A stretch of DNA of 53,668 nt from Bdellovibrionota bacterium (lineage in GTDB: Bacteria > Bdellovibrionota > UBA1018 > CAUJDS01), in the NCBI GenBank assembly GCA_963169695.1, contig CAUJDS010000048.1, forward strand, positions 1-53,668, written 5' to 3'. A model generated the notes under the pieces. The model was not told the origin of the DNA. It saw only the letters and a list, made by a program, of their open reading frames with translations, and did no database searches. Positions 1 through 53,668 of this stretch are shown in pieces. A program made the position numbers and the translations under genes. Each line of letters begins with the position of its first letter. Position 1 is the first letter of the stretch.

Positions 1-682
1 GAAGGCATTTGGCAAGGTGGAGTTCAGGACTGAGTGCACTGCGATCTTCGATCGCGGAGCGACCCCAATTGATCAATACGGATACGGGAGTTGATGCAGC
101 TTTCAAAGATCGAATCGCCGATATTTCTTCTTCCAAAGGCAGAAACCCTTTTGCTGGGGGCTGGGATTTTTTATAGCGGTCGCAATGTTCCACAAGAAGA
201 CCAGCTCCACACCAATTCCAAGAAGCGACTTCTTGTAGGGACGTGGATAAGTCTTGCCACGTTGATTCAACTCCAGGCTTTCCAAGTTGGGGCGCCGAAT
301 GGATTTCCACTCCCTGAACGCACGCTCTGCCCGCCCACTGACAAAGGGTTTCGACCGCATTTCGCGCCAGTCCGACAAATTCAATAGCGGACTGTCGTGA
401 CTCAAGGTCGGAGGATGCAAGACCTTCCTTGGGGTTGGACTGAAGTCGCTCCATGACCCCGGGGATTAGTGTGAGAACAAAATCCCATTTCGGATCAAGC
501 ATACGCAGAAATCGGTCGGGGTCATGACGATGAAGCGTTCCAAAAAATGGCAATTCCAGTCCTCGAATAGCTTCAGCATTTGGAAGCGAGCGGATGCCTT
601 GAAGATAGATAGATTCCTTCTCCGGATCCCATCCTTGTGCGCTAGGGGATGCGGCATATGCGCCTACCGTGAACTTGAGCAT
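1..682 (-). CDS. DUF4862-like protein, 3' part cut by window edge
   Basis: An open reverse frame runs from ATG at 682 off the left edge with no stop (227 codons visible). The N-terminus reads MLKFTVGAYAASPSAQGWDP, followed by a region with GLELPFFGTLH, WDFVLTLIPGVM, VEIHSAP, LLVEHCDRY, AKGFLPLEEEI and INWGRSAIEDR. This pattern matches my memory of DUF4862, an uncharacterised family of about 300 residues that looks like a TIM-barrel sugar isomerase relative; function is unknown. The start overlaps the end of the upstream tag gene by 19 bases, so translation is probably coupled to it. Small spurious frames on both strands at 91-657 lie inside this gene. The reading frame is certain from its length and codon sense; the family name is recalled, not searched. 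Confidence 0.75.
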   Translation of the reverse strand, partial: MLKFTVGAYAASPSAQGWDPEKESIYLQGIRSLPNAEAIRGLELPFFGTLHRHDPDRFLRMLDPKWDFVLTLIPGVMERLQSNPKEGLASSDLESRQSAIEFVGLARNAVETLCQWAGRACVQGVEIHSAPQLGKPGVESTWQDLSTSLQEVASWNWCGAGLLVEHCDRYKKSQPPAKGFLPLEEEISAIRSLKAASTPVSVLINWGRSAIEDRSALSPELHLAKCL

Positions 683-1248
683 CGTCGATACCTCCAACAG
701 GTGACAAGGTGATCATTGATCATCCCCACTGCCTGCATATGTGCATACATAATGGTAGAACCCACAAACTTGAATCCCCGCTTCTTGAGGTCCTTAGAAA
801 ACGCATCCGACTCTGGCGAGGTCACTGGTAAACCTTTATGAGTCTGAACTTTGTTTACGATGGGTTTGCCCCCTACGAAAGTCCAGCAATAGCGGTCAAA
901 ACTTCCAAACTCCTTTTGTACGGCCAAAAACGCTCGCGCATTCGTCACGGCAGCTTTGACTTTAAGTCGGTTCCTTACGATTCCAGGATTCAGAAGTAGT
1001 TTCTCCAGTTTTGCATCTGAGAATCGAGCAACCTTCTTCGCGTCAAAATTCGCAAAGGCTTTTCGATATCCTTCGCGTTTGTGTAGGATCGTGCGCCAAC
1101 TCAGACCTGCCTGGGCAGACTCCAAGGTAAGAAATTCAAAGTGCTTTGCATCCCTATGGACTGGCACTCCCCATTCTTTGTCATGGTACTCGATCATTAG
1201 GGGGTCTTCGCCAGACCAAGGGCATCGAGAAGGAGATTTCATAGCCAA
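664..1248 (-). CDS. tag: DNA-3-methyladenine glycosylase I
   Basis: Removes 3-methyladenine from alkylated DNA, starting base excision repair in the cytoplasm. The protein has 194 residues, close to the E. coli Tag length. Visible family marks: RCPWSGEDPLMIEYHDKEWG at 8-27, which includes the Cys9 and His22 zinc ligands; the LESAQAGLSW block with catalytic Glu43; KKRGFKFVGSTI; and the C-terminal NDH...C pair that completes the zinc site. It is followed on the same strand by the DUF4862-like gene, whose start lies inside its last codons. It faces the DASS transporter gene across a 109-base gap that must hold both promoters. No truncation or missing active residue was seen. Confidence 0.95.
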   Translation of the reverse strand: MAMKSPSRCPWSGEDPLMIEYHDKEWGVPVHRDAKHFEFLTLESAQAGLSWRTILHKREGYRKAFANFDAKKVARFSDAKLEKLLLNPGIVRNRLKVKAAVTNARAFLAVQKEFGSFDRYCWTFVGGKPIVNKVQTHKGLPVTSPESDAFSKDLKKRGFKFVGSTIMYAHMQAVGMINDHLVTCWRYRRCSSSR

Positions 1249-1357
1249 CTGCTATCAGAGATCTGATCAAATTCAAAATCCAACTCGCTTGCTATGAATC
1301 GAGATCCTTCTGGAAAATAGTCTTTTCATTTGTTGGAGGTTTGGCTAACGAAGCCAA

Positions 1358-2710
1358 ATGACACGATGGATTCTGGGACCGATGGTAGGCTTTTGCACCT
1401 GGTTGGGGTTTTGGCTGGTAACTGGCTGGACAACCGAAGTACGTATGGCCGGAATCTTAGCTTGGGTTTTGGCATGGTGGATGGCCAATCCGATTCCGTT
1501 GTCGATCACCGGGCTCTGGGGAGTGGTCCTTACGGTTCTCTTGGGAGTGGTAGATCCCGCAACGGCCTTCTCCGGCTTTTCACACAAAGTCTCACTTCTC
1601 TTGCTTGGTACCTTCATGGTCGCCGAGGCTATGAAGGTGCATCAAACAGATCGTGTCCTTAGTTTGTGGATCCTTTCGAGGAAGTGTGTGCAACGCTCCC
1701 CCGTACTCGCCCTGTTGGCTATGGTGGGACTGTCTGGAATCTTGAGTTGGTGGTTTTCTAGTACAGCGACTTTGGCGATGCTTGCGCCTATTGTCGCGGG
1801 CATTTTCTCAGGGCCGATGGCTGGGAGAGTTCTTTTGGCCCTGGCCTATGCTGCCCCGCTTGGAGGAATCGCTTTCCCACTTGGGGCCAATCCCAATATT
1901 CTGTGCATGGCTTTGTTAGAGCAGCAGGCTGGAATTCATATGAGCTTTTCGGATTGGATGAAGCCAGGCCTGCTCGTAAGCGGGCTGGCGATCACAGGAA
2001 TGCTGGCGTTACTCTTTCTGTTCAAAAAGGAGAAGCTCGAAGTCAGTGCCACTTCTCGCATTGAGTTTCGCCCAGTACACTTCAACGTCCTGGCGGCCTT
2101 GGTCCTTCTTGCTATTTTGTGGATCGTCCCAAGCGTTTGGAAGCATTTTCAGCTACACGAATCCATTGCGGCTCTTGCTGTGGCCTGCCTACTTTTTGTG
2201 CTTCCCTATCGAGAGGGAAAGAACCATTGGCGGCCTACTTTGACATGGGAAGAAGCTAAGGAGCTTGATTGGTCCATTATACTCTTGGTCGCGACCGGTA
2301 TTTCTTTGGGGGCTGCGATTTTTCAAAGTGGCCTAGCAATGCAGCTGGGACTGTTGGCTTCGGGAGTTTTGGGATCCAACCCCAGCTATCTTGCAGTGGC
2401 TGCGTTGGTAATGGCGGTGACTTTCTTGATTACACTGGTAACATCGAACACCGCAACGGGAGAATTGATGCTGCCAATCGCTATTTCTATTGCTCAAGCG
2501 ACACATCAGAACCCAGCAGCAATTGCGATGGGCGTTGCCATGATTGCAAGCTTGGGAGTTACGATTCCAGCAGCAACACCACCGGTTGCAATCGTTTCAA
2601 ACTATGCTTCAGTAAAGCAAGAACCCTTGTATCGTTTGGGATTCGCCACGGATTTTTTGGGTGTCATCGTCGTGTTTTTGGTGACTGTCGCGTGGGGAGT
2701 CTTGAGTTAG
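1358..2710 (+). CDS. DASS/SLC13-family sodium-coupled anion symporter
   Basis: Inner-membrane carrier, probably for di- or tricarboxylates or another small anion, driven by sodium. The protein has 450 residues and about 11 hydrophobic segments. Family signatures: the first Ser-Asn-Thr-type hairpin motif is SST at 134-136 (WWFSSTATLAML), the second is SNT at 363-365 (VTSNTATGEL), and the AATPPVAI loop follows at 405-412. The Asn of the first motif is Ser here, so sodium or substrate affinity may differ. The first in-frame ATG after a stop is 1358. A GGAGG lies at 1335-1339, 18 bases upstream, with a TTGGCT/AGCCAA hairpin filling the gap. Substrate cannot be read from sequence. The next gene starts 45 bases downstream. 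Confidence 0.9.
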   Translation: MTRWILGPMVGFCTWLGFWLVTGWTTEVRMAGILAWVLAWWMANPIPLSITGLWGVVLTVLLGVVDPATAFSGFSHKVSLLLLGTFMVAEAMKVHQTDRVLSLWILSRKCVQRSPVLALLAMVGLSGILSWWFSSTATLAMLAPIVAGIFSGPMAGRVLLALAYAAPLGGIAFPLGANPNILCMALLEQQAGIHMSFSDWMKPGLLVSGLAITGMLALLFLFKKEKLEVSATSRIEFRPVHFNVLAALVLLAILWIVPSVWKHFQLHESIAALAVACLLFVLPYREGKNHWRPTLTWEEAKELDWSIILLVATGISLGAAIFQSGLAMQLGLLASGVLGSNPSYLAVAALVMAVTFLITLVTSNTATGELMLPIAISIAQATHQNPAAIAMGVAMIASLGVTIPAATPPVAIVSNYASVKQEPLYRLGFATDFLGVIVVFLVTVAWGVLS

Positions 2711-2755
2711 CCACTCTCTTGACAGATAGTACGTGGATAGATTGAGGTAAAGCTT

Positions 2756-3325
2756 ATGAACAAAAATCGTCTAGAAGCCTTTAGTGACGGTGTCATTGCC
2801 ATCATCATTACCATTATGGCTCTGGAGTTAAAGGTGCCGCATGGTAATAGCCTAAGCGACTTGCTACCTCTGATCCCAATTTTCTTAAGCTATGTTCTGA
2901 GTTTTATTTATATTGGGATCTATTGGAACAATCATCATCACATGATGCATACCTGTAAGAAAGTGACTAGCGGCATCCTGTGGGCCAACCTTCATTTGCT
3001 TTTTTGGCTTTCGGTGGTGCCATTTTCTACAGGCTGGGCAGGCGAAAATCATTTCTCTGCAACTCCCGCCTTGTTGTATGGGATCAATCTTTTTATGGCT
3101 GGCGTCGCTTATTTCATCCTTCAGCGTGTGATTATTTTGTCTCAGGGAGAAGACTCCCTGCTAAAGAGAGCCATAGGCAAAGACATCAAAGGAAAGCTGT
3201 CTCCAATTATATACTTCGTTGCTATCTTAGTGAGCTTCCGGATGCCGACCGTCTCCCTCGCGCTTTATGTTTTAGTTGCCCTAATGTGGGTGGTTCCTGA
3301 TCGTCGAATCGAGAGGTTGCCATGA
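2756..3325 (+). CDS. TMEM175-like (DUF1211) potassium channel family protein
   Basis: The family forms potassium-selective channels of six-helix subunits in the membrane. The 189-residue protein begins MNKNRLEAFSDGVIAIIITI: the R-x3-F-S-D-G signature of helix 1, with Ile residues as the putative hydrophobic gate. A second hallmark is the WNNHHHMMH stretch near residues 57-65. Five or six hydrophobic segments are visible. A ribosome site lies in GAGGTAAAGCTT just before the ATG. The stop codon overlaps the next start as ATGA (3322-3325), so the secreted propeller protein downstream is probably translationally coupled. Bacterial members are often of unknown physiological role, and channel activity is inferred from the family. 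Confidence 0.88.
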   Translation: MNKNRLEAFSDGVIAIIITIMALELKVPHGNSLSDLLPLIPIFLSYVLSFIYIGIYWNNHHHMMHTCKKVTSGILWANLHLLFWLSVVPFSTGWAGENHFSATPALLYGINLFMAGVAYFILQRVIILSQGEDSLLKRAIGKDIKGKLSPIIYFVAILVSFRMPTVSLALYVLVALMWVVPDRRIERLP

Positions 3326-4740
3326 TACTGCGCCTTTCTATGTATAAAGTAGCAGTCCGGTTCTTGCCTGTTTTCATGACGCTCTACTCCTTCCAAGGTT
3401 TTGCGATGAATGACGAGGACTGTTTGGGATCCTTTATGCCGTCTTGGACGCACGAGTTTGCGACGGCCTCAGTGAAAAATCCGTACGTAACAATGCCCAG
3501 CGGAGCCCGTACCAGGCTTTTCAGAGTAACTAGCCTCGGTGGTGGTTTCGATCAGGCAGTAGGGCGAACCCGGTACTCCCAAGACTCCAGATGGCTTGCT
3601 GGCGAACTTGCGAATGGCAAACTTCGAGTTTGGAACCTTGAACTGAGAAGCGACTTTGTCGTCGAAGTACCTGGTCATAGGATTTATAGTTTCGATTTCA
3701 GTCCAGATAGCACACTGATTTTGGTACGACTTGCGACTATAGGACAGAGCCCTTGTTGCGGTGGTGGCAATTCCGTTCAGCTTTTTGACCTCAAAACTGG
3801 CAAAGCAGCGTCCGCTGAAATTGCTACTACGGGGAGCCATGCAACAGCTTACTGGTCGCCAAACGGAAAGTGGTTGCTCGCTGAATCAAACGGAGTCTAC
3901 CGAATTCATGATGGCCATACTGGAACTGATTTGAAGCGCGAGTTTCCAGTACTCACGAACTTCTCGATGATAGGAGATGATCTCTTGAGATTCGGTGAAA
4001 AAGGGCAGGCTGTCCTATCAAGTTTGTCTAACGGGAAAGATTTAGTCCGGGTTGGTATTGGAGAGGATTTTTCGGCGGACGGGCAAATTGTAGAGGCAAC
4101 GGGTATTGCAATTATTGAAGACATTTTCCACCAGGATCCTAATGGATTGTTACCCATCCTTCGTGATTCAAAAACATTGCAACCGCTCCCAATACAATTA
4201 AGCACTGATGGAATAGGGCCTGATTTACATCGAGTTGGGGGTGAGCTTTCTCCCCATGGAAGGTATGTTTATTCCACATTCTATTCAAAAAATGAAACAA
4301 CTAAGAAGTCTTTTGGCGTGTTGTGGGACACCAAAACCGGAGCACAAGTTGTACGCATAGATAATGCCGGAGCTGAAACAGTATATTCACTTGATGAAAA
4401 CTACTTGGCGGTCACAGCTCGAATAGGGAGAGATTCAGAAGAGATCGTTACACGGTTAATCCATTTGCCTACCAACAAAGCAAGAACCATCCCTGGAACT
4501 CCTTTGCGACGTGGGCATGGGTTTTTTGGTAGTACTCTGATTACCCGGGTGACCAACGATGGAATCAAGAACCCAAATATTGCGATAGGATATTACCTTA
4601 CGGATACGAAGTCGGGCGTCATGCGACACCTTGATAATCAGGGTCACGAAATTATTTTTTCACCCAATGGCAAGAGTTTTTTCTATGTCGAACATGGAGC
4701 TATTCGGCTTTTTGAAAGCAATGCGGCTTCAGTTCATTGA
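3322..4740 (+). CDS. Secreted WD40/TolB-like beta-propeller protein
   Basis: A 472-residue protein with an N-terminal signal peptide (hydrophobic stretch about 10-28, likely cut after GFA). Several irregular blade-like repeats follow, each with Ser-Pro-Asp/Asn-Gly turns and Trp/Phe-Asp ends: SQDSRWLAGE...VWNLE, FSPDSTLILV...LFDLKTG, WSPNGKWLLAE...IHDGHTG, LSPHGRYVYS...LWDTKTGA, FSPNGKSFFYVE. This is typical of WD40/TolB-type propellers, a binding scaffold rather than an enzyme. It overlaps the TMEM175-like gene by four bases and is convergent with another exported protein gene. The partner or ligand is unknown. An internal ATG at 3340 is an alternative start that would shorten the signal peptide. 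Confidence 0.75.
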   Translation: MILRLSMYKVAVRFLPVFMTLYSFQGFAMNDEDCLGSFMPSWTHEFATASVKNPYVTMPSGARTRLFRVTSLGGGFDQAVGRTRYSQDSRWLAGELANGKLRVWNLELRSDFVVEVPGHRIYSFDFSPDSTLILVRLATIGQSPCCGGGNSVQLFDLKTGKAASAEIATTGSHATAYWSPNGKWLLAESNGVYRIHDGHTGTDLKREFPVLTNFSMIGDDLLRFGEKGQAVLSSLSNGKDLVRVGIGEDFSADGQIVEATGIAIIEDIFHQDPNGLLPILRDSKTLQPLPIQLSTDGIGPDLHRVGGELSPHGRYVYSTFYSKNETTKKSFGVLWDTKTGAQVVRIDNAGAETVYSLDENYLAVTARIGRDSEEIVTRLIHLPTNKARTIPGTPLRRGHGFFGSTLITRVTNDGIKNPNIAIGYYLTDTKSGVMRHLDNQGHEIIFSPNGKSFFYVEHGAIRLFESNAASVH

Positions 4741-4745
4741 AATTG

Positions 4746-4787
4746 AAAAAACTCAGCGACATTCAAGCTATGACTGAGTTTCTTTTC
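4746..4787. terminator. Bidirectional terminator between convergent genes
   Basis: AAACTCAG (4749-4756) pairs perfectly with CTGAGTTT (4774-4781). There is an A-run before the left arm and a T-rich run after the right arm, so the hairpin can end transcription from both sides. It lies between the stops of the two convergent genes at 4740 and 4809. Confidence 0.7.
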
Positions 4788-4808
4788 TGAAGGACTAGAG
4801 CCCAGCCT

Positions 4809-5825
4809 CTAATGAAAAATCCGATTCACGCGCGTATTAGAAACACGTTCCTCGAATACCAATTTCCCATCTTTGACTCTGAAGAGGTTTATCCATGCAG
4901 GTGTCGTGACAATGATCCGTCCTGTTCCAACATAAAGACCGCCGTTGAGTGCGGCAGTAGAACCTGCTGCAACATCAAATGTCTCGCCTTTAACTTCCTG
5001 TATCGGACCAACGTCGTCCTTAGGCAAAGAGGCGCTCATGCGGCCCGATCTGTCCCCTCTAAAAAGAACCAAGTCAAGCTTCCCTAAATTCCAAAAGACG
5101 ATCGCCTTAGCGTATTGCCAAATTTGAACGGTCGCCACAGAGGGTTTGGTGACTTGTAGATCGAAATCGAAGATTTGCCCTAGCCGCCGGAAATTGCCAG
5201 ACTTGGGATTTCCCGCCAGAGCATACCCATTCTTAAAGACAACAAAGAGTTGTGTTTCAGTCGGTCCCGACTCAACGGTGTCATGAAGGTATTCATATCT
5301 ATCCTCAGTCCGGATGGTTGGCAAAATCCGTTGGAGCCCTTTCCCAATTAGGTCCAGTCGTCCCATCGCTGCGGTAGTCTCTACTTCGCCAGAATAGTAA
5401 GAAGATTCCACAAGCTCGGCAAAGAGAGGAAAGCTACTTTCGCCATATTTGGCCAAATCCGAAAAACGTAAGCTAGGATACGTTTCCCATTTTTTCCCGG
5501 GCCCAAAGGTGAAGACTTCAAAACTCTTGTCGGTTTGCAAAAGGATCGTCTCGGGCCGCGTAGCCGTCCAAGGCATTTCGGGCTTATTGACGTGGCCCAA
5601 ATCAGCGACAAAGTTTCCAGCCATCTCTACCCTATCGACCTCCTTGCCCTTGCGAATCCAGTGAGAACTGAAAAAGGAGAGCGTACTGCCATTGGGCCGG
5701 GCTTCAATCCTCTCACCCAATATTCGGGGCGGCTCACTAAGGGCGGAGCTACAAGTATCCGGATCGCTGGTAAGCCAACCCGCAATTGACGAAGTCGTGA
5801 AAAAAAGTGATATCAGAAAATTCAT
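4809..5825 (-). CDS. Exported protein of unknown function
   Basis: About 338 residues when started at the ATG at 5825 (MNFLISLFFTTSSIAG), which gives a normal signal peptide; an upstream ATG at 5843 would add six residues in front of it. The mature part has no cysteine pattern or catalytic motif I recognise. It has repeated short beta-type segments (FEVFTFGPGKKWETYPSLRF, QLFVVFKNGYALAGNP, GKLDLVLFRGDRSG, GLYVGTGRIIVTTPAWINLF), suggesting an all-beta, possibly propeller-like fold in the periplasm. It converges on the secreted propeller gene upstream, sharing a bidirectional terminator. Function unknown; the reading frame is supported by length, signal peptide and codon sense. Confidence 0.65.
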   Translation of the reverse strand: MNFLISLFFTTSSIAGWLTSDPDTCSSALSEPPRILGERIEARPNGSTLSFFSSHWIRKGKEVDRVEMAGNFVADLGHVNKPEMPWTATRPETILLQTDKSFEVFTFGPGKKWETYPSLRFSDLAKYGESSFPLFAELVESSYYSGEVETTAAMGRLDLIGKGLQRILPTIRTEDRYEYLHDTVESGPTETQLFVVFKNGYALAGNPKSGNFRRLGQIFDFDLQVTKPSVATVQIWQYAKAIVFWNLGKLDLVLFRGDRSGRMSASLPKDDVGPIQEVKGETFDVAAGSTAALNGGLYVGTGRIIVTTPAWINLFRVKDGKLVFEERVSNTRVNRIFH

Positions 5826-5976
5826 GCGACCTTGCGTTAGCACAATCTGGCGGCGTAGGTCATTATTTTAGTACCGCCAATGTATTTAAATTCGATGAAT
5901 AGATGCCTGAGCAGCCCGACCGTTCAATGTGCGGTTACGCTAGTGGCGGAGACTGCGAGGGCTTGAAGGGCCAGAC

Positions 5977-6060
5977 GGAGGGATTCGACCCGGCTCCTCG
6001 GCAGCTACGCTGCCTGCGGTGCACGGGTACCTCGAATGCTCCGGCTGTTCTCATCCCTCC
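5977..6060. repeat. Nested inverted repeat next to tRNA-Ser
   Basis: Four sets of arms nest inside each other: GGAGGGAT (5977-5984) with ATCCCTCC (6053-6060), TTCGA (5984-5988) with TCGAA (6032-6036), CCCG (5989-5992) with CGGG (6024-6027), and GGCAGC (6000-6005) with GCTGCC (6009-6014) around a TAC loop. The left end also resembles the 3' end of the nearby tRNA-Ser (shared GGAGGGATTCGA). It may be a structured RNA, a decayed tRNA fragment or a remnant attachment site; I cannot decide from sequence alone. The surrounding non-coding stretch 5844-6120 shows nothing else apart from the tRNA terminator. Confidence 0.55.
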
Positions 6061-6072
6061 CTCTCTTTCACC

Positions 6073-6118
6073 AAAACACAAAAGGCTGCCGACCCTTTGG
6101 GCCGACAGCCTTTTGTGT
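6073..6118 (-). terminator. Terminator of tRNA-Ser
   Basis: A perfect 13-base arm, 6076-6088, pairs with 6106-6118 (core AAAAGGCTG with CAGCCTTTT). The loop is 17 bases, within which CCC/GGG can pair. Read on the reverse strand it starts three bases after the tRNA CCA end and leads into GTGTTTTGG, a short U-rich tail. Position and strength make it the factor-independent terminator of the tRNA transcript. Confidence 0.8.
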
Positions 6119-6120
6119 GA

Positions 6121-6210
6121 TGGCGGAGAGGGAGGGATTCGAACCCTCGAACGGGTTTCCCCGTTGCTCCCTTAGCAAGGGAGTGCTTTAGACCACTCAG
6201 CCACCTCTCC
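6121..6210 (-). tRNA. tRNA-Ser (anticodon GCT)
   Basis: Reverse-strand tRNA with encoded CCA (6121-6123). The acceptor arms GGAGAGG and CCTCTCC pair fully. The anticodon arm is CTCCC / TTGCTAA / GGGAG, giving anticodon GCT, which reads AGC and AGU serine codons. The long variable arm (AACGGG/CCCGTT type) is the class II feature expected for serine. The T arm is GAGGG / TTCGAAT / CCCTC. An apparent protein frame crossing it on the forward strand is spurious. Confidence 0.97.
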
Positions 6211-6270
6211 TCAACCAAATCGAAAAAATCGGAAAAAATGAGGTATAACCTGAGAGAGGCCGGGGGGGCA

Positions 6271-7944
6271 ATGGTTAATCCAAATGGTGCGATAACGCGT
6301 CGCGAAGCTATTCGGGTAATGGCACTTGCCTCGGTTGTCCTTTATCTGAAGGGCTGTGCTAGCACTCCGAATCTTCTTCGATCATGGAGTGACGAAGGCA
6401 GGGCCCCTCGGGATATCAGTCCTCTGGATCGTCGTTTTGCAGATATTGGAGCGCCACTGGAATTCTTTGGCGATCAACCCCATCGCGCACATTCCATCCT
6501 ACGAAACCCTCTTACCTACCAAATCACTGCTCCTGTGGTTAGCGAAAGCGCCAAGGTCGTAGTGGTCGGCGGCGGAATGGGGGGCTTAACGGCTGCCTAC
6601 CTGCTTCGGCATCACCAGCCCCTCCTCCTAGAACAGGCGGACCGCTTGGGCGGAAATTCAAAGGGGCAAGTTTGGGGTGATGAGACCTTTCCGTTGGGAG
6701 CAGCCTATTATTTGGACGCCGACACAGGATCACCTTTGGAAAAGCTGTACCAAGAATGGGGACTGCACGAAATTGCGCAAAAGCACCAAGGGCAAGAGCC
6801 CTATATGAAGAACGCTCATTGGTATGAAAGTGCTGAGCAGTCTCTTTCTCCGGAGCATCGCAGCCTCGCTACCATGCTCGAAAAGCATTTTGCCGAAGTC
6901 TTATCGGGTAAGTCGTCCACGCAGTACCCGGACTACCCTACTGACGATGCCAGGAGTCGCCGGTTGATCAATAAGCTGGATCGAATTTCGTTTCAGGCTC
7001 ATCTGAAGAAGGTCCTTGGCTTAAAGCAAATTCCCATCGAAATCTTGGCGTCCCTTGAGTTGTATTTTCAGTCGGCTTTCAACGGATCGACTTCAGAAGT
7101 CAGTGCGGCTGCTGGATTAAACTTCTTTGCAGCGGAGTCAGGGGCGATTCGCATCGCACCTGGTGGCAATGCGGGCGTCGCTGATCGCATTGCTTCGAGT
7201 ATTCTGAAAGCCGTCTCCAAAGATCGACTTCGGACTCAATCAGTGGTCTACGCCGTGGAAAAAGTCGGCAGTCGAGTGATGGTGGATTACCTTGACAAGG
7301 ACGGCAAGGCCCATCGTGTCGCTGCCGATGCGGTCGTGCTGGCCTGTCCAAAGTTTGTCGTAAATAAGATCCTACACCACATCGAAGCGGCCCGAGCGGA
7401 AGCGATTTCGAAGCTGGAATATCGGGGCTACCTTGTGGCTAATCTGTTGATGAATGGAAGCCTGTCCCGTCGATTCTATGACCTCTATCTTGAATCTACC
7501 GAGCGAGTGGATGCTTCGTCTCGTCTGGCAGGTTCAAGGAGTATCGATGCTGTCTGGGGAAACTATCAGACGACTTCTCAAAACAAGACTGTGCTCTCTC
7601 TGTACCGACCATTGCCCTATCAAGGTGGGCGATCCGAAATGTATTCGAGTAGCTATGAGGACATCCGTGCTCAGTTTGAAAACCAGATCAAACTAGAAAT
7701 CCTCCCTGCTATGGGATGGACTTTGAGTCAATTGCAGGAAATAAGAGTGGCTCGGTGGGGCCACGCACTTTGCTTGGCAAAACCTGGACTGCTTGCCAAT
7801 AATGTCGTGAATCAGCTTAGGGCACCTCATCAAGATCGAGTTTTTTTTGTGAATCAAGACAACTGGGCACTTCCGTGTATGGAGAGTGCTGTGACGGAGG
7901 CATTGCATTGGACACCAAAAGTGGAAGCGCTCCTTCGGGCGTAG
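6271..7944 (+). CDS. FAD-dependent amine oxidase-like lipoprotein with twin-arginine leader
   Basis: Predicted flavoprotein of about 557 residues. From the ATG at 6271 the leader reads MVNPNGAITRREAIRVMALA, a twin-arginine pair at 10-11, and ends in LKGC (Cys29), a lipobox. It therefore looks Tat-exported in folded form and lipid-anchored. The dinucleotide fold VVVVGGGMGGLTAAYLL lies near 96-112, followed by LLEQADRLGGNS and a C-terminal RWGHAL...VFFVNQDNWALPCMESAVTEA, the FAD-contact pattern of amine oxidases and phytoene desaturases. The substrate is unknown. An upstream ATG at 6238 has a poorer ribosome site; GAGAGG precedes 6271. The following DOMON-like gene overlaps its end, suggesting a shared redox or ligand-binding role. 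Confidence 0.78.
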   Translation: MVNPNGAITRREAIRVMALASVVLYLKGCASTPNLLRSWSDEGRAPRDISPLDRRFADIGAPLEFFGDQPHRAHSILRNPLTYQITAPVVSESAKVVVVGGGMGGLTAAYLLRHHQPLLLEQADRLGGNSKGQVWGDETFPLGAAYYLDADTGSPLEKLYQEWGLHEIAQKHQGQEPYMKNAHWYESAEQSLSPEHRSLATMLEKHFAEVLSGKSSTQYPDYPTDDARSRRLINKLDRISFQAHLKKVLGLKQIPIEILASLELYFQSAFNGSTSEVSAAAGLNFFAAESGAIRIAPGGNAGVADRIASSILKAVSKDRLRTQSVVYAVEKVGSRVMVDYLDKDGKAHRVAADAVVLACPKFVVNKILHHIEAARAEAISKLEYRGYLVANLLMNGSLSRRFYDLYLESTERVDASSRLAGSRSIDAVWGNYQTTSQNKTVLSLYRPLPYQGGRSEMYSSSYEDIRAQFENQIKLEILPAMGWTLSQLQEIRVARWGHALCLAKPGLLANNVVNQLRAPHQDRVFFVNQDNWALPCMESAVTEALHWTPKVEALLRA

Positions 7945-8483
7945 TCGTTTGGAGAGGATCCTTAGTTCCGTTTGGAGAAGCTGAGACGACTTGCGAACTA
8001 AGCGTGCAGGCTGAATTGATCGGTCAGGTCCTCCATGTGACGTTTGACTTAAAGGACCCTGAGCAAAAGATCTCACTGGATGTTAAGAAAAAAGCATTTG
8101 GCCGACGAGATCAACTCTGGAAGACGACATGCTTTGAGTTCTTTCTGGCAATGAAAAAAACAAAAGCCTATTGGGAGTTTCACTTAGCACCCACGGGCGA
8201 TTGGAATGTTTATTTCTTGGAAGACTATCGCACCAACCTCAAGGAAGAAAAGCGCATCGTCAGTCGCTTTCCTTGTGTCTTTGATCGATCCAAAAACGGA
8301 TTGATCGTCAAAATGCAGATCGAAGGCAATCGATTGGGAATCCAAGATTGGTCGGAGGCTTTGGCGATGGCTTCTGTTGTTTTGAAAGATCGGTCAGGTC
8401 AATGTACGTACTGGGCACCAGAGCATCCCAAGGACAAAGCCGATTTTCATGATCGCAAGCACTACGCTGCCCTTAAAAAATGA
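7908..8483 (+). CDS. DOMON-like domain protein
   Basis: A protein of about 190 residues with the pattern of bacterial DOMON-like proteins: RRDQLWKTTCFEFFL, YWEFHLAPTGDWNVYFLEDYR, ALAMASVVLKDRSGQ, YWAPEHPKDKADFHDRKHYA. DOMON folds are beta-sandwiches that bind heme or sugars; these stand-alone members have no proven function. I favour the TTG at 7908, which has GGAGG at 7896-7900 and lies inside the end of the flavoprotein gene. A GTG at 7875 extends the frame by 11 codons but has no ribosome site. No signal peptide is evident, so it should be cytoplasmic even though its neighbour appears exported. Confidence 0.75.
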   Translation: MDTKSGSAPSGVVVWRGSLVPFGEAETTCELSVQAELIGQVLHVTFDLKDPEQKISLDVKKKAFGRRDQLWKTTCFEFFLAMKKTKAYWEFHLAPTGDWNVYFLEDYRTNLKEEKRIVSRFPCVFDRSKNGLIVKMQIEGNRLGIQDWSEALAMASVVLKDRSGQCTYWAPEHPKDKADFHDRKHYAALKK

Positions 8484-8487
8484 GATC

Positions 8488-8519
8488 GGGGCTTCCGAGA
8501 GAATCAACCCTCGAGCCCC
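8488..8519. terminator. Hairpin between convergent genes, possible terminator
   Basis: GGGGCT (8488-8493) and CGAG (8496-8499) pair with CTCG (8510-8513) and AGCCCC (8514-8519), leaving a two-base bulge. It sits just after the stop of the DOMON-like gene and before the stop of the convergent exported protein gene. No clear U-run follows, so termination is only suggested. Confidence 0.4.
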
Positions 8520-8572
8520 TACCCCATTGAAATTTGGCCATCCTTGGCGAAGAAGTTTGTACTGTCGATAGC

Positions 8573-9055
8573 TTATTGAACTTGTGCTGTTTGGCCCTGA
8601 ATTGCGCGATCTGCCATTTCAACCATAACGGCAGGCAATGCAATCGGATTAGCTCGTTGATTTAGTAGTTCAAGTTCTACTAGGACATCGGCTTCCGCAT
8701 CTTTTTCTTTGATCAGTTGAACAGTATATCTATTTTGTCCAAGTGCCCTTATCGAGTTTGGGTCAGCTTGGAATGTTGCGAGTTGTAAACCGTGCTTCGC
8801 ATCTATTTTTTTATTGAGGTATCGCCAAGCTAAGTGCAAGACGATTACTGCCTGTTTGGTATCCTTGTTCGTTGCCAAATTTGCTATCAGTTTCTCCGTG
8901 ATAAAAGCGCGATTATAACCAATGGCTACTCCGCCAATTTTCACCTCTCGTACTTTTGCATTAGCAATAAATTGCTCTTCCGCGCGTGCCATCCCCGGTG
9001 CGAGAAGTAGGATCGCTGCTGCTAAAATTCCTAAGTAAGTTTTTTTTGTATTCAA
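8573..9055 (-). CDS. Small exported protein of unknown function
   Basis: A 160-residue protein with a clear signal peptide: MNTKKTYLGILAAAILLLAP followed by GMARA, so cleavage is expected after ARA near residue 25. The mature part (about 135 residues) is predicted alpha/beta with no cysteines and no motif I know; it contains VKIGGVAIGYNRAFITEKLI and DAEADVLVELELLNQRANP. It may be a periplasmic or outer-surface protein. It stands alone, preceded by a 249-base non-coding stretch. A GGGGGAC ribosome site lies upstream of the ATG. Confidence 0.7.
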   Translation of the reverse strand: MNTKKTYLGILAAAILLLAPGMARAEEQFIANAKVREVKIGGVAIGYNRAFITEKLIANLATNKDTKQAVIVLHLAWRYLNKKIDAKHGLQLATFQADPNSIRALGQNRYTVQLIKEKDAEADVLVELELLNQRANPIALPAVMVEMADRAIQGQTAQVQ

Positions 9056-9238
9056 AATAAAGTCCCCCTTTGAGACGATTGTTTAACCCCGAATTTGTCG
9101 AACGAAACATACCTTTCAAGACGGATGCCAAGTTGTAAAAATCCAAGAGTTACGGCAAAGAAATGGACAAGTGCGTTATTTTTCAACAGTTTTGAAGTAT
9201 AAATACTGTTTGGGTGCTAGTCAGTGTGAGAGCCTTAG

Positions 9239-9292
9239 ACAGGGGAGCTTTGACCTCTATATAATAGAGGGAATTAGCTCCGTATCCCCTGT
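9239..9292. repeat. Long imperfect hairpin downstream of the protease gene
   Basis: ACAGGGG (9239-9245) pairs with CCCCTGT (9286-9292), AGCT (9246-9249) with AGCT (9276-9279), and CCTCTAT (9254-9260) with ATAGAGG (9264-9270) around an ATA loop. It starts 13 bases past the protease stop on the reverse strand. No U-run follows it, so it may be an mRNA 3'-end protector, a weak terminator or a small RNA. The rest of the non-coding stretch 9056-9304 shows no gene. Confidence 0.5.
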
Positions 9293-9304
9293 GTCGGCGG
9301 CGAC

Positions 9305-11152
9305 CTAGGGGCTCGATTGAAGTCGCGCCTTGACCAACTCGACCGCTTTGCCCGCGTTGAATTTTCCGTATCCCATTCCGAGTGAATGGCCTGATTTGTA
9401 ATCGTAGACTCCGAGTGGCCAATTCCACATAGGATCTTTTCGGGTGTCTTCGAAAGCGTCCGAAGTCAGTTTTAGAATTTCTATTGCTTGGTCAAACGTG
9501 AGGTCAGGATCGACGGAACGCATCAGCGCGAGGATGCCACTCAATATGGGCGCTGCTGCTGAAGTTCCTCCAAAGCGATTCGTGTACGAGCCCGGATCCA
9601 TTCCACCGCTGCCATTGGTATTACTGTCTGCAGCCAGTATCGGACGACCTGGTAGTTTTTTTCTGGGATTGCCTGGTTCAAAGTTGCTAGATGGGGTTAC
9701 TCCCCTTAGTTGCCAACCCCAACTGCTGTAAGCCGCGCGCTCAAGTAAACTGGTGCTGGCACCAACGGCAAGCGCAAAGGGATGCGACGCCATTCCGTTG
9801 AGGACAGGGCCATTGTTATCAATCCATTCCTTCCAATGAGCTGGCAAATTAATCTCTGTGCCTAGAAGTTGGATTGGGGCATTGGAGTTTCCGGCGGCGA
9901 TAACAACAAAACATCCTTTGCCCCGTGGCCCTCCCTGAGTTGCAATATACTGAAGTGTGTCGGCTAGGAGTTTAGAAATGGGGACATAAACAGGCGGAGG
10001 ACCCCAACTGATATTGATGACGTCAGCGCGCTTGGCCGTCTCCAAAAGAATACCAGCAAGTTTGGCGTCCGCGTTGTTCATGTTGATTCGGATAGGCCAG
10101 TAGTTTGCTTCCGGGGCAACACCGACCATTCCTTTTTTGTTCTCTGCTCCAATGGCGATGCTAGCAACTGGAGTATGGTGATAATCCTTGTCAGTTGCAG
10201 TGTCGGGAAGTTGTCCAGCGGCCGTATCCCAGAAAGGAAGAACACTACGCATAGAAGTCGGTTGCAGGTCAGGGTGAGTGAGATCTGGAAAATCGTCAAG
10301 GACCGCTACCGTTGCACCCTTTCCCTTGGTCGTGGCCCAGGCTTGTCTGACATTGATGTCGGCGCCTTTTTTGAGTTCCACACCATCCACGGGTGCATCG
10401 AGGTACCATTGTTGCGAGAATGAAGAATCTTCGATAGGTGGCAAGCCGCGCTTTTCCCAGCGGTTGATCATCAGTGGTTCGGTGTATTCGAGGATCCCAG
10501 GATTTTGAATTAAAATTCGGTCCGCCAATCGTACGGGATTGGCACCTGACTCAGTCGTAACCTTGGCCACAAAAGTCTGACCCAAACTAGGAAAAGCTTG
10601 AGAGATCTCTAGCTTGTAAGTACGAAAGAGCTGATCGATTTTTTTCTGATCCACACCATTGCGAAATTTCAGAGTGACATGGTCCGTGACGTAGTAGCGG
10701 GTATCGGGAATTCCAGCGGCACCATAAGCGTGATGGGCAATGATCCCAGACGCCCGAGCCGTAGCCATGGCTTGGTCACGTTGGTTGGGATCTACTTCGA
10801 CCTTCCAAGTCTCGCCATCTAAGGCTTCAACTCGAGAGATACCGGCAACGTTGAGCAGATTTTGTCTTTGTTCTGGAGTTGGATGCGAAATGCTGAAGCG
10901 ATCAGCGGCTTTTTTTAGTGGGATTCCCTCACTTCCACGACGGAGGAGGTAGTCCGCGTCTCGAGGGGCCGAGCCAAGTCTTGTGCCAGGCGCAAATATT
11001 TTTGCACAACCATGGTTCGGTGAACCACCTCCCGTAGAACCTGGGACAATGGTTGCTTGAGCAGCGAACGAAGAAAGCAATCCTGCCGCAGCGACAAACG
11101 CATGGGCTAGACGCGCAACGTCAGCATATTTTTTTCTTCTATTCTTTTGCAT
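9305..11152 (-). CDS. Secreted subtilisin-like (S8) serine protease
   Basis: A 615-residue extracytoplasmic peptidase. A signal peptide (hydrophobic part about 15-32, ending AAQA) and a propeptide-like region to about residue 240 precede the catalytic domain. Triad: Asp286 in VAVLDDFPDLTHPDL (the usual D-T-G is D-D-F), His325 in HHTPVASIAIG (usually HGTHVAG), Ser531 in GGTSAAAPILSGI; the oxyanion Asn is N422 in VIAAGNSN. All catalytic residues are present, but the sequence around Asp and His is atypical. A Cys near 414 and another near 49 could form a disulfide. The gene is divergent from a membrane protein gene and followed by the long hairpin at 9239-9292. In a predatory lineage such proteases could attack prey protein, but that is speculation. 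Confidence 0.92.
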   Translation of the reverse strand: MQKNRRKKYADVARLAHAFVAAAGLLSSFAAQATIVPGSTGGGSPNHGCAKIFAPGTRLGSAPRDADYLLRRGSEGIPLKKAADRFSISHPTPEQRQNLLNVAGISRVEALDGETWKVEVDPNQRDQAMATARASGIIAHHAYGAAGIPDTRYYVTDHVTLKFRNGVDQKKIDQLFRTYKLEISQAFPSLGQTFVAKVTTESGANPVRLADRILIQNPGILEYTEPLMINRWEKRGLPPIEDSSFSQQWYLDAPVDGVELKKGADINVRQAWATTKGKGATVAVLDDFPDLTHPDLQPTSMRSVLPFWDTAAGQLPDTATDKDYHHTPVASIAIGAENKKGMVGVAPEANYWPIRINMNNADAKLAGILLETAKRADVINISWGPPPVYVPISKLLADTLQYIATQGGPRGKGCFVVIAAGNSNAPIQLLGTEINLPAHWKEWIDNNGPVLNGMASHPFALAVGASTSLLERAAYSSWGWQLRGVTPSSNFEPGNPRKKLPGRPILAADSNTNGSGGMDPGSYTNRFGGTSAAAPILSGILALMRSVDPDLTFDQAIEILKLTSDAFEDTRKDPMWNWPLGVYDYKSGHSLGMGYGKFNAGKAVELVKARLQSSP

Positions 11153-11165
11153 CCCCTATCCCCTC

Positions 11166-11194
11166 TTCAAACCCACGGATCGATATGCTAATCT
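11166..11194 (+). promoter_or_regulatory. Promoter giving a probably leaderless mRNA
   Basis: TTCAAA (11166-11171), a 17-base spacer and TAATCT (11189-11194) form a plausible housekeeping promoter. The ATG of the next gene is at 11203, only eight bases past the -10 box. Transcription would start at or next to the ATG, and no Shine-Dalgarno sequence is visible. Confidence 0.5.
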
Positions 11195-11202
11195 CGTAAC
11201 CT

Positions 11203-11688
11203 ATGGAAGTGAATCTTGTCGAGATTTGGTTGCGTCGGGACAAAAAGCGCTGGCTTGCTGGGGCTTTAGGTGGATTGTTTGCGGGGATTGCCTCGCTTGC
11301 CTTTGCCATGGGACTTTGTCTAATGGCGGGCTCAGATGTCTGGATGCCGATTAAGGCTGCGGCGCTTCCTATCCTTGGAGGTCCGGCATTGAATTGGGGA
11401 CTGCATTGGGATGCAATCCTAACAGGCTTTGCTCTCTACGAATTTATTGCCATGTTCTTGGGAGTTATTTACGCACACTTTACGGGTACCAATCACCTCG
11501 GTGCTTTGCTTGGAGTGGGATTTAGTTTTGGTTGTTTTAGTTGGATCTTTATTGGGAATTTATTTTCTGCTTCATTTCGTGATGTGCATGTTGCTGACCT
11601 TCATAAGGGCGGAACGTTCTTTGTGTGCATTGTCTTCGGAATCGCGCTTTGCTCGGTGGCGTTTTTTGATAAGGCCGTTCGTCGTTAA
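11203..11688 (+). CDS. Four-helix integral membrane protein of unknown function
   Basis: A 161-residue protein with hydrophobic segments at about 19-42, 71-92, 98-118 and 136-153. The N-terminus is basic (RRDKKR), so it probably stays inside. A conserved-looking short motif is YAHFTGTNHLGALLG between helices 2 and 3. I do not recognise the family. No ribosome site precedes the ATG; the promoter placement suggests a leaderless message. The stop is only three bases from the stop of the convergent coiled-coil gene. Confidence 0.65.
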   Translation: MEVNLVEIWLRRDKKRWLAGALGGLFAGIASLAFAMGLCLMAGSDVWMPIKAAALPILGGPALNWGLHWDAILTGFALYEFIAMFLGVIYAHFTGTNHLGALLGVGFSFGCFSWIFIGNLFSASFRDVHVADLHKGGTFFVCIVFGIALCSVAFFDKAVRR

Positions 11689-11691
11689 GCT

Positions 11692-12114
11692 CTATTCGCT
11701 ATTGCCGCGAAGGTCGTCTTCGGCCTTTTGGAAATTTTCGTGAAGTGTCGCAATCCGTTCTTCTTGCTTTTTGCGATAGTCGTCGATGCGCTTGGATTCT
11801 CTTGATTGCATCTGGGTGAATTCTTTTTCTTGATTGTCTCGTTCCTTTTTTAAGGCCGCTTCGTGATTTTTCTGCATGGCGGAAAGTTCTTCGTCGTAGG
11901 TCTTGCTTCTTCGTGAGAGTTCAACCCGGTAAGCGTCGTCTAACTCCTTGAGCTGTTGATCTTGTTGGGTGCTGAGTTTCTCGACGCCGTCTTTATGATC
12001 TTCTTCAATCCGTTGAGTTTCTTTTTCCTGCTGAGTGCGCCTCTGCTGGATGTACTCCTGCATTCTGCGTGACTCATCATAAGCTTGGTTGATTTGATTC
12101 GATCGCGTGCTCAT
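11692..12114 (-). CDS. Highly charged coiled-coil protein
   Basis: About 140 residues when started at the ATG at 12114; a TTG three codons upstream is less likely because AGAGG sits too close to it. Nearly the whole protein is a charged helix with heptad-like spacing (YIQQRRTQQEKETQRIEEDH, LDDAYRVELSRRSKTYDEEL, KNHEAALKKERDNQEKEF), with no signal peptide or membrane segment. Such proteins act as spacers or scaffolds; the role is unknown. A TACAAT -10 box with a weak -35 lies in the 62-base gap to rfaE2, so it may have its own promoter. Confidence 0.65.
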   Translation of the reverse strand: MSTRSNQINQAYDESRRMQEYIQQRRTQQEKETQRIEEDHKDGVEKLSTQQDQQLKELDDAYRVELSRRSKTYDEELSAMQKNHEAALKKERDNQEKEFTQMQSRESKRIDDYRKKQEERIATLHENFQKAEDDLRGNSE

Positions 12115-12176
12115 CGGGAGCAAAACCTCTCCCTCTATTGTACGATAAGGTCGAGGGGGCTTCGACTAGGAATTAT

Positions 12177-12659
12177 CTACCTACTCTCTTGCGCGCGCTC
12201 TATCACAGACGTGGTACTTCGCCCCTTAAGCAATCGAAGCGAGCGGACTTTACCGCCCCAGCTCTTTACATCCTCAGCGCCGACAATAGACGAAGGCTTC
12301 CAGTCGCCACCTTTTACGAGCACGTCGGGCTTAAGAAGTCGAATGAGTTGTAGGGGCGTTTCTCCAGAAAAAGACGTCACAAACCGCACGCATTCGAGAG
12401 CTGCCATGACTTCCATTCGATCAGAGAGTGGATTGATGGGACGCGATGGACCCTTCAGACGCTTAATAGATGCATCGGTATTGAGCGCAACGATGAGGAC
12501 GTCGCCAAGTCGTTGAGCCTTTTGGAGGTACTGAACATGGCCGCGGTGAAGGATGTCGAAGCACCCATTCGTAAAAACAATTTTCTTTCCCCTCGCACGA
12601 AGGCGTTGAATGATTTTGGCAAGAGACTTTGCAGTATAGGATTTCTTGTGCGGTATCAT
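12177..12659 (-). CDS. rfaE2: D-glycero-beta-D-manno-heptose 1-phosphate adenylyltransferase
   Basis: Transfers AMP to heptose 1-phosphate to make ADP-heptose for the LPS inner core, in the cytoplasm. The 160-residue protein matches the C-terminal half of Hld[21 protein letters not shown] carries the HxGH nucleotide motif, [18 protein letters not shown] follows, then VKGGDW and [13 protein letters not shown]. The kinase half (RfaE1) is not fused here and must lie elsewhere. It overlaps the RDD-protein gene by four bases (ATGA). Heptosyltransferase and glycosyltransferase genes near 40-43 kb would use its product. Confidence 0.93.
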
Positions 12660-13351
12660 GACTCGAACAAATTCTCGGGTTGAACTTCAGTAAGCAAATC
12701 GTGCCAGCAGCGATGGTTGCGATCAAACAAGGCCCAAAGAATACCCAGTCCCACAAAACCCAAACTGAAAATAAAAAAGAAAGCCCTTAAGAAAAGTGCT
12801 GCCGGACTTCCCACAAGTCCGAGGCCAAAGATGCGCTTTCCTATGGATGTGCCAAACGCAATCTCTTGAGCCAAGATAACAGCCCAATTGAAGACAAGTA
12901 GAAAAGCGCCAGCAAAGAGCACAAATTCTCGAAAAAATGAAAAGCGCAAGGGTGCCTTCAAATAATAGAGCGCCAACAGAAAGAAAAATCCGCAAAGGGA
13001 AAGGTTGATCAAGGAATCAAGCGTGTAAGCGGCAAGACGCCTTAGGGGAGAAACATTTAGGACTTCTATTTCCAAGGGCGGCGGATGTGGAATGGGTTTG
13101 GGAGCGACTGTTGCCATGCGTGCAGGTGCCGCCGGTCGATTGGTAGGGAGTAGAAACTGCGGTGCACCAGCTGCTTCGGCACCCGTACCTTGCCTACGAT
13201 AGGGAGCAGGCTCAGATGCGGGGAAGAAACCCAGTCCCTTGGAGAGCGCGCGAAACTCCAGCGAGTCCTTTTTTGCCTTCTCTTTTTCGTTACTGGGCAA
13301 ACGTGAAAGAGCTGCTTTGATTCGATCGCGATCTTTGTCTAGGGTTGCCAT
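12656..13351 (-). CDS. RDD-family membrane protein
   Basis: A 231-residue protein with a charged, then Pro/Ala-rich N-terminal third (about 1-105) that is probably cytoplasmic. The RDD domain follows: [20 protein letters not shown], hydrophobic helices to about 160, [15 protein letters not shown], and a final helix pair ending in [17 protein letters not shown] proteins are poorly understood; some act in ion exchange. It lies between rsmE (14 bases upstream) and rfaE2 (four-base overlap), so it is probably in one operon with them. The long N-terminal extension is unusual for a small RDD protein. Confidence 0.85.
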
Positions 13352-13365
13352 TTTTTAACGCTACT

Positions 13366-14154
13366 CTAAATTCTCTCTAATTTGGATCTAAAAAACCCAG
13401 CTACTAGGCTTAAGCCAGCTAGAGAAGCCGTCTCAGCGCGCATAACGATGGGACCCAGGGATACGCGTTGCAAAGGGAGAATGCTCAATTTTGGAATAAG
13501 CGACGCTTCTGAAGGTGACCAACCCCCTTCCGGACCAACCAAAAGGCGGATTTCTTTTGGGACAGACGACAATTGGGAAAGGTATTCATAAAGGGTTGGA
13601 GCTTCTCCGGATTGTGATTGAGATTCATCGCACCAGATACGGATTTTACCTTGAGGGTCGGATGGATTTGCCAACGCCTCTTCGAGAGGGAGCGGTGCAG
13701 CTATTTCAAGCCTTGTAAGTCTGCCACACTGTTTCAAGCTCTGATCAGCAATGCGGTGGAGTCGGTCCAAGAAATTGCTTGCAGACGGGTCTTTGACACG
13801 AACAATCGTTCTTTCAGAAAGCACTGGAGCGAGTTGAGCGGTCCCTAGCTCAGTTGCCTTTTCTACCAACCACTCATACGCGCTACCTTTCAGTACGGCG
13901 GCTTCCAGTACGATGGGAAGCGTTTCAAGCTCGGATGAGGCCCTTGCGGTGGATTGGCCTTCACTCCAAGTTAGAAAGGCTTGTCCCTTCTTATAAGTCA
14001 GGACAGCAATGCAGGCTGAGCCCTTTCCATCGATCGCTTCAATTTGGCTTCCCTCTCGAAGTCGCAAAACATTACGAGCATGGTCAGACTCTTTTCGCGA
14101 AAGTTCCGTTTGGTTCTGAGGTGTGGGAAGCTTTTCTACTAAGAAACGTTTCAT
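13366..14154 (-). CDS. rsmE: 16S rRNA (uracil-1498-N3)-methyltransferase
   Basis: SPOUT-class enzyme that methylates U1498 of 16S rRNA. The 262-residue protein starts at ATG 14154 (MKRFLVEKLP), which matches the family start; the frame stays open another 84 codons upstream but that part has no family features. Marks: DHARNVLRLREGSQIEAIDG (PUA-like domain), KGSAYEWLVEKATELG, then the knot region LLVGPEGGWSPSEASLI and VSLGPIVMRAETASLAGLS. The ribosome site resembles ACAGG before the ATG. It is the first gene of the run rsmE / RDD / rfaE2 and is divergent from a lytic transglycosylase gene. Confidence 0.95.
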   Translation of the reverse strand: MKRFLVEKLPTPQNQTELSRKESDHARNVLRLREGSQIEAIDGKGSACIAVLTYKKGQAFLTWSEGQSTARASSELETLPIVLEAAVLKGSAYEWLVEKATELGTAQLAPVLSERTIVRVKDPSASNFLDRLHRIADQSLKQCGRLTRLEIAAPLPLEEALANPSDPQGKIRIWCDESQSQSGEAPTLYEYLSQLSSVPKEIRLLVGPEGGWSPSEASLIPKLSILPLQRVSLGPIVMRAETASLAGLSLVAGFFRSKLERI

Positions 14155-14178
14155 CCTGTCTCGCTCGTATATTATAAT
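14150..14178 (+). promoter_or_regulatory. Probable promoter of the lytic transglycosylase gene
   Basis: A perfect TATAAT (14173-14178) lies 39 bases before the ATG at 14218. The position 17 bases upstream holds TTCATC, a poor -35 box that overlaps the rsmE start. The -10 box is convincing; the -35 is weak. Confidence 0.45.
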
Positions 14179-14217
14179 TAAAACTTCTTCAGAAAGAATC
14201 AGGTGGGTAAATAACAG

Positions 14218-15447
14218 ATGACCAATCGCCTCGCTAGGATTAGCGCAATTTTCTCGCTTTGCTTTGCGCTTTTCTCTATTTCGGCCGCATTTGCGGGAGA
14301 GTCGGTCTCCATCCAAGGGTTGCTCGCCAAGCCTTATATTCGGAGGCACGTGGATTTTTGGATCAAGGTTTATACGCAGTACAGCGCTAGCCAGGGCGTC
14401 ATTCACGACGCCAAATATCCTGAGGTTGTCTATGAAATCTTAGATTTCGGAGAAGGTGGTAGCCGGAGCGAAAGCGTGAGGCTCTCCAAGGCGCGTTGGA
14501 AGGATGTGCTGCTGTCAGTCCATGCAAAGCAAAGGACGCCAGAGAAATTGACCCCCACTGAGCTTCATGTCTATCAGCTCTTCCAAGGAATAGAAGAGGA
14601 AGACAAGTTTCTTGCCGCCGCACAAAAAAAGAGGATTCGCTATCAATTGGGCCAGAAGGGGCCTTTTGAGAGAGCCCTTGCGCAATCAGGTCGATATTTG
14701 GTCTATATGGAAGGAATCTTTAGGGAGCACGGCGTTCCGGTCGAGTGGACCCGGATTCCTTTTGTTGAGAGTGGGTTTGACTACCGTGCGCGTTCCAAGG
14801 TTGGAGCCAGTGGAATATGGCAATTTATTCCTTCTACGGCTCACCTCTATATGAAGATGAATGCTGAGTTGGATGAGCGAAATGATCCTATTGCCGCAAC
14901 TCACGCCGCCGCTCGTCTTTTGCAAATGAATTTTGAATCGCTTGAAAGTTGGCCCCTCTCCGTTACGGCTTACAATCATGGCCGTAAAGGAATGATGCGA
15001 GCCACGAGAGAGGTGGGGAGCCGAGATCCTGAGCAGGTCTTGTCGAGGTATCGTTCTCAAAATTTTGGTTTCGCCAGCCGAAATTTTTTGATGGAGGTCC
15101 TTGCGGCCTTGGAGGTAGACCGTCATTCAGAGCGCTATTTTCCGGGACTTAAGCGCGAAAAGCCGATGAACTATTTTGACGTCATCTTGCGGGATTTTTT
15201 GCCTTTCTCTCAGCTCGCCAAGGCTTTGAAGTTGTCTCCTGCTCTCCTCAAGGACTTCAATCCGGCATTGACGTCTGCTGTTTACGAAGACAGGCTATGG
15301 ATTCCTGCGGGGTACCGTTTTCGGCTTCCTCAAAGCTCGGTTCGCGGTGGCGGTGTTCATAATCGAGATCAATTTTGGAGAATTTATGACAAAATGGATC
15401 AACGTTACAAGCGTTCACGCCAGATAACAGAGAAATATGATAGGTAG
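14218..15447 (+). CDS. MltD-like lytic murein transglycosylase
   Basis: Cleaves peptidoglycan glycan strands in the periplasm, forming 1,6-anhydro ends. The 409-residue protein has a signal peptide (MTNRLARISAIFSLCFALFS, cut after AFA). The SLT domain spans about 165-300: catalytic Glu184 in IPFVESGFDYRARSKVGASG, then IWQFIPSTA, DPIAATHAAARLL and SVTAYNHG. The C-terminal part (about 330-395) resembles a degenerate LysM-like wall-binding repeat (FSQLAKALKLSPALLKDFNP, LWIPAGYRFRLP). The leader has AGGTGG before the ATG. It is followed after five bases by udk, so the two are probably co-transcribed. Confidence 0.9.
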   Translation: MTNRLARISAIFSLCFALFSISAAFAGESVSIQGLLAKPYIRRHVDFWIKVYTQYSASQGVIHDAKYPEVVYEILDFGEGGSRSESVRLSKARWKDVLLSVHAKQRTPEKLTPTELHVYQLFQGIEEEDKFLAAAQKKRIRYQLGQKGPFERALAQSGRYLVYMEGIFREHGVPVEWTRIPFVESGFDYRARSKVGASGIWQFIPSTAHLYMKMNAELDERNDPIAATHAAARLLQMNFESLESWPLSVTAYNHGRKGMMRATREVGSRDPEQVLSRYRSQNFGFASRNFLMEVLAALEVDRHSERYFPGLKREKPMNYFDVILRDFLPFSQLAKALKLSPALLKDFNPALTSAVYEDRLWIPAGYRFRLPQSSVRGGGVHNRDQFWRIYDKMDQRYKRSRQITEKYDR

Positions 15448-15452
15448 TCAGC

Positions 15453-16079
15453 ATGTACCTCATTGGAGTCGCCGGCGGATCGGGATCAGGCAAAACAACC
15501 TTTGCGCATAAAATTATTGAAGAGGTTAAGGCATTTCCAGGGGTGAATCCCGCTGAAATAGCTATCCTTGAGCAAGACCATTATTACGTTCCTACCCTTC
15601 CGTCCCATTTGAGGAAGGACGGAGATGACAATTACGATCATCCCGAAGCCTTGGATTGGGCATTGATCCGAAGTCACTTTGCCAAGCTCAAAAAAGGTGG
15701 GTCTGTCGACGTACCTGTCTATGATTTCGGGACCAGCGCTCGAACCGACAGAACTTTTCGATTGGGTCCCGTTAAGGCACTTCTCGTGGAAGGCATCTTT
15801 GCTCTTTGGGATGAAGAGATTCGCCAACTTCTGGACCTTAAGATTTACCTGCATGTTGAGGCAGATATTCGATTTATTCGAAGGTTGCATCGCGACCTGC
15901 ACGAACGACACCGCAGTGTGGAGAGCATCATAGGTCAGTATTACAGCACGGTTCGGCCGATGCATCACGAATTTGTAGAGTCTACTCGTCAATACGCGAA
16001 TTGGATTGTTGGAGAAGAAAATGATGTTACTGCGGAAGTAGTAGCTGCGAGAGTCAAAGATGCAGTCTTGGGAAGATAA
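15453..16079 (+). CDS. udk: Uridine/cytidine kinase
   Basis: Phosphorylates uridine and cytidine with ATP or GTP in pyrimidine salvage. The 208-residue protein has a P-loop GGSGSGKTT at 8-16, the YYVPTLPSHL substrate region, DDNYDHPEALDW, the DVPVYDF strand, EGIFALWDEEIR, and RRLHRDLHERHRS followed by a conserved YYSTVRPMHHEFVEST segment. All are typical of Udk. AGGTAG precedes the ATG. Its 3' end overlaps the RNase J gene by 20 bases. De novo pyrimidine genes lie elsewhere in the window (pyrB, pyrC, carA). Confidence 0.92.
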   Translation: MYLIGVAGGSGSGKTTFAHKIIEEVKAFPGVNPAEIAILEQDHYYVPTLPSHLRKDGDDNYDHPEALDWALIRSHFAKLKKGGSVDVPVYDFGTSARTDRTFRLGPVKALLVEGIFALWDEEIRQLLDLKIYLHVEADIRFIRRLHRDLHERHRSVESIIGQYYSTVRPMHHEFVESTRQYANWIVGEENDVTAEVVAARVKDAVLGR

Positions 16080-17730
16080 GTCCGAAATAGAAATTACTTT
16101 TCTTGGTGGACTCGGTGAAGTCGGAATGAATTGCTTTACCTTAGAGACCGAAAAAGAATTCTTCATGATTGATTGTGGAGTGCTTTTCAGTGACCTGGAG
16201 CCTTTTTCGGTAGATGTGGCCTGTCCCAATTTTGGTTTGATACATGATAAAATGCCAAAATTTAGTGGAATTATTCTCACTCACGGGCATGAAGATCACA
16301 TTGGCGCGCTACCGTATGCGGTACAATCCGGACTCGAAGTACCACTTTACGCTTCTCCTTTTACTGCGCACCTTATTCGAGAAAAGCTGAGGGGATTTGG
16401 CCTAGAAAACAGCGTTGAAATTCACGTTTTTAGGCCAGGCGATACTTTGAAGTTTGAATCCATTTCCATTCAAACGATACCCATCAATCATAGTATTATT
16501 GAGGCATGTTCCTTTGTGATGAGAACGCCTGCCGGAGTAGTGGTCCATACGAGCGATTTTCGGATTGATGATCACCCGGAAATTGGTTCTCGCCTAGATT
16601 CTAAAGCCTTCGAAAAAGTAGGGAATGAAGGAGTACGTCTTTTATTGGCAGATTCCACCAATATAGAAAATCCAGACCGCAACCCGAGTGAGAGCGAGCT
16701 GTTACCTCAGTTGGAAGCGCTGTTTCTCAACCAAAAATCCATGACCCTGTTTACGCTTTTCTCTTCCAATATTGGACGAGTGTCTCAGTTGTTCCGCTTG
16801 GCGGAAAAGCATGGAAAGAAAGTGGCACTCTGCGGTCGCGGAGTAGAGACTTATATCAAGTACGCTCGCGAATCGGGTTACCTTGCAAGTATTGACTCTT
16901 GTCTTGTCAGTATTGATCAACTTGAGTCCTATCGAAGAAAAGATCGAGTCGTATTGGTGACCGGTTCTCAGGGCGAGTATCGTTCTGTCCTTGCGCGTGT
17001 GGCAATGCGTGAACATCCCTTGATTCATCTTGAGGCAGGGGATCGAGTTGTCTACAGCTCAAAGCCGATTCCAGGAAATGAAGTGGAAATAGGACGGGTG
17101 ATCAATCGACTCTTTCAGCAAGGGATCGAAGTGCTGTATCGAAGGACTCCCCTCTTGCATGTTTCGGGACACGCAACTCGGCCCGAATTAAAAGAAATGC
17201 ATGACTGGGTAAGGCCTCAGCACTTTACACCCGTGCATGGCGAGCATCGACACCTCTTCCTCCATCGCCAACTGGCAGTGGAGAGGGGCATGAGAGACGA
17301 TCAAGTTTCTGTCGTCAAAAATGGTGACTGCATTCATGTCACTCCAAGCGACGTTTGGGTTGAGCAGCGTTTTGAAGACACGCGCTGGCTGATTGATAGC
17401 ACGATGCGGATACCCGTAAGCAGAGATTTGGTGAAAAAGCGGCGCCGACTCGGAGAATCTGGGCTGGTTACCGTGGTTTTTCCTATGGACTCCAAGCGAG
17501 GCAAGCTGCTCTCATCCGTAGAAATCCGAATTGCTGGACTCCTCGAGGATCCTGAAGAGGCCATCGAGGCCCTCAAGACCCGGGTGCAGCGAGTGTACCA
17601 GAGGCAGATCAAGGGAAATTCCTTTCAATTTGACGCACTGTCTCACAATGTGCGGTTAGATATTCGTCGCTATTTCAAGGACTGGATCAACCGCAAGCCC
17701 GAGGTCCAGTGCATTATGGTGGAGATCTAG
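16060..17730 (+). CDS. rnj: RNase J-family beta-CASP ribonuclease
   Basis: Metallo-beta-lactamase-fold nuclease with 5' exo- and endonucleolytic activity on RNA. The 556-residue protein begins with ITFLGGLGEVGMNCFTLET, has the zinc motif HGHEDH at 75-80, an ADSTNIENPDRNPSE segment and the beta-CASP part TGSQGEYRSVLARVA, then LLHVSGHATRPELKEMHDWV and TPVHGEHRHLFLH, all RNase J signatures. The C-terminal part is shorter than in some family members but not visibly damaged. The start overlaps udk by 20 bases, suggesting coupling. With RNase R and RNase PH also in this window, RNA turnover genes are well represented. Confidence 0.93.
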   Translation: MQSWEDKSEIEITFLGGLGEVGMNCFTLETEKEFFMIDCGVLFSDLEPFSVDVACPNFGLIHDKMPKFSGIILTHGHEDHIGALPYAVQSGLEVPLYASPFTAHLIREKLRGFGLENSVEIHVFRPGDTLKFESISIQTIPINHSIIEACSFVMRTPAGVVVHTSDFRIDDHPEIGSRLDSKAFEKVGNEGVRLLLADSTNIENPDRNPSESELLPQLEALFLNQKSMTLFTLFSSNIGRVSQLFRLAEKHGKKVALCGRGVETYIKYARESGYLASIDSCLVSIDQLESYRRKDRVVLVTGSQGEYRSVLARVAMREHPLIHLEAGDRVVYSSKPIPGNEVEIGRVINRLFQQGIEVLYRRTPLLHVSGHATRPELKEMHDWVRPQHFTPVHGEHRHLFLHRQLAVERGMRDDQVSVVKNGDCIHVTPSDVWVEQRFEDTRWLIDSTMRIPVSRDLVKKRRRLGESGLVTVVFPMDSKRGKLLSSVEIRIAGLLEDPEEAIEALKTRVQRVYQRQIKGNSFQFDALSHNVRLDIRRYFKDWINRKPEVQCIMVEI

Positions 17731-17762
17731 TAAGCCTAGGGACTGAGATACTTTACTAAAAT

Positions 17763-17785
17763 ACTAAAGTTTAGTGCGCCGCACT
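17763..17785. promoter_or_regulatory. Two adjacent palindromes upstream of the Cys/His protein
   Basis: ACTAAAGTTTAGT (17763-17775) is a perfect palindrome around G. It shares three bases with AGTGCGCCGCACT (17773-17785), a five-base hairpin with a GCC loop. They lie in the 103-base gap between the RNase J gene and the small Cys/His gene and could be an operator or a weak terminator. Confidence 0.3.
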
Positions 17786-17833
17786 CCGATCAGTTGACTG
17801 AATTTGATGGTTATTGATTAAAGGAGTCTTTAT

Positions 17834-18094
17834 ATGGGCGAACAGGGCAAAAAGCCGTCTTCTCCGGGTAAGCCAGAATCCGTTGCCGCAGGTGCGGGAG
17901 CTCCTGTGAGTACCAATTGTTGCGTCAAAGGATGCAAAAAGAGTTTCGAACGCTTTGGCTTCTGCGCGGCTCATTTTGAGCACTTCAAATTTGGATTAGT
18001 AAAAAAGGATGGCCAACCAGCCGCCGACTACGAAAAAAAATTAGAACAATACGAGGCCCATCAGTCTCGTAAAGATGTTCGAAAAGTTGCGTAA
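17834..18094 (+). CDS. Small Cys/His protein, possible zinc-binding
   Basis: An 86-residue protein with a strong ribosome site (AAAGGAG, about 10 bases before the ATG). A Pro/Gly/Ala-rich tail (1-27) precedes NCCVKGCKKSFERFGFCAAH: C-C-x3-C, then C-x2-H, a compact metal-ligand arrangement like a treble-clef or short zinc knuckle. It then ends in a basic/acidic helix. No named family is recognised. It may bind nucleic acid or protein; this is inference from the ligand pattern. It is followed by a strong terminator, so it is probably expressed alone and may be abundant. Confidence 0.75.
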   Translation: MGEQGKKPSSPGKPESVAAGAGAPVSTNCCVKGCKKSFERFGFCAAHFEHFKFGLVKKDGQPAADYEKKLEQYEAHQSRKDVRKVA

Positions 18095-18130
18095 TAAACG
18101 CAAACGGTGCTGTACCCACCACCTCCTCAG

Positions 18131-18177
18131 GGGAGTCAAGAAGCCGCTCTGGCTATCTTGGCTCCCTTTCTTTTTTT
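18131..18177 (+). terminator. Factor-independent terminator
   Basis: GGGAGTCAAGAAGCC (18131-18145) pairs with GGCTATCTTGGCTCCC (18151-18166) apart from one G-T pair and one bulged base. The loop is five bases and is followed by a T-rich run to 18177. It ends the small Cys/His gene and overlaps the stop of the convergent rph gene. Confidence 0.85.
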
Positions 18178-18895
18178 AGAGCTTAGCTAGGCAGGCCTGC
18201 TGAATTTCGCCGATCTCGAGGATGGCTTTCTTTGCACCCGACAACAACTTCTGAAGTTCTGCATCATCAAAAGGGTCCTGTTCAGCGGTGCCTTGAATCT
18301 CTATATATTGCGCGCCATTTTTCATGACGACATTCATGTCCACGTCGCAGCTGCTGTCTTCCTCGTAGTTTAGATCAACCAGAGGTTCGCCAGCTTTGAG
18401 CCCCACGCTGATGGCCGAAACCGTTCCTGACCAAAGTGGACTTTTGATGGACTGCTGAAGTCCTAGTTTTTTAAGCGCCATTACGGCTGCTACGAATCCA
18501 CCGTTGATTGCCGCAGTCCTCGTTCCTCCATCTGCCTGAAGGACATCGCAATCCAATGTCAATGTCCTCTCGCCTAAAGCAGCTAGGTGAATGGTAGATC
18601 GCAGCGCTCTACCAATGAGTCGCTGAATCTCTTGAGTTCGCCCCGAAACGCGCTCACGCTCCCGCTTGTTGCGCGTGTGTGTGGACCTGGGAAGCATGGA
18701 GTACTCGGAGGTCAGCCATCCCTTCCCCTTTCCGGCCAGCCAGTCTGGGACCTTATTTTCAATCGTTACTGTACATAGGACGTGTGTATTTCCACTTCGA
18801 ATGAGTGCCGAACCTTCTGCATACCGATTGACCCCAAGTTCAATCGTGAGGGGACGGATATCAAAATTTCTTCTGTCTGCTCTGAGAGACGCCAT
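18176..18895 (-). CDS. rph: Ribonuclease PH
   Basis: Phosphate-dependent 3'-5' exoribonuclease that trims tRNA precursors. The 239-residue protein begins MASLRADRRNFDIRPLTIEL; the ATG at 18895 gives the family start, and the 12 extra codons upstream are not family-like. Conserved segments: GSALIRSGNTHVLCTVTIE, GWLTSEYSMLPRSTHTRNKR, RTQEIQRLIGRALRS, LDCDVLQADGGTRTAAING, and the Asp-rich DLNYEEDSSCDVDMNVVM with catalytic acidic residues. The gene faces nadC with only 18 bases between starts, so each promoter must lie inside the other gene. Confidence 0.96.
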   Translation of the reverse strand: MASLRADRRNFDIRPLTIELGVNRYAEGSALIRSGNTHVLCTVTIENKVPDWLAGKGKGWLTSEYSMLPRSTHTRNKRERERVSGRTQEIQRLIGRALRSTIHLAALGERTLTLDCDVLQADGGTRTAAINGGFVAAVMALKKLGLQQSIKSPLWSGTVSAISVGLKAGEPLVDLNYEEDSSCDVDMNVVMKNGAQYIEIQGTAEQDPFDDAELQKLLSGAKKAILEIGEIQQACLAKL

Positions 18896-18913
18896 GCTAT
18901 AGACTCCGTTGTA

Positions 18914-19789
18914 ATGCAATTGAACTATCACGAAATGATTGAAGAGTGGAAGCGGCTTCTCGGAACGGGGCTTTCAGAGGATTCAGCCCTTTTTGATTGG
19001 ACGACGCTTGGAAGCTTGAAATCCCGCGATCAAATTTCGCGTGCGCGGCTGATGGCAAAGGAAGACGGTGTTTGGGCCTCAGAAGGATCTTTGTCCGCAC
19101 TTATGCAGTTGGCAAATGAGCGCGGGCTGAGCTTTGTCGCAAAAAGCACTTTTCGAGATGGTGATCTCTATAAGAATGGGGATTGTCTCGCTGAGCTCGA
19201 AGGGCCCACCTCATGGATTTTGGCCCTTGAGCGACCGTGGATTAATGCCGGGTCTTTCGTAAGTGGCATTGCGACGACCACTCGAAATTTTGTTAGGAAG
19301 GCTCATTCTGTACTTCCAGATGTGCGAATCTTATCAACGCGAAAAACTTTGCCTGGCTATCGCGCCCTTTCTCTTCATGCTGTGCTTTGTGGAGGTGGTC
19401 ATCCTCATCGAATATCGTTAGGTGCAGGTATCTTGATTAAAGAAAACCACGTAGTTGCGGCCGGAGGCATACGAGAAGCAGTAGAACAAACGAGAAGCAT
19501 GGCGCCACATGGCCTAAAAATTGAAGTGGAAGTGCGGTCTTTGGATGAATTGAATTTAGCAATAGAAGCTAGAGCTGATTGCGTTTTGCTTGATAATTTT
19601 AAGTCTTGTGATGTTCAGTCCGCGTTGGTTAGGACGAGAGAATTTAGGAACCTTTTTGTAGAAGTCTCAGGAGGAGTCCGCCTGGATACACTGGGAGACT
19701 TTCTTTTCCCTGGAGTTCATGGAATCTCAGTGGGGTCTCTCACGCATTCAGTTCGGTCGGTAGATTGGTCTTTGCTTGTTGATCTATGA
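18914..19789 (+). CDS. nadC: Nicotinate-nucleotide pyrophosphorylase (quinolinate phosphoribosyltransferase)
   Basis: Converts quinolinate and PRPP to nicotinate mononucleotide in NAD synthesis. The 291-residue protein contains FVSGIATTTRNFVRKA, the substrate motif STRKTLPGYRAL, GGGHPHRISLGAGILIKENH, KIEVEVRSLDE, DCVLLDNF and the phosphate site VEVSGGVRLDTL. The open frame extends upstream through rph, but residues there have no family character; ATG 18914 (MQLNYHEM) is the likely start, 18 bases from the rph start on the other strand. The stop overlaps the birA start as ATGA, so the two are coupled. Confidence 0.94.
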   Translation: MQLNYHEMIEEWKRLLGTGLSEDSALFDWTTLGSLKSRDQISRARLMAKEDGVWASEGSLSALMQLANERGLSFVAKSTFRDGDLYKNGDCLAELEGPTSWILALERPWINAGSFVSGIATTTRNFVRKAHSVLPDVRILSTRKTLPGYRALSLHAVLCGGGHPHRISLGAGILIKENHVVAAGGIREAVEQTRSMAPHGLKIEVEVRSLDELNLAIEARADCVLLDNFKSCDVQSALVRTREFRNLFVEVSGGVRLDTLGDFLFPGVHGISVGSLTHSVRSVDWSLLVDL

Positions 19790-20550
19790 TGACACTTTCG
19801 CAATGGATTCCTAGTTGTGAGTCTACCAATAGCTATCTCAAGTCTCTTTTAACTTATGGACTATGCGATGGAGATTGGATTGCTTCCTATGAACAAACTC
19901 AAGGCAGGGGTCGCCGCGAAAACACCTGGTTGAGTCAGGATGGCAATTTGCACCTTTCTGTCTATCATTCAGCCATTTCGAATGAGTATTTGACTTGGGT
20001 TCCATTGCTTAGCGCAGTTTCGGTGATTCAAGCCTTTGAGAAACTTGGCTCTTCATTGCCCATCCGGATTAAGTGGCCCAATGATTTGTATTTTCAGGCA
20101 AGAAAAGTAGGAGGGATCCTTTGTGAAGCTTCCTCTCTTCACGGCATCCTTTCAGTCGTTATTGGGATAGGCATCAATTTGCAGTCATACCATTCTGACT
20201 TGCCATCAACTACTGTTGGTAGCTTTTTTGGTCATCTTCCTCCTGGCCTGACGCGCGAATCATTGGCGAATGCCATTCGAGTATTCCTTGAATTCAATCT
20301 AAAACAATTAAATGCCGGAAATTTGACGGCAATCAGAAGTTGTTACGAAAAGTGGAGCTTGATCAAACAGGGGCATGAAATTACTTGGCGAGAAAGCGGC
20401 CTGCCATTTTTTGGACGAATGGTGAGACTGGGTGATCATGGTGAGCTTTGGGTTCGAGATTCAAAGAGCTCAACTGCTAGAGCACTCCTTAGTGAAGTCG
20501 TTTCACTAGTACGTCTCAATTCTGCGGAGGATTCGACAGAAGCTTGTTGA
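19786..20550 (+). CDS. birA: Biotin--[acetyl-CoA-carboxylase] ligase
   Basis: Attaches biotin to the carrier protein of acetyl-CoA carboxylase. The 254-residue protein is the catalytic form without the N-terminal DNA-binding domain, so it is not expected to repress biotin genes. Motifs: CESTNSYLK at 11-19, the biotinyl-AMP loop QGRGRRENTW at 39-48, IKWPNDL at 95-101, RKVGGILCEAS, and GIGINL. It overlaps nadC by four bases. Its last 35 bases overlap the 3' end of the receiver-domain gene on the other strand. The C-terminal SH3-like domain is short but recognisable. Confidence 0.93.
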   Translation: MMTLSQWIPSCESTNSYLKSLLTYGLCDGDWIASYEQTQGRGRRENTWLSQDGNLHLSVYHSAISNEYLTWVPLLSAVSVIQAFEKLGSSLPIRIKWPNDLYFQARKVGGILCEASSLHGILSVVIGIGINLQSYHSDLPSTTVGSFFGHLPPGLTRESLANAIRVFLEFNLKQLNAGNLTAIRSCYEKWSLIKQGHEITWRESGLPFFGRMVRLGDHGELWVRDSKSSTARALLSEVVSLVRLNSAEDSTEAC

Positions 20551-21511
20551 TCTCGGTCTTGATTATTTTTTCTGCGATATCTGGAAGCAAATCCTTAGTC
20601 ATCTTAAGAACCGTTTGCTGAAGTTGAATGCGAACCAATTCTTCAATTTGTGCCTGATTCATGGGTACGGGAGACGGATCTTCTGCACGAATACCATCTT
20701 TGTCCGTTGGGGCCATCGTCCAAGCTAACGGGGCTCCGTCGGGTGTTTCATCTGTCTCTTCTTGAGGTGGCAATTCAAAAGTACTGTCAATTTCTTCGTG
20801 GTGTGGAAGCGGAGAGTAATGGGGTTCTCGATTTTGGAGATGAGCCACCTGATTTTCACTAACCCGTTGAGGTTTCTTCTCAATCGTAAGTTCTTCGCGC
20901 CTAATCGATTGGTCTTCCACACTCCAGTCAAATTGATCCAAGCCACTCATTTTGATAGTTTCTTGGGTCAACTCTCGTATGTCGTCATCCTCTTGAGGTG
21001 ATTGTGGTTTGGCCAAGGGGATCACTTCATCCCAAAGAGAATCCGTTGCCGGTTGAGGTTCTTCTTCCGGCCTACCCGAAACATCTTCTGCCCATTCTTG
21101 TCCGCGAAAAGGCGGAGGAGTTGAGGAGGTTTTTGTGGAGATCGAAGGAACAACATCCTCAATGACTTGCCTCAAGTGGGCTGGGTCGAAGGGCTTCGTG
21201 AGACGCGCATTGAATCCGAGGGCCTTGACCTTCTTTTCGTCAATGGTGTCATAGGCACTCGACATCAGGACGCAATGGACACTCTTGTTTAGACCTTCGC
21301 GGTTCATCTGATCTTTGAGTTCGAACGCAGACTTCTTAGGTAGTGAGACGTCAATCAACAAAATGTCCGGACGAAAAAGTGACAAAGCCTCCTCGGCCTC
21401 TGCTCCATCCGAAACGGTTTGAATTTCGTAACCCTCTGCAGACAGGGCAAGTCGAATCACCTTTTGGATCGTGAGACTGTCATCGGCGACCAGTAGTTTT
21501 TTTGGAGGCAT
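20516..21511 (-). CDS. Receiver-domain response regulator with long linker and C-terminal helix
   Basis: A 331-residue cytoplasmic regulator. The receiver domain spans 1-120: LVADDSLTIQK (Asp10, Asp11), phosphoacceptor Asp54 in LLIDVSLP, and Lys106 in LTKPFD. A long acidic, Pro/Gln-rich linker follows (about 125-280). A C-terminal helix (AQIEELVRIQLQQTVLKMTK, then DLLPDIAEKIIKTEINKLL) ends the protein. That helix recurs in receiver proteins of delta-proteobacteria-like lineages and is probably a partner-binding tail. No DNA-binding or enzymatic output domain is visible. I chose ATG 21511 (MPPKKLLVAD), the natural domain start; ATG 21547 adds 12 residues. The last 35 bases overlap birA tail to tail. 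Confidence 0.85.
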   Translation of the reverse strand: MPPKKLLVADDSLTIQKVIRLALSAEGYEIQTVSDGAEAEEALSLFRPDILLIDVSLPKKSAFELKDQMNREGLNKSVHCVLMSSAYDTIDEKKVKALGFNARLTKPFDPAHLRQVIEDVVPSISTKTSSTPPPFRGQEWAEDVSGRPEEEPQPATDSLWDEVIPLAKPQSPQEDDDIRELTQETIKMSGLDQFDWSVEDQSIRREELTIEKKPQRVSENQVAHLQNREPHYSPLPHHEEIDSTFELPPQEETDETPDGAPLAWTMAPTDKDGIRAEDPSPVPMNQAQIEELVRIQLQQTVLKMTKDLLPDIAEKIIKTEINKLLSNPPQN

Positions 21512-21819
21512 AATTGAGACACTCTTCGAAAATAGTTCATTAACCAACTAAATTATTTCATCATTTAAGGTGGGTGTAAAGAAATCGAAATCAGAAGTTC
21601 TGCGAGTGCTTCTCTGCCCCGAGATTGGTATAGTGGTCTTAGCCTTTGTTCCGTCGGCAACAAACAGTTGGACCCGACACTCAGGAACCAGGGAGCTGTC
21701 CCTGATTGTGGTGTGCATGCCCAGCTCGACTGGGAAGCCTAAAGCAATCACATGGCGCCCACCTTACTTGAAGGGGTTCCACTTAGTCGCCGGAACAAAG
21801 GCCTTTTTTTTCTCATTGT
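21512..21819. other. Non-coding stretch with no gene I can support
   Basis: Short frames exist on both strands but lack ribosome sites and protein character. A hairpin CAGGGA/TCCCTG with loop GCTG lies at 21689-21704. A 12-base inverted repeat, GCCTTTGTTCCG (21642-21653) with CGGAACAAAGGC (21791-21802), encloses it. The enclosed 137 bases could be a worn-out mobile fragment or plain chance. The gap ends in a promoter for the next gene. Confidence 0.4.
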
Positions 21820-21849
21820 TTGACAAATCAAGTCAGAAAGCCCTAAACT
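21820..21849 (+). promoter_or_regulatory. Housekeeping promoter
   Basis: TTGACA (21820-21825) is a perfect -35 box, with an 18-base spacer and TAAACT (21844-21849) as -10. The start of the unknown 209-residue gene follows at 21877 with a run of G just before it. Confidence 0.65.
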
Positions 21850-21876
21850 TAGAGTAGACCTTTTCCGGGGGGGTTT

Positions 21877-22506
21877 ATGGCGCAGTATCGCGATCGCATT
21901 CCAGAAGACGAAAATTGGGTTCATGAGCTAGCGAAGGCTGACGTGCATCCGGAAGCCGAAAAGCTACTTCAGCTTGGACGTGGATTGGATCCTCAGCAGA
22001 TCATTGAAGAAAGCACGATTCGATTTCTCAGTGAATTGAGAGATCGATTTTCTTACTACACTCGATTGTTCAATGGGTACTCAGACGGTGGAGTGCGTTT
22101 TACGGAAGTAAAGATTTACTCCGTTGCGCAGACTCCTGCAGACTTTATGGTTTTTCGGAATCAAATCAAATTGGTTATCTCCAATTCGGCGCAAGGAGTT
22201 ATCCAAATAGGATTTGACCGGCACGACCGCAGTACCTACGCAGTGGATGGTAGAAACACGGGTGCATCTGGGGAAGTTCCAAGCTTAGGATTTACCAAAG
22301 CAGAGGAGCTTTTGGCTCAAATTGGGCCTTTTCGGAGTATTCACTGGGTCTATCAGGGTGAACAAGTTCAGCCCGAAGAAGTAGCTCGTTATTTCTTTGC
22401 GGAATTTGTAAGAGCAAGTCGGGATCAAAAGAAATCAAAATTAGGAAATCAGCTTCTCGTCGAGCAAATCAAAAGTCTCCTCAAGGAGAAAGGGCTTGAC
22501 CTTTAG
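21877..22506 (+). CDS. Protein of unknown function, 209 residues
   Basis: A soluble cytoplasmic protein with no signal peptide or membrane segment. Residues 1-60 are mostly helical (PEAEKLLQLGRGLDPQQIIE, RFLSELRDRFSYYTRLFNGY). The centre looks alpha/beta (FTEVKIYSVAQTPADFMVFR, QIKLVISNSAQGVIQIGF), and the end is a basic helix (RASRDQKKSKLGNQLLVEQI, then KSLLKEKG). I do not recognise a family. It has its own good promoter. Its last 66 bases overlap the end of the RmlD-like gene on the opposite strand, the largest such overlap in the window. Confidence 0.65.
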   Translation: MAQYRDRIPEDENWVHELAKADVHPEAEKLLQLGRGLDPQQIIEESTIRFLSELRDRFSYYTRLFNGYSDGGVRFTEVKIYSVAQTPADFMVFRNQIKLVISNSAQGVIQIGFDRHDRSTYAVDGRNTGASGEVPSLGFTKAEELLAQIGPFRSIHWVYQGEQVQPEEVARYFFAEFVRASRDQKKSKLGNQLLVEQIKSLLKEKGLDL

Positions 22507-23340
22507 CGCCTCGACAGCCTGAGTGGAGTTGAGAGAATAATCAAATTCTGGACGATCGGCTATTTCGCGAGTGTGAGAAGGCTTTGCGATAACGAGTTTG
22601 GGATCAAAACCAAAACGTCGAGCAAACTGTTTTGCTAGATCAAACTGGCTGAGTTTGGTCAATCCACCGTAGTGTATAACTTTGTTCTTCATTCCGCTGT
22701 TGGCGATTTGAAAAATCAGCTCAACCAATCCATGCACCGGCGCAAAGGATTGAATCTCATTTCGAGGAAGTGAGACGGTTTGATTGCGGCTAAGACTCAT
22801 TCTTAGTTTATCGATAAAAGAATAGTTCTTCCCAGTTCCGACTCCTAAAATGGGGCTTGGCCGAATGATGATGTGATTGAGAGACCTTCCCTTTACAAAA
22901 TTCTCAGCACTGAGTTTGGTTTTTCCGAGCTCCGTACTCGGAAGGACTACGTCCTTTTCTCTATAATTTCCTTTTGCTCCGTCAAAAACGTAAGAACTAG
23001 AAAGGTAAATAAACTTTGGTTGAAAGATATCTGAATTTGTCAAAACACTGACGGCGCCACTTGTATGGATTCGGTCAGCTTCCTTGGGGCGATCTTCAGC
23101 CCAAGCGAGATCATGCCTTCCGGCCGCATAGATTATCACGTCGGGTTCTGTGGTATAGGCGACGCGTTTGACCCAGTCCTTCTTAAGCGCGTCAAAGGGC
23201 ACGAAGGTTACTCCGGGGATCTGGATGGGGTTGAAGTAATAGGTCGCAAAAACCTTAAAGGCATCTCGCATTCGCAAGGCCAGGGCCGACCCAATAAAAC
23301 CACTTCCACCTACAATCAGAACAGACTTGGTACGTCGCAA
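22441..23340 (-). CDS. RmlD-like short-chain dehydrogenase lacking the catalytic Tyr
   Basis: A 299-residue extended short-chain dehydrogenase fold, nearest to dTDP-4-dehydrorhamnose reductase (RmlD). The nucleotide motif is VGGSGFIGSAL at 10-20. DVIIYAAGRHDLAWAE resembles the family second motif, and YLSSSYVFDG (112-121) carries the Ser-rich strand. The Y-x3-K active pair is altered: the expected Tyr is Leu138 (ELGKTKLSAE), while Lys142 is kept. It may thus bind NAD(P) without reducing a sugar, or use another residue. The role is unclear. It overlaps the neighbouring unknown gene by 66 bases at the 3' end. Confidence 0.8.
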   Translation of the reverse strand: MRRTKSVLIVGGSGFIGSALALRMRDAFKVFATYYFNPIQIPGVTFVPFDALKKDWVKRVAYTTEPDVIIYAAGRHDLAWAEDRPKEADRIHTSGAVSVLTNSDIFQPKFIYLSSSYVFDGAKGNYREKDVVLPSTELGKTKLSAENFVKGRSLNHIIIRPSPILGVGTGKNYSFIDKLRMSLSRNQTVSLPRNEIQSFAPVHGLVELIFQIANSGMKNKVIHYGGLTKLSQFDLAKQFARRFGFDPKLVIAKPSHTREIADRPEFDYSLNSTQAVEALKVKPFLLEETFDLLDEKLIS

Positions 23341-23420
23341 TGAGTTTGTTTCCTACTCCAACCATCATAAGCGAAGCTGGGGTCCTGTGGTCAAACGGTT
23401 TTAAGCAAAACTAGGTTGCC

Positions 23421-23456
23421 CCGAGATTGACGCCCATCCTTAAGAGTCAACCTCGG
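23421..23456 (-). terminator. Hairpin downstream of flagellin 1
   Basis: CCGAG and TTGAC (23421-23431) pair with GTCAA and CTCGG (23446-23456) across one A-C mismatch; the loop is 14 bases. It lies about 90 bases past the flagellin stop. The U-run is poor, so termination is possible but not certain. Confidence 0.4.
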
Positions 23457-23547
23457 AGCGGACACAAGTTCGCGCTTATATCGATCCCGAGCCGTTCAGC
23501 CAAAGGTCCAAGAAACACTACTCAACATTTGCTACTCCTCTTCAACG

Positions 23548-24387
23548 CTACGAGTTGTTAAGCAACTGCAGGGCTGAGGCATTGGTCTTGTTCGCTTGTC
23601 CTAGGACCGATAAACCCGCATTCATAAGAATGTTCTGCTTCGTCAACTCAGAGACTTCTTCTGCTACGTCCGTATCGCGGATTCGGCTATTGGCAGAGGA
23701 CAAGTTCTCATCGTAGATCGCCAGGTTATTGATCGTAGACTGTAAGCGATTTTGCATTGCTCCAAGGTCAGCTCGAATGCTGTTCACTCGGATCAACGCG
23801 TCGTCGACAACCGCTAAGCTTAGCTGAGCGCCTTGCTTTGTAGCAATAGACTCTCCACCAAGTTTAAGAGCATCAAGCGACGAGTCCGCTCTTTCTCCAT
23901 TGTAAACAATCCGGTCAAGGATCGGATTGTTATGAGTTCCTACCTGAATTTCAAAGATACCCGCTTTTCCGTTTAGGAGCGGCGTACCGTTGAAGTTCGT
24001 TACGTTCGCAATACGATCCACTTCTTGCTTTAACGACTGATACTCGCGATCTGCAAACTGTCTTTCAACGTCGCCGATCGTATCAGAAGCAGCTTGGATC
24101 GCTAGCTCTCGCAATCGCACCAGGATGTTTGATACTTCGTTCAAACCACCTTCCGAAACTTGAATCAAAGAAATGCCATCTAAAGCGTTTCTTTTTGCTT
24201 GTCTCAAGCCTCGGATCTGCGCTCGTAGGTTTTCGGAAATCGCCAAGCCAGCAGCATCATCTCCCGCGTGGTTGATTCTGCTACCGCTGGCGAGTTTTTC
24301 CAAACTCTTATCCAGATTCATTCTGGTCATCGACATCTGCCTCTGTGCATTTAGCGCAGTGGTATTTGTCGCTATTCTTAATCCCAT
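23548..24387 (-). CDS. fliC: Flagellin, copy 1
   Basis: Filament subunit of the flagellum, exported by the flagellar type III system (no signal peptide). The 279-residue protein has the conserved N-terminal D0/D1 region (MGLRIATNTTALNAQRQ; KLASGSRINHAGDDAAGLAI; LRAQIRGLRQAKRNALDGIS) and C-terminal D0/D1 region (NSRIRDTDVAEEVSELTKQN; ILMNAGLSVLGQANKTNASA). The central variable domain is nearly absent, as in other short flagellins. A GGGAGG ribosome site lies six bases before the ATG. It lies downstream of a second flagellin gene on the same strand, separated by a 335-base hairpin-rich leader. Several flagellins per filament are common in Bdellovibrio relatives. Confidence 0.96.
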   Translation of the reverse strand: MGLRIATNTTALNAQRQMSMTRMNLDKSLEKLASGSRINHAGDDAAGLAISENLRAQIRGLRQAKRNALDGISLIQVSEGGLNEVSNILVRLRELAIQAASDTIGDVERQFADREYQSLKQEVDRIANVTNFNGTPLLNGKAGIFEIQVGTHNNPILDRIVYNGERADSSLDALKLGGESIATKQGAQLSLAVVDDALIRVNSIRADLGAMQNRLQSTINNLAIYDENLSSANSRIRDTDVAEEVSELTKQNILMNAGLSVLGQANKTNASALQLLNNS

Positions 24388-24547
24388 GATCAGCCTCCCT
24401 TCATCGTGCTACCCTCCTTGACAGCACGTGCTTATCCCTAAGCACGCTCAGCTTCCATGCCGATGTGTTAACTCGTATCGCAAGTATGGGAATACCATTG
24501 CGATACGCACCAAATCCCTGGTGTGTCTCCAATCAGGACAATCCTGA
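24388..24547 (-). promoter_or_regulatory. Flagellin 1 leader with a run of hairpins
   Basis: Read on the reverse strand, five stems follow each other: TCAGGA/TCCTGA (24533-24547), CACCA/TGGTG with GGGATT loop (24508-24523), CGTATCGCAA/TTGCGATACG with an inner GTAT/ATAC stem (24474-24507), CGTGCTT/AAGCACG with loop AGGGAT (24427-24446), and CGTGCT/AGCACG with AAGGA in the loop (24405-24428). The last two share arm sequence and exclude each other in part. GGA in loops and AGGGAT resemble CsrA sites. The ribosome site GGGAGG is at 24394-24399. Confidence 0.6.
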
Positions 24548-24607
24548 GTTGAAGTTTCCAATAAACGCATCGGAGATTCTGGAGAGAGATAAATGATCAG
24601 TTTTTAC

Positions 24608-24674
24608 CTAGGAAAAGACTTCCTAGTTTGAAAAGGCGCAGGAAGGAAAAGACGCAAGGCTCTTCCCTCCTGCG
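24608..24674 (-). terminator. Terminator region of flagellin 2
   Basis: CGCAGGA and GGAA (24637-24648) pair with TTCC and TCCTGCG (24663-24674) across one mismatch, and CCTTTTC follows on the reverse strand. A second hairpin, CTAGGAA/TTCCTAG (24608-24626), comes next. Together they lie 49-115 bases past the flagellin 2 stop. Confidence 0.6.
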
Positions 24675-24722
24675 ATAAACCGGGAAACGGCAGGACAACG
24701 GCCGTGAGCAGAAATTTTTGAA

Positions 24723-25559
24723 TTACTCCAACAGTTTGAGTGCTCCTTGCACCACACTATTGGCATGAGAAAGTACTGAAACACCTGCTTGCATAAGGAT
24801 TTGATTCTTCGTCAAATCGCTTGTTTCGACAGCTATATCAGCATCGCGGATACGGCTATTGGCAGAGGCTAAGTTTTCTTTCGTAATCATGATGTTATTG
24901 ACCACGGATTGCATTCGGTTCTGCATGGCACCAAACTCAGCACGGATCGAGGTTACTTGGTTCAATGCACGGTCAATAGCGGCTAAGCTGTTTTGGGCGC
25001 TAGATTTATCTTCGGCATTCGCCAAATTGATTCCCAAGGCGACTGTATTGATGTCAGCGGAATAGGGATCAAAGAGGGTCACTCGGTCAATTTGCGGGTT
25101 GTTCCCAGTTCCAATCTGTACTTCAAAAGTTGATGATTTTCCGTTTAAGAGTGGGACGCCATTGAAAGTGGTACTGTTTGCGATCCGATCGATTTCTTCC
25201 ATGAGTTGTTGAAACTCAACATTGAGAAACCGTCGTTCCTTAGGACCAACAGTGTCTGAAGCGGCTTGGACACCAAGCTCACGCAATCGGATGAGGATGT
25301 TTGAAACTTCACCCATCGCTCCTTCTGCCACCTGGACCAAAGAGATACCATCTTGCGCATTTCGTTCGGCCTGAGATAGGCCTCGAATCTGGGCTCGTAA
25401 GCCTTCCGAGATCGCCAATCCTGCTGCATCGTCGCCAGCATGATTGATTCGAGATCCAGAGCTTAATCGCTCCAGGTTCCCGTCAAGATCCCCACGCGTT
25501 TTTCTTAGGTTTCGGTGTGCCACAAGTGCTGGCACGTTAGTGTTTATTCTCAGTCCCAT
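24723..25559 (-). CDS. fliC: Flagellin, copy 2
   Basis: A second filament subunit of 278 residues, clearly paralogous to copy 1. Shared segments include RLSSGSRINHAGDDAAGLAI at about 31-50, LRAQIRGL, AQDGISLVQVAEGAMGEVSN, FNGVPLLNGKS and the C-terminal NSRIRDADIAVETSDLTKNQ. The N-terminus is MGLRINTNVPALVAHRNLRK. The central part differs more between copies (FDPYSADINTVALGINLANA here), so the two filament surfaces may differ. GGAGG lies six bases before the ATG, but inside a hairpin. The two genes have separate leaders and terminators and are probably separate transcripts. Confidence 0.96.
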   Translation of the reverse strand: MGLRINTNVPALVAHRNLRKTRGDLDGNLERLSSGSRINHAGDDAAGLAISEGLRAQIRGLSQAERNAQDGISLVQVAEGAMGEVSNILIRLRELGVQAASDTVGPKERRFLNVEFQQLMEEIDRIANSTTFNGVPLLNGKSSTFEVQIGTGNNPQIDRVTLFDPYSADINTVALGINLANAEDKSSAQNSLAAIDRALNQVTSIRAEFGAMQNRMQSVVNNIMITKENLASANSRIRDADIAVETSDLTKNQILMQAGVSVLSHANSVVQGALKLLE

Positions 25560-25648
25560 GACCTTCCTCCATGAAGGTTCTTATCCCAGTCCATCCTTGG
25601 CCTGCGGGATGATTTCTATCTACAACCCACTCTTCGGTGTGTCACCGA
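25560..25648 (-). promoter_or_regulatory. Flagellin 2 leader with ribosome site in a hairpin
   Basis: On the reverse strand, ACCTTC, ATGGAG, GAAGGT (25561-25578) form a stem whose loop and 3' arm contain the GGAGG ribosome site, one base before the ATG. Upstream are CCA-AGGA-TGG (25591-25600), with AGGA as a tetraloop, and TCGGTG/CACCGA (25634-25648). The arrangement suggests control of translation, for instance by CsrA. Confidence 0.55.
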
Positions 25649-25761
25649 GAACCTTGAGAAGTTTTGTGTCTTTTCTGACCTTCCCCCTAATTTTAAATTC
25701 GTCAAATCATTGGCATCCGTACTTCACTTTTTTTGCTCTATACTTAGAGAGAGGTTGCTCA

Positions 25762-26811
25762 ATGAAAGACTTACCCGTCGTCGGTTCCTCTGGCACTCCC
25801 ACTGAAATTAAAGCAAGCGCCATTGCTTCTTTAGAATCTTTACTCAATCAATCTTTTCCAGTCCCCGAAGGAAAAAGTTTCTTCGACGACTTTCCTATAT
25901 GGTCAGAATCTTCAACTGCCGATGTCCATCGTCTGGGAATTCAAGATGGCGAACGCATGCTTGCAAGTGCGTGCATGCGCATTGCTTCCTATCATGCGCC
26001 CGCTTCTCAATTTAAATTAGGAATTATTGGTGCAGTTGCCTGTGACCCTTCAATGCGTGGCCGAGGAGTAGCTCCCGCATTGGTCGAGGCTTTGACTCAA
26101 ACAGCATCAAAGTCAGGAGCAGCTGCCTGTGTACTTTGGGGTTCTGAGCATCGACTTTATCAGAAAATTGGGTTTGAGCTTTCTGGAATTCAAGCACGCG
26201 TGCCGTTGGCGCTACTAAAAGAAGAAAAGCAAATTCCTGGAGTGGTTCGCTATGGTTGGCGAAGCACGGTTTTTGAGATGATGCGCAACCGATTTGCAGG
26301 TCTTGTCGTGGAGCCGAAGGATAGCCAGTGGCTTTCTAGGCATAGAAATGTTCAGTGGCTTACACTGGAGACCACACAGGGGCCTATTAGCTATGTGGGA
26401 TTTAATCGAGGAATTGACCTTCATGGAATGGTCCATGAATGGGGCGGAGATATGGCTGGTGTACGCACCCTTCTCAAAAATGTTCGTGATCAAATTCCTA
26501 GTGCGGAAATATTAGGTCCACCAGAGAAAATCAATGAACTGGGCCTATCAGTGGACTCCGCTCATTTAGAATACCTTTGCATGGCAAAACTATTGAATCC
26601 AGGGGATCTCTTAGCGGGATTCTTTCCTAAGGAAGCCTTCCATTTAAGCAGAGTGCAAGATCGTTGGTCCCTGCAGTTGGGTCCCAATTCTATTAAGTCA
26701 GTAACATCGGCAGAACTCAGCGAGTTATTACTGGGCCCTCGAAAGCCGCAGGGCGCTGCGATTCAATCCCTACCACTTCCGCTTTGGTTCTGGGGTTTGG
26801 ACAGTGCCTAA
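25762..26811 (+). CDS. GNAT-family acetyltransferase (Eis-like)
   Basis: A cytoplasmic N-acetyltransferase of 349 residues. The acetyl-CoA motif is MRGRGVAPALVEAL at about 98-111, preceded by the strand LGIIGAVACDPS and followed by CVLWGSEHRLYQKIGFELSG, the typical GNAT core. The C-terminal half (about 150-349) resembles the second GNAT-like and sterol-carrier-like domains of Eis proteins, but weakly. The ATG at 25762 has AGAGAGAGG in front. The frame extends upstream through the flagellin leader but has no protein character there. The last four bases overlap the UbiB gene on the other strand. Substrate unknown. Confidence 0.82.
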   Translation: MKDLPVVGSSGTPTEIKASAIASLESLLNQSFPVPEGKSFFDDFPIWSESSTADVHRLGIQDGERMLASACMRIASYHAPASQFKLGIIGAVACDPSMRGRGVAPALVEALTQTASKSGAAACVLWGSEHRLYQKIGFELSGIQARVPLALLKEEKQIPGVVRYGWRSTVFEMMRNRFAGLVVEPKDSQWLSRHRNVQWLTLETTQGPISYVGFNRGIDLHGMVHEWGGDMAGVRTLLKNVRDQIPSAEILGPPEKINELGLSVDSAHLEYLCMAKLLNPGDLLAGFFPKEAFHLSRVQDRWSLQLGPNSIKSVTSAELSELLLGPRKPQGAAIQSLPLPLWFWGLDSA

Positions 26812-28469
26812 AGCGTCAAGACTCGAATGAGCAGCAAAAACCCGATAAGAAAAAAAAGTATCGCAAATGCCGGATAACCGAAAATTGCAAAATCAGCCGT
26901 ATAGTGCAGAGCTTGGCTACAGGCTATAAAACAAGCGCCGGTAAGGATCGCTAATGATATTCGATTTTGGCCAACTTCAAGGCTCTTTCGAATATGTTTG
27001 AGTTCCTCAATTCGGATTTCTAGCGCAAAGTCACTTCGATTGAACTTGCGAAACATCCATTTGATCTGCCTTGGTAGGATTTGAGCTAAAGAAACGAGTT
27101 CCTTTATCATCCACAAGGATTCACGAGACAGCCTTTGTAGGCTGTACTGACTTTTGATGAGATCCTTTACCATCTCTCGACCATGAGTCATAAGGTCAAA
27201 CTCAGGATCCAGCGAGCGACCCATTCCTTCCATGGTCAGCATGGCTCTAAATACGATCATCCATTCCATAGGAACTCGAATTTGATACTTGGCTGCTACG
27301 CGGGTCGCATTGAGTAGGAGCTTGCCGGTATTGACTTGTGATAACTTGAGTCCGAAATACGGCGAAATGGCGTCTTTGACCTCTCGCTGAAATCCATCAA
27401 AATCCATGGTAGGACTGCCTGATCCCAACTCGGCATACTGGTAACAAAGGTTTTCGTAGTCTTCGGTCATCAGGCTCAAAAACATTGATGCAAGGTGGTC
27501 TCGGGACTTCATTGAGAGACGTCCGACGATTCCAAAATCCACGAGAGCAATCCGGCTGTCAGGAAGTACAAAGACATTTCCGCCATGAAGATCGCCGTGA
27601 AAAAGTCCGTCGATCATAATTGACTTAAAGAAAACTTTGGAGCCGAGCTCGACTACGCGACTACGGTCAATCCCTGCTTGATCGAGAGCAGCAATATCTG
27701 TAACACGGATGCCATCAATCCTTTCCAGAACCAGAATACGACTTGTCGTAAGGTCGCGATAGACTTTTGGGATCACCAACCCTTCGACGTCTTTCATGTT
27801 CTCTTGAAAACGTTCGATATTGTTGGCTTCGACAAAGAAATCAAGCTCGAGCTGTAAAGTTCTAAAAAACTCATCAACAAGACCGCTAGGATTCAACATC
27901 CGTGACTCTGGAACGGTTTTCTCCAGAACTCTGGCCAAGAACCTGAGAAGCGAGATATCGTTCTTAATTGCTTTCTCGATGTCAGGTCGTTGTACCTTTA
28001 TGACGACGCTCTCTCCAGACTTCAACAAGGCAACATGCACTTGCGCAATGCTTGCAGCTGCAAGGGGCCTTTCGTCTACCGACTTAAAGAATCGGTCCAT
28101 CGGGCCTTTGAGTTCGGTTTCAATGACCAATCGTATTGCTTCAAAGGGAACTGGTGCTACCGCTTCCTGCAATTTTGTAAATTCTTCCGCCATGGATTCA
28201 GGGATCAGGTCAGGTCGCATGGATAGCAACTGGCCAAATTTGACAAATGTGGGTCCGAGTTCCTCAAAAGCTTCTCTGAGATGAACAGCAGGATCCTTAT
28301 CTAACTTAACTTGGCTCGGTGTCCATCCAGCCGGAAGGTACTTGGCTAAGTTCATGCGGTTGATGAGGTCATGGAAGCCGTGTTTTGAAAGCACACCAAT
28401 GATCTGTCTCAGACGTTGGACGTTCTTAACGGCCTGTGTGATTTTTTTACCTTTGCTTATCCATCCCAT
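26808..28469 (-). CDS. ubiB: UbiB/ABC1-family atypical kinase
   Basis: Membrane-associated ATPase of the ABC1/ADCK family, which supports ubiquinone biosynthesis. The 553-residue protein has the family-defining KxGQ motif (FVKFGQLLSMRPDLIP, K77-Q80), the alanine-rich loop AAASIAQVH (137-145) in place of a glycine-rich loop, VVIKVQRPDIE with the ATP Lys, HGDLHGGN with the catalytic Asp, and DFG. Two C-terminal hydrophobic helices (about 510-550) anchor it. It follows RNase R after eight bases, so the two are probably co-transcribed. Whether ubiquinone or menaquinone is made cannot be told here. Confidence 0.92.
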   Translation of the reverse strand: MGWISKGKKITQAVKNVQRLRQIIGVLSKHGFHDLINRMNLAKYLPAGWTPSQVKLDKDPAVHLREAFEELGPTFVKFGQLLSMRPDLIPESMAEEFTKLQEAVAPVPFEAIRLVIETELKGPMDRFFKSVDERPLAAASIAQVHVALLKSGESVVIKVQRPDIEKAIKNDISLLRFLARVLEKTVPESRMLNPSGLVDEFFRTLQLELDFFVEANNIERFQENMKDVEGLVIPKVYRDLTTSRILVLERIDGIRVTDIAALDQAGIDRSRVVELGSKVFFKSIMIDGLFHGDLHGGNVFVLPDSRIALVDFGIVGRLSMKSRDHLASMFLSLMTEDYENLCYQYAELGSGSPTMDFDGFQREVKDAISPYFGLKLSQVNTGKLLLNATRVAAKYQIRVPMEWMIVFRAMLTMEGMGRSLDPEFDLMTHGREMVKDLIKSQYSLQRLSRESLWMIKELVSLAQILPRQIKWMFRKFNRSDFALEIRIEELKHIRKSLEVGQNRISLAILTGACFIACSQALHYTADFAIFGYPAFAILFFLIGFLLLIRVLTL

Positions 28470-28477
28470 GCAGAGGA

Positions 28478-30436
28478 CTAAGGTATCAGTTCGAATTCAA
28501 TTTGACGAGATTCGAGTTTGGCAGCAACTACTCTGATCTTGATCTTCTGACCAATCACATAGGATTTGCGTGTTCGATTGCCTCGCAGTGCCATTTGATC
28601 TTCAATAAATTCGTATACGTCACCCGGCAAGGTTTCTTTCGGAACAAAACCTTCCAAATAAGGCGAGGCAATTTGAGCATAGAGGCCATACTGCGAAGCT
28701 CCGCTCACGGTACATTCAAACTCATCTCCTAGAAATTTTCTAGCAAACCGCACCTGCTTGATTCGGTGAGACATTCGTTCGGCGTCGGTAGCCAGACGTT
28801 CTCGGTAGGAGCAATGTTCTGCTTGGGTTTTGAGCGATCTCTTTCTTTCATCAACCTTCTTGTTGACTAATGCATCCTTGAGAAGCCTATGCACAATCAA
28901 ATCCGGATACCTTCGAATGGGACTCGTAAAATGCGTGTAGCCCTCTGAGGCAAGGCCAAAGTGAATCCCATGCCGATGGCAATAAATGGCTTGCTTGAGA
29001 GAGCGCAGGAGTGATCGATTGAGAAGTGCTTCGGAGGCATGGCCTTTGATGCGATTGAGAAATTCAGAAAGCTTTTTGGGGCTTTCCCCGATATCTTTTT
29101 TTGAAAGAGCCACGCCTTGAGCAGCAGCAAGTTTTGCAAAATCCAATATAGAATCTGGAGAAGGACTCTCGTGAATTCGATAAAGAAATGGCAGTTTGCG
29201 CTTCAGCGCCCATTCAGTCACGGCCTCATTGGCGGCGATCATCATTTCTTCTATAAGTCGATGGGCATCGAGTCTTGGATAGGTCTCAATGGAGGTAGGA
29301 TTTCCTTGATCATCAACTCGTATCTGAGCTTCAGGAAGCTCAAAATCGAGAGAGCCCCTACGCATTCGCTTCTGTCTTAAAATTTGATAGAGCTTAAAAT
29401 GAGCCTGAAATTCCCATTTTGGATTTTTCTTATTCGCTTCGTATTCAGCCTGAATTTCATTGTAGGTCGCCCTTCTCCGGCTTTCTATAAGGGCTTTTTC
29501 TATTTGGATGTCTTTAAATTCTCCAGAGGCGTCCAATTCTATTCTGCAAATCAAAGCGAATCTTTTTTCTTTTGGCCGTAGGCTGCAGAGATTCTCCGAC
29601 AGTTCGGAAGGCAGCATGTGAAAAGCGCGTTCAGGAAAATAAACGCTCGTTGCACGTCGATAGGCATCTTCATCAATATGTGAGTCGACTGCGACATAGT
29701 GGCTAACATCCGCTATGGCAACCCAAAGAACCCAATGCTTTCCTTTTTCTTCGACAAAAACCGCGTCATCAAAATCTCTGGCCGTTTCTCCATCAATCGT
29801 AATGAAAGGTATTGCGATTCGGTCAATGCGCTTATCGTCTTTCGGTTCTTCTTGCGGAGTGACACATCCTTTGGCCTCAGCTACCGCTGCACGCGAATGG
29901 TGCTCTACCAGGCCGTGCTCGCTTGCAACCCAAGCGATGTCCGCAGTTGCGGGAATATCGGTACCAAGTACTTCTACGACGGTTGCATTGGTAGGTGTTC
30001 GTGGAGATTGAGAGAATTCAAGCTTCGCTCGTATCCAGTCACCGTGCTTGGCTTGAGTGGGCTCTGCCAAGGGAATAACTTCTTCCGTTTTACGGTTAGC
30101 GTAGAAGAGTGCACCATTCCCTTTTTCGCTGGCCTGGAATCTGCCTAAGAGTTCTTTGGTTCTTCTCTCAACAAGGTGCCAGTGAAGGACTTCACCCTTC
30201 TTGGTGTGGCTTACTTTGACGCGATCACCATTGAGCCAGCCACGCGCTTCACCGGGAGGTATAAAGAGATCTTCATAACCCGTGTCATCAAAGACAAGAA
30301 ACGCGAATCCTTTTTTGTTTTTATCAACGGTAGCGTAAAGCGCTTCACCAGTTGTGGGGCCTTGATGTTTTTTTCGAGGGGGGCGTGAGGGGCTTCTACC
30401 AGCCTTGCTTTTTCTTCCGCGTTCTTTCTTTTTCAT
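28478..30436 (-). CDS. rnr: Ribonuclease R (RNase II/R family)
   Basis: 3'-5' exoribonuclease that degrades structured RNA. The 652-residue protein starts with a basic tail (MKKKERGRKSKAGRSPSRPP), then cold-shock-type domains (GFAFLVFDDTGYEDLFIPPG), and the catalytic RNB domain with DGETARDFDDAVFVEE, the four-Asp metal site, and HFTSPIRRYPDLIVHR. A C-terminal S1 domain (LGDEFECTVSGASQYGLYAQ) ends it. It is shorter than E. coli RNase R (about 810), mainly because the N-terminal helix-turn-helix is missing. It is divergent from the beta-barrel gene across 38 bases and leads into ubiB. Confidence 0.94.
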   Translation of the reverse strand: MKKKERGRKSKAGRSPSRPPRKKHQGPTTGEALYATVDKNKKGFAFLVFDDTGYEDLFIPPGEARGWLNGDRVKVSHTKKGEVLHWHLVERRTKELLGRFQASEKGNGALFYANRKTEEVIPLAEPTQAKHGDWIRAKLEFSQSPRTPTNATVVEVLGTDIPATADIAWVASEHGLVEHHSRAAVAEAKGCVTPQEEPKDDKRIDRIAIPFITIDGETARDFDDAVFVEEKGKHWVLWVAIADVSHYVAVDSHIDEDAYRRATSVYFPERAFHMLPSELSENLCSLRPKEKRFALICRIELDASGEFKDIQIEKALIESRRRATYNEIQAEYEANKKNPKWEFQAHFKLYQILRQKRMRRGSLDFELPEAQIRVDDQGNPTSIETYPRLDAHRLIEEMMIAANEAVTEWALKRKLPFLYRIHESPSPDSILDFAKLAAAQGVALSKKDIGESPKKLSEFLNRIKGHASEALLNRSLLRSLKQAIYCHRHGIHFGLASEGYTHFTSPIRRYPDLIVHRLLKDALVNKKVDERKRSLKTQAEHCSYRERLATDAERMSHRIKQVRFARKFLGDEFECTVSGASQYGLYAQIASPYLEGFVPKETLPGDVYEFIEDQMALRGNRTRKSYVIGQKIKIRVVAAKLESRQIEFELIP

Positions 30437-30474
30437 TGAATCCTTATTTTGAAGTGTCTAGCATAGCAGATTCT

Positions 30475-31077
30475 ATGAAGCGTGGATTTATTTTGCCGTT
30501 GTCTATGGGTGCTTTGTTTTTGTCGTTTCTCTTAACGTCGCTAAATTCTCAGGCTGCGGAAGACGACAGTAAGCAGTTTTGGACCACCGCAAGCATCGGT
30601 GCCAACGTCCTCTCTGCATTGACCAATTCTTCCCTGGAGAGCTCCATCGGGCTCGAGGGATTTTTGCACGAATCCTATTACTTTACTCCTTCGGTAGGAT
30701 TGACTTCTGGTTTGGACTATATGAGTCGTGGTGTGACTTCTGGCGCACGTTCTTCGTCTGCACCTTATTTGGACATTCCATTGATGATGAGTTTTGGAAC
30801 CCGAGGGGGATGGCTTTCTAGTTCGTCGGTCTCGACAACAAACCTCGGCCTCTATTACGCTCTGGCTTTGTCTAACTTTTCGGGTGATTTGGGAACAGCA
30901 CTGGGTACCAAATCCAACTACCTAGGGCTCGTGCTGTCCACCAATACGTTGTTCCCCGTATCAGAGTCCTTTTACATGGGGTTTAACGTGAACCTCAAAT
31001 ACGGCCTAGGAAAGGCATTTCAAGGCACACAAAGTCGATTCGTGGATTTTGGACTTGGTCTGGTTGTTGGGTTTTAA
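30475..31077 (+). CDS. Outer-membrane beta-barrel protein
   Basis: A 200-residue protein. The ATG at 30475 gives a good signal peptide (MKRGFILPLSMGALFLSFLL; cut after SQA). The mature part has alternating hydrophobic and polar beta strands with aromatic ends (YYFTPSVGLTSGLDYMSRGV, NLGLYYALALSNFSGDLG, ESFYMGFNVNLKYGLGKA) and a final FVDFGLGLVVGF ending in Phe, the classic outer-membrane insertion signal. It resembles the small OmpA/porin-like 8-strand barrels; function unknown. The frame opens 41 codons earlier, inside the RNase R gene on the other strand, but this extension is not protein-like. Confidence 0.75.
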   Translation: MKRGFILPLSMGALFLSFLLTSLNSQAAEDDSKQFWTTASIGANVLSALTNSSLESSIGLEGFLHESYYFTPSVGLTSGLDYMSRGVTSGARSSSAPYLDIPLMMSFGTRGGWLSSSSVSTTNLGLYYALALSNFSGDLGTALGTKSNYLGLVLSTNTLFPVSESFYMGFNVNLKYGLGKAFQGTQSRFVDFGLGLVVGF

Positions 31078-31184
31078 GCCAAAGTCTTTTCAACAAACAT
31101 CTTGGCAATGAAGATGGAAACAACAATCGCCAAAAATAGAATATTGGCCATACCTTTGGGAACTTGTTGATCGGGTTCTTTCAT
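31074..31184 (-). CDS. Small membrane protein, 36 residues
   Basis: A short reverse-strand gene: ATG at 31184, stop at 31074. The product starts MKEPDQQVPKGMAN, then has one hydrophobic helix (ILFLAIVVSIFIAKMFV) and a short tail EKTLA. A GAGG ribosome site lies eight bases before the ATG. Its stop overlaps the stop of the convergent beta-barrel gene by four bases. Small single-helix proteins of this kind often tune larger membrane complexes; no partner is apparent. It is real only if the ribosome site and helix are not coincidence; both together make a gene likely. Confidence 0.6.
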   Translation of the reverse strand: MKEPDQQVPKGMANILFLAIVVSIFIAKMFVEKTLA

Positions 31185-31438
31185 TCTCTTTACCTCGGGT
31201 CCCTGAGTTAGCAAGTCGGATGCCTAAATCTATTTCGAATTAAAAATAAATTAGTCAACAATATTGGCGCCTTTTTTGTATGTTGATCTAGTTGAGGGGG
31301 CTTTATGACGATAACTGGGGTGATTTTTACAAAATAGCGAACAGAATAAGTCATATATTGCGGCAGAATCGGCCTGCCTATGGTGAGACGCCTCTCGTCG
31401 ATACAATAGAACTAGGCGTAAACAGGAGAATTTTCTCG

Positions 31439-32842
31439 ATGCATCCCAAGGATGGTTTGAGCATCAGAAAGCGAGAGCCACTCAAGGTTCTCAGTGGAAG
31501 AGGCTTGATTCACCTAGCCTTTTCATTTGGTATGATCGCAGGGTCATCTATCTCTGCGCGTGCGACGCCAGTATCAGGATCATCCGGTTACGTGGGAGTC
31601 GAGTCCCTTGGATTCCTGCGAAACTCCTCAGATCGAAAACTGACTGGTGCTACTTTGGCACTGGCTCCACGCCTCTCGATTGAAGGTGGCAGTGTGGAAG
31701 CAACGGGCGAGATCTTGGGCGCCGTATTTCTAGACGATGCTTCTTCTGCAACGCTTGAAGTTCCGGAAGCGTTTGTAGGCTCGGGTCCAAGGCTTATGCC
31801 GCATCATCGGCTCTATATAGGGCGAAAAAGGCTCTCTTGGAGTCAGGCCGACGAAGACTGGTCGATGGGTGTCTGGTCACCGCGCTTTCTTTGGGATCCT
31901 CTCAAACCGACACCTATTGGAATGACGGGTCTCTTTTATACTTACCAAAGCAAGTATTGGAAGGTCAGTGCCTATGGATCTCCTGTTTCGGTTCCGGAGC
32001 GTGGCGCTCCAATGAGGGAAGACCGAGGCAAATTCAGTTCTAGCAGCCCCTACTACGTTCCATTGCCAGACAAAGTAATCTTTCAAGAACGAGAAATAGA
32101 TATCCGCTATCGCATCAACATGCCTGGACTGAAGGAGACACTCCTACGTCCTGGTGCCGCAGTTTCGGTGCGAGTTGGGGAGGAAGATCGAGGCATATGG
32201 TCTCGCTTGTCTTATGGATTTCTCCCCATCCATCAGCCCGACCTTACTTTGGATGCTATCATTGATTCACCAAGTCTAACGCTTGAGGCTAGTGTCACCC
32301 CGCGCTTTTTGAGTCACCACCTTGTCACTTCGGAAGTGGGATTTCAGGATTCCAGCTGGTCAGCTTACGGCTCACTGACCCGAGAAATTCCAATGGGAGA
32401 GTCAGTGCCGGTCAATCGCATCTACCAGCCGATGGGGCCCGCTACGATTGCCGTTCTAGGAGGCACTTTGCGGCTCGCGCATGGTTGGTCCTTCTCTCAG
32501 CAATGGCTCAACGTGGTCGAAAAGAAGGGCCCGGGTCCAGATACTGATTTGTCGGTGGATCTGTATTCTCGATTTCCTTACCGACAGGCCGTTCGCAGCT
32601 TGATGAAAGTAGAATCTGGTTATCGAGTATCCTATGCAGCAGATTGGACCTATGACTACCTCAATCGAAGTTCGATGCTTTCCCTAGATATCGACTATAT
32701 TCTAACCCGGAAGGGCGATGGAAAGACTGGTTGGTCTCTCAATTTGGGCACCGACTGGTTTAGCTCAGCAAGTGTCAAAGGTTTGATAGGTCAGTATCGC
32801 GGGGACGACCGAATTAGGGGGAAGCTTAGCTATGCGTTTTAG
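31439..32842 (+). CDS. Outer-membrane porin-like protein of unknown function
   Basis: A protein of 467 residues from the ATG at 31439, with AGGAGA about 12 bases upstream. A TTG at 31292 opens the same frame 49 codons earlier, but that part is not signal-like. A long basic N-region (MHPKDGLSIRKREPLKVL) precedes a hydrophobic stretch and a cut site near SARA. The mature part has many beta strands with aromatic residues (HHRLYIGRKRLSWSQADEDW, YQSKYWKVSAYGSPVSVP, WSAYGSLTREIPMG, GWSFSQQWLNVVE) and ends in LSYAF with C-terminal Phe, as outer-membrane barrels do. It overlaps the following lipoprotein gene by 11 bases, so the two probably act together. Confidence 0.72.
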   Translation: MHPKDGLSIRKREPLKVLSGRGLIHLAFSFGMIAGSSISARATPVSGSSGYVGVESLGFLRNSSDRKLTGATLALAPRLSIEGGSVEATGEILGAVFLDDASSATLEVPEAFVGSGPRLMPHHRLYIGRKRLSWSQADEDWSMGVWSPRFLWDPLKPTPIGMTGLFYTYQSKYWKVSAYGSPVSVPERGAPMREDRGKFSSSSPYYVPLPDKVIFQEREIDIRYRINMPGLKETLLRPGAAVSVRVGEEDRGIWSRLSYGFLPIHQPDLTLDAIIDSPSLTLEASVTPRFLSHHLVTSEVGFQDSSWSAYGSLTREIPMGESVPVNRIYQPMGPATIAVLGGTLRLAHGWSFSQQWLNVVEKKGPGPDTDLSVDLYSRFPYRQAVRSLMKVESGYRVSYAADWTYDYLNRSSMLSLDIDYILTRKGDGKTGWSLNLGTDWFSSASVKGLIGQYRGDDRIRGKLSYAF

Positions 32843-35060
32843 GCGTGGCTCATCAGCACAGTCTCACCTTATGAGTTGGAGCCTATCCGCCATTGGGGCA
32901 CTCGTCCTTTTTTCTGGGTGCGGAGCCCTCGGAGATCGCGAGGGCTTCGATCGATTCCTGCGCTATGCATCGGATCAAACCGGGTGTTTGAATCAGCTCG
33001 ATACACAGGCTGAGCAATTTATAGATGGCACATTATCTCAAGAAGAAGTGAACAAGGTATTCAACTGTCAGACCGATTCTTTAAAGCTCTTTCAAAAATA
33101 TGTGAAAGGTTCAGACAACGGCTCGTATACCGTAGATGATCTTTACGCATTGACCACAAAGATTCTTATAACGAAGTCAGATGTATCCAAGTTATTGGTG
33201 CAGTCCTTATTTCAATTGAAAACTTCACTTTTTGGCGGTGATGCTGCTCGGATCACGCCAACTGAGCTGGCTTTAGTTGTCAACCTCATCGAGACGCTAA
33301 GGGGGCAGGCACTTAAGCTTCTAGCACTGATCAGGGAATACCAACTTCACCCAAGTCCTCAAACGGCCGAGGACTTTGCTAGTCAGATTTCAGAAAGCGG
33401 TCGAGCCATTGGAGATATGTTGGGTCTCAATCGTGCGGGAGGATTCTCTGTTTCGGATGCGATGACTCTTATTCGCGAAGTGAAGCGAGTCTTTAAGAGT
33501 GACTTTCAACTCGATGTCATACCCTTCCTATTCAAAATGAAGGCATTGATACTAGGTGGAGATGTCGAACTCATCGAGAGTCTTACATGGAGAACTTTGT
33601 TAGGCAGTGTCAGCGATTGGGGTGGAATACTTTTGTCATTAAAGCAATTCCAACGAGAAAAATTTGAAAGTTCGGATGCACACTTTTTTTACGGCAAAAG
33701 ACTAGCTGATCGTGCCTTTCAAGCCCTACAAAAAACCTTCTCTGTCCATAGCGGAAGCATTGATCTCCCGCTTCTTGATGCATTACTGGAAGCGCTTCCT
33801 GATCGGTACCTTGTCTTATCCAATTCACTTGATATCGATCGAAACGTAATCAAGAAAGCTCTTAGGCCCTTCTTCTCGAGACTGTTGGAGGGTGGTGATC
33901 GTACGGGGATTCCTTCTAAGATATTGGACGTAATATTTCTCAATTTTGATCGTTGGTTGCGTTCCGAACACCACCTAGAAAAGATATTTGAAACGAATGG
34001 AATGAATCCTCTGAGCACAACTCCACAGACATTTCGACGAACCGCCATCAACTATGCAAGTCACTTGGATGCAACTGGCGTTGCTGACGTCAATCGCTTA
34101 ATTGCGCTTGCTGAAAATTACAGGCCCCTTTTTCGCCCCAATGAGCACAGCATCCGATTCGACGGCGGAAAATTCAATCACTCGCTTCATAGCCTCAGAT
34201 TGCTCAATTGGATGAATCTGATTGTCAATCACTTGATGCGCACCTATGCATCCTACCCCGATAAAAAGCTGGGAGGCGTTGGAGACTTCAAAGCTATTTT
34301 TGAAGATTACGCGTGGTTGGGTTTTGAGTTTGGCGTAACGGATCCACGAGTCGCGAATATTGATGAACGTCGATTTAGGGAGGCGAATCTCTTTGGCTAT
34401 TCGAGCAATGGAGATGAATTTTTTGACGAAATGGAAGCGACTTATTACGTCGCTACCATCTATTCCATAAAAGGAATGGCTTCTCGGATGTTGGAGGTTT
34501 CTGAAGAGGCTTGTAAATCCAATGAAAGGGATGAGTTCGGCATCTACCTTCGAGACATTCAATGCTTCAGGGAGCAGGTTTTTTCGCACATCGAGACGGT
34601 ATTTGAGAATATGCCCTCGTGGGTCGCTTTCTATAAAGGCTTAAACGCACACCAGAAGCTAGATCTTCAAATAGTGCTAGAGAAAGCAGGTAGAGCCAAT
34701 GGCTATAGCGCGGATCCTATTGGGGGGTACGACGTTGATGTGATCGCAGGAATCGTTCATTATATTGAAGTTCTTTTTGACCGCTTCAATGGCAATCGAT
34801 CTGTTAACCTCAACTTAGCAGATATTCGGGCCGCGTTTCCCGTATTTAAGAAAACTATTGCCAGACTCGGTGATCTTGATCTCAACGATAGTGGAAAAAT
34901 CGAAGCGGTCTTTACCTACCTCGTCAAGTACGGCGAGGCTCCGAAGACAGATTTTTCAGGATCGGCAGCCTTCCTTTGGTGGTGGATGCGGTCGGCATTT
35001 TGGTCAATTGATGCCTCAAGAGCAGACATCTATCGTATCGTGTCTTTGTTTAGCCAATGA
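32832..35060 (+). CDS. Large helical lipoprotein of unknown function
   Basis: A 742-residue protein with a lipobox signal: MRFRRGSSAQSHLMSWSLSA, then IGALVLFSGC with lipidated Cys30. The mature part is mostly helical, with repeated units of similar look, among them LVNLIETLRGQALKLLALIR, LPLLDALLEALPDRY and KKALRPFFSRLLEGGD, and a WWWMRSAFW stretch near the end. No enzyme motif was seen. It follows the porin-like gene with an 11-base overlap and resembles the large orphan lipoproteins common in Bdellovibrio relatives. The last 45 bases overlap the RecQ-like gene on the other strand. It may be anchored in the outer membrane as partner of the porin-like protein; this is inferred from position only. 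Confidence 0.7.
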   Translation: MRFRRGSSAQSHLMSWSLSAIGALVLFSGCGALGDREGFDRFLRYASDQTGCLNQLDTQAEQFIDGTLSQEEVNKVFNCQTDSLKLFQKYVKGSDNGSYTVDDLYALTTKILITKSDVSKLLVQSLFQLKTSLFGGDAARITPTELALVVNLIETLRGQALKLLALIREYQLHPSPQTAEDFASQISESGRAIGDMLGLNRAGGFSVSDAMTLIREVKRVFKSDFQLDVIPFLFKMKALILGGDVELIESLTWRTLLGSVSDWGGILLSLKQFQREKFESSDAHFFYGKRLADRAFQALQKTFSVHSGSIDLPLLDALLEALPDRYLVLSNSLDIDRNVIKKALRPFFSRLLEGGDRTGIPSKILDVIFLNFDRWLRSEHHLEKIFETNGMNPLSTTPQTFRRTAINYASHLDATGVADVNRLIALAENYRPLFRPNEHSIRFDGGKFNHSLHSLRLLNWMNLIVNHLMRTYASYPDKKLGGVGDFKAIFEDYAWLGFEFGVTDPRVANIDERRFREANLFGYSSNGDEFFDEMEATYYVATIYSIKGMASRMLEVSEEACKSNERDEFGIYLRDIQCFREQVFSHIETVFENMPSWVAFYKGLNAHQKLDLQIVLEKAGRANGYSADPIGGYDVDVIAGIVHYIEVLFDRFNGNRSVNLNLADIRAAFPVFKKTIARLGDLDLNDSGKIEAVFTYLVKYGEAPKTDFSGSAAFLWWWMRSAFWSIDASRADIYRIVSLFSQ

Positions 35061-36143
35061 AGGACCGTTGAAGTAGGACTCTAGTGCTTGGGCCTTTGAT
35101 TCAGATGTATGAAGGAGTTCGTAAAGTTCACCCAAGTGCCGCTTTCCGCGTTCCGTGCGATTCATCCAACTCATCCGCTGAAAGTCTTCATCACTCCAGA
35201 GAACAGCAGCATGCCCTACTCCACCATTCCTAGCCGTGCGGCCCAAGTATTGAGCTAGTGAAGTAATCGACCAAGGGGCTTCGTAGAGAAGGACCCAGCT
35301 TACAAAATCAAAATCAAGCCCCATAGCAAAAGCGGAAGTCGTAAATAGAACATCTATTCCTTCTTCTAGAAATCGTCGTTCAATTTCCATTCTCTCTTCA
35401 CGCGCAAGGCCTGCGTGATAGTAGGTTCGTCTGAGTTGAGAAGTATTTAGCAAATCAGTCAGATTGGCAGCACTATCTCTCGTCAGGCAGAAAACGAGTC
35501 CTTTGCCCGGCCGATCTTGAATCCAGTCTCTTGCGACCGAAGGCCGTAAGACGCGTTGGCACCTAAGTACATCTAGATGCAATTTTTCTGGCAGAGCAAA
35601 ACCACCCATAAAATGACTTGGTTTTGGCAATTTCTTTACTAATTTTTCTCGATCCTGTGGAGCGAGCGTGGCAGAAAGCCAGAGTGATCGGCTGGGCTGG
35701 GTTGTTTCAATCCAATCCAAAATTTTACCGTAGTGTGGGCGAAAAGTTTCACCCCACTCAAAAAGACAGTGGCATTCATCAATGACAACGAGGTCCGGCC
35801 TCCACCCTTGAAGACTGCTTGTAGCAGCGTGAGAATGGAGGTGCATGAGCCTTTCCGGACTCATGATCCATAATTCGGGCTTCCGCCGGGCTTGCAAGGA
35901 GAGGAGCTTCGGGATTTCATTGATGTGAGCTTCAATTCCAAACTGAATTGCCCTTTCCTTTTGTTGCCTTGCAAGCGCGGTGAGGGGCGTAATTAAGAGC
36001 GTGCGCCAGCGGGATTTTCGAGTGAGGTATTGATAAATTAAGCTTTTTCCTGAGCCTGTGCCCGCGAGACATACGAGGTGGCCTGGATCTTTCAAACGGT
36101 TGATGGCCTCTAACTGAAATGGTCGAAGATTAGGAAAAAGCAT
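35016..36143 (-). CDS. Minimal RecQ-like DEAD/DEAH helicase
   Basis: A superfamily 2 helicase core of 375 residues, closest to RecQ. Motifs: PFQLEAINRL (motif 0), Walker A AGTGSGKS near 27-34, LLITPLTALARQQ, the Walker B box IDECHCLFEWGETFRPHY, the SAT motif LWLSATLAPQ, GLVFCLTRDSA, YYHAGLAREER, LFTTSAFAMGLDF (motif V) and QYLGRTARNG (motif VI, with the arginine finger). The zinc-binding RQC and HRDC domains of RecQ are absent, so it is a bare motor. It is either a small RecQ relative or has a different role. It overlaps the lipoprotein gene by 45 bases. Confidence 0.85.
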   Translation of the reverse strand: MLFPNLRPFQLEAINRLKDPGHLVCLAGTGSGKSLIYQYLTRKSRWRTLLITPLTALARQQKERAIQFGIEAHINEIPKLLSLQARRKPELWIMSPERLMHLHSHAATSSLQGWRPDLVVIDECHCLFEWGETFRPHYGKILDWIETTQPSRSLWLSATLAPQDREKLVKKLPKPSHFMGGFALPEKLHLDVLRCQRVLRPSVARDWIQDRPGKGLVFCLTRDSAANLTDLLNTSQLRRTYYHAGLAREERMEIERRFLEEGIDVLFTTSAFAMGLDFDFVSWVLLYEAPWSITSLAQYLGRTARNGGVGHAAVLWSDEDFQRMSWMNRTERGKRHLGELYELLHTSESKAQALESYFNGPSLAKQRHDTIDVCS

Positions 36144-36192
36144 GGGTGCCTCCTTTAGTAGGAAGTAGTTATGCGATTCCTATGCCAGGAGA

Positions 36193-37206
36193 TTAGGAGT
36201 ACTGAACTTCCTCTAGAAACTGCTCGGTGCTTTGATTTCCTTTGAAACGCAAATAGACAAACCCACCAACCACACCAATTGCTATTTGAAAAATCAGATA
36301 GAGGTTGAAAACATCAGCTCCCCGTTGGGAGCCCAAAAGAGAATAGAGAGCGAGGAAGGCAGCGTGGCCGGTACCAACTCCCGCTGGCATAACTGGGAGT
36401 GCTGTGAAGAAAAGTCCCAATGGAACAATAATCGCAAGCGCCAAGGGATGTAACTGCGTGTCACCAAGGGCATAAGTAAATTCAATGCAAGTGAAGGTCA
36501 CTAACAAATGGATAAGAAAAGAAATGCTCAAGCTTAAAAAAACAGCGCTTCGTTCGTCATGATAACTCCTAATCCCATGATAGATTCGGAACAAAGACTG
36601 TTGCAGCTTTCCATTTTTCTGCTTGGAATCGAGGTAGCGGAAAATAGGGTCCCGCGATTCTTTTACCGTTAGGAGTAGAACATAGAAGGCTAAGACGGCC
36701 ACACTTGCCAGAAGCACAATGGATCTTAGCGAATTCATCAGGGTTCCCATCCAGGGTTGATGACCGGAAAGTAAAATGGCTGAAAAAGAAACGAGTGCAA
36801 GCGCAGAAACTCCCACAACCCGATCAAACAAAATACTGCTCAAGGAATAAGCGCGCTTTCCTGGCGCGTCCTTGGCTACATAAAACGCTTTGATGACATC
36901 CCCACTGATCGCACCTGGTAGAGCGATATTAAAAAAGATTCCTACCATCGCCAATTCAGAAACCCTTCGAAGACTTAGCCGAATACCTTGTGCATTGAGG
37001 AGTACCCGCCATCGAACGATTCCTAAGAATGCCGTCAGTGCAAGTGCTCCATAAGCTGGCAAGGTGTATTGCCAGCGAAAGAATGCCGTTTTAGTTCCTT
37101 CCAAGGAAAGCAGTCCTCTTTGCGCCAGAAAAGTCAGGAGGCCCACGACAAGGAGGCTGCGAATTGCGAGGCTAAGCCATTTTCTTAATTTTGGTTTCTT
37201 TGTCAT
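36193..37206 (-). CDS. YbhN/UPF0104-family integral membrane protein
   Basis: A 337-residue protein with about eight hydrophobic helices, of the lysylphosphatidylglycerol synthase N-terminal/UPF0104 fold. Marks: FLGIVRWRVLLNAQGI, FFNIALPGAISGDVIKAFYV (a conserved loop), SILFDRVVGVSALAL and LPVMPAGVGTGHAAFLALYS. Members often sit with lipid or LPS glycosylation genes and may move lipids. Here it follows the amidotransferase gene, with a 35-base overlap, and a WaaE-like glycosyltransferase, so an envelope role is plausible. The RecQ-like gene follows after 49 bases and may be a separate unit. Confidence 0.85.
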   Translation of the reverse strand: MTKKPKLRKWLSLAIRSLLVVGLLTFLAQRGLLSLEGTKTAFFRWQYTLPAYGALALTAFLGIVRWRVLLNAQGIRLSLRRVSELAMVGIFFNIALPGAISGDVIKAFYVAKDAPGKRAYSLSSILFDRVVGVSALALVSFSAILLSGHQPWMGTLMNSLRSIVLLASVAVLAFYVLLLTVKESRDPIFRYLDSKQKNGKLQQSLFRIYHGIRSYHDERSAVFLSLSISFLIHLLVTFTCIEFTYALGDTQLHPLALAIIVPLGLFFTALPVMPAGVGTGHAAFLALYSLLGSQRGADVFNLYLIFQIAIGVVGGFVYLRFKGNQSTEQFLEEVQYS

Positions 37207-37816
37207 CGTAGATCGACTCTAGAAAGTTTTTTAGTATCTGTAAACACGGCCCTTCTAACTCGGGGCGCTCATCCGCCTTTTCTGGATGGAATTGAACACC
37301 ATAGGTCCGACTGGCTTCGATATGGAAGGCCTGGACGTCACATTGAGTCGAGCGAGCCAAGATCCTCGCCTGTGGAGGAAGTTGAGTGACTTCTTCGCCA
37401 TGATTAGCTGGAACCCAAAGGGTGGGGTCGATTCCCTTCCAAAGGAGTGATTCGGTAGTTTGCTGCACGGTGATCCAACCTCGTTCTGGATTCTTCGAAG
37501 GACAGAGGTTTTCCTTTCCATAGATTGCTCGAATGAGGAGTTGGTGCCCAAAACAAATTCCAAGAATAGGAAGTCTGCCCTGGTGTGCCTTAGCGAGAAG
37601 TTTCTCAAGCGCAACTACCCACGGGCTCTGATCAAAAGCAGAAGTTTTTGAACCTGAAATAACGATGGCATCCACCTCCTTCCAATGAGGCAATGACGAG
37701 TCCAGCGCATGGTAGACCGCAAACAGCCTCTGTGTGGCAGCTTTTTGAAGTTGACGAAGCAACCTAGGCGCTCCACGGTCTTCTGGATCCACATGACAGT
37801 CAATCACGGCAATCAT
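37172..37816 (-). CDS. Class I glutamine amidotransferase
   Basis: A 214-residue stand-alone amidotransferase resembling GMP-synthase-like glutaminases. Catalytic triad: Cys88 in GICFGHQ, with His177 and Glu179 in GVQFHPE. The glycine-rich oxyanion strand is AIVISGSKTSA. It has no synthetase domain, so its partner or substrate is unknown. Its start overlaps the stop of the glycosyltransferase gene by one base (TAATG), and its end overlaps the membrane protein gene by 35 bases, so the three form one unit. Confidence 0.85.
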   Translation of the reverse strand: MIAVIDCHVDPEDRGAPRLLRQLQKAATQRLFAVYHALDSSLPHWKEVDAIVISGSKTSAFDQSPWVVALEKLLAKAHQGRLPILGICFGHQLLIRAIYGKENLCPSKNPERGWITVQQTTESLLWKGIDPTLWVPANHGEEVTQLPPQARILARSTQCDVQAFHIEASRTYGVQFHPEKADERPELEGPCLQILKNFLESIYDDKETKIKKMA

Positions 37817-38577
37817 TAAGTGAAGTCTCGGTCATAGAAGTAAGCGTATTTCAAAAAGACGCTATGAGCCGCATTCACTGAAATAATAAATCCTGGAATG
37901 CCATCCAGAAATCCTCTCTTGATAAAATAAGTTTCGAGAAATTTACTAATTGGCTTCCATAGCAATTTCACCAGTCGAGGGCCGGCCCCTTGAGAGCGGA
38001 GCTGTTGATGCCCAATCCAAGAATACCTCAAGTTGGTATCCATCTGCTCTCGGATCGAAGAAAAAGGATAGTGGCAAATGGGTTGAAGGAGCTTTCCTAC
38101 GGGTCCTTCAACGTTCCATTTTTCGTGGAGCATGGGCTCCGTCCAAGTAGCGGATTCCTTTTTCGCAAGTCGGACTAGGCGATTGGGGTACCAGCCTCCG
38201 TGGCGAATCCAACGTCCCATATAAAAGGTTTTGCGTGGCATGTGATAGGCAACTTCAGGACGAAGGGATTCCGGCTGGTCCAGAATCGTCTGAATTTCAG
38301 TTGCCAATTCTATGGGGACTTCTTCATCGGCATCAATGTTGAGAACCCAAGAATACTTTGCCTGAGCCTGAGCAAAATTCTTTTGGACGCCATATCCTTT
38401 CCAATCATTATGGAAGACCTTTGCGCCGTACCTTTTGGCAATCTCCAGGGTCTTGTCCTGACTTCCACTATCAACTATGATGACCTCATCTACCCATGCC
38501 AAGCTTTTTAGGGCTCTCTCTAGGTTCCGTTCCTCATCGAGGGTAATAATTGTGGCGGACAAAGGTGCCTTGGGCAT
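37816..38577 (-). CDS. WaaE/KdtX-like glycosyltransferase, family 2
   Basis: A 253-residue cytoplasmic-face glycosyltransferase likely to add a sugar to the LPS core. The N-terminal GT-A fold reads SATIITLDEERNLERALKSL and AWVDEVIIVDSGSQDKTLEI. The metal site is NIDADEEVP with DAD at 82-84. KTFYMGRWIRHGGWYPNRLV, followed by RLAKKESATWTEPMLHEKW, is the WaaE-type acceptor region. A C-terminal amphipathic part may sit at the membrane. It is divergent from ugd (59-base gap) and heads a unit with the amidotransferase and YbhN-type genes. The donor may be UDP-glucose or a relative; this is inferred. Confidence 0.88.
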   Translation of the reverse strand: MPKAPLSATIITLDEERNLERALKSLAWVDEVIIVDSGSQDKTLEIAKRYGAKVFHNDWKGYGVQKNFAQAQAKYSWVLNIDADEEVPIELATEIQTILDQPESLRPEVAYHMPRKTFYMGRWIRHGGWYPNRLVRLAKKESATWTEPMLHEKWNVEGPVGKLLQPICHYPFSSIREQMDTNLRYSWIGHQQLRSQGAGPRLVKLLWKPISKFLETYFIKRGFLDGIPGFIISVNAAHSVFLKYAYFYDRDFT

Positions 38578-38636
38578 CCAAAAAGGCTAGCATAAGATGC
38601 GGTTTTTTGGGAGTAATCCAGACTGGAGTTGCAAGA

Positions 38637-39953
38637 ATGAATGTCGCAGTAATTGGTACCGGATATGTTGGACTGGTCGCGGGAGCATGTTTTGCCGATA
38701 GTGGCAATAGTGTTTGGTGCGTTGACAAAGACCTCAGTAAACTTGATCGCCTTCGTGCCGGGGAGCTTCCCATTTACGAACCAGGGCTTGACCAAATTGT
38801 TGAGCGTTCGATTCGTAGTGAGCGCCTCAAGTTTACGACCTCCATCGCTCAAGCGGTCACTTCGGCGGAAATCGTATTTATTGCTGTCGGTACTCCTCCC
38901 GGAGAGAAGGGCCTTCCCGATGTGCGGGATGTTAAGACCGTGGCTCTGGAAATAGGAAAACACCTCACGTCTTATACTATCATTGTTAATAAATCGACGA
39001 TGCCGGTAGGATTCCATCAGGCCGTTGCACAGTGGATTGGAGAGAACGCACAAGCGGCATTCGATGTTGTAAGCAACCCCGAATTTTTGCGTGAAGGATC
39101 TGCCGTAGAAGATTTTGTCAAACCTGATCGAGTAGTCATTGGTACAGAGAAAGAATCTGTTTACCAAAAACTCTGTGAGCTCTATTCCCCTTTTGTTCTC
39201 CAAGGTAATCCTATTATAAAAATGGACCCTGTTTCAGCAGAGCTAACTAAGTATGCGTGCAATGCTTTTTTGGCAGCACGCATTAGCTTTATGAATGAAC
39301 TTTCGCAGCTTTGTGAGGCTTTCGGTGGAGACATAGAAGAAGTACGTGAAGGGATGAGTACTGATTTTAGAATTGGTAAGCACTTTCTTTATGCTGGCGC
39401 TGGATACGGGGGCTCTTGTTTTCCGAAGGATGTCAAAGCACTCATTGGTATTGCACAAACTCGAGGCGTGGAGTTGCTGATTCCGCAAGCCACAGAAACG
39501 ATCAATGCTAGGCAAAAGCAGTTACTCGCTCGGAAAGTCAAAGCTCATTTTGGTGGGGACTTAAAGGGCAAGACGTTTGCATTTTGGGGGCTTTCCTTTA
39601 AGCCCAATACGGATGATATGAGAGAAGCCCCATCGCTTGAAATTGCGCGTGAACTTTTAGACGCGGGCGCAAGGGTGAAGGCATACGATCCGGTTGCACA
39701 TTCGGCAGCAAAATCAGTGCTAGACGCTCGAGTGGAATATTGTCAGTCCATCTATCAGGCCTCCGAAGGCGCAGATGCTGCCTTATTGATTACAGAATGG
39801 AATGAGTTTCGACAGCCTGATTGGAAGCGTGTTCAGTCTTGCCTCAAACAGAAAGTCCTTTTTGACGGAAGAAATATCTATTCGCCGGAAGTCATCAAAG
39901 CCATGGGCTTCAAATATTTTGGGATAGGGCGTCGTCTGAGCGACGCTCTTTGA
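38637..39953 (+). CDS. ugd: UDP-glucose 6-dehydrogenase
   Basis: Oxidises UDP-glucose to UDP-glucuronate with two NAD, a precursor for surface polysaccharides. The 438-residue protein starts MNVAVIGTGYVGLVAGACFA (ATG 38637, GGAG upstream; an open frame to 38550 is not protein-like). It contains FIAVGTPPGEKGLPD, VVSNPEFLREGSAVEDF, AELTKYACNAFLAARISFMN and the catalytic Cys261 in GYGGSCFPKD, then FWGLSFKPNTDDMREAPS. All family residues look intact. It is surrounded by glycosyltransferase genes on the other strand; its last 44 bases overlap one of them. Confidence 0.97.
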   Translation: MNVAVIGTGYVGLVAGACFADSGNSVWCVDKDLSKLDRLRAGELPIYEPGLDQIVERSIRSERLKFTTSIAQAVTSAEIVFIAVGTPPGEKGLPDVRDVKTVALEIGKHLTSYTIIVNKSTMPVGFHQAVAQWIGENAQAAFDVVSNPEFLREGSAVEDFVKPDRVVIGTEKESVYQKLCELYSPFVLQGNPIIKMDPVSAELTKYACNAFLAARISFMNELSQLCEAFGGDIEEVREGMSTDFRIGKHFLYAGAGYGGSCFPKDVKALIGIAQTRGVELLIPQATETINARQKQLLARKVKAHFGGDLKGKTFAFWGLSFKPNTDDMREAPSLEIARELLDAGARVKAYDPVAHSAAKSVLDARVEYCQSIYQASEGADAALLITEWNEFRQPDWKRVQSCLKQKVLFDGRNIYSPEVIKAMGFKYFGIGRRLSDAL

Positions 39954-40764
39954 GGATTCCATTCTCGCAACGTTTGTAGTCAAAATTCTGTAACATTCGC
40001 GCGTATTCAGCACGAGCTTCTGCAGTCGCTTCTCTGGGTGTGTGGTACAGGTGGTATTGCACCGCAAGCGCCTTTGTACCTTTGAGTGACGCTCCTGCGT
40101 TTCTGAGGCGAATAAAGAGATCACCATCTTCACCCCAATAGGTAGTAAATTTTTCGTCATATCCATTCACTTCAAGGAGGAGCGATGGAGAGGTAGAAAA
40201 ATTCGACCCGATCAAGTCGGGGACATCCGTTCGGCCTAGCCATTGTGCTAGGTACGGTTGAACCACTCGAACCGCTCGAAATATCGCGCGACTATCGCGA
40301 CGAATCGCAGACAAAAGCAAACGCCAGCTCATTCCTCGATTGATGCGCGGAATGTCCTTCTCTTCAATTTCAGCGGAAAAGCGGGGGCCAAGTTCCACAC
40401 GCCTACCCATGAGGACTTGGCGAGGGCCAGCTAGGTGGAAGGTAAAATGGTCCTCAATAAACTTTTGATGAACAAAAGTGTCCCCATCGATGCAAATAGC
40501 GAGGTCAAATTTCTGAATGTCTCTAAATACATCGTTATGAATCTTTGATTTTCGAAATCCCTGATCGTCTTGCCAATAATGGTGCAACCTACCTGCAAAT
40601 TCATTTTGAAATGCGGCAATCTTCTCTCGTGTTTCTGCGGTAGAGCCATCGTCCGCTACAAAAATCTCAAAATCGCTATGGGTTTGGTTCGTCAATGATT
40701 TGAGACAAAAACCTAAGTAACGCGGATTATTGTACGTACTAATGACTACCGCAATACGCTTCAT
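39910..40764 (-). CDS. Glycosyltransferase family 2 with galactosyltransferase-type C-terminus
   Basis: A protein of about 284 residues starting at MKRIAVVISTYNNPRYLGFC. I chose ATG 40764, which has a GAGGT ribosome site eight bases upstream; the ATG at 40782 is also in frame. The GT-A core has VADDGSTAETREKI and the metal site ICIDGDTFVH. The C-terminal YWGEDGDLFIRLRNAG is the family acceptor-domain motif. It is the last gene of the long reverse-strand run, starting ten bases after the stop of the previous glycosyltransferase. Its last 44 bases overlap ugd on the other strand. The sugar is unknown. Confidence 0.85.
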   Translation of the reverse strand: MKRIAVVISTYNNPRYLGFCLKSLTNQTHSDFEIFVADDGSTAETREKIAAFQNEFAGRLHHYWQDDQGFRKSKIHNDVFRDIQKFDLAICIDGDTFVHQKFIEDHFTFHLAGPRQVLMGRRVELGPRFSAEIEEKDIPRINRGMSWRLLLSAIRRDSRAIFRAVRVVQPYLAQWLGRTDVPDLIGSNFSTSPSLLLEVNGYDEKFTTYWGEDGDLFIRLRNAGASLKGTKALAVQYHLYHTPREATAEARAEYARMLQNFDYKRCENGILKERRSDDALSQNI

Positions 40765-40774
40765 CTCAGTCACC

Positions 40775-41698
40775 TCAGCCATTCATTTTCTTGTAGCTTC
40801 GGTATTCAAAGAAGCGAATCCCCGTCCACTTTTCAATGAGGTCGAGAAAGACTTTTTTTGCATCTCGCCAAGTCCAAACATAAGGTGAGTTTTCAAAGTC
40901 CCAATTCCAGTTCTTTTCTTCTATTCTCGCATGCATCCACTTTGGATGAGTGCCTTGAAAGCGCTTAAGTCCCCAGAATCGTTTGTAGAGGTAATTGGTT
41001 CCAGTATGCGGTGCCAAGGAGTCCGAAGCCGCCCCATTCACAGATGCGTGAGATCCGTGATAGAGCTGATCCATAAAAGTAGTTTTGTCCTTCATGGCAT
41101 CCGGCGTTCTTACCCAGCCATAGTGATAGACTCTTGCCCCACATGAAACTACTCGAAGCTTTTCACCACTGTCTTTTCGAAAACTCTGCGCGTCTCCAAC
41201 ACTCTTTGGATTTGCAGAACGCTTTACTATACGAACCTCTCTGCGGTAAGCGCTTCTTGTTTCCTGCACGACGGAATATGAGCCATAAAAATGAGTGTAG
41301 TCGAAGAGTAGTCCTTCCACTTTAGGGTCGCGGTGGTACCTCTTCATCATATCTCGTAAAGATTGATGATCTTTTTCGTGTAGGACTTCGTCTGCTTGGA
41401 GATAGGCACACCAGTCTCCGGTGCATCGATTTAAAGCTAGGTTGGTCTGTTCTGCTAGAATTTGACCTCCCCTCTTCTTCTCTGGATCGTTCAATGGCCA
41501 GGTACTGTCGAAAAGGACGACTTTACCCAATCCTTCTGCTTTAGCCCATTTCTCAAGTTCAGAACGGGTTGAGTCGGTGCCATCCCCTACATTGATAACA
41601 AATTCGTCTACGAGTGGAAGCAAAGAGCGATAGGACTGCAGAAAGGGGTAGTCAAATTGAACGCCATTTCTCAGGATCGAAAAGCCAGAAACCTTCAT
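40775..41698 (-). CDS. Glycosyltransferase family 2-like protein
   Basis: About 307 residues. I chose ATG 41698 (MKVSGFSILRNGVQFDYPFL) because it overlaps the upstream stop as ATGA; an in-frame ATG at 41728 would add ten residues. The region DEFVINVGDGTDSTRSEL matches the usual nucleotide-sugar loop, and YLQADEVLHEKDH carries a metal-site-like acidic pair. The C-terminal half (FWGLKRFQGTHPKWMHARIE and NWDFENSPYVWTWRD) is unusual. It belongs to a run of three glycosyltransferase genes, presumably for LPS core or another surface glycan. Confidence 0.8.
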   Translation of the reverse strand: MKVSGFSILRNGVQFDYPFLQSYRSLLPLVDEFVINVGDGTDSTRSELEKWAKAEGLGKVVLFDSTWPLNDPEKKRGGQILAEQTNLALNRCTGDWCAYLQADEVLHEKDHQSLRDMMKRYHRDPKVEGLLFDYTHFYGSYSVVQETRSAYRREVRIVKRSANPKSVGDAQSFRKDSGEKLRVVSCGARVYHYGWVRTPDAMKDKTTFMDQLYHGSHASVNGAASDSLAPHTGTNYLYKRFWGLKRFQGTHPKWMHARIEEKNWNWDFENSPYVWTWRDAKKVFLDLIEKWTGIRFFEYRSYKKMNG

Positions 41699-42468
41699 GA
41701 TTTCTCTAGCTCTCTTTGGTATTGCCATATCTTGATGTGCCGAACTGCGCGTGAAATGCCCTCAAGAATGGAAATAATAAACCCATGATAACCATCACGA
41801 TAAGCGCGGTAGTAGAAGTAATTTTTTAGAAACATGGCGGGTCCGGCAGTAAGGATCCTCAACGCGTGCGTACGTTGTCCTGCTCGTACGCGATCTCTTG
41901 CCTCGATGGAAGTATAGAAGTTCATTTTGTAGAGAAACTTCTCAGGCGTAAAATCCGGGTAGTGATAAATGGGTTCGTGAATGCGGTCTGGGATGCCAGG
42001 ATACTTTGGGTATTCGTGAATTTCATTCACATACTCCACACCTGGGCGAAAAAAGAATCGGTCCTGGTAGCTTGGATTCCATACACCAAAGCGAATGGGC
42101 TTTCCGAGAAAATACTCCACTCGATGAACCTTGAAGTATTTTTGATCGGTTGGCATTTGAGCAAGAGACTGTATCTTTTTCGCCAACTCAGGAGAACAGA
42201 CTTCATCAGAATCTATTGAGAAAATCCAATTGTGCTTTGCTGCTTGGAGCGCAAAATTTCGTTGCTCTCGAAAGCCTGGCCATTCCTTCTGGAGCAGCCT
42301 GACTTTGGATGCCCACGGGGCAGTTTTGTCATTGATGATTTCCACGGTCTTGTCTTCACTCAAAGCATCGACAACTACAACTTCATCTGCCCAAGCCAGT
42401 GAAGCTAGGCACCTGCCAATGTTTTTCTCTTCATTTCTTGAAATGACGATTGCGGATATTGAGTTCAA
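41695..42468 (-). CDS. Glycosyltransferase family 2, WaaE-like
   Basis: About 257 residues from a TTG start at 42468 that overlaps the previous stop as TTGA and has AGGAG nine bases upstream. ATG 42525 would overlap the heptosyltransferase gene by 61 bases and is less likely. SISAIVISRNEEKNIGRCLA and AWADEVVVVDALSEDKTVEI form the GT-A start, the metal site is SIDSDEVCSP, and the FLGKPIRFGVWNPSYQDRFF region is the acceptor part of WaaE/KdtX-like enzymes. It probably adds a sugar to LPS core. It is similar in plan to the gene at 37816-38577. Confidence 0.85.
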   Translation of the reverse strand: MNSISAIVISRNEEKNIGRCLASLAWADEVVVVDALSEDKTVEIINDKTAPWASKVRLLQKEWPGFREQRNFALQAAKHNWIFSIDSDEVCSPELAKKIQSLAQMPTDQKYFKVHRVEYFLGKPIRFGVWNPSYQDRFFFRPGVEYVNEIHEYPKYPGIPDRIHEPIYHYPDFTPEKFLYKMNFYTSIEARDRVRAGQRTHALRILTAGPAMFLKNYFYYRAYRDGYHGFIISILEGISRAVRHIKIWQYQRELEKS

Positions 42469-43520
42469 GCAAGGAGCTCCTGAAGTTGCCTTATCACATC
42501 TTTGGTAGAAATGAGATTCATACATTGATGCTTGTGTTCAACACAGACGTCAATGCTGCACCAAGGAGGCAAACCTGGCTTTGGGGGCACTCTGCAATTG
42601 AGATTTGGAATGTAGAGAAAAGGATGCCTTTGGAGTGGATAGGGGTGCCACTCATAGGGATCTTCTGGTCCTACAAGGGTCAGGGTTGGGCAACCCACCG
42701 AAGCCGCAAGGTGTTTTGGACCTGAGTCATTTCCCAAGAATGCCTGACAATTCGATAAAATAGAGGCCAAATTTCGCAGCGGCAATTTGTGCGCATAAAA
42801 GGTCTCTTTGGGACCGTTTGCCCGCCATTGATTGATAAGTTCTGATTCCATGGGTCCTGTGACAAGTACAACTCCACCTTGTTTTTCACTGACCCAATTT
42901 TTGGCTACACCAAGGTAGTTTTCGAAGGGCCAGCACTTGGTAGCCCTACTAGCACCTGGCGCAATTGCGAGAAAAGGCTTTTCACCAAGGGCTTCAAGGA
43001 CCTCAAACCTCCCAGCCTCAAGCTCCTCCTTTTTTAGAAAAACAGAAGGAAGTTTTCCCACCGGCACTTCAAGTCCCATTCCACGCAAACAATCCATGTC
43101 CCGTTCAATGATGGGCTTGACAATCCCCTTGCCAGGAATGGAGACCGTCGAAAATCGATTGGCATGATGGTGTCCATGAAAGTGGATGGCTCTTTTTCTG
43201 CAGCCTGTACCAAAAGCCAGAAGAGAACTCGAAGTACTTGCATGGAAGTTGATCACCCAGTCATAGCGCTCGCCAATCAACTTCAAACCCAGGCGACCAA
43301 TGGCCTTTGCTTTAGACGCGGCATCACTTCTCTTTTCGACGGGCCAGATACGAGTGACGCCAGGCTGTTCTTGAAGGAGTGGGGCCCAATGGTGCGTCAC
43401 GGCTACGTGAATGTCGGCGTCCGGAAATTTCTGGTGCAGTTCCAAAAGGGGCGCTGTCATCAGTACGGTATCGCCTAGGGCCCGGAGTTTTATGACTAAG
43501 ATTTTCTTTGGATTATTCAT
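42465..43520 (-). CDS. Heptosyltransferase (GT9, WaaF/WaaC-like)
   Basis: Transfers heptose or a related sugar to the LPS inner core. The 351-residue protein has the GT9 pattern: ILVIKLRALGDTVLMTAPLL at the N-terminus, IAPGASRATKCWPFENYLGV in the centre, VLVTGPMESELIN, then LGNDSGPKHLAASVGCPTLT with LVGPEDPYEWHPY. It uses ADP-heptose from the pathway that includes rfaE2 at 12.2 kb. Its start overlaps the stop of the upstream unknown gene by one base (TGATG), and its stop overlaps the next gene as TTGA. Confidence 0.9.
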   Translation of the reverse strand: MNNPKKILVIKLRALGDTVLMTAPLLELHQKFPDADIHVAVTHHWAPLLQEQPGVTRIWPVEKRSDAASKAKAIGRLGLKLIGERYDWVINFHASTSSSLLAFGTGCRKRAIHFHGHHHANRFSTVSIPGKGIVKPIIERDMDCLRGMGLEVPVGKLPSVFLKKEELEAGRFEVLEALGEKPFLAIAPGASRATKCWPFENYLGVAKNWVSEKQGGVVLVTGPMESELINQWRANGPKETFYAHKLPLRNLASILSNCQAFLGNDSGPKHLAASVGCPTLTLVGPEDPYEWHPYPLQRHPFLYIPNLNCRVPPKPGLPPWCSIDVCVEHKHQCMNLISTKDVIRQLQELLA

Positions 43521-44161
43521 CAGAATCGTGAAGCAAAAGTATAGATGTGTCGCACGTCAATATGACTGAATCTCATATGCTTGAGTTTCATATTTGCAAG
43601 TTGAAGGATTAATTTCGTTTGTCGTACTTTGTTTTGAAATCGGACTTTCTGAATCTCACTCAAAATAAAAGATTCCATTTCCGCCGGATGAAAACAGAAT
43701 CCTTTTGAAAACTCCATAGCTCCCTTAAATAAAATGAGACGTGCTTCAAAGATGTCCCCTTTGGAGAAGCCTCGATTCATGTGGAGATCGCTAACCTTAT
43801 AGGTCTTGTTCGAAAAAAGATCCCTAGTGACCACTGATTTTCTGTTCCAGGTTAGTCGCTTGACACTAAATATGGAGTGGATAGTCCCACAAAGGTCATT
43901 GTAGATATTGACCTCTTCGTCATTGAACCGGTCCTTGTTTTGCTTGAAATAGAATTTTACAGGCGGCAGGTCCACACCGGGAAGGTCGCGGTCAAAGAGG
44001 TACCAATCCATAAAAATAGATAAGCGTTGCTCAAACTCGGGATCATCTTCATATACGACCCCGGCCTTTTCGAAATATTCCTGTTTGGCGTTATACACTT
44101 CGCGGTAGTATTCACCGGTAGTGAATTGTTCGATAATAGGCTCTAAGTATTTTTCGTACAT
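43520..44161 (-). CDS. Protein of unknown function between carA and LPS genes
   Basis: A 213-residue cytoplasmic protein with many Tyr/Phe and Lys/Glu and no signal peptide. Regions: YYREVYNAKQEYFEKAGVVY, QRLSIFMDWYLFDRDLPG, DEEVNIYNDLCGTIHSIFSV, and a basic end (VRQTKLILQLANMKLKHMRF). It looks mostly helical with a central small beta part (TWNRKSVVTRDLFSNKTYKV). No family was recognised. It lies between carA (three bases upstream) and the heptosyltransferase, coupled on both sides, so it may serve either LPS or pyrimidine metabolism. Confidence 0.7.
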   Translation of the reverse strand: MYEKYLEPIIEQFTTGEYYREVYNAKQEYFEKAGVVYEDDPEFEQRLSIFMDWYLFDRDLPGVDLPPVKFYFKQNKDRFNDEEVNIYNDLCGTIHSIFSVKRLTWNRKSVVTRDLFSNKTYKVSDLHMNRGFSKGDIFEARLILFKGAMEFSKGFCFHPAEMESFILSEIQKVRFQNKVRQTKLILQLANMKLKHMRFSHIDVRHIYTFASRF

Positions 44162-44164
44162 GAA

Positions 44165-45289
44165 TCAATTACCTCTCATCATACCTATAAATCGATCAAA
44201 GGCTCCCCGAGAGTCGTGAGGGCCTGGTGAAGCTTCAGGGTGAAATTGCACGGAAAAGGCCCGCTTATCTGGCGCACTGATTCCCGCAACAGTTTGGTCA
44301 TTGAGATGAACATGAGTTACCTGGACAGATTGAGGTAGGGAATCTGCTTCAACTGCGTAGCCATGATTTTGTGGGGTGATTTGGACTTTTCCGGTTGTGC
44401 GGTCGAGGACGGGTTGATTGCTGCCACGATGACCAAATTTTAGTTTAAAGGTTTTGGCCCCTAACGCTAAAGATAGGATTTGGTGCCCCATGCAGATTCC
44501 AAAGACAGGTAGTTTTCCTAAAACAGCCTGGAGGGTCGTCACTGCGTAATCCGCTCTCTCCGGATCACCGGGACCATTAGATAGAAAAAGTCCGTCGGGT
44601 TGGTAACTAAGGATTGTAGATGCAGTCGAATCAGCGGGAAGCAGAACTACTTCACAGCCAGCGAGAGAAAAAATATCGAGTGAGTTTTGTTTAACTCCAA
44701 AATCTAATGCACAAACTCTATAAAGCTTCTTACCCTTGGCGGGAAGGACCTTGGCTTCTTTGACGCTCACTTCACGAATGAAGTCCCTTCCAGAAAAAAG
44801 AGGGAGCGAATCAAATAGTTCTTGAGCTCGGGGTAAGTCCTTCTTATCCAGAATAAGCCCCCGCATGACGCCATTGCTTCTCAACAGCAAAGTAAGCTTT
44901 CTAGTGTCAATATCGGTTAAGGCGGGGATTCCGCTTTGTTTCAAAAACTCTGGAAGATTTTGGGTGGATCGCCAGTTGGAGGCGACTTCTACTAAGTCAT
45001 GAACAACCAATCCGGCACAATGAGGGAAGGCGCTCTCATTGTCCTGGAGGTTTATTCCTGTATTTCCAATATGGGGATAGGTCATGCAAATAATTTGTCC
45101 CGCATAAGAAGGGTCGGTAAGGATTTCTTGGTATCCTGACATCGAAGTATTGAATACTACTTCACCATATCCCCGGTCCTTTCGTCGCCCATTTTCGGTG
45201 GGTGTGGCACCAGCTAGTTTTCCTTCGAAGGTACTGAGGCTACCGGGCTGTGGTCCTTCTAGAACGAGGACTCCATCACTTTCGTTCAT
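44165..45289 (-). CDS. carA: Carbamoyl-phosphate synthase small subunit
   Basis: Glutaminase subunit that feeds ammonia to CarB for carbamoyl phosphate, the first step of pyrimidine and arginine synthesis. The 374-residue protein contains GEVVFNTSMSGYQEILTDPS and IICMTYPHIGNTGIN, and the amidotransferase triad Cys267 in GICMGHQ with FHPEASPGPHD. The length is normal for the family. The large subunit carB is not in this window. It overlaps pyrC by 14 bases, placing it in the pyrimidine part of the run. Confidence 0.97.
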   Translation of the reverse strand: MNESDGVLVLEGPQPGSLSTFEGKLAGATPTENGRRKDRGYGEVVFNTSMSGYQEILTDPSYAGQIICMTYPHIGNTGINLQDNESAFPHCAGLVVHDLVEVASNWRSTQNLPEFLKQSGIPALTDIDTRKLTLLLRSNGVMRGLILDKKDLPRAQELFDSLPLFSGRDFIREVSVKEAKVLPAKGKKLYRVCALDFGVKQNSLDIFSLAGCEVVLLPADSTASTILSYQPDGLFLSNGPGDPERADYAVTTLQAVLGKLPVFGICMGHQILSLALGAKTFKLKFGHRGSNQPVLDRTTGKVQITPQNHGYAVEADSLPQSVQVTHVHLNDQTVAGISAPDKRAFSVQFHPEASPGPHDSRGAFDRFIGMMRGN

Positions 45290-46562
45290 ATATAAACCGG
45301 CCTCCTACCATGGTTGCTGTTATGGCTCCGGTAAACGTCTGATCCATCATCGGTGAATTATGACTCAAAGAGAGCGTATTTTCGGGCGTAAGTTTCCATT
45401 TTCTTTTTACGTCAAACAAAACCAAATCTGCCGAGGAGCCAACAGCAAGTGTTGGAACTTTGATTTTTAATACCTTTGCGGGAGCGAGCGTCATTGCTTC
45501 TACCCAACGCATGGCCGTGAGCGTTTCATTTTGCACTAAGGAGTAGGTAGAAGTCACACTTGTTTCTAATCCGGTGATACCGTTTGCGCAGCTTTCAAAA
45601 GGAGCGTCTTTGTCAGCAGAAGCGTGTGGTGCATGGTCAGAGGCAATGCAGTCAATGACTCCGGTCCTTAGGCCATCCAATAAGGCAAGGCGGTCGGACT
45701 CGTCTCTCAATGGAGGTGCCACCTTGGCCTCAGATCGAAAACAAGCTACCTTGGCATGATTGAGCAGCAGGTGATGAGGACAAACTTCAGCGGTTATTGG
45801 GAGGCCTTCATCCTTTGCTCTTCGGATCATTTCAACTGCCGTTGCGGTCGACACATGCGCAATATGGACTCGGCACCGAGTTAGTCGACATAGGGCAATT
45901 TCTCGTGCCACCATGATTTCTTCTGTAGCAGACGGGCTCCCCGAAAGCCCAAGCCGCTCGGAATGACTTCCTTCATGCATCGAAGCATACTGACTTAACG
46001 TTGGATCTTCTGCGTGACTAATGATTGCAACACCTAAGGATTTTGCGTAGTCCATGGCGTTTCTCATAAGACGACTGCTAGCCACAGGCCGCCCGTCGTC
46101 GCTAAATGCCACACAACCTGCTTGTGCCATTTCACCCATCTCGGTGAGAACTTCTCCCTGAAGGCCTTTGCTAACAGCTCCAATGGGAAGGACTTTGACG
46201 TTTTGCTTTTCGGCCTCACGTAAAATCCATGCCGTAACGGCTGCCTGATCATTAACGGGTTGAGTGTTGGCCATACAAGCAACGGTAGAAAATCCACCAG
46301 CTGCAGCCGCAAGACACCCAGTAAGAATGGTTTCTTTGTGAGATTCTCCTGGTTCTCTAAGGTGCACATGCATGTCGATGAGTCCTGGCATGAGCCAGTG
46401 TCCCGATACGTCGATTGTAGTGTAACCGGATGCTACCGGAATTTTCCCGGATTTGGCGAGGGACTTCACCATACCGCTTTCAATAAGGAGATCGCATTGA
46501 TCATCTAGGCCCTGGCTAGGATCTATGACCCGAGCGTTGCAAATGAGCAAACTCGAATTCAT
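45276..46562 (-). CDS. pyrC: Dihydroorotase
   Basis: Cyclises carbamoyl aspartate to dihydroorotate. The 428-residue protein is class I: the metal motif is MPGLIDMHVHLREPGESHKE, with GGFSTVACMANTQPVNDQAA, AEVCPHHLLL and CIASDHAPHASADKD for the other ligands. It overlaps pyrB by four bases (ATGA) and carA by 14 bases. This order (pyrB, pyrC, carA) is common for pyrimidine operons. Confidence 0.96.
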   Translation of the reverse strand: MNSSLLICNARVIDPSQGLDDQCDLLIESGMVKSLAKSGKIPVASGYTTIDVSGHWLMPGLIDMHVHLREPGESHKETILTGCLAAAAGGFSTVACMANTQPVNDQAAVTAWILREAEKQNVKVLPIGAVSKGLQGEVLTEMGEMAQAGCVAFSDDGRPVASSRLMRNAMDYAKSLGVAIISHAEDPTLSQYASMHEGSHSERLGLSGSPSATEEIMVAREIALCRLTRCRVHIAHVSTATAVEMIRRAKDEGLPITAEVCPHHLLLNHAKVACFRSEAKVAPPLRDESDRLALLDGLRTGVIDCIASDHAPHASADKDAPFESCANGITGLETSVTSTYSLVQNETLTAMRWVEAMTLAPAKVLKIKVPTLAVGSSADLVLFDVKRKWKLTPENTLSLSHNSPMMDQTFTGAITATMVGGRFIYERK

Positions 46563-47476
46563 ACGAGTGGGTCCTTTCCAAGAACACGAGCCAAAACAGC
46601 CATCCTCATATAGAGACCTCTTCGAACTTGCTCCAAAATAAGAGATTTTGGATGATCTTCCATGTCGAATCCAAGTTCAACGCCCCAATTGACGGGCCCG
46701 GGGTGGAGAATCCACGCCTGGGGACAGAGATCGTGGTGCTTCTTTTTGGTGAGTCCCCAAATGCGGTGAAATTCTTGCTGACTAGGAATGAGGGCGCTCG
46801 TCATTCGCTCTTTCTGAAGTCGAAAGCAAAAAATCGCATCCGCACCCGCTACGGCCTTTTCTAGAACAGGCTCCACATGTACCTCCCACTCTGCTGCCGA
46901 TTTTGGCAAGAGCGTATAAGGACCACAGAGCGTAATCTTTGCGCCCAGTTTATTGAGCAGTGGAATTTGAGATCTTGCGACTCTGCTATGGAGGATGTCT
47001 CCCAATAGCACGATTTTCTTCCCTTTGATGGAGGGGAGGTGATTGAGTAGCGTCCAACAATCCAAGAGACCTTGAGTTGGATGTTGGTATTGACCATCCC
47101 CTGCGCTTACAATCGGACTCTTCGTCCATTGTGTAAGAAGATGACAGGTTCCTGACCTTGGTGCGCGAATAATCCAAGTGTCTGGATGGTACTGATTGAG
47201 GGTCAAAATAGTATCTTTGAGAGACTCGCCCTTATTGAGACTTGATTGAGAAATAGAGAAATGAAGAACATTTGCGCCCAATCGCTTGGCCGCCAATTCG
47301 AAAGATATTTTTGTACGAGTGGAGTCTTCCAAAAATAATTGGAGAATTGTTTTACCCCGAAGGATACCTGAAGTGGTCTCTGAATCCTTTTGATGGTTTT
47401 CAAAAAAGGAAGCCAACTCGGTGAACTTTTGAAAGTCCGTTAGGGAGAGGTCTTCTGTTGTCAGCAAGTGACTCAT
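46559..47476 (-). CDS. pyrB: Aspartate carbamoyltransferase catalytic subunit
   Basis: Joins carbamoyl phosphate and aspartate. The 305-residue protein has the carbamoyl-phosphate loop EDSTRTKISFELAAKRLGAN, the motif HPTQGLLDCWTLLNH, and HPGPVNWGVELG. All catalytic residues expected from the family are visible. No regulatory subunit gene (pyrI) is adjacent. Only 22 bases separate it from the HAD phosphatase gene, with no attenuator hairpin, so the pyr genes seem to depend on the upstream lepA-lepB promoter or an unrecognised one. Confidence 0.97.
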   Translation of the reverse strand: MSHLLTTEDLSLTDFQKFTELASFFENHQKDSETTSGILRGKTILQLFLEDSTRTKISFELAAKRLGANVLHFSISQSSLNKGESLKDTILTLNQYHPDTWIIRAPRSGTCHLLTQWTKSPIVSAGDGQYQHPTQGLLDCWTLLNHLPSIKGKKIVLLGDILHSRVARSQIPLLNKLGAKITLCGPYTLLPKSAAEWEVHVEPVLEKAVAGADAIFCFRLQKERMTSALIPSQQEFHRIWGLTKKKHHDLCPQAWILHPGPVNWGVELGFDMEDHPKSLILEQVRRGLYMRMAVLARVLGKDPLV

Positions 47477-47498
47477 TTTCGTAATTACCCGAATTAGA

Positions 47499-48266
47499 CT
47501 AACCTTGGTTCATTCTTTTTTCCAGAAATTCCCGACATACTTGAAAGTTACCTGACCAGGCGTAGCCTTTTTTTGATCCTGGGCGGGGTGTCCGAACCAC
47601 CTCAAGCTGCGTTTGCTTAGGATTGATCAGAAAAACATGGATTCCTGTCCTTCTGGCAACGAGATCCTTGTGAGGATCATTTCCAATATGTAGGCACTCT
47701 GATCCAAGAAGGCCTTCACGCTCCAGGAGTTCGGCGTAGTAGCTCTCAAAGGGTTTACAGGAATGCATCACTGAGGCATCCGTGATGCTACGAAAAAGCT
47801 TGGGTTCGAGACCCGCCCACATCAGGCGCATGTCGATGAACTCTCGTGGCCAAACAGGGTTGGTCGCTAAGACTAAGGGGTAATGTTCTTTGGCCCAGAA
47901 AAGGAAGTCCTTGGCCCCAACCATCGGATAGAAATGACGTCGAATCGATCGAAAGAGAATTCGGATAGCATTGTGAAACTCTTGCTCCGCTTGTTCGGGG
48001 TTCGTTCCGTAGTATCGCGCCGCAACTTCAATTCCGCGAGAAAAGTTGGTGGCTGCCCCTTCTTGTTTCTCTACGGCATTGCGAAGGGCGGTTAAAAAAC
48101 GAATGGCGCCCAATCGGCCCATCTTCTTGCGGTGAATATTGACCCACCCGCGTACAAAACCCACATTTACGTCAAATGAATCCGCGCCTAAAAGTGTCCC
48201 GTCTAAATCGAGAAAGAGTGTTTTCCATGGGGCTTTCAGTTGGGTTTCCTCCCTAATCGGTTCCAT
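47499..48266 (-). CDS. HAD-superfamily hydrolase
   Basis: A phosphatase-fold enzyme of about 255 residues. Motif I is LFLDLDGTLL (nucleophile and acid/base Asp), motif II is VLATNPVWP (Thr in the expected place), motif III has KPFESYY and motif IV is IGNDPHKDLVA. Start uncertain: ATG 48266 is used here. ATG 48314 adds 16 residues, and a CTG at 48239 has the best ribosome site (GGGAGG) and would overlap the lepB stop as CTGA. Substrate unknown. It lies between lepB and pyrB. Confidence 0.82.
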   Translation of the reverse strand: MEPIREETQLKAPWKTLFLDLDGTLLGADSFDVNVGFVRGWVNIHRKKMGRLGAIRFLTALRNAVEKQEGAATNFSRGIEVAARYYGTNPEQAEQEFHNAIRILFRSIRRHFYPMVGAKDFLFWAKEHYPLVLATNPVWPREFIDMRLMWAGLEPKLFRSITDASVMHSCKPFESYYAELLEREGLLGSECLHIGNDPHKDLVARRTGIHVFLINPKQTQLEVVRTPRPGSKKGYAWSGNFQVCREFLEKRMNQG

Positions 48267-48853
48267 TGGAGCGAAGGAATCGAGCCTTCCTTTTTGAGAT
48301 CCAGGGAGAGCCAAATTCTAAATACTTTGGATTGAATGGCTGATTGAGGAATAATATCCCAAGTTCTTGCTGAAACTTTTGAATTACGGTGATCTCCCAC
48401 TACGAAATAAGAATCCTTAGGAATCGTGTGTTCGAAAGTATCAACAAGGCCTGGCTGAGATAAACATATACTATATATCATCTGAGGGTGAACTTCTTTC
48501 CCACAGCGTAACGGGCCTTGGAATTCGGGGGAGTCTATAAACTCTAACGACTTGTTATTAAATATTAAGGCTCCATTTTTAATGGCGATGCGATCTCCCG
48601 ATTTTCCAATGACGCGTTTGAGGTAAGTGCGAGTGGGTTCGGAGGGGGGAGCGTAAACCACAATGTCGCCATATTGAATTGTTTGAGATAGCAATCCTGG
48701 AATCACTATAGAAAGAGCATAGTCTCCAGAATCTAACGTCGGCGCCATCACTCCTGGCGGGACTCGAATAGACTCAATGACCCATGCCTTGATAAGAGTT
48801 GCGACTCCAATCGAGAGGCCCAAAACGATCGCATAAAATCGTACAGCCTTCAC
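48236..48853 (-). CDS. lepB: Signal peptidase I homologue lacking the catalytic Ser
   Basis: A 205-residue protein of the type I leader peptidase fold. The N-terminus is one hydrophobic helix (about 5-25). The box that normally reads S-M-x-P-T has Val35 before Met36 (RVPPGVMAPTLDSGD); codon GTG is clear in the sequence. The general base Lys79 is kept (TYLKRVIGKSGD). The last box, GDHRNSKVSARTW (153-165), also departs from the consensus GDNRxxSxDSR. It therefore looks inactive as a classic Ser/Lys peptidase, or uses another chemistry. It follows lepA directly, the usual lepA-lepB order. An active paralogue is expected elsewhere in the genome. Confidence 0.88.
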   Translation of the reverse strand: MKAVRFYAIVLGLSIGVATLIKAWVIESIRVPPGVMAPTLDSGDYALSIVIPGLLSQTIQYGDIVVYAPPSEPTRTYLKRVIGKSGDRIAIKNGALIFNNKSLEFIDSPEFQGPLRCGKEVHPQMIYSICLSQPGLVDTFEHTIPKDSYFVVGDHRNSKVSARTWDIIPQSAIQSKVFRIWLSLDLKKEGSIPSLQWNRLGRKPN

Positions 48854-50650
48854 CTATTCCACCTTCAATACTGCTAGGAAAGCCTCCTGAGGAACTTCGA
48901 CCGATCCAAGTTGCTTCATCCGCTTCTTCCCGCGCTTTTGTTTCTCTAAGAGCTTTCTCTTTCGAGAGATATCACCACCATAACACTTGGCAGTCACATT
49001 TTTTCGAAGGGCAGAAATAGTTTCTCGGGCCACAACCTTTGCGCCAATCGCCGCCTGAATGGCGATTTGAAACATCTGTCGCTCGATCAATTCCTTGAGC
49101 CTCTTTGCCAGGTCCTGTCCACGGTGGAAAGCTTTGTCGCGATGAGTAATAATCGAGAGGGCATCCACCTTCTCGCCGTTAATCAGAATATCAAGTTTTA
49201 CGAGGTCAGCGGCTTGATAGTCTGTCAATTCATAGTCCATCGATGCATAACCGCGAGAGAGACTCTTCAGCTTGTCATAGAAATCAAAAACCATCTCACC
49301 CAACGGGAGCTGGTAAACTAGCGTCACTCGATCTGCGGTAAAGTAGTCCATTTTTTCCTGAACCCCACGTTTCTCAACACAAAGGGTAATCACTGCTCCG
49401 ACATATTCTGATGGCAAATGCATCGTCAGTCGAATGTAAGGCTCCTCTACGAGTTGTATAGCAGCTGGATCTGGAAATTTTGCCGGATTGTCCACCATCA
49501 GGACATCGCCGTTGGTCTGGGTTACACGAAAAATCACCGATGGCGCGGTGGTAATCAGATCCAAATTGTATTCCCGCTCGAGTCGTTCTTGAGCGACTTC
49601 CATATGAAGTAGGCCTAAGAACCCGCATCGAAATCCGAATCCCAGCGCAGTAGAAGTTTCGGGTTCCCAGGTGATGGAACTGTCATTGAGCTTGAGTTTT
49701 TCGAGTGAATTTTTTAACGGATGGTAATCTTCAGCGTTAATCGGATAGATTCCACAGAATACGACAGGTTTAACTTCTTTGAATCCATCTAAGGGTATCG
49801 AGGTTCGATGATTGGAAGCCATGATGGTGTCTCCCACCTTCATGTACTGAACATCTTTCATTCCACAAATGACGGCGCCTACTTCTCCACTGGTCAGTTG
49901 CTCTACATCAAGCATTTTGGGAGAAAATACGCCAACTCTTTGCACTTCAAATTCTTTGTTGGCGTGATGAAGCCAAATTTTCATCCCTGGAGCTATGGAA
50001 CCCTCAAAAACGCGACAGAGTGCTACCGCTCCCCAGTAAGGGTCAAACCAACTATCAAAAATAAGCGCGCGAAGGGGTTCCCCATCTGCATCTTTTGGTG
50101 GCGGAAAGTTTTGTACAATTCCTTCCAAGACGTCTGCAATTCCAATTCCCGATTTGGCACTGCAGCGAATTGCTCGTGTTGTATCAACTAACCCTATGGC
50201 CGAATCTATTTCTTTCAGGACTCGCTCGGGATCCGATGCGGGGAGGTCAATTTTATTTATAACGGGAAAAACTTCTAAGTTGCTGTCGAGCGCTAAAAAA
50301 ACATTGGCTAGCGTCTGTGCTTCGACGCCTTGAACTGCATCAACAACAAGAATGGCTCCTTCGCACGCCGCTAAAGATCGGGAGACTTCATAGGTGAAGT
50401 CCACATGTCCTGGAGTGTCGATCAGATTCAAGATGTAATCTTTTCCGTCCTTGGCGTGGTACCGGAGTCGGACGCTCTGCGCTTTGATTGTGATTCCACG
50501 TTCACGTTCGATGTCCATATTGTCCAAGAACTGAGCTTCCATCTCTCTCTTAGAGACCGTATGGGTCATCTCAAGTATGCGATCTGCAAGGGTGGACTTA
50601 CCGTGGTCAATATGGGCAATAATGCAAAAATTTCTGATATTTTTGGGCAT
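48854..50650 (-). CDS. lepA: Elongation factor 4 (LepA)
   Basis: Ribosome-associated GTPase that aids translation and ribosome assembly. The 598-residue protein has the full family length: G1 [27 protein letters not shown] (G3), [11 protein letters not shown] (G4), and the C-terminal LepA-specific domain with [32 protein letters not shown] and a basic end ([17 protein letters not shown]). The lepB start follows its stop with no gap. A 42-base gap separates it from the small membrane protein gene upstream, which may share its promoter. Confidence 0.97.
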
Positions 50651-50692
50651 GGGTGCCCGAAACTAACAGAAATAACCTCTCGTGAGGAGCCT

Positions 50693-50806
50693 TTAGAACG
50701 GTTTTAGGCTCGCAAGTAGAAAGAAGCCTGTCACCAAGGGCAAGATCACTAAGACATAGAATCCGGTGGAGCTGAGGCACACCTGCCTGAGAAAATCGTT
50801 CTTCAT
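50693..50806 (-). CDS. Small membrane protein, 37 residues
   Basis: A short reverse-strand gene with ATG at 50806 and stop at 50693. A perfect GGAGG lies five bases before the ATG. The product is MKNDFLRQVCLSSTG, then one hydrophobic helix (FYVLVILPLVTGFFLLASL), ending KPF. It precedes lepA by 42 bases on the same strand, so it could be the first gene of the long run. A longer frame passing through it has no protein character. No family recognised; it may interact with a membrane partner. Confidence 0.65.
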   Translation of the reverse strand: MKNDFLRQVCLSSTGFYVLVILPLVTGFFLLASLKPF

Positions 50807-50857
50807 GGAGTCCTCCAATATTGACTTTTTTGTTACGGTATTCCATACCTGGAACCC

Positions 50858-52033
50858 GTGATTACAAATGACCGATCGGCAAACCTTTCCCAGAACATGA
50901 GGCTTCGCATCACGGATCTTTCGCGCGGCGGAGCGGGGCTTGGACGACTTGAGGATGGAAGAGTCGTTTTTGTCCCAAAGACGGCACCGGGGGATGAGGT
51001 AGAAGTCGCAATTGTTGGGGGAAAGAAGCGTTATCTGCATGGGCGTGTCCAGCGTCTCATTGCACCGTCGCCTCAGAGGATTGAACCAAAATGCCAGTAT
51101 TTTGACCGATGTGGAGGGTGCGAGTGGCAGCATTTGGCCTACACCACTCAGTGGGAAGTCAAAAAGGAGGGCGCCAAGTACGCCTTTGAACGTCTTGCGC
51201 AGTTCAATTCAAAAGAGAAAGGCGTGGATTGGAGAGAATTTCCCGCTGATGAGCCGTTTCATTATCGCAACCGCATTCAACTTCATGGTGACGCAGGCCA
51301 GTTGGGATATTTTGAAAGAGATACCCGCGCGCTCATAGCTATTGATCGGTGTGAAATTGCTTCTGAGAGCCTCAATGCTTCGTTACCGTCCATCCGAACA
51401 GAAGCCGAAAAAAAGATGAAAGGACCTTTTGAGGTTGAGCTACGAGAAGCTTCGACTTCGGATGGCCAATCCGAGGTTCAAAGCGCTTGGTTTTATGGAA
51501 AACGCTATTCAGAATTTTCGCAGGTCAATGACCTTCAGAACCATCATTTGAGAGAGTGGGTATTTGAGCAAGTACCTGAAGGTAGCGTTGTACTGGACCT
51601 CTATGGCGGCTTAGGCAATCTGAGTCTGGGACTGCTTTCCAAAGTAAAGTCGGTCGTTTGTGTTGATGTGAATGCTCCGCAAGATCGCTCAACAGACTCT
51701 ATCCGCTTTGTTCGAAGTTCTGTGCGCCAGTGGTGCTGGAAAGCGACCCATGAGACCGTGCCCGAACTCGATGCGTTACTCCGGGGTGGCTCTCGGGTGC
51801 TCATCCTCGATCCCCCACGCGCTGGGTTGGGGTCAGACTTTGCTTACATTCGAGATGTGTACCGAAAGCTTCAGATCACTAAGATCTTGTTGGTGGGCTG
51901 CCATACGGATACCTGGGCCCGAGATATGGTTCGCTTGATGAAGGATGATTGGAAGGTCCAAGGACTTGCACTCTTTGATTTTTTTCCGCAGACGCACCAC
52001 GTAGAATCTGCCGGAGCCTTGGTTCAGCTTTGA
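50858..52033 (+). CDS. TrmA/RlmD-type RNA (uracil-5-)-methyltransferase
   Basis: SAM-dependent enzyme that methylates uracil C5 in rRNA or tRNA. The 391-residue protein has an N-terminal TRAM domain (RLRITDLSRGGAGLGRLEDG). Iron-sulfur ligands are Cys79, Cys85, Cys88 (KCQYFDRCGGCEW) and Cys165 (IDRCEI). The SAM motif is VLDLYGGLGNLSLGLL and the proline motif is LDPPRAGLG; nucleophile Cys348 is in VGCHTDTWARD, and Glu383 is in FFPQTHHVES. The motif after the SAM strand deviates from the usual GVExxxxAV. Start is GTG 50858; ATG 50897 is an alternative. TTGACT at 50821 is a plausible -35 box. Confidence 0.88.
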   Translation: MITNDRSANLSQNMRLRITDLSRGGAGLGRLEDGRVVFVPKTAPGDEVEVAIVGGKKRYLHGRVQRLIAPSPQRIEPKCQYFDRCGGCEWQHLAYTTQWEVKKEGAKYAFERLAQFNSKEKGVDWREFPADEPFHYRNRIQLHGDAGQLGYFERDTRALIAIDRCEIASESLNASLPSIRTEAEKKMKGPFEVELREASTSDGQSEVQSAWFYGKRYSEFSQVNDLQNHHLREWVFEQVPEGSVVLDLYGGLGNLSLGLLSKVKSVVCVDVNAPQDRSTDSIRFVRSSVRQWCWKATHETVPELDALLRGGSRVLILDPPRAGLGSDFAYIRDVYRKLQITKILLVGCHTDTWARDMVRLMKDDWKVQGLALFDFFPQTHHVESAGALVQL

Positions 52034-52058
52034 CAGCGGCCTAGATTCTCATTACCCT
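52030..52058 (+). promoter_or_regulatory. Promoter giving a probably leaderless mRNA
   Basis: A perfect TTGACA -35 box (52030-52035) overlaps the stop codon of the methyltransferase gene. The spacer is 17 bases and TACCCT (52053-52058) is the -10 box. The ATG at 52066 is seven bases further on and has no ribosome site, so the transcript would begin at or beside it. Confidence 0.5.
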
Positions 52059-52065
52059 ACTCCTG

Positions 52066-52839
52066 ATGGGCTATCGCAATATAATAGTGTGGGTCATGTT
52101 GTTGGTGGGGTGTGCCACTGCCGAGAATGAATCAGGTTCGGGAGCAAAGACCCTTACGGGTGAAGAGCGAGCAGCTATGCTCGTGCAAATTGCCAACAGT
52201 TCCCTTTTAGAGGGTAACCCTACCTTAGCATTAAAAAATCTCTTAGAGGCAGAGCGATTGGACCAATCCAATCCCGAACTTTATCATTCGAAGGCTCTAG
52301 CGTTCTATCAAAAGAAGGATTTGAAGAAAGCGCAGGAGTCCGTTGAGCATGCGTTGCACTTGAATCCAAAATTTACTGCGGCCAATAATACCCTAGGAAA
52401 AATTCTATTAGACTTGGGGAAAGTAGAACGGTCAAAGCAGTACTTTATTGAGGCGTTGAAAGATCCGCTCTATGTAGAAACTTATAAACCAAAAACGAAT
52501 CTCGGAATCGCCTACTACCGAACTAAAGAGCTTAAACTGGCCAAGAAACAGTTTGATCAAGTCGTGGAGGAATCTCCAGACACCGCTTGCGTAGCGCACT
52601 ACTACAAAGGTCATATTGCCTACAAAACACATCAGTTAGATGAAGCCATCTTAGAATACAATCGAGCAACGCGTCGATTCTGTTCCCATTTCCCCGAAGC
52701 GCATTATGCCCTTGGCATAGCCTACTATAAGAGTAAGAGGTATCAGGACGCCCGGAGAAAGTTTGTTGAAATTCAGGACCTTTTCCCAAACAGTCGCGTG
52801 GCGACCCAAGCAATGAAGCAACTGCGGAATTTGCCTTGA
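52066..52839 (+). CDS. TPR lipoprotein, PilF/PilW-like
   Basis: A 257-residue protein with a short lipobox signal (MGYRNIIVWVMLLVGC, Cys16). The mature part is built of tetratricopeptide repeats: PTLALKNLLEAERLDQSNPE, AFYQKKDLKKAQESVEHALH, LNPKFTAANNTLGKILLDLG, NLGIAYYRTKELKLAKKQFD and ALGIAYYKSKRYQDARRKF. This plan matches PilF/PilW, the pilotin that helps the type IV pilus secretin reach the outer membrane, which matters for predation and gliding in Bdellovibrio relatives. Other TPR lipoproteins cannot be excluded. The RodZ-like gene follows 12 bases downstream. Confidence 0.82.
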   Translation: MGYRNIIVWVMLLVGCATAENESGSGAKTLTGEERAAMLVQIANSSLLEGNPTLALKNLLEAERLDQSNPELYHSKALAFYQKKDLKKAQESVEHALHLNPKFTAANNTLGKILLDLGKVERSKQYFIEALKDPLYVETYKPKTNLGIAYYRTKELKLAKKQFDQVVEESPDTACVAHYYKGHIAYKTHQLDEAILEYNRATRRFCSHFPEAHYALGIAYYKSKRYQDARRKFVEIQDLFPNSRVATQAMKQLRNLP

Positions 52840-52851
52840 TTGAGTGGAGCC

Positions 52852-53668
52852 ATGGATAAGAGTTTAGGAAGCTACTTACGCGAAGAGAGAGAAAAGCGAG
52901 GAATCAGCCTAGAACAGGTCGGTTCCGCAACTAAAATCAATATCAAACTACTTAATGCGATTGAAAACGACCTTCATCGTGAACTTCCCGCTCGTCCCTT
53001 CTTAAGAGGTTTTGTTATTTCCTATTGTCGCTTTGTAGGGATGGATTCTGGCGAAGTGATGACTCAGTACCGGGCTTTTTTTGAGGAATATGCTGCTAAC
53101 AAGCGTTCGCAAAATTCCCATTCCGGTGGCTACGCTTTTGAAAGAAAAGAGAATGAGCGGAGCCGCATGGCGCTCTGGATTGTCATGGGAAGCTTTGTCC
53201 TGGTGGGAGGCATTCTCATATTGCTGCTGAAACCAGCTCTCAAACACCGCAGAGTTGGTCATATTGAAAATTTGCGAGAAGAAGTTCTCAAAGATCCGGC
53301 CCCTAAGCCATCGGCAGCTGCAACAGCTGAACCCGTTGCTGCCGCCACCCCCGCTGTACCCGCACAAGCTGTGGCTGTTCCAAGCGGAGCTAAGCCTGTA
53401 GCAGAAGCTCCCAAAGATCAACCTAAGGCTCCTGAGAAGCTGCCGGGAAAGAGTGTTGAACCTAATCGAATTGCTGCTGACGCAGATCCTATGAACAAAG
53501 GAGATTCTCTTCCAGGGGAACAAATTCGGTACAAAGTCGTTTTGAAATCCTTAAAGGATGCCTGGATTCGCTACCAGGTGGATGATCGTCCCATTATGAC
53601 GTTTGTCCTGAGGAAGGACCGAATGTTGGTCTTGCGATCTTCCATAGGTATTAAAGTTCAATCCGCCC
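52852..53668 (+). CDS. rodZ: RodZ-like protein, 3' end cut by window edge
   Basis: A frame from ATG 52852 (with GAGTGGAG upstream) to the window end, 272 codons visible and no stop. The N-terminus carries a Cro-type helix-turn-helix: SLGSYLREEREKRGISLEQV, LLNAIENDLHRELPARPFLR, GFVISYCRFVG. One membrane helix follows near 105-125 (MALWIVMGSFVLVGGILILL), then a Pro/Ala-rich linker (about 145-200). The start of a beta domain follows (IRYKVVLKSLKDAWIRYQVD), of the DUF4115 type. This is the order in RodZ, which links MreB to the cell wall to keep rod shape. Confidence 0.88.
   Translation, partial: MDKSLGSYLREEREKRGISLEQVGSATKINIKLLNAIENDLHRELPARPFLRGFVISYCRFVGMDSGEVMTQYRAFFEEYAANKRSQNSHSGGYAFERKENERSRMALWIVMGSFVLVGGILILLLKPALKHRRVGHIENLREEVLKDPAPKPSAAATAEPVAAATPAVPAQAVAVPSGAKPVAEAPKDQPKAPEKLPGKSVEPNRIAADADPMNKGDSLPGEQIRYKVVLKSLKDAWIRYQVDDRPIMTFVLRKDRMLVLRSSIGIKVQSA

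What the first reader, a model, noticed from the sequence alone, without database searches (positions are those of the whole stretch)
48236..48853. Signal peptidase I homologue without its catalytic serine
In the sequence, the box that should read Ser-Met-x-Pro-Thr has Val-Met-Ala-Pro-Thr (Val35, codon GTG). The general base Lys79 in KRVIGKSGD is kept and the GDNR-type box is degenerate. Type I signal peptidases use a Ser/Lys dyad, so this copy should not cleave signal peptides by the usual route. It is still in the lepA-lepB operon with an intact frame, so it appears kept for some purpose: an inactive regulator, a chaperone for exported proteins, or a different activity.
Basis: partly seen in the sequence, partly recalled or inferred. 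Interest (0 to 1): 0.62.

Follow-up and report, generated by a model that had tools for sequence, protein, structure and literature searches.

The report
Conserved dead signal peptidase beside lepA
The gene encodes a membrane-anchored relative of the enzyme that trims export signals off proteins; it has lost the cutting residue, and so have most of its counterparts at the same genome position across a whole order of Bdellovibrio-related bacteria, so it is probably a kept, non-cutting helper rather than a broken gene.

Summary
A 205-aa type I signal peptidase homologue follows lepA directly and has Val35 (GTG) at the nucleophile position. Lys79 is kept and the GDNR box is degenerate.

It is not a one-off. 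In 37 lepA-linked homologues (nearly all from the window's order), the position reads Ala 23, Ser 6, Val 3, Phe 3, Thr 2. The S-x-D-S/G-R motif that supports catalysis is absent in 43 of 43 such genes or fragments, and present in 67 of 70 other S26 copies from the same genomes. The window genome has one separate canonical copy with all motifs.

The Ser-less copies keep the fold, the membrane anchor and the peptide-cleft residues. A cysteine pair occurs together in 30 of 37. One close Ser-less pair has dN/dS 0.17-0.24. In other families of the phylum, lepA is followed by up to three tandem signal peptidases, and the copy nearest pyrB has often lost Ser too.

Best reading: a maintained pseudo-signal-peptidase that binds exported precursors without cutting them, comparable to streptococcal SipA and staphylococcal SpsA but a separate, lepA-linked lineage. 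Non-catalysis is well supported; the binding role is inferred.

The parts
48239..48853 (-). S26 signal peptidase I homologue without nucleophile, 205 aa (GTG start; stop codon at 48236-48238)
   Evidence: AlphaFold2 model pLDDT 93.5, closest to E. coli SPase I
48785..48850 (-). N-terminal helix, residues 2-23, predicted membrane anchor
   Evidence: secondary structure of the model; hydrophobic sequence; same place as the anchor of canonical copies
48734..48775 (-). box with the nucleophile position, residues 27-40 ESIRVPPGVMAPTL
48749..48751 (-). codon GTG, Val35, in place of the nucleophile Ser (E. coli Ser90)
48617..48619 (-). Lys79, general-base Lys (E. coli Lys145); Lys in 29 and Arg in 8 of 37 relatives
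48464..48505 (-). beta hairpin with Cys117 and Cys130, inferred disulfide specific to this family
   Evidence: both Cys in 30, neither in 6, one in 1 of 37 sequences; strands 116-122 and 125-131
48365..48397 (-). degenerate GDNRDxSxDSR box (GDHRNSKVSAR, residues 153-163)
   Evidence: motif S-x-D-S/G-R in 0 of 43 lepA-linked copies versus 67 of 70 others
48854..50650 (-). lepA (elongation factor 4), directly upstream; its TAG abuts the GTG start
47499..48314 (-). HAD-like hydrolase (recognised by reading its DLDGT motif) overlapping the end of the S26 gene; the listed TTG start is probably too far upstream (an ATG lies near 48266)
   Evidence: not found in relatives' loci
46559..47476 (-). pyrB, the next conserved neighbour in relatives

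Best explanation
This is a maintained pseudo-signal-peptidase. A paralogue of signal peptidase I at the lepA-pyrB locus lost the Ser nucleophile and the E-box residues that support the Lys general base, and kept the membrane anchor, the fold and the substrate cleft. It most likely sits in the inner membrane facing the periplasm, binds signal-peptide or transmembrane segments of exported proteins in the cleft without cutting them, and so acts as a chaperone or adaptor, or hands or withholds substrates to the one canonical LepB. Shown: sequence, genomic context, Ser loss across the order, selection in one pair, fold by prediction. Inferred: lack of activity, substrate binding, and a role with LepB.
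For: 31 of 37 lepA-linked copies lack Ser. E-box support residues are lost in all lepA-linked copies. The S1/S3 cleft positions are kept in Ser-less members (E. coli F84, I86, M91, L95, Y143, I144 as Y/F, I/V/M, M, L/V, Y/F, I/L; which residues line the cleft is from my knowledge of the E. coli enzyme). Arg80, Asp154, Arg156, Glu120 and Trp181 are invariant. dN/dS is 0.17-0.24 for a close pair that has both Ala and Arg at the dyad, against 0.08-0.10 for canonical LepB and 0.02-0.04 for LepA of the same genomes. The canonical enzyme is present separately. The fold matches E. coli SPase I (E 8.7e-10) and inactive SipA (4n31, E 1.5e-5). Precedent: SipA lost Ser and Lys, kept the cleft, and is essential for pilus assembly (PMC4049620).
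Against: No binding partner, expression or activity data. SipA itself could not be shown to bind peptides in vitro. Six relatives have Ser with Lys and might cut. The genes evolve faster than canonical LepB, and one family of the order (f6) has no S26 gene next to lepA, so the function is dispensable in some lineages. The window copy is on a long branch.
Confidence: 0.5

Rival explanations
1. It is a non-catalytic subunit of a heteromeric signal peptidase: it pairs with canonical LepB, as non-catalytic subunits do in the eukaryotic complex, and tunes its specificity or amount.
For: In related families two or three signal peptidase genes stand in tandem between lepA and pyrB, the last one often Ser-less; an inactive SpsA accompanies active SpsB in staphylococci (PMC12445088).
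Against: In the window genome the canonical gene is on another contig; no complex was modelled or measured.
Confidence: 0.25
2. It is still a peptidase through another nucleophile (Ser/Thr two residues upstream of the old Ser, or a Cys), or is active where Ser or Thr is present, for a narrow set of substrates.
For: Lys is kept in 23 of 31 Ser-less copies; Ser or Thr stands at the -2 position in most members.
Against: No replacement nucleophile is conserved; in the window -2 is Pro; Lys is Arg in 8 Ser-less members; the residues that hold the Lys are gone; the Cys pair co-occurs as a disulfide would.
Confidence: 0.12
3. It is a decaying duplicate kept only because it lies inside an operon.
For: Faster evolution than canonical LepB, absence in family f6, long window branch.
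Against: Intact frames in about 40 genomes, ten invariant residues, family-specific Cys pair, dN/dS well below 1 in the close Ser-less pair.
Confidence: 0.1
4. Sequencing or assembly error at the Ser codon.
For: The window genome is a draft assembly of 82 contigs.
Against: Two base changes are needed, and independent genomes also lack Ser at this place.
Confidence: 0.01

Closest known systems
Type I signal peptidase LepB (peptidase S26A; PF10502, TIGR02227)
   Same: Fold, membrane anchor, box with Met-x-Pro, KR box, Gly-Asp-x-Arg, neighbourhood of lepA
   Different: Nucleophile Ser absent, oxyanion Ser and the E-box Ser and Asp absent, extra Cys pair
Streptococcus pyogenes SipA (pilus assembly, PDB 4n31)
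   Same: S26 fold with the nucleophile lost and the peptide cleft kept; works without cutting
   Different: SipA lost both Ser and Lys (Asp, Gly) and lies in a pilus operon with a sortase; here Lys is usually kept and the neighbours are lepA and pyrB; a different lineage by context
Staphylococcus SpsA
   Same: Conserved inactive paralogue alongside an essential active signal peptidase
   Different: SpsA lacks both catalytic residues; here the active copy is elsewhere in the genome; I know of no function for SpsA

Membership tests
Type I signal peptidase (S26A), by descent | Profile match above the curated cut-off | tested here: met
   PF10502 86.8 vs 22.9 bits; TIGR02227 99 vs 47 bits
Type I signal peptidase (S26A), by descent | SPase I fold with N-terminal membrane anchor | tested here: met
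   Predicted model pLDDT 93.5; Foldseek best hit E. coli SPase I, TM 0.66
Type I signal peptidase, as an enzyme | Ser nucleophile in the S-M-x-P box | tested here: not met
   Val35; Ser in 6 of 37 lepA-linked relatives
Type I signal peptidase, as an enzyme | Lys general base | tested here: met
   Lys79; Arg in 8 of 37 relatives
Type I signal peptidase, as an enzyme | GDNRDxSxDSR box holding the Lys | tested here: not met
   GDHRNSKVSAR; motif in 0 of 43 lepA-linked copies vs 67 of 70 others
SipA-type pilus assembly factor | Dyad lost, peptide cleft conserved | tested here: inconclusive
   Ser lost but Lys kept; cleft positions kept by alignment; the model's cleft was not measured
SipA-type pilus assembly factor | Encoded with sortase and pilins | tested here: not met
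   Neighbours are lepA, HAD, pyrB, pyrC, carA
SpsA-type inactive paralogue | Stands with the active paralogue in one genome | tested here: met
   One canonical copy elsewhere in G000; tandem in other families of the phylum
SpsA-type inactive paralogue | No cleavage activity | not testable with these tools
   Needs a biochemical assay

The most novel reading that the evidence does not exclude
A phylum-level line of bacteria (Bdellovibrio relatives) keeps a dedicated non-cutting signal peptidase paralogue at the lepA locus, which lost its nucleophile several times and works as a substrate-binding or regulatory partner of LepB, in effect a bacterial signal peptidase complex with a catalytically dead member.
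Probability: 0.3. Interest if true: 0.7.

Novelty: new variant of a known kind. Interest (0 to 1): 0.52.

Why it matters
Inactive signal peptidase homologues are described in a few Gram-positive bacteria (SipA, SpsA), and of these two only SipA has a role that I know of. Here a Ser-less paralogue is the usual form across an order of Bdellovibrio-related bacteria, at a fixed genomic place and with its cleft kept. That makes it possible to test in a new setting what a dead signal peptidase is for. It also warns that annotating such genes as signal peptidase I, as the profile cut-offs would do, is probably wrong in function.

Tried and rejected
Sequencing error: rejected, because many genomes share the loss and two base changes are needed. 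Cys as a new nucleophile: rejected, because the two Cys occur together (30 both, 6 neither, 1 single) and face each other in a predicted hairpin, as a disulfide would. Conservation of Val itself: not found (3 of 37). That scan brought in Bdellovibrionota/Oligoflexia-labelled MAGs and, outside them, mostly canonical Gemmatimonadota and Ignavibacteria enzymes. Whether the pyrB-proximal third copies of other families are the same ancestral paralogue as the order's lepA-linked family was not resolved by the tree. Searches for papers on Bdellovibrio signal peptidases or pseudo-signal-peptidases found nothing relevant. In dN/dS, pairs other than G024/G040 are saturated at synonymous sites and were not relied on.

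Full report
The observation. ORF 48236-48853 is on the minus strand, starts with GTG directly after the TAG of lepA, and encodes 205 residues. It matches signal peptidase I well above curated cut-offs. The nucleophile position is Val35 (codon GTG, 48749-48751), followed by Met36, Ala37, Pro38 and Thr39. Lys79 and Arg80 are kept. The GDNRDNSxDSR box reads GDHRNSKVSAR. By alignment with E. coli SPase I, the equivalents of Ser88, Ser278 and Asp280 are Pro33, Lys159 and Ser161, so most of the machinery around the dyad is gone as well as the nucleophile. The roles of those E. coli residues are from established knowledge of that enzyme; the Ser90, Lys145 and Ser278 roles are also described in PMC4049620.

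The genome. In the window's assembly (2.79 Mb, 95.6% complete) a Pfam search finds exactly two S26 proteins. The other is a 256-aa enzyme with IPSGSMIPTL, IKRVVGIPGD and GDNRDHSHDSRFWGFVP. The organism therefore has one canonical LepB for cleavage, and the window protein is an additional paralogue.

Relatives. Searching 58 genomes (the window's own, 54 others of its order and 3 of its class) gave one to four S26 genes each. Fetching the divergent copies with flanks showed that, in about 40 genomes, an S26 gene lies between lepA and pyrB. In 37 clean sequences (alignment A1: the window and relatives of its order, plus one from a more distant family of the class), the nucleophile column reads Ala 23, Ser 6, Val 3, Phe 3, Thr 2. 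The next Met and Pro are invariant. The Lys column is Lys 29, Arg 8; Arg occurs only in copies that lack Ser. The S-x-D-S/G-R motif is in 0 of 43 lepA-linked copies (fragments included) and in 67 of 70 other S26 copies; Ser is in 66 of those 70. In a maximum-likelihood tree (quick search) the lepA-linked genes of the order group together apart from the canonical copies, except that two unusual extra copies fall inside, with moderate support; Ser members lie scattered among Ala members, needing at least five changes. A second, careful tree gave a broadly similar picture (single active lepA-linked copies of f9, f10 and f20 fall near the order's lepA-linked genes), placed the window closest to another Val copy (L037, support 100/95), and needed nine Ser/non-Ser changes over all rows. 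Long branches make exact placements unsure. Contigs recognised by name are MAGs labelled Bdellovibrionales, Bacteriovoracaceae or Oligoflexia.

Wider phylum. Downstream of lepA in other families there are either single signal peptidases with Ser, Lys and the E-box (f9, f10, f11, f18, f20), or arrays of two or three tandem signal peptidases, usually followed by pyrB (f13, f17, f19, f21). Some families have none there. In f13 all copies have Ser. In f17, f19 and f21 the last copy often has Thr, Arg, Asp or Leu at the nucleophile, sometimes with Lys lost as well. Family f6 of the window's order has no S26 gene near lepA but has two canonical copies elsewhere. My inference is that the locus was once occupied by working signal peptidases, and that the copy next to pyrB lost catalysis repeatedly. 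Whether the order's gene and the third copies elsewhere are one orthologous line is not resolved by the tree.

Is it kept? Frames are intact in all clean copies, ten residues are invariant (Glu27, Met36, Pro38, Gly43, Asp44, Arg80, Glu120, Asp154, Arg156, Trp181), and two Cys occur together (30 both, 6 neither, 1 single), facing each other in a predicted hairpin. In the closest pair with unsaturated synonymous sites (G024/G040, Ala and Arg at the dyad positions), dN/dS is 0.17-0.24, against 0.08-0.10 for canonical LepB and 0.02-0.04 for LepA of the same genomes. That is purifying selection, weaker than on the enzyme.

Structure and cleft. The predicted model is confident (mean pLDDT 93.5) and closest to E. 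coli SPase I (E 8.7e-10), followed by S. pyogenes SipA and S. aureus SpsB. Positions that line the peptide cleft in E. coli (Phe84, Ile86, Met91, Leu95, Tyr143, Ile144) keep their character in the Ser-less members, as reported for SipA, whose cleft is conserved although both catalytic residues are lost and which is essential for pilus polymerisation (PMC4049620). Staphylococcal SpsA is a second precedent for an inactive homologue beside an active one (PMC12445088).

Mechanism. The best-supported reading is a membrane-anchored, non-cutting homologue that binds exported precursors in the conserved cleft and either chaperones them or regulates their access to LepB. Loss of catalysis is strongly supported by sequence, though not measured. 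The binding role rests on cleft conservation and the SipA analogy. A partnership with LepB rests on the tandem arrays in relatives. The Lys kept in most Ser-less copies could be structural; this is unexplained. Thr members, and the six Ser members, might retain activity.

Novelty. Dead signal peptidases are known in a few Gram-positive bacteria. An order-wide, lepA-linked Ser-less lineage in Bdellovibrio relatives was not found in the papers searched, a library that lacks most subscription journals. I rate it a new variant of a known kind.

Noticed in passing
window 47499-48314 (-): A HAD-like hydrolase gene lies between the S26 gene and pyrB and overlaps the S26 3' end; among the 111 loci examined it was found only in the window's own locus, while in many relatives pyrB follows the S26 gene directly or overlaps it.
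   Followed up: partly
L210, L211, L221, L222, L201, L202, L226, L227: Two or three tandem signal peptidase genes lie between lepA and pyrB in other families of the phylum; in f17 the last copy has Thr, Arg or Asp instead of Ser.
   Followed up: partly
A1 columns of Cys117 and Cys130 (window 48464-48505): A Cys pair in the CGxE...YxxC hairpin is characteristic of the lepA-linked family, and Glu120 between them is invariant.
   Followed up: partly
L092 891-1520 (+): A lepA-linked copy with a six-residue insertion just before the nucleophile position (IPSTPSTTPYTMAPT), a further sign that the catalytic geometry is not kept.
   Followed up: no
L079 2570-3574 (+) and L068 3017-3766 (+): Other S26 copies not linked to lepA with Gly (alignment uncertain) or Thr at the nucleophile but an intact GDNRDxSxDSR-type box.
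   Followed up: no
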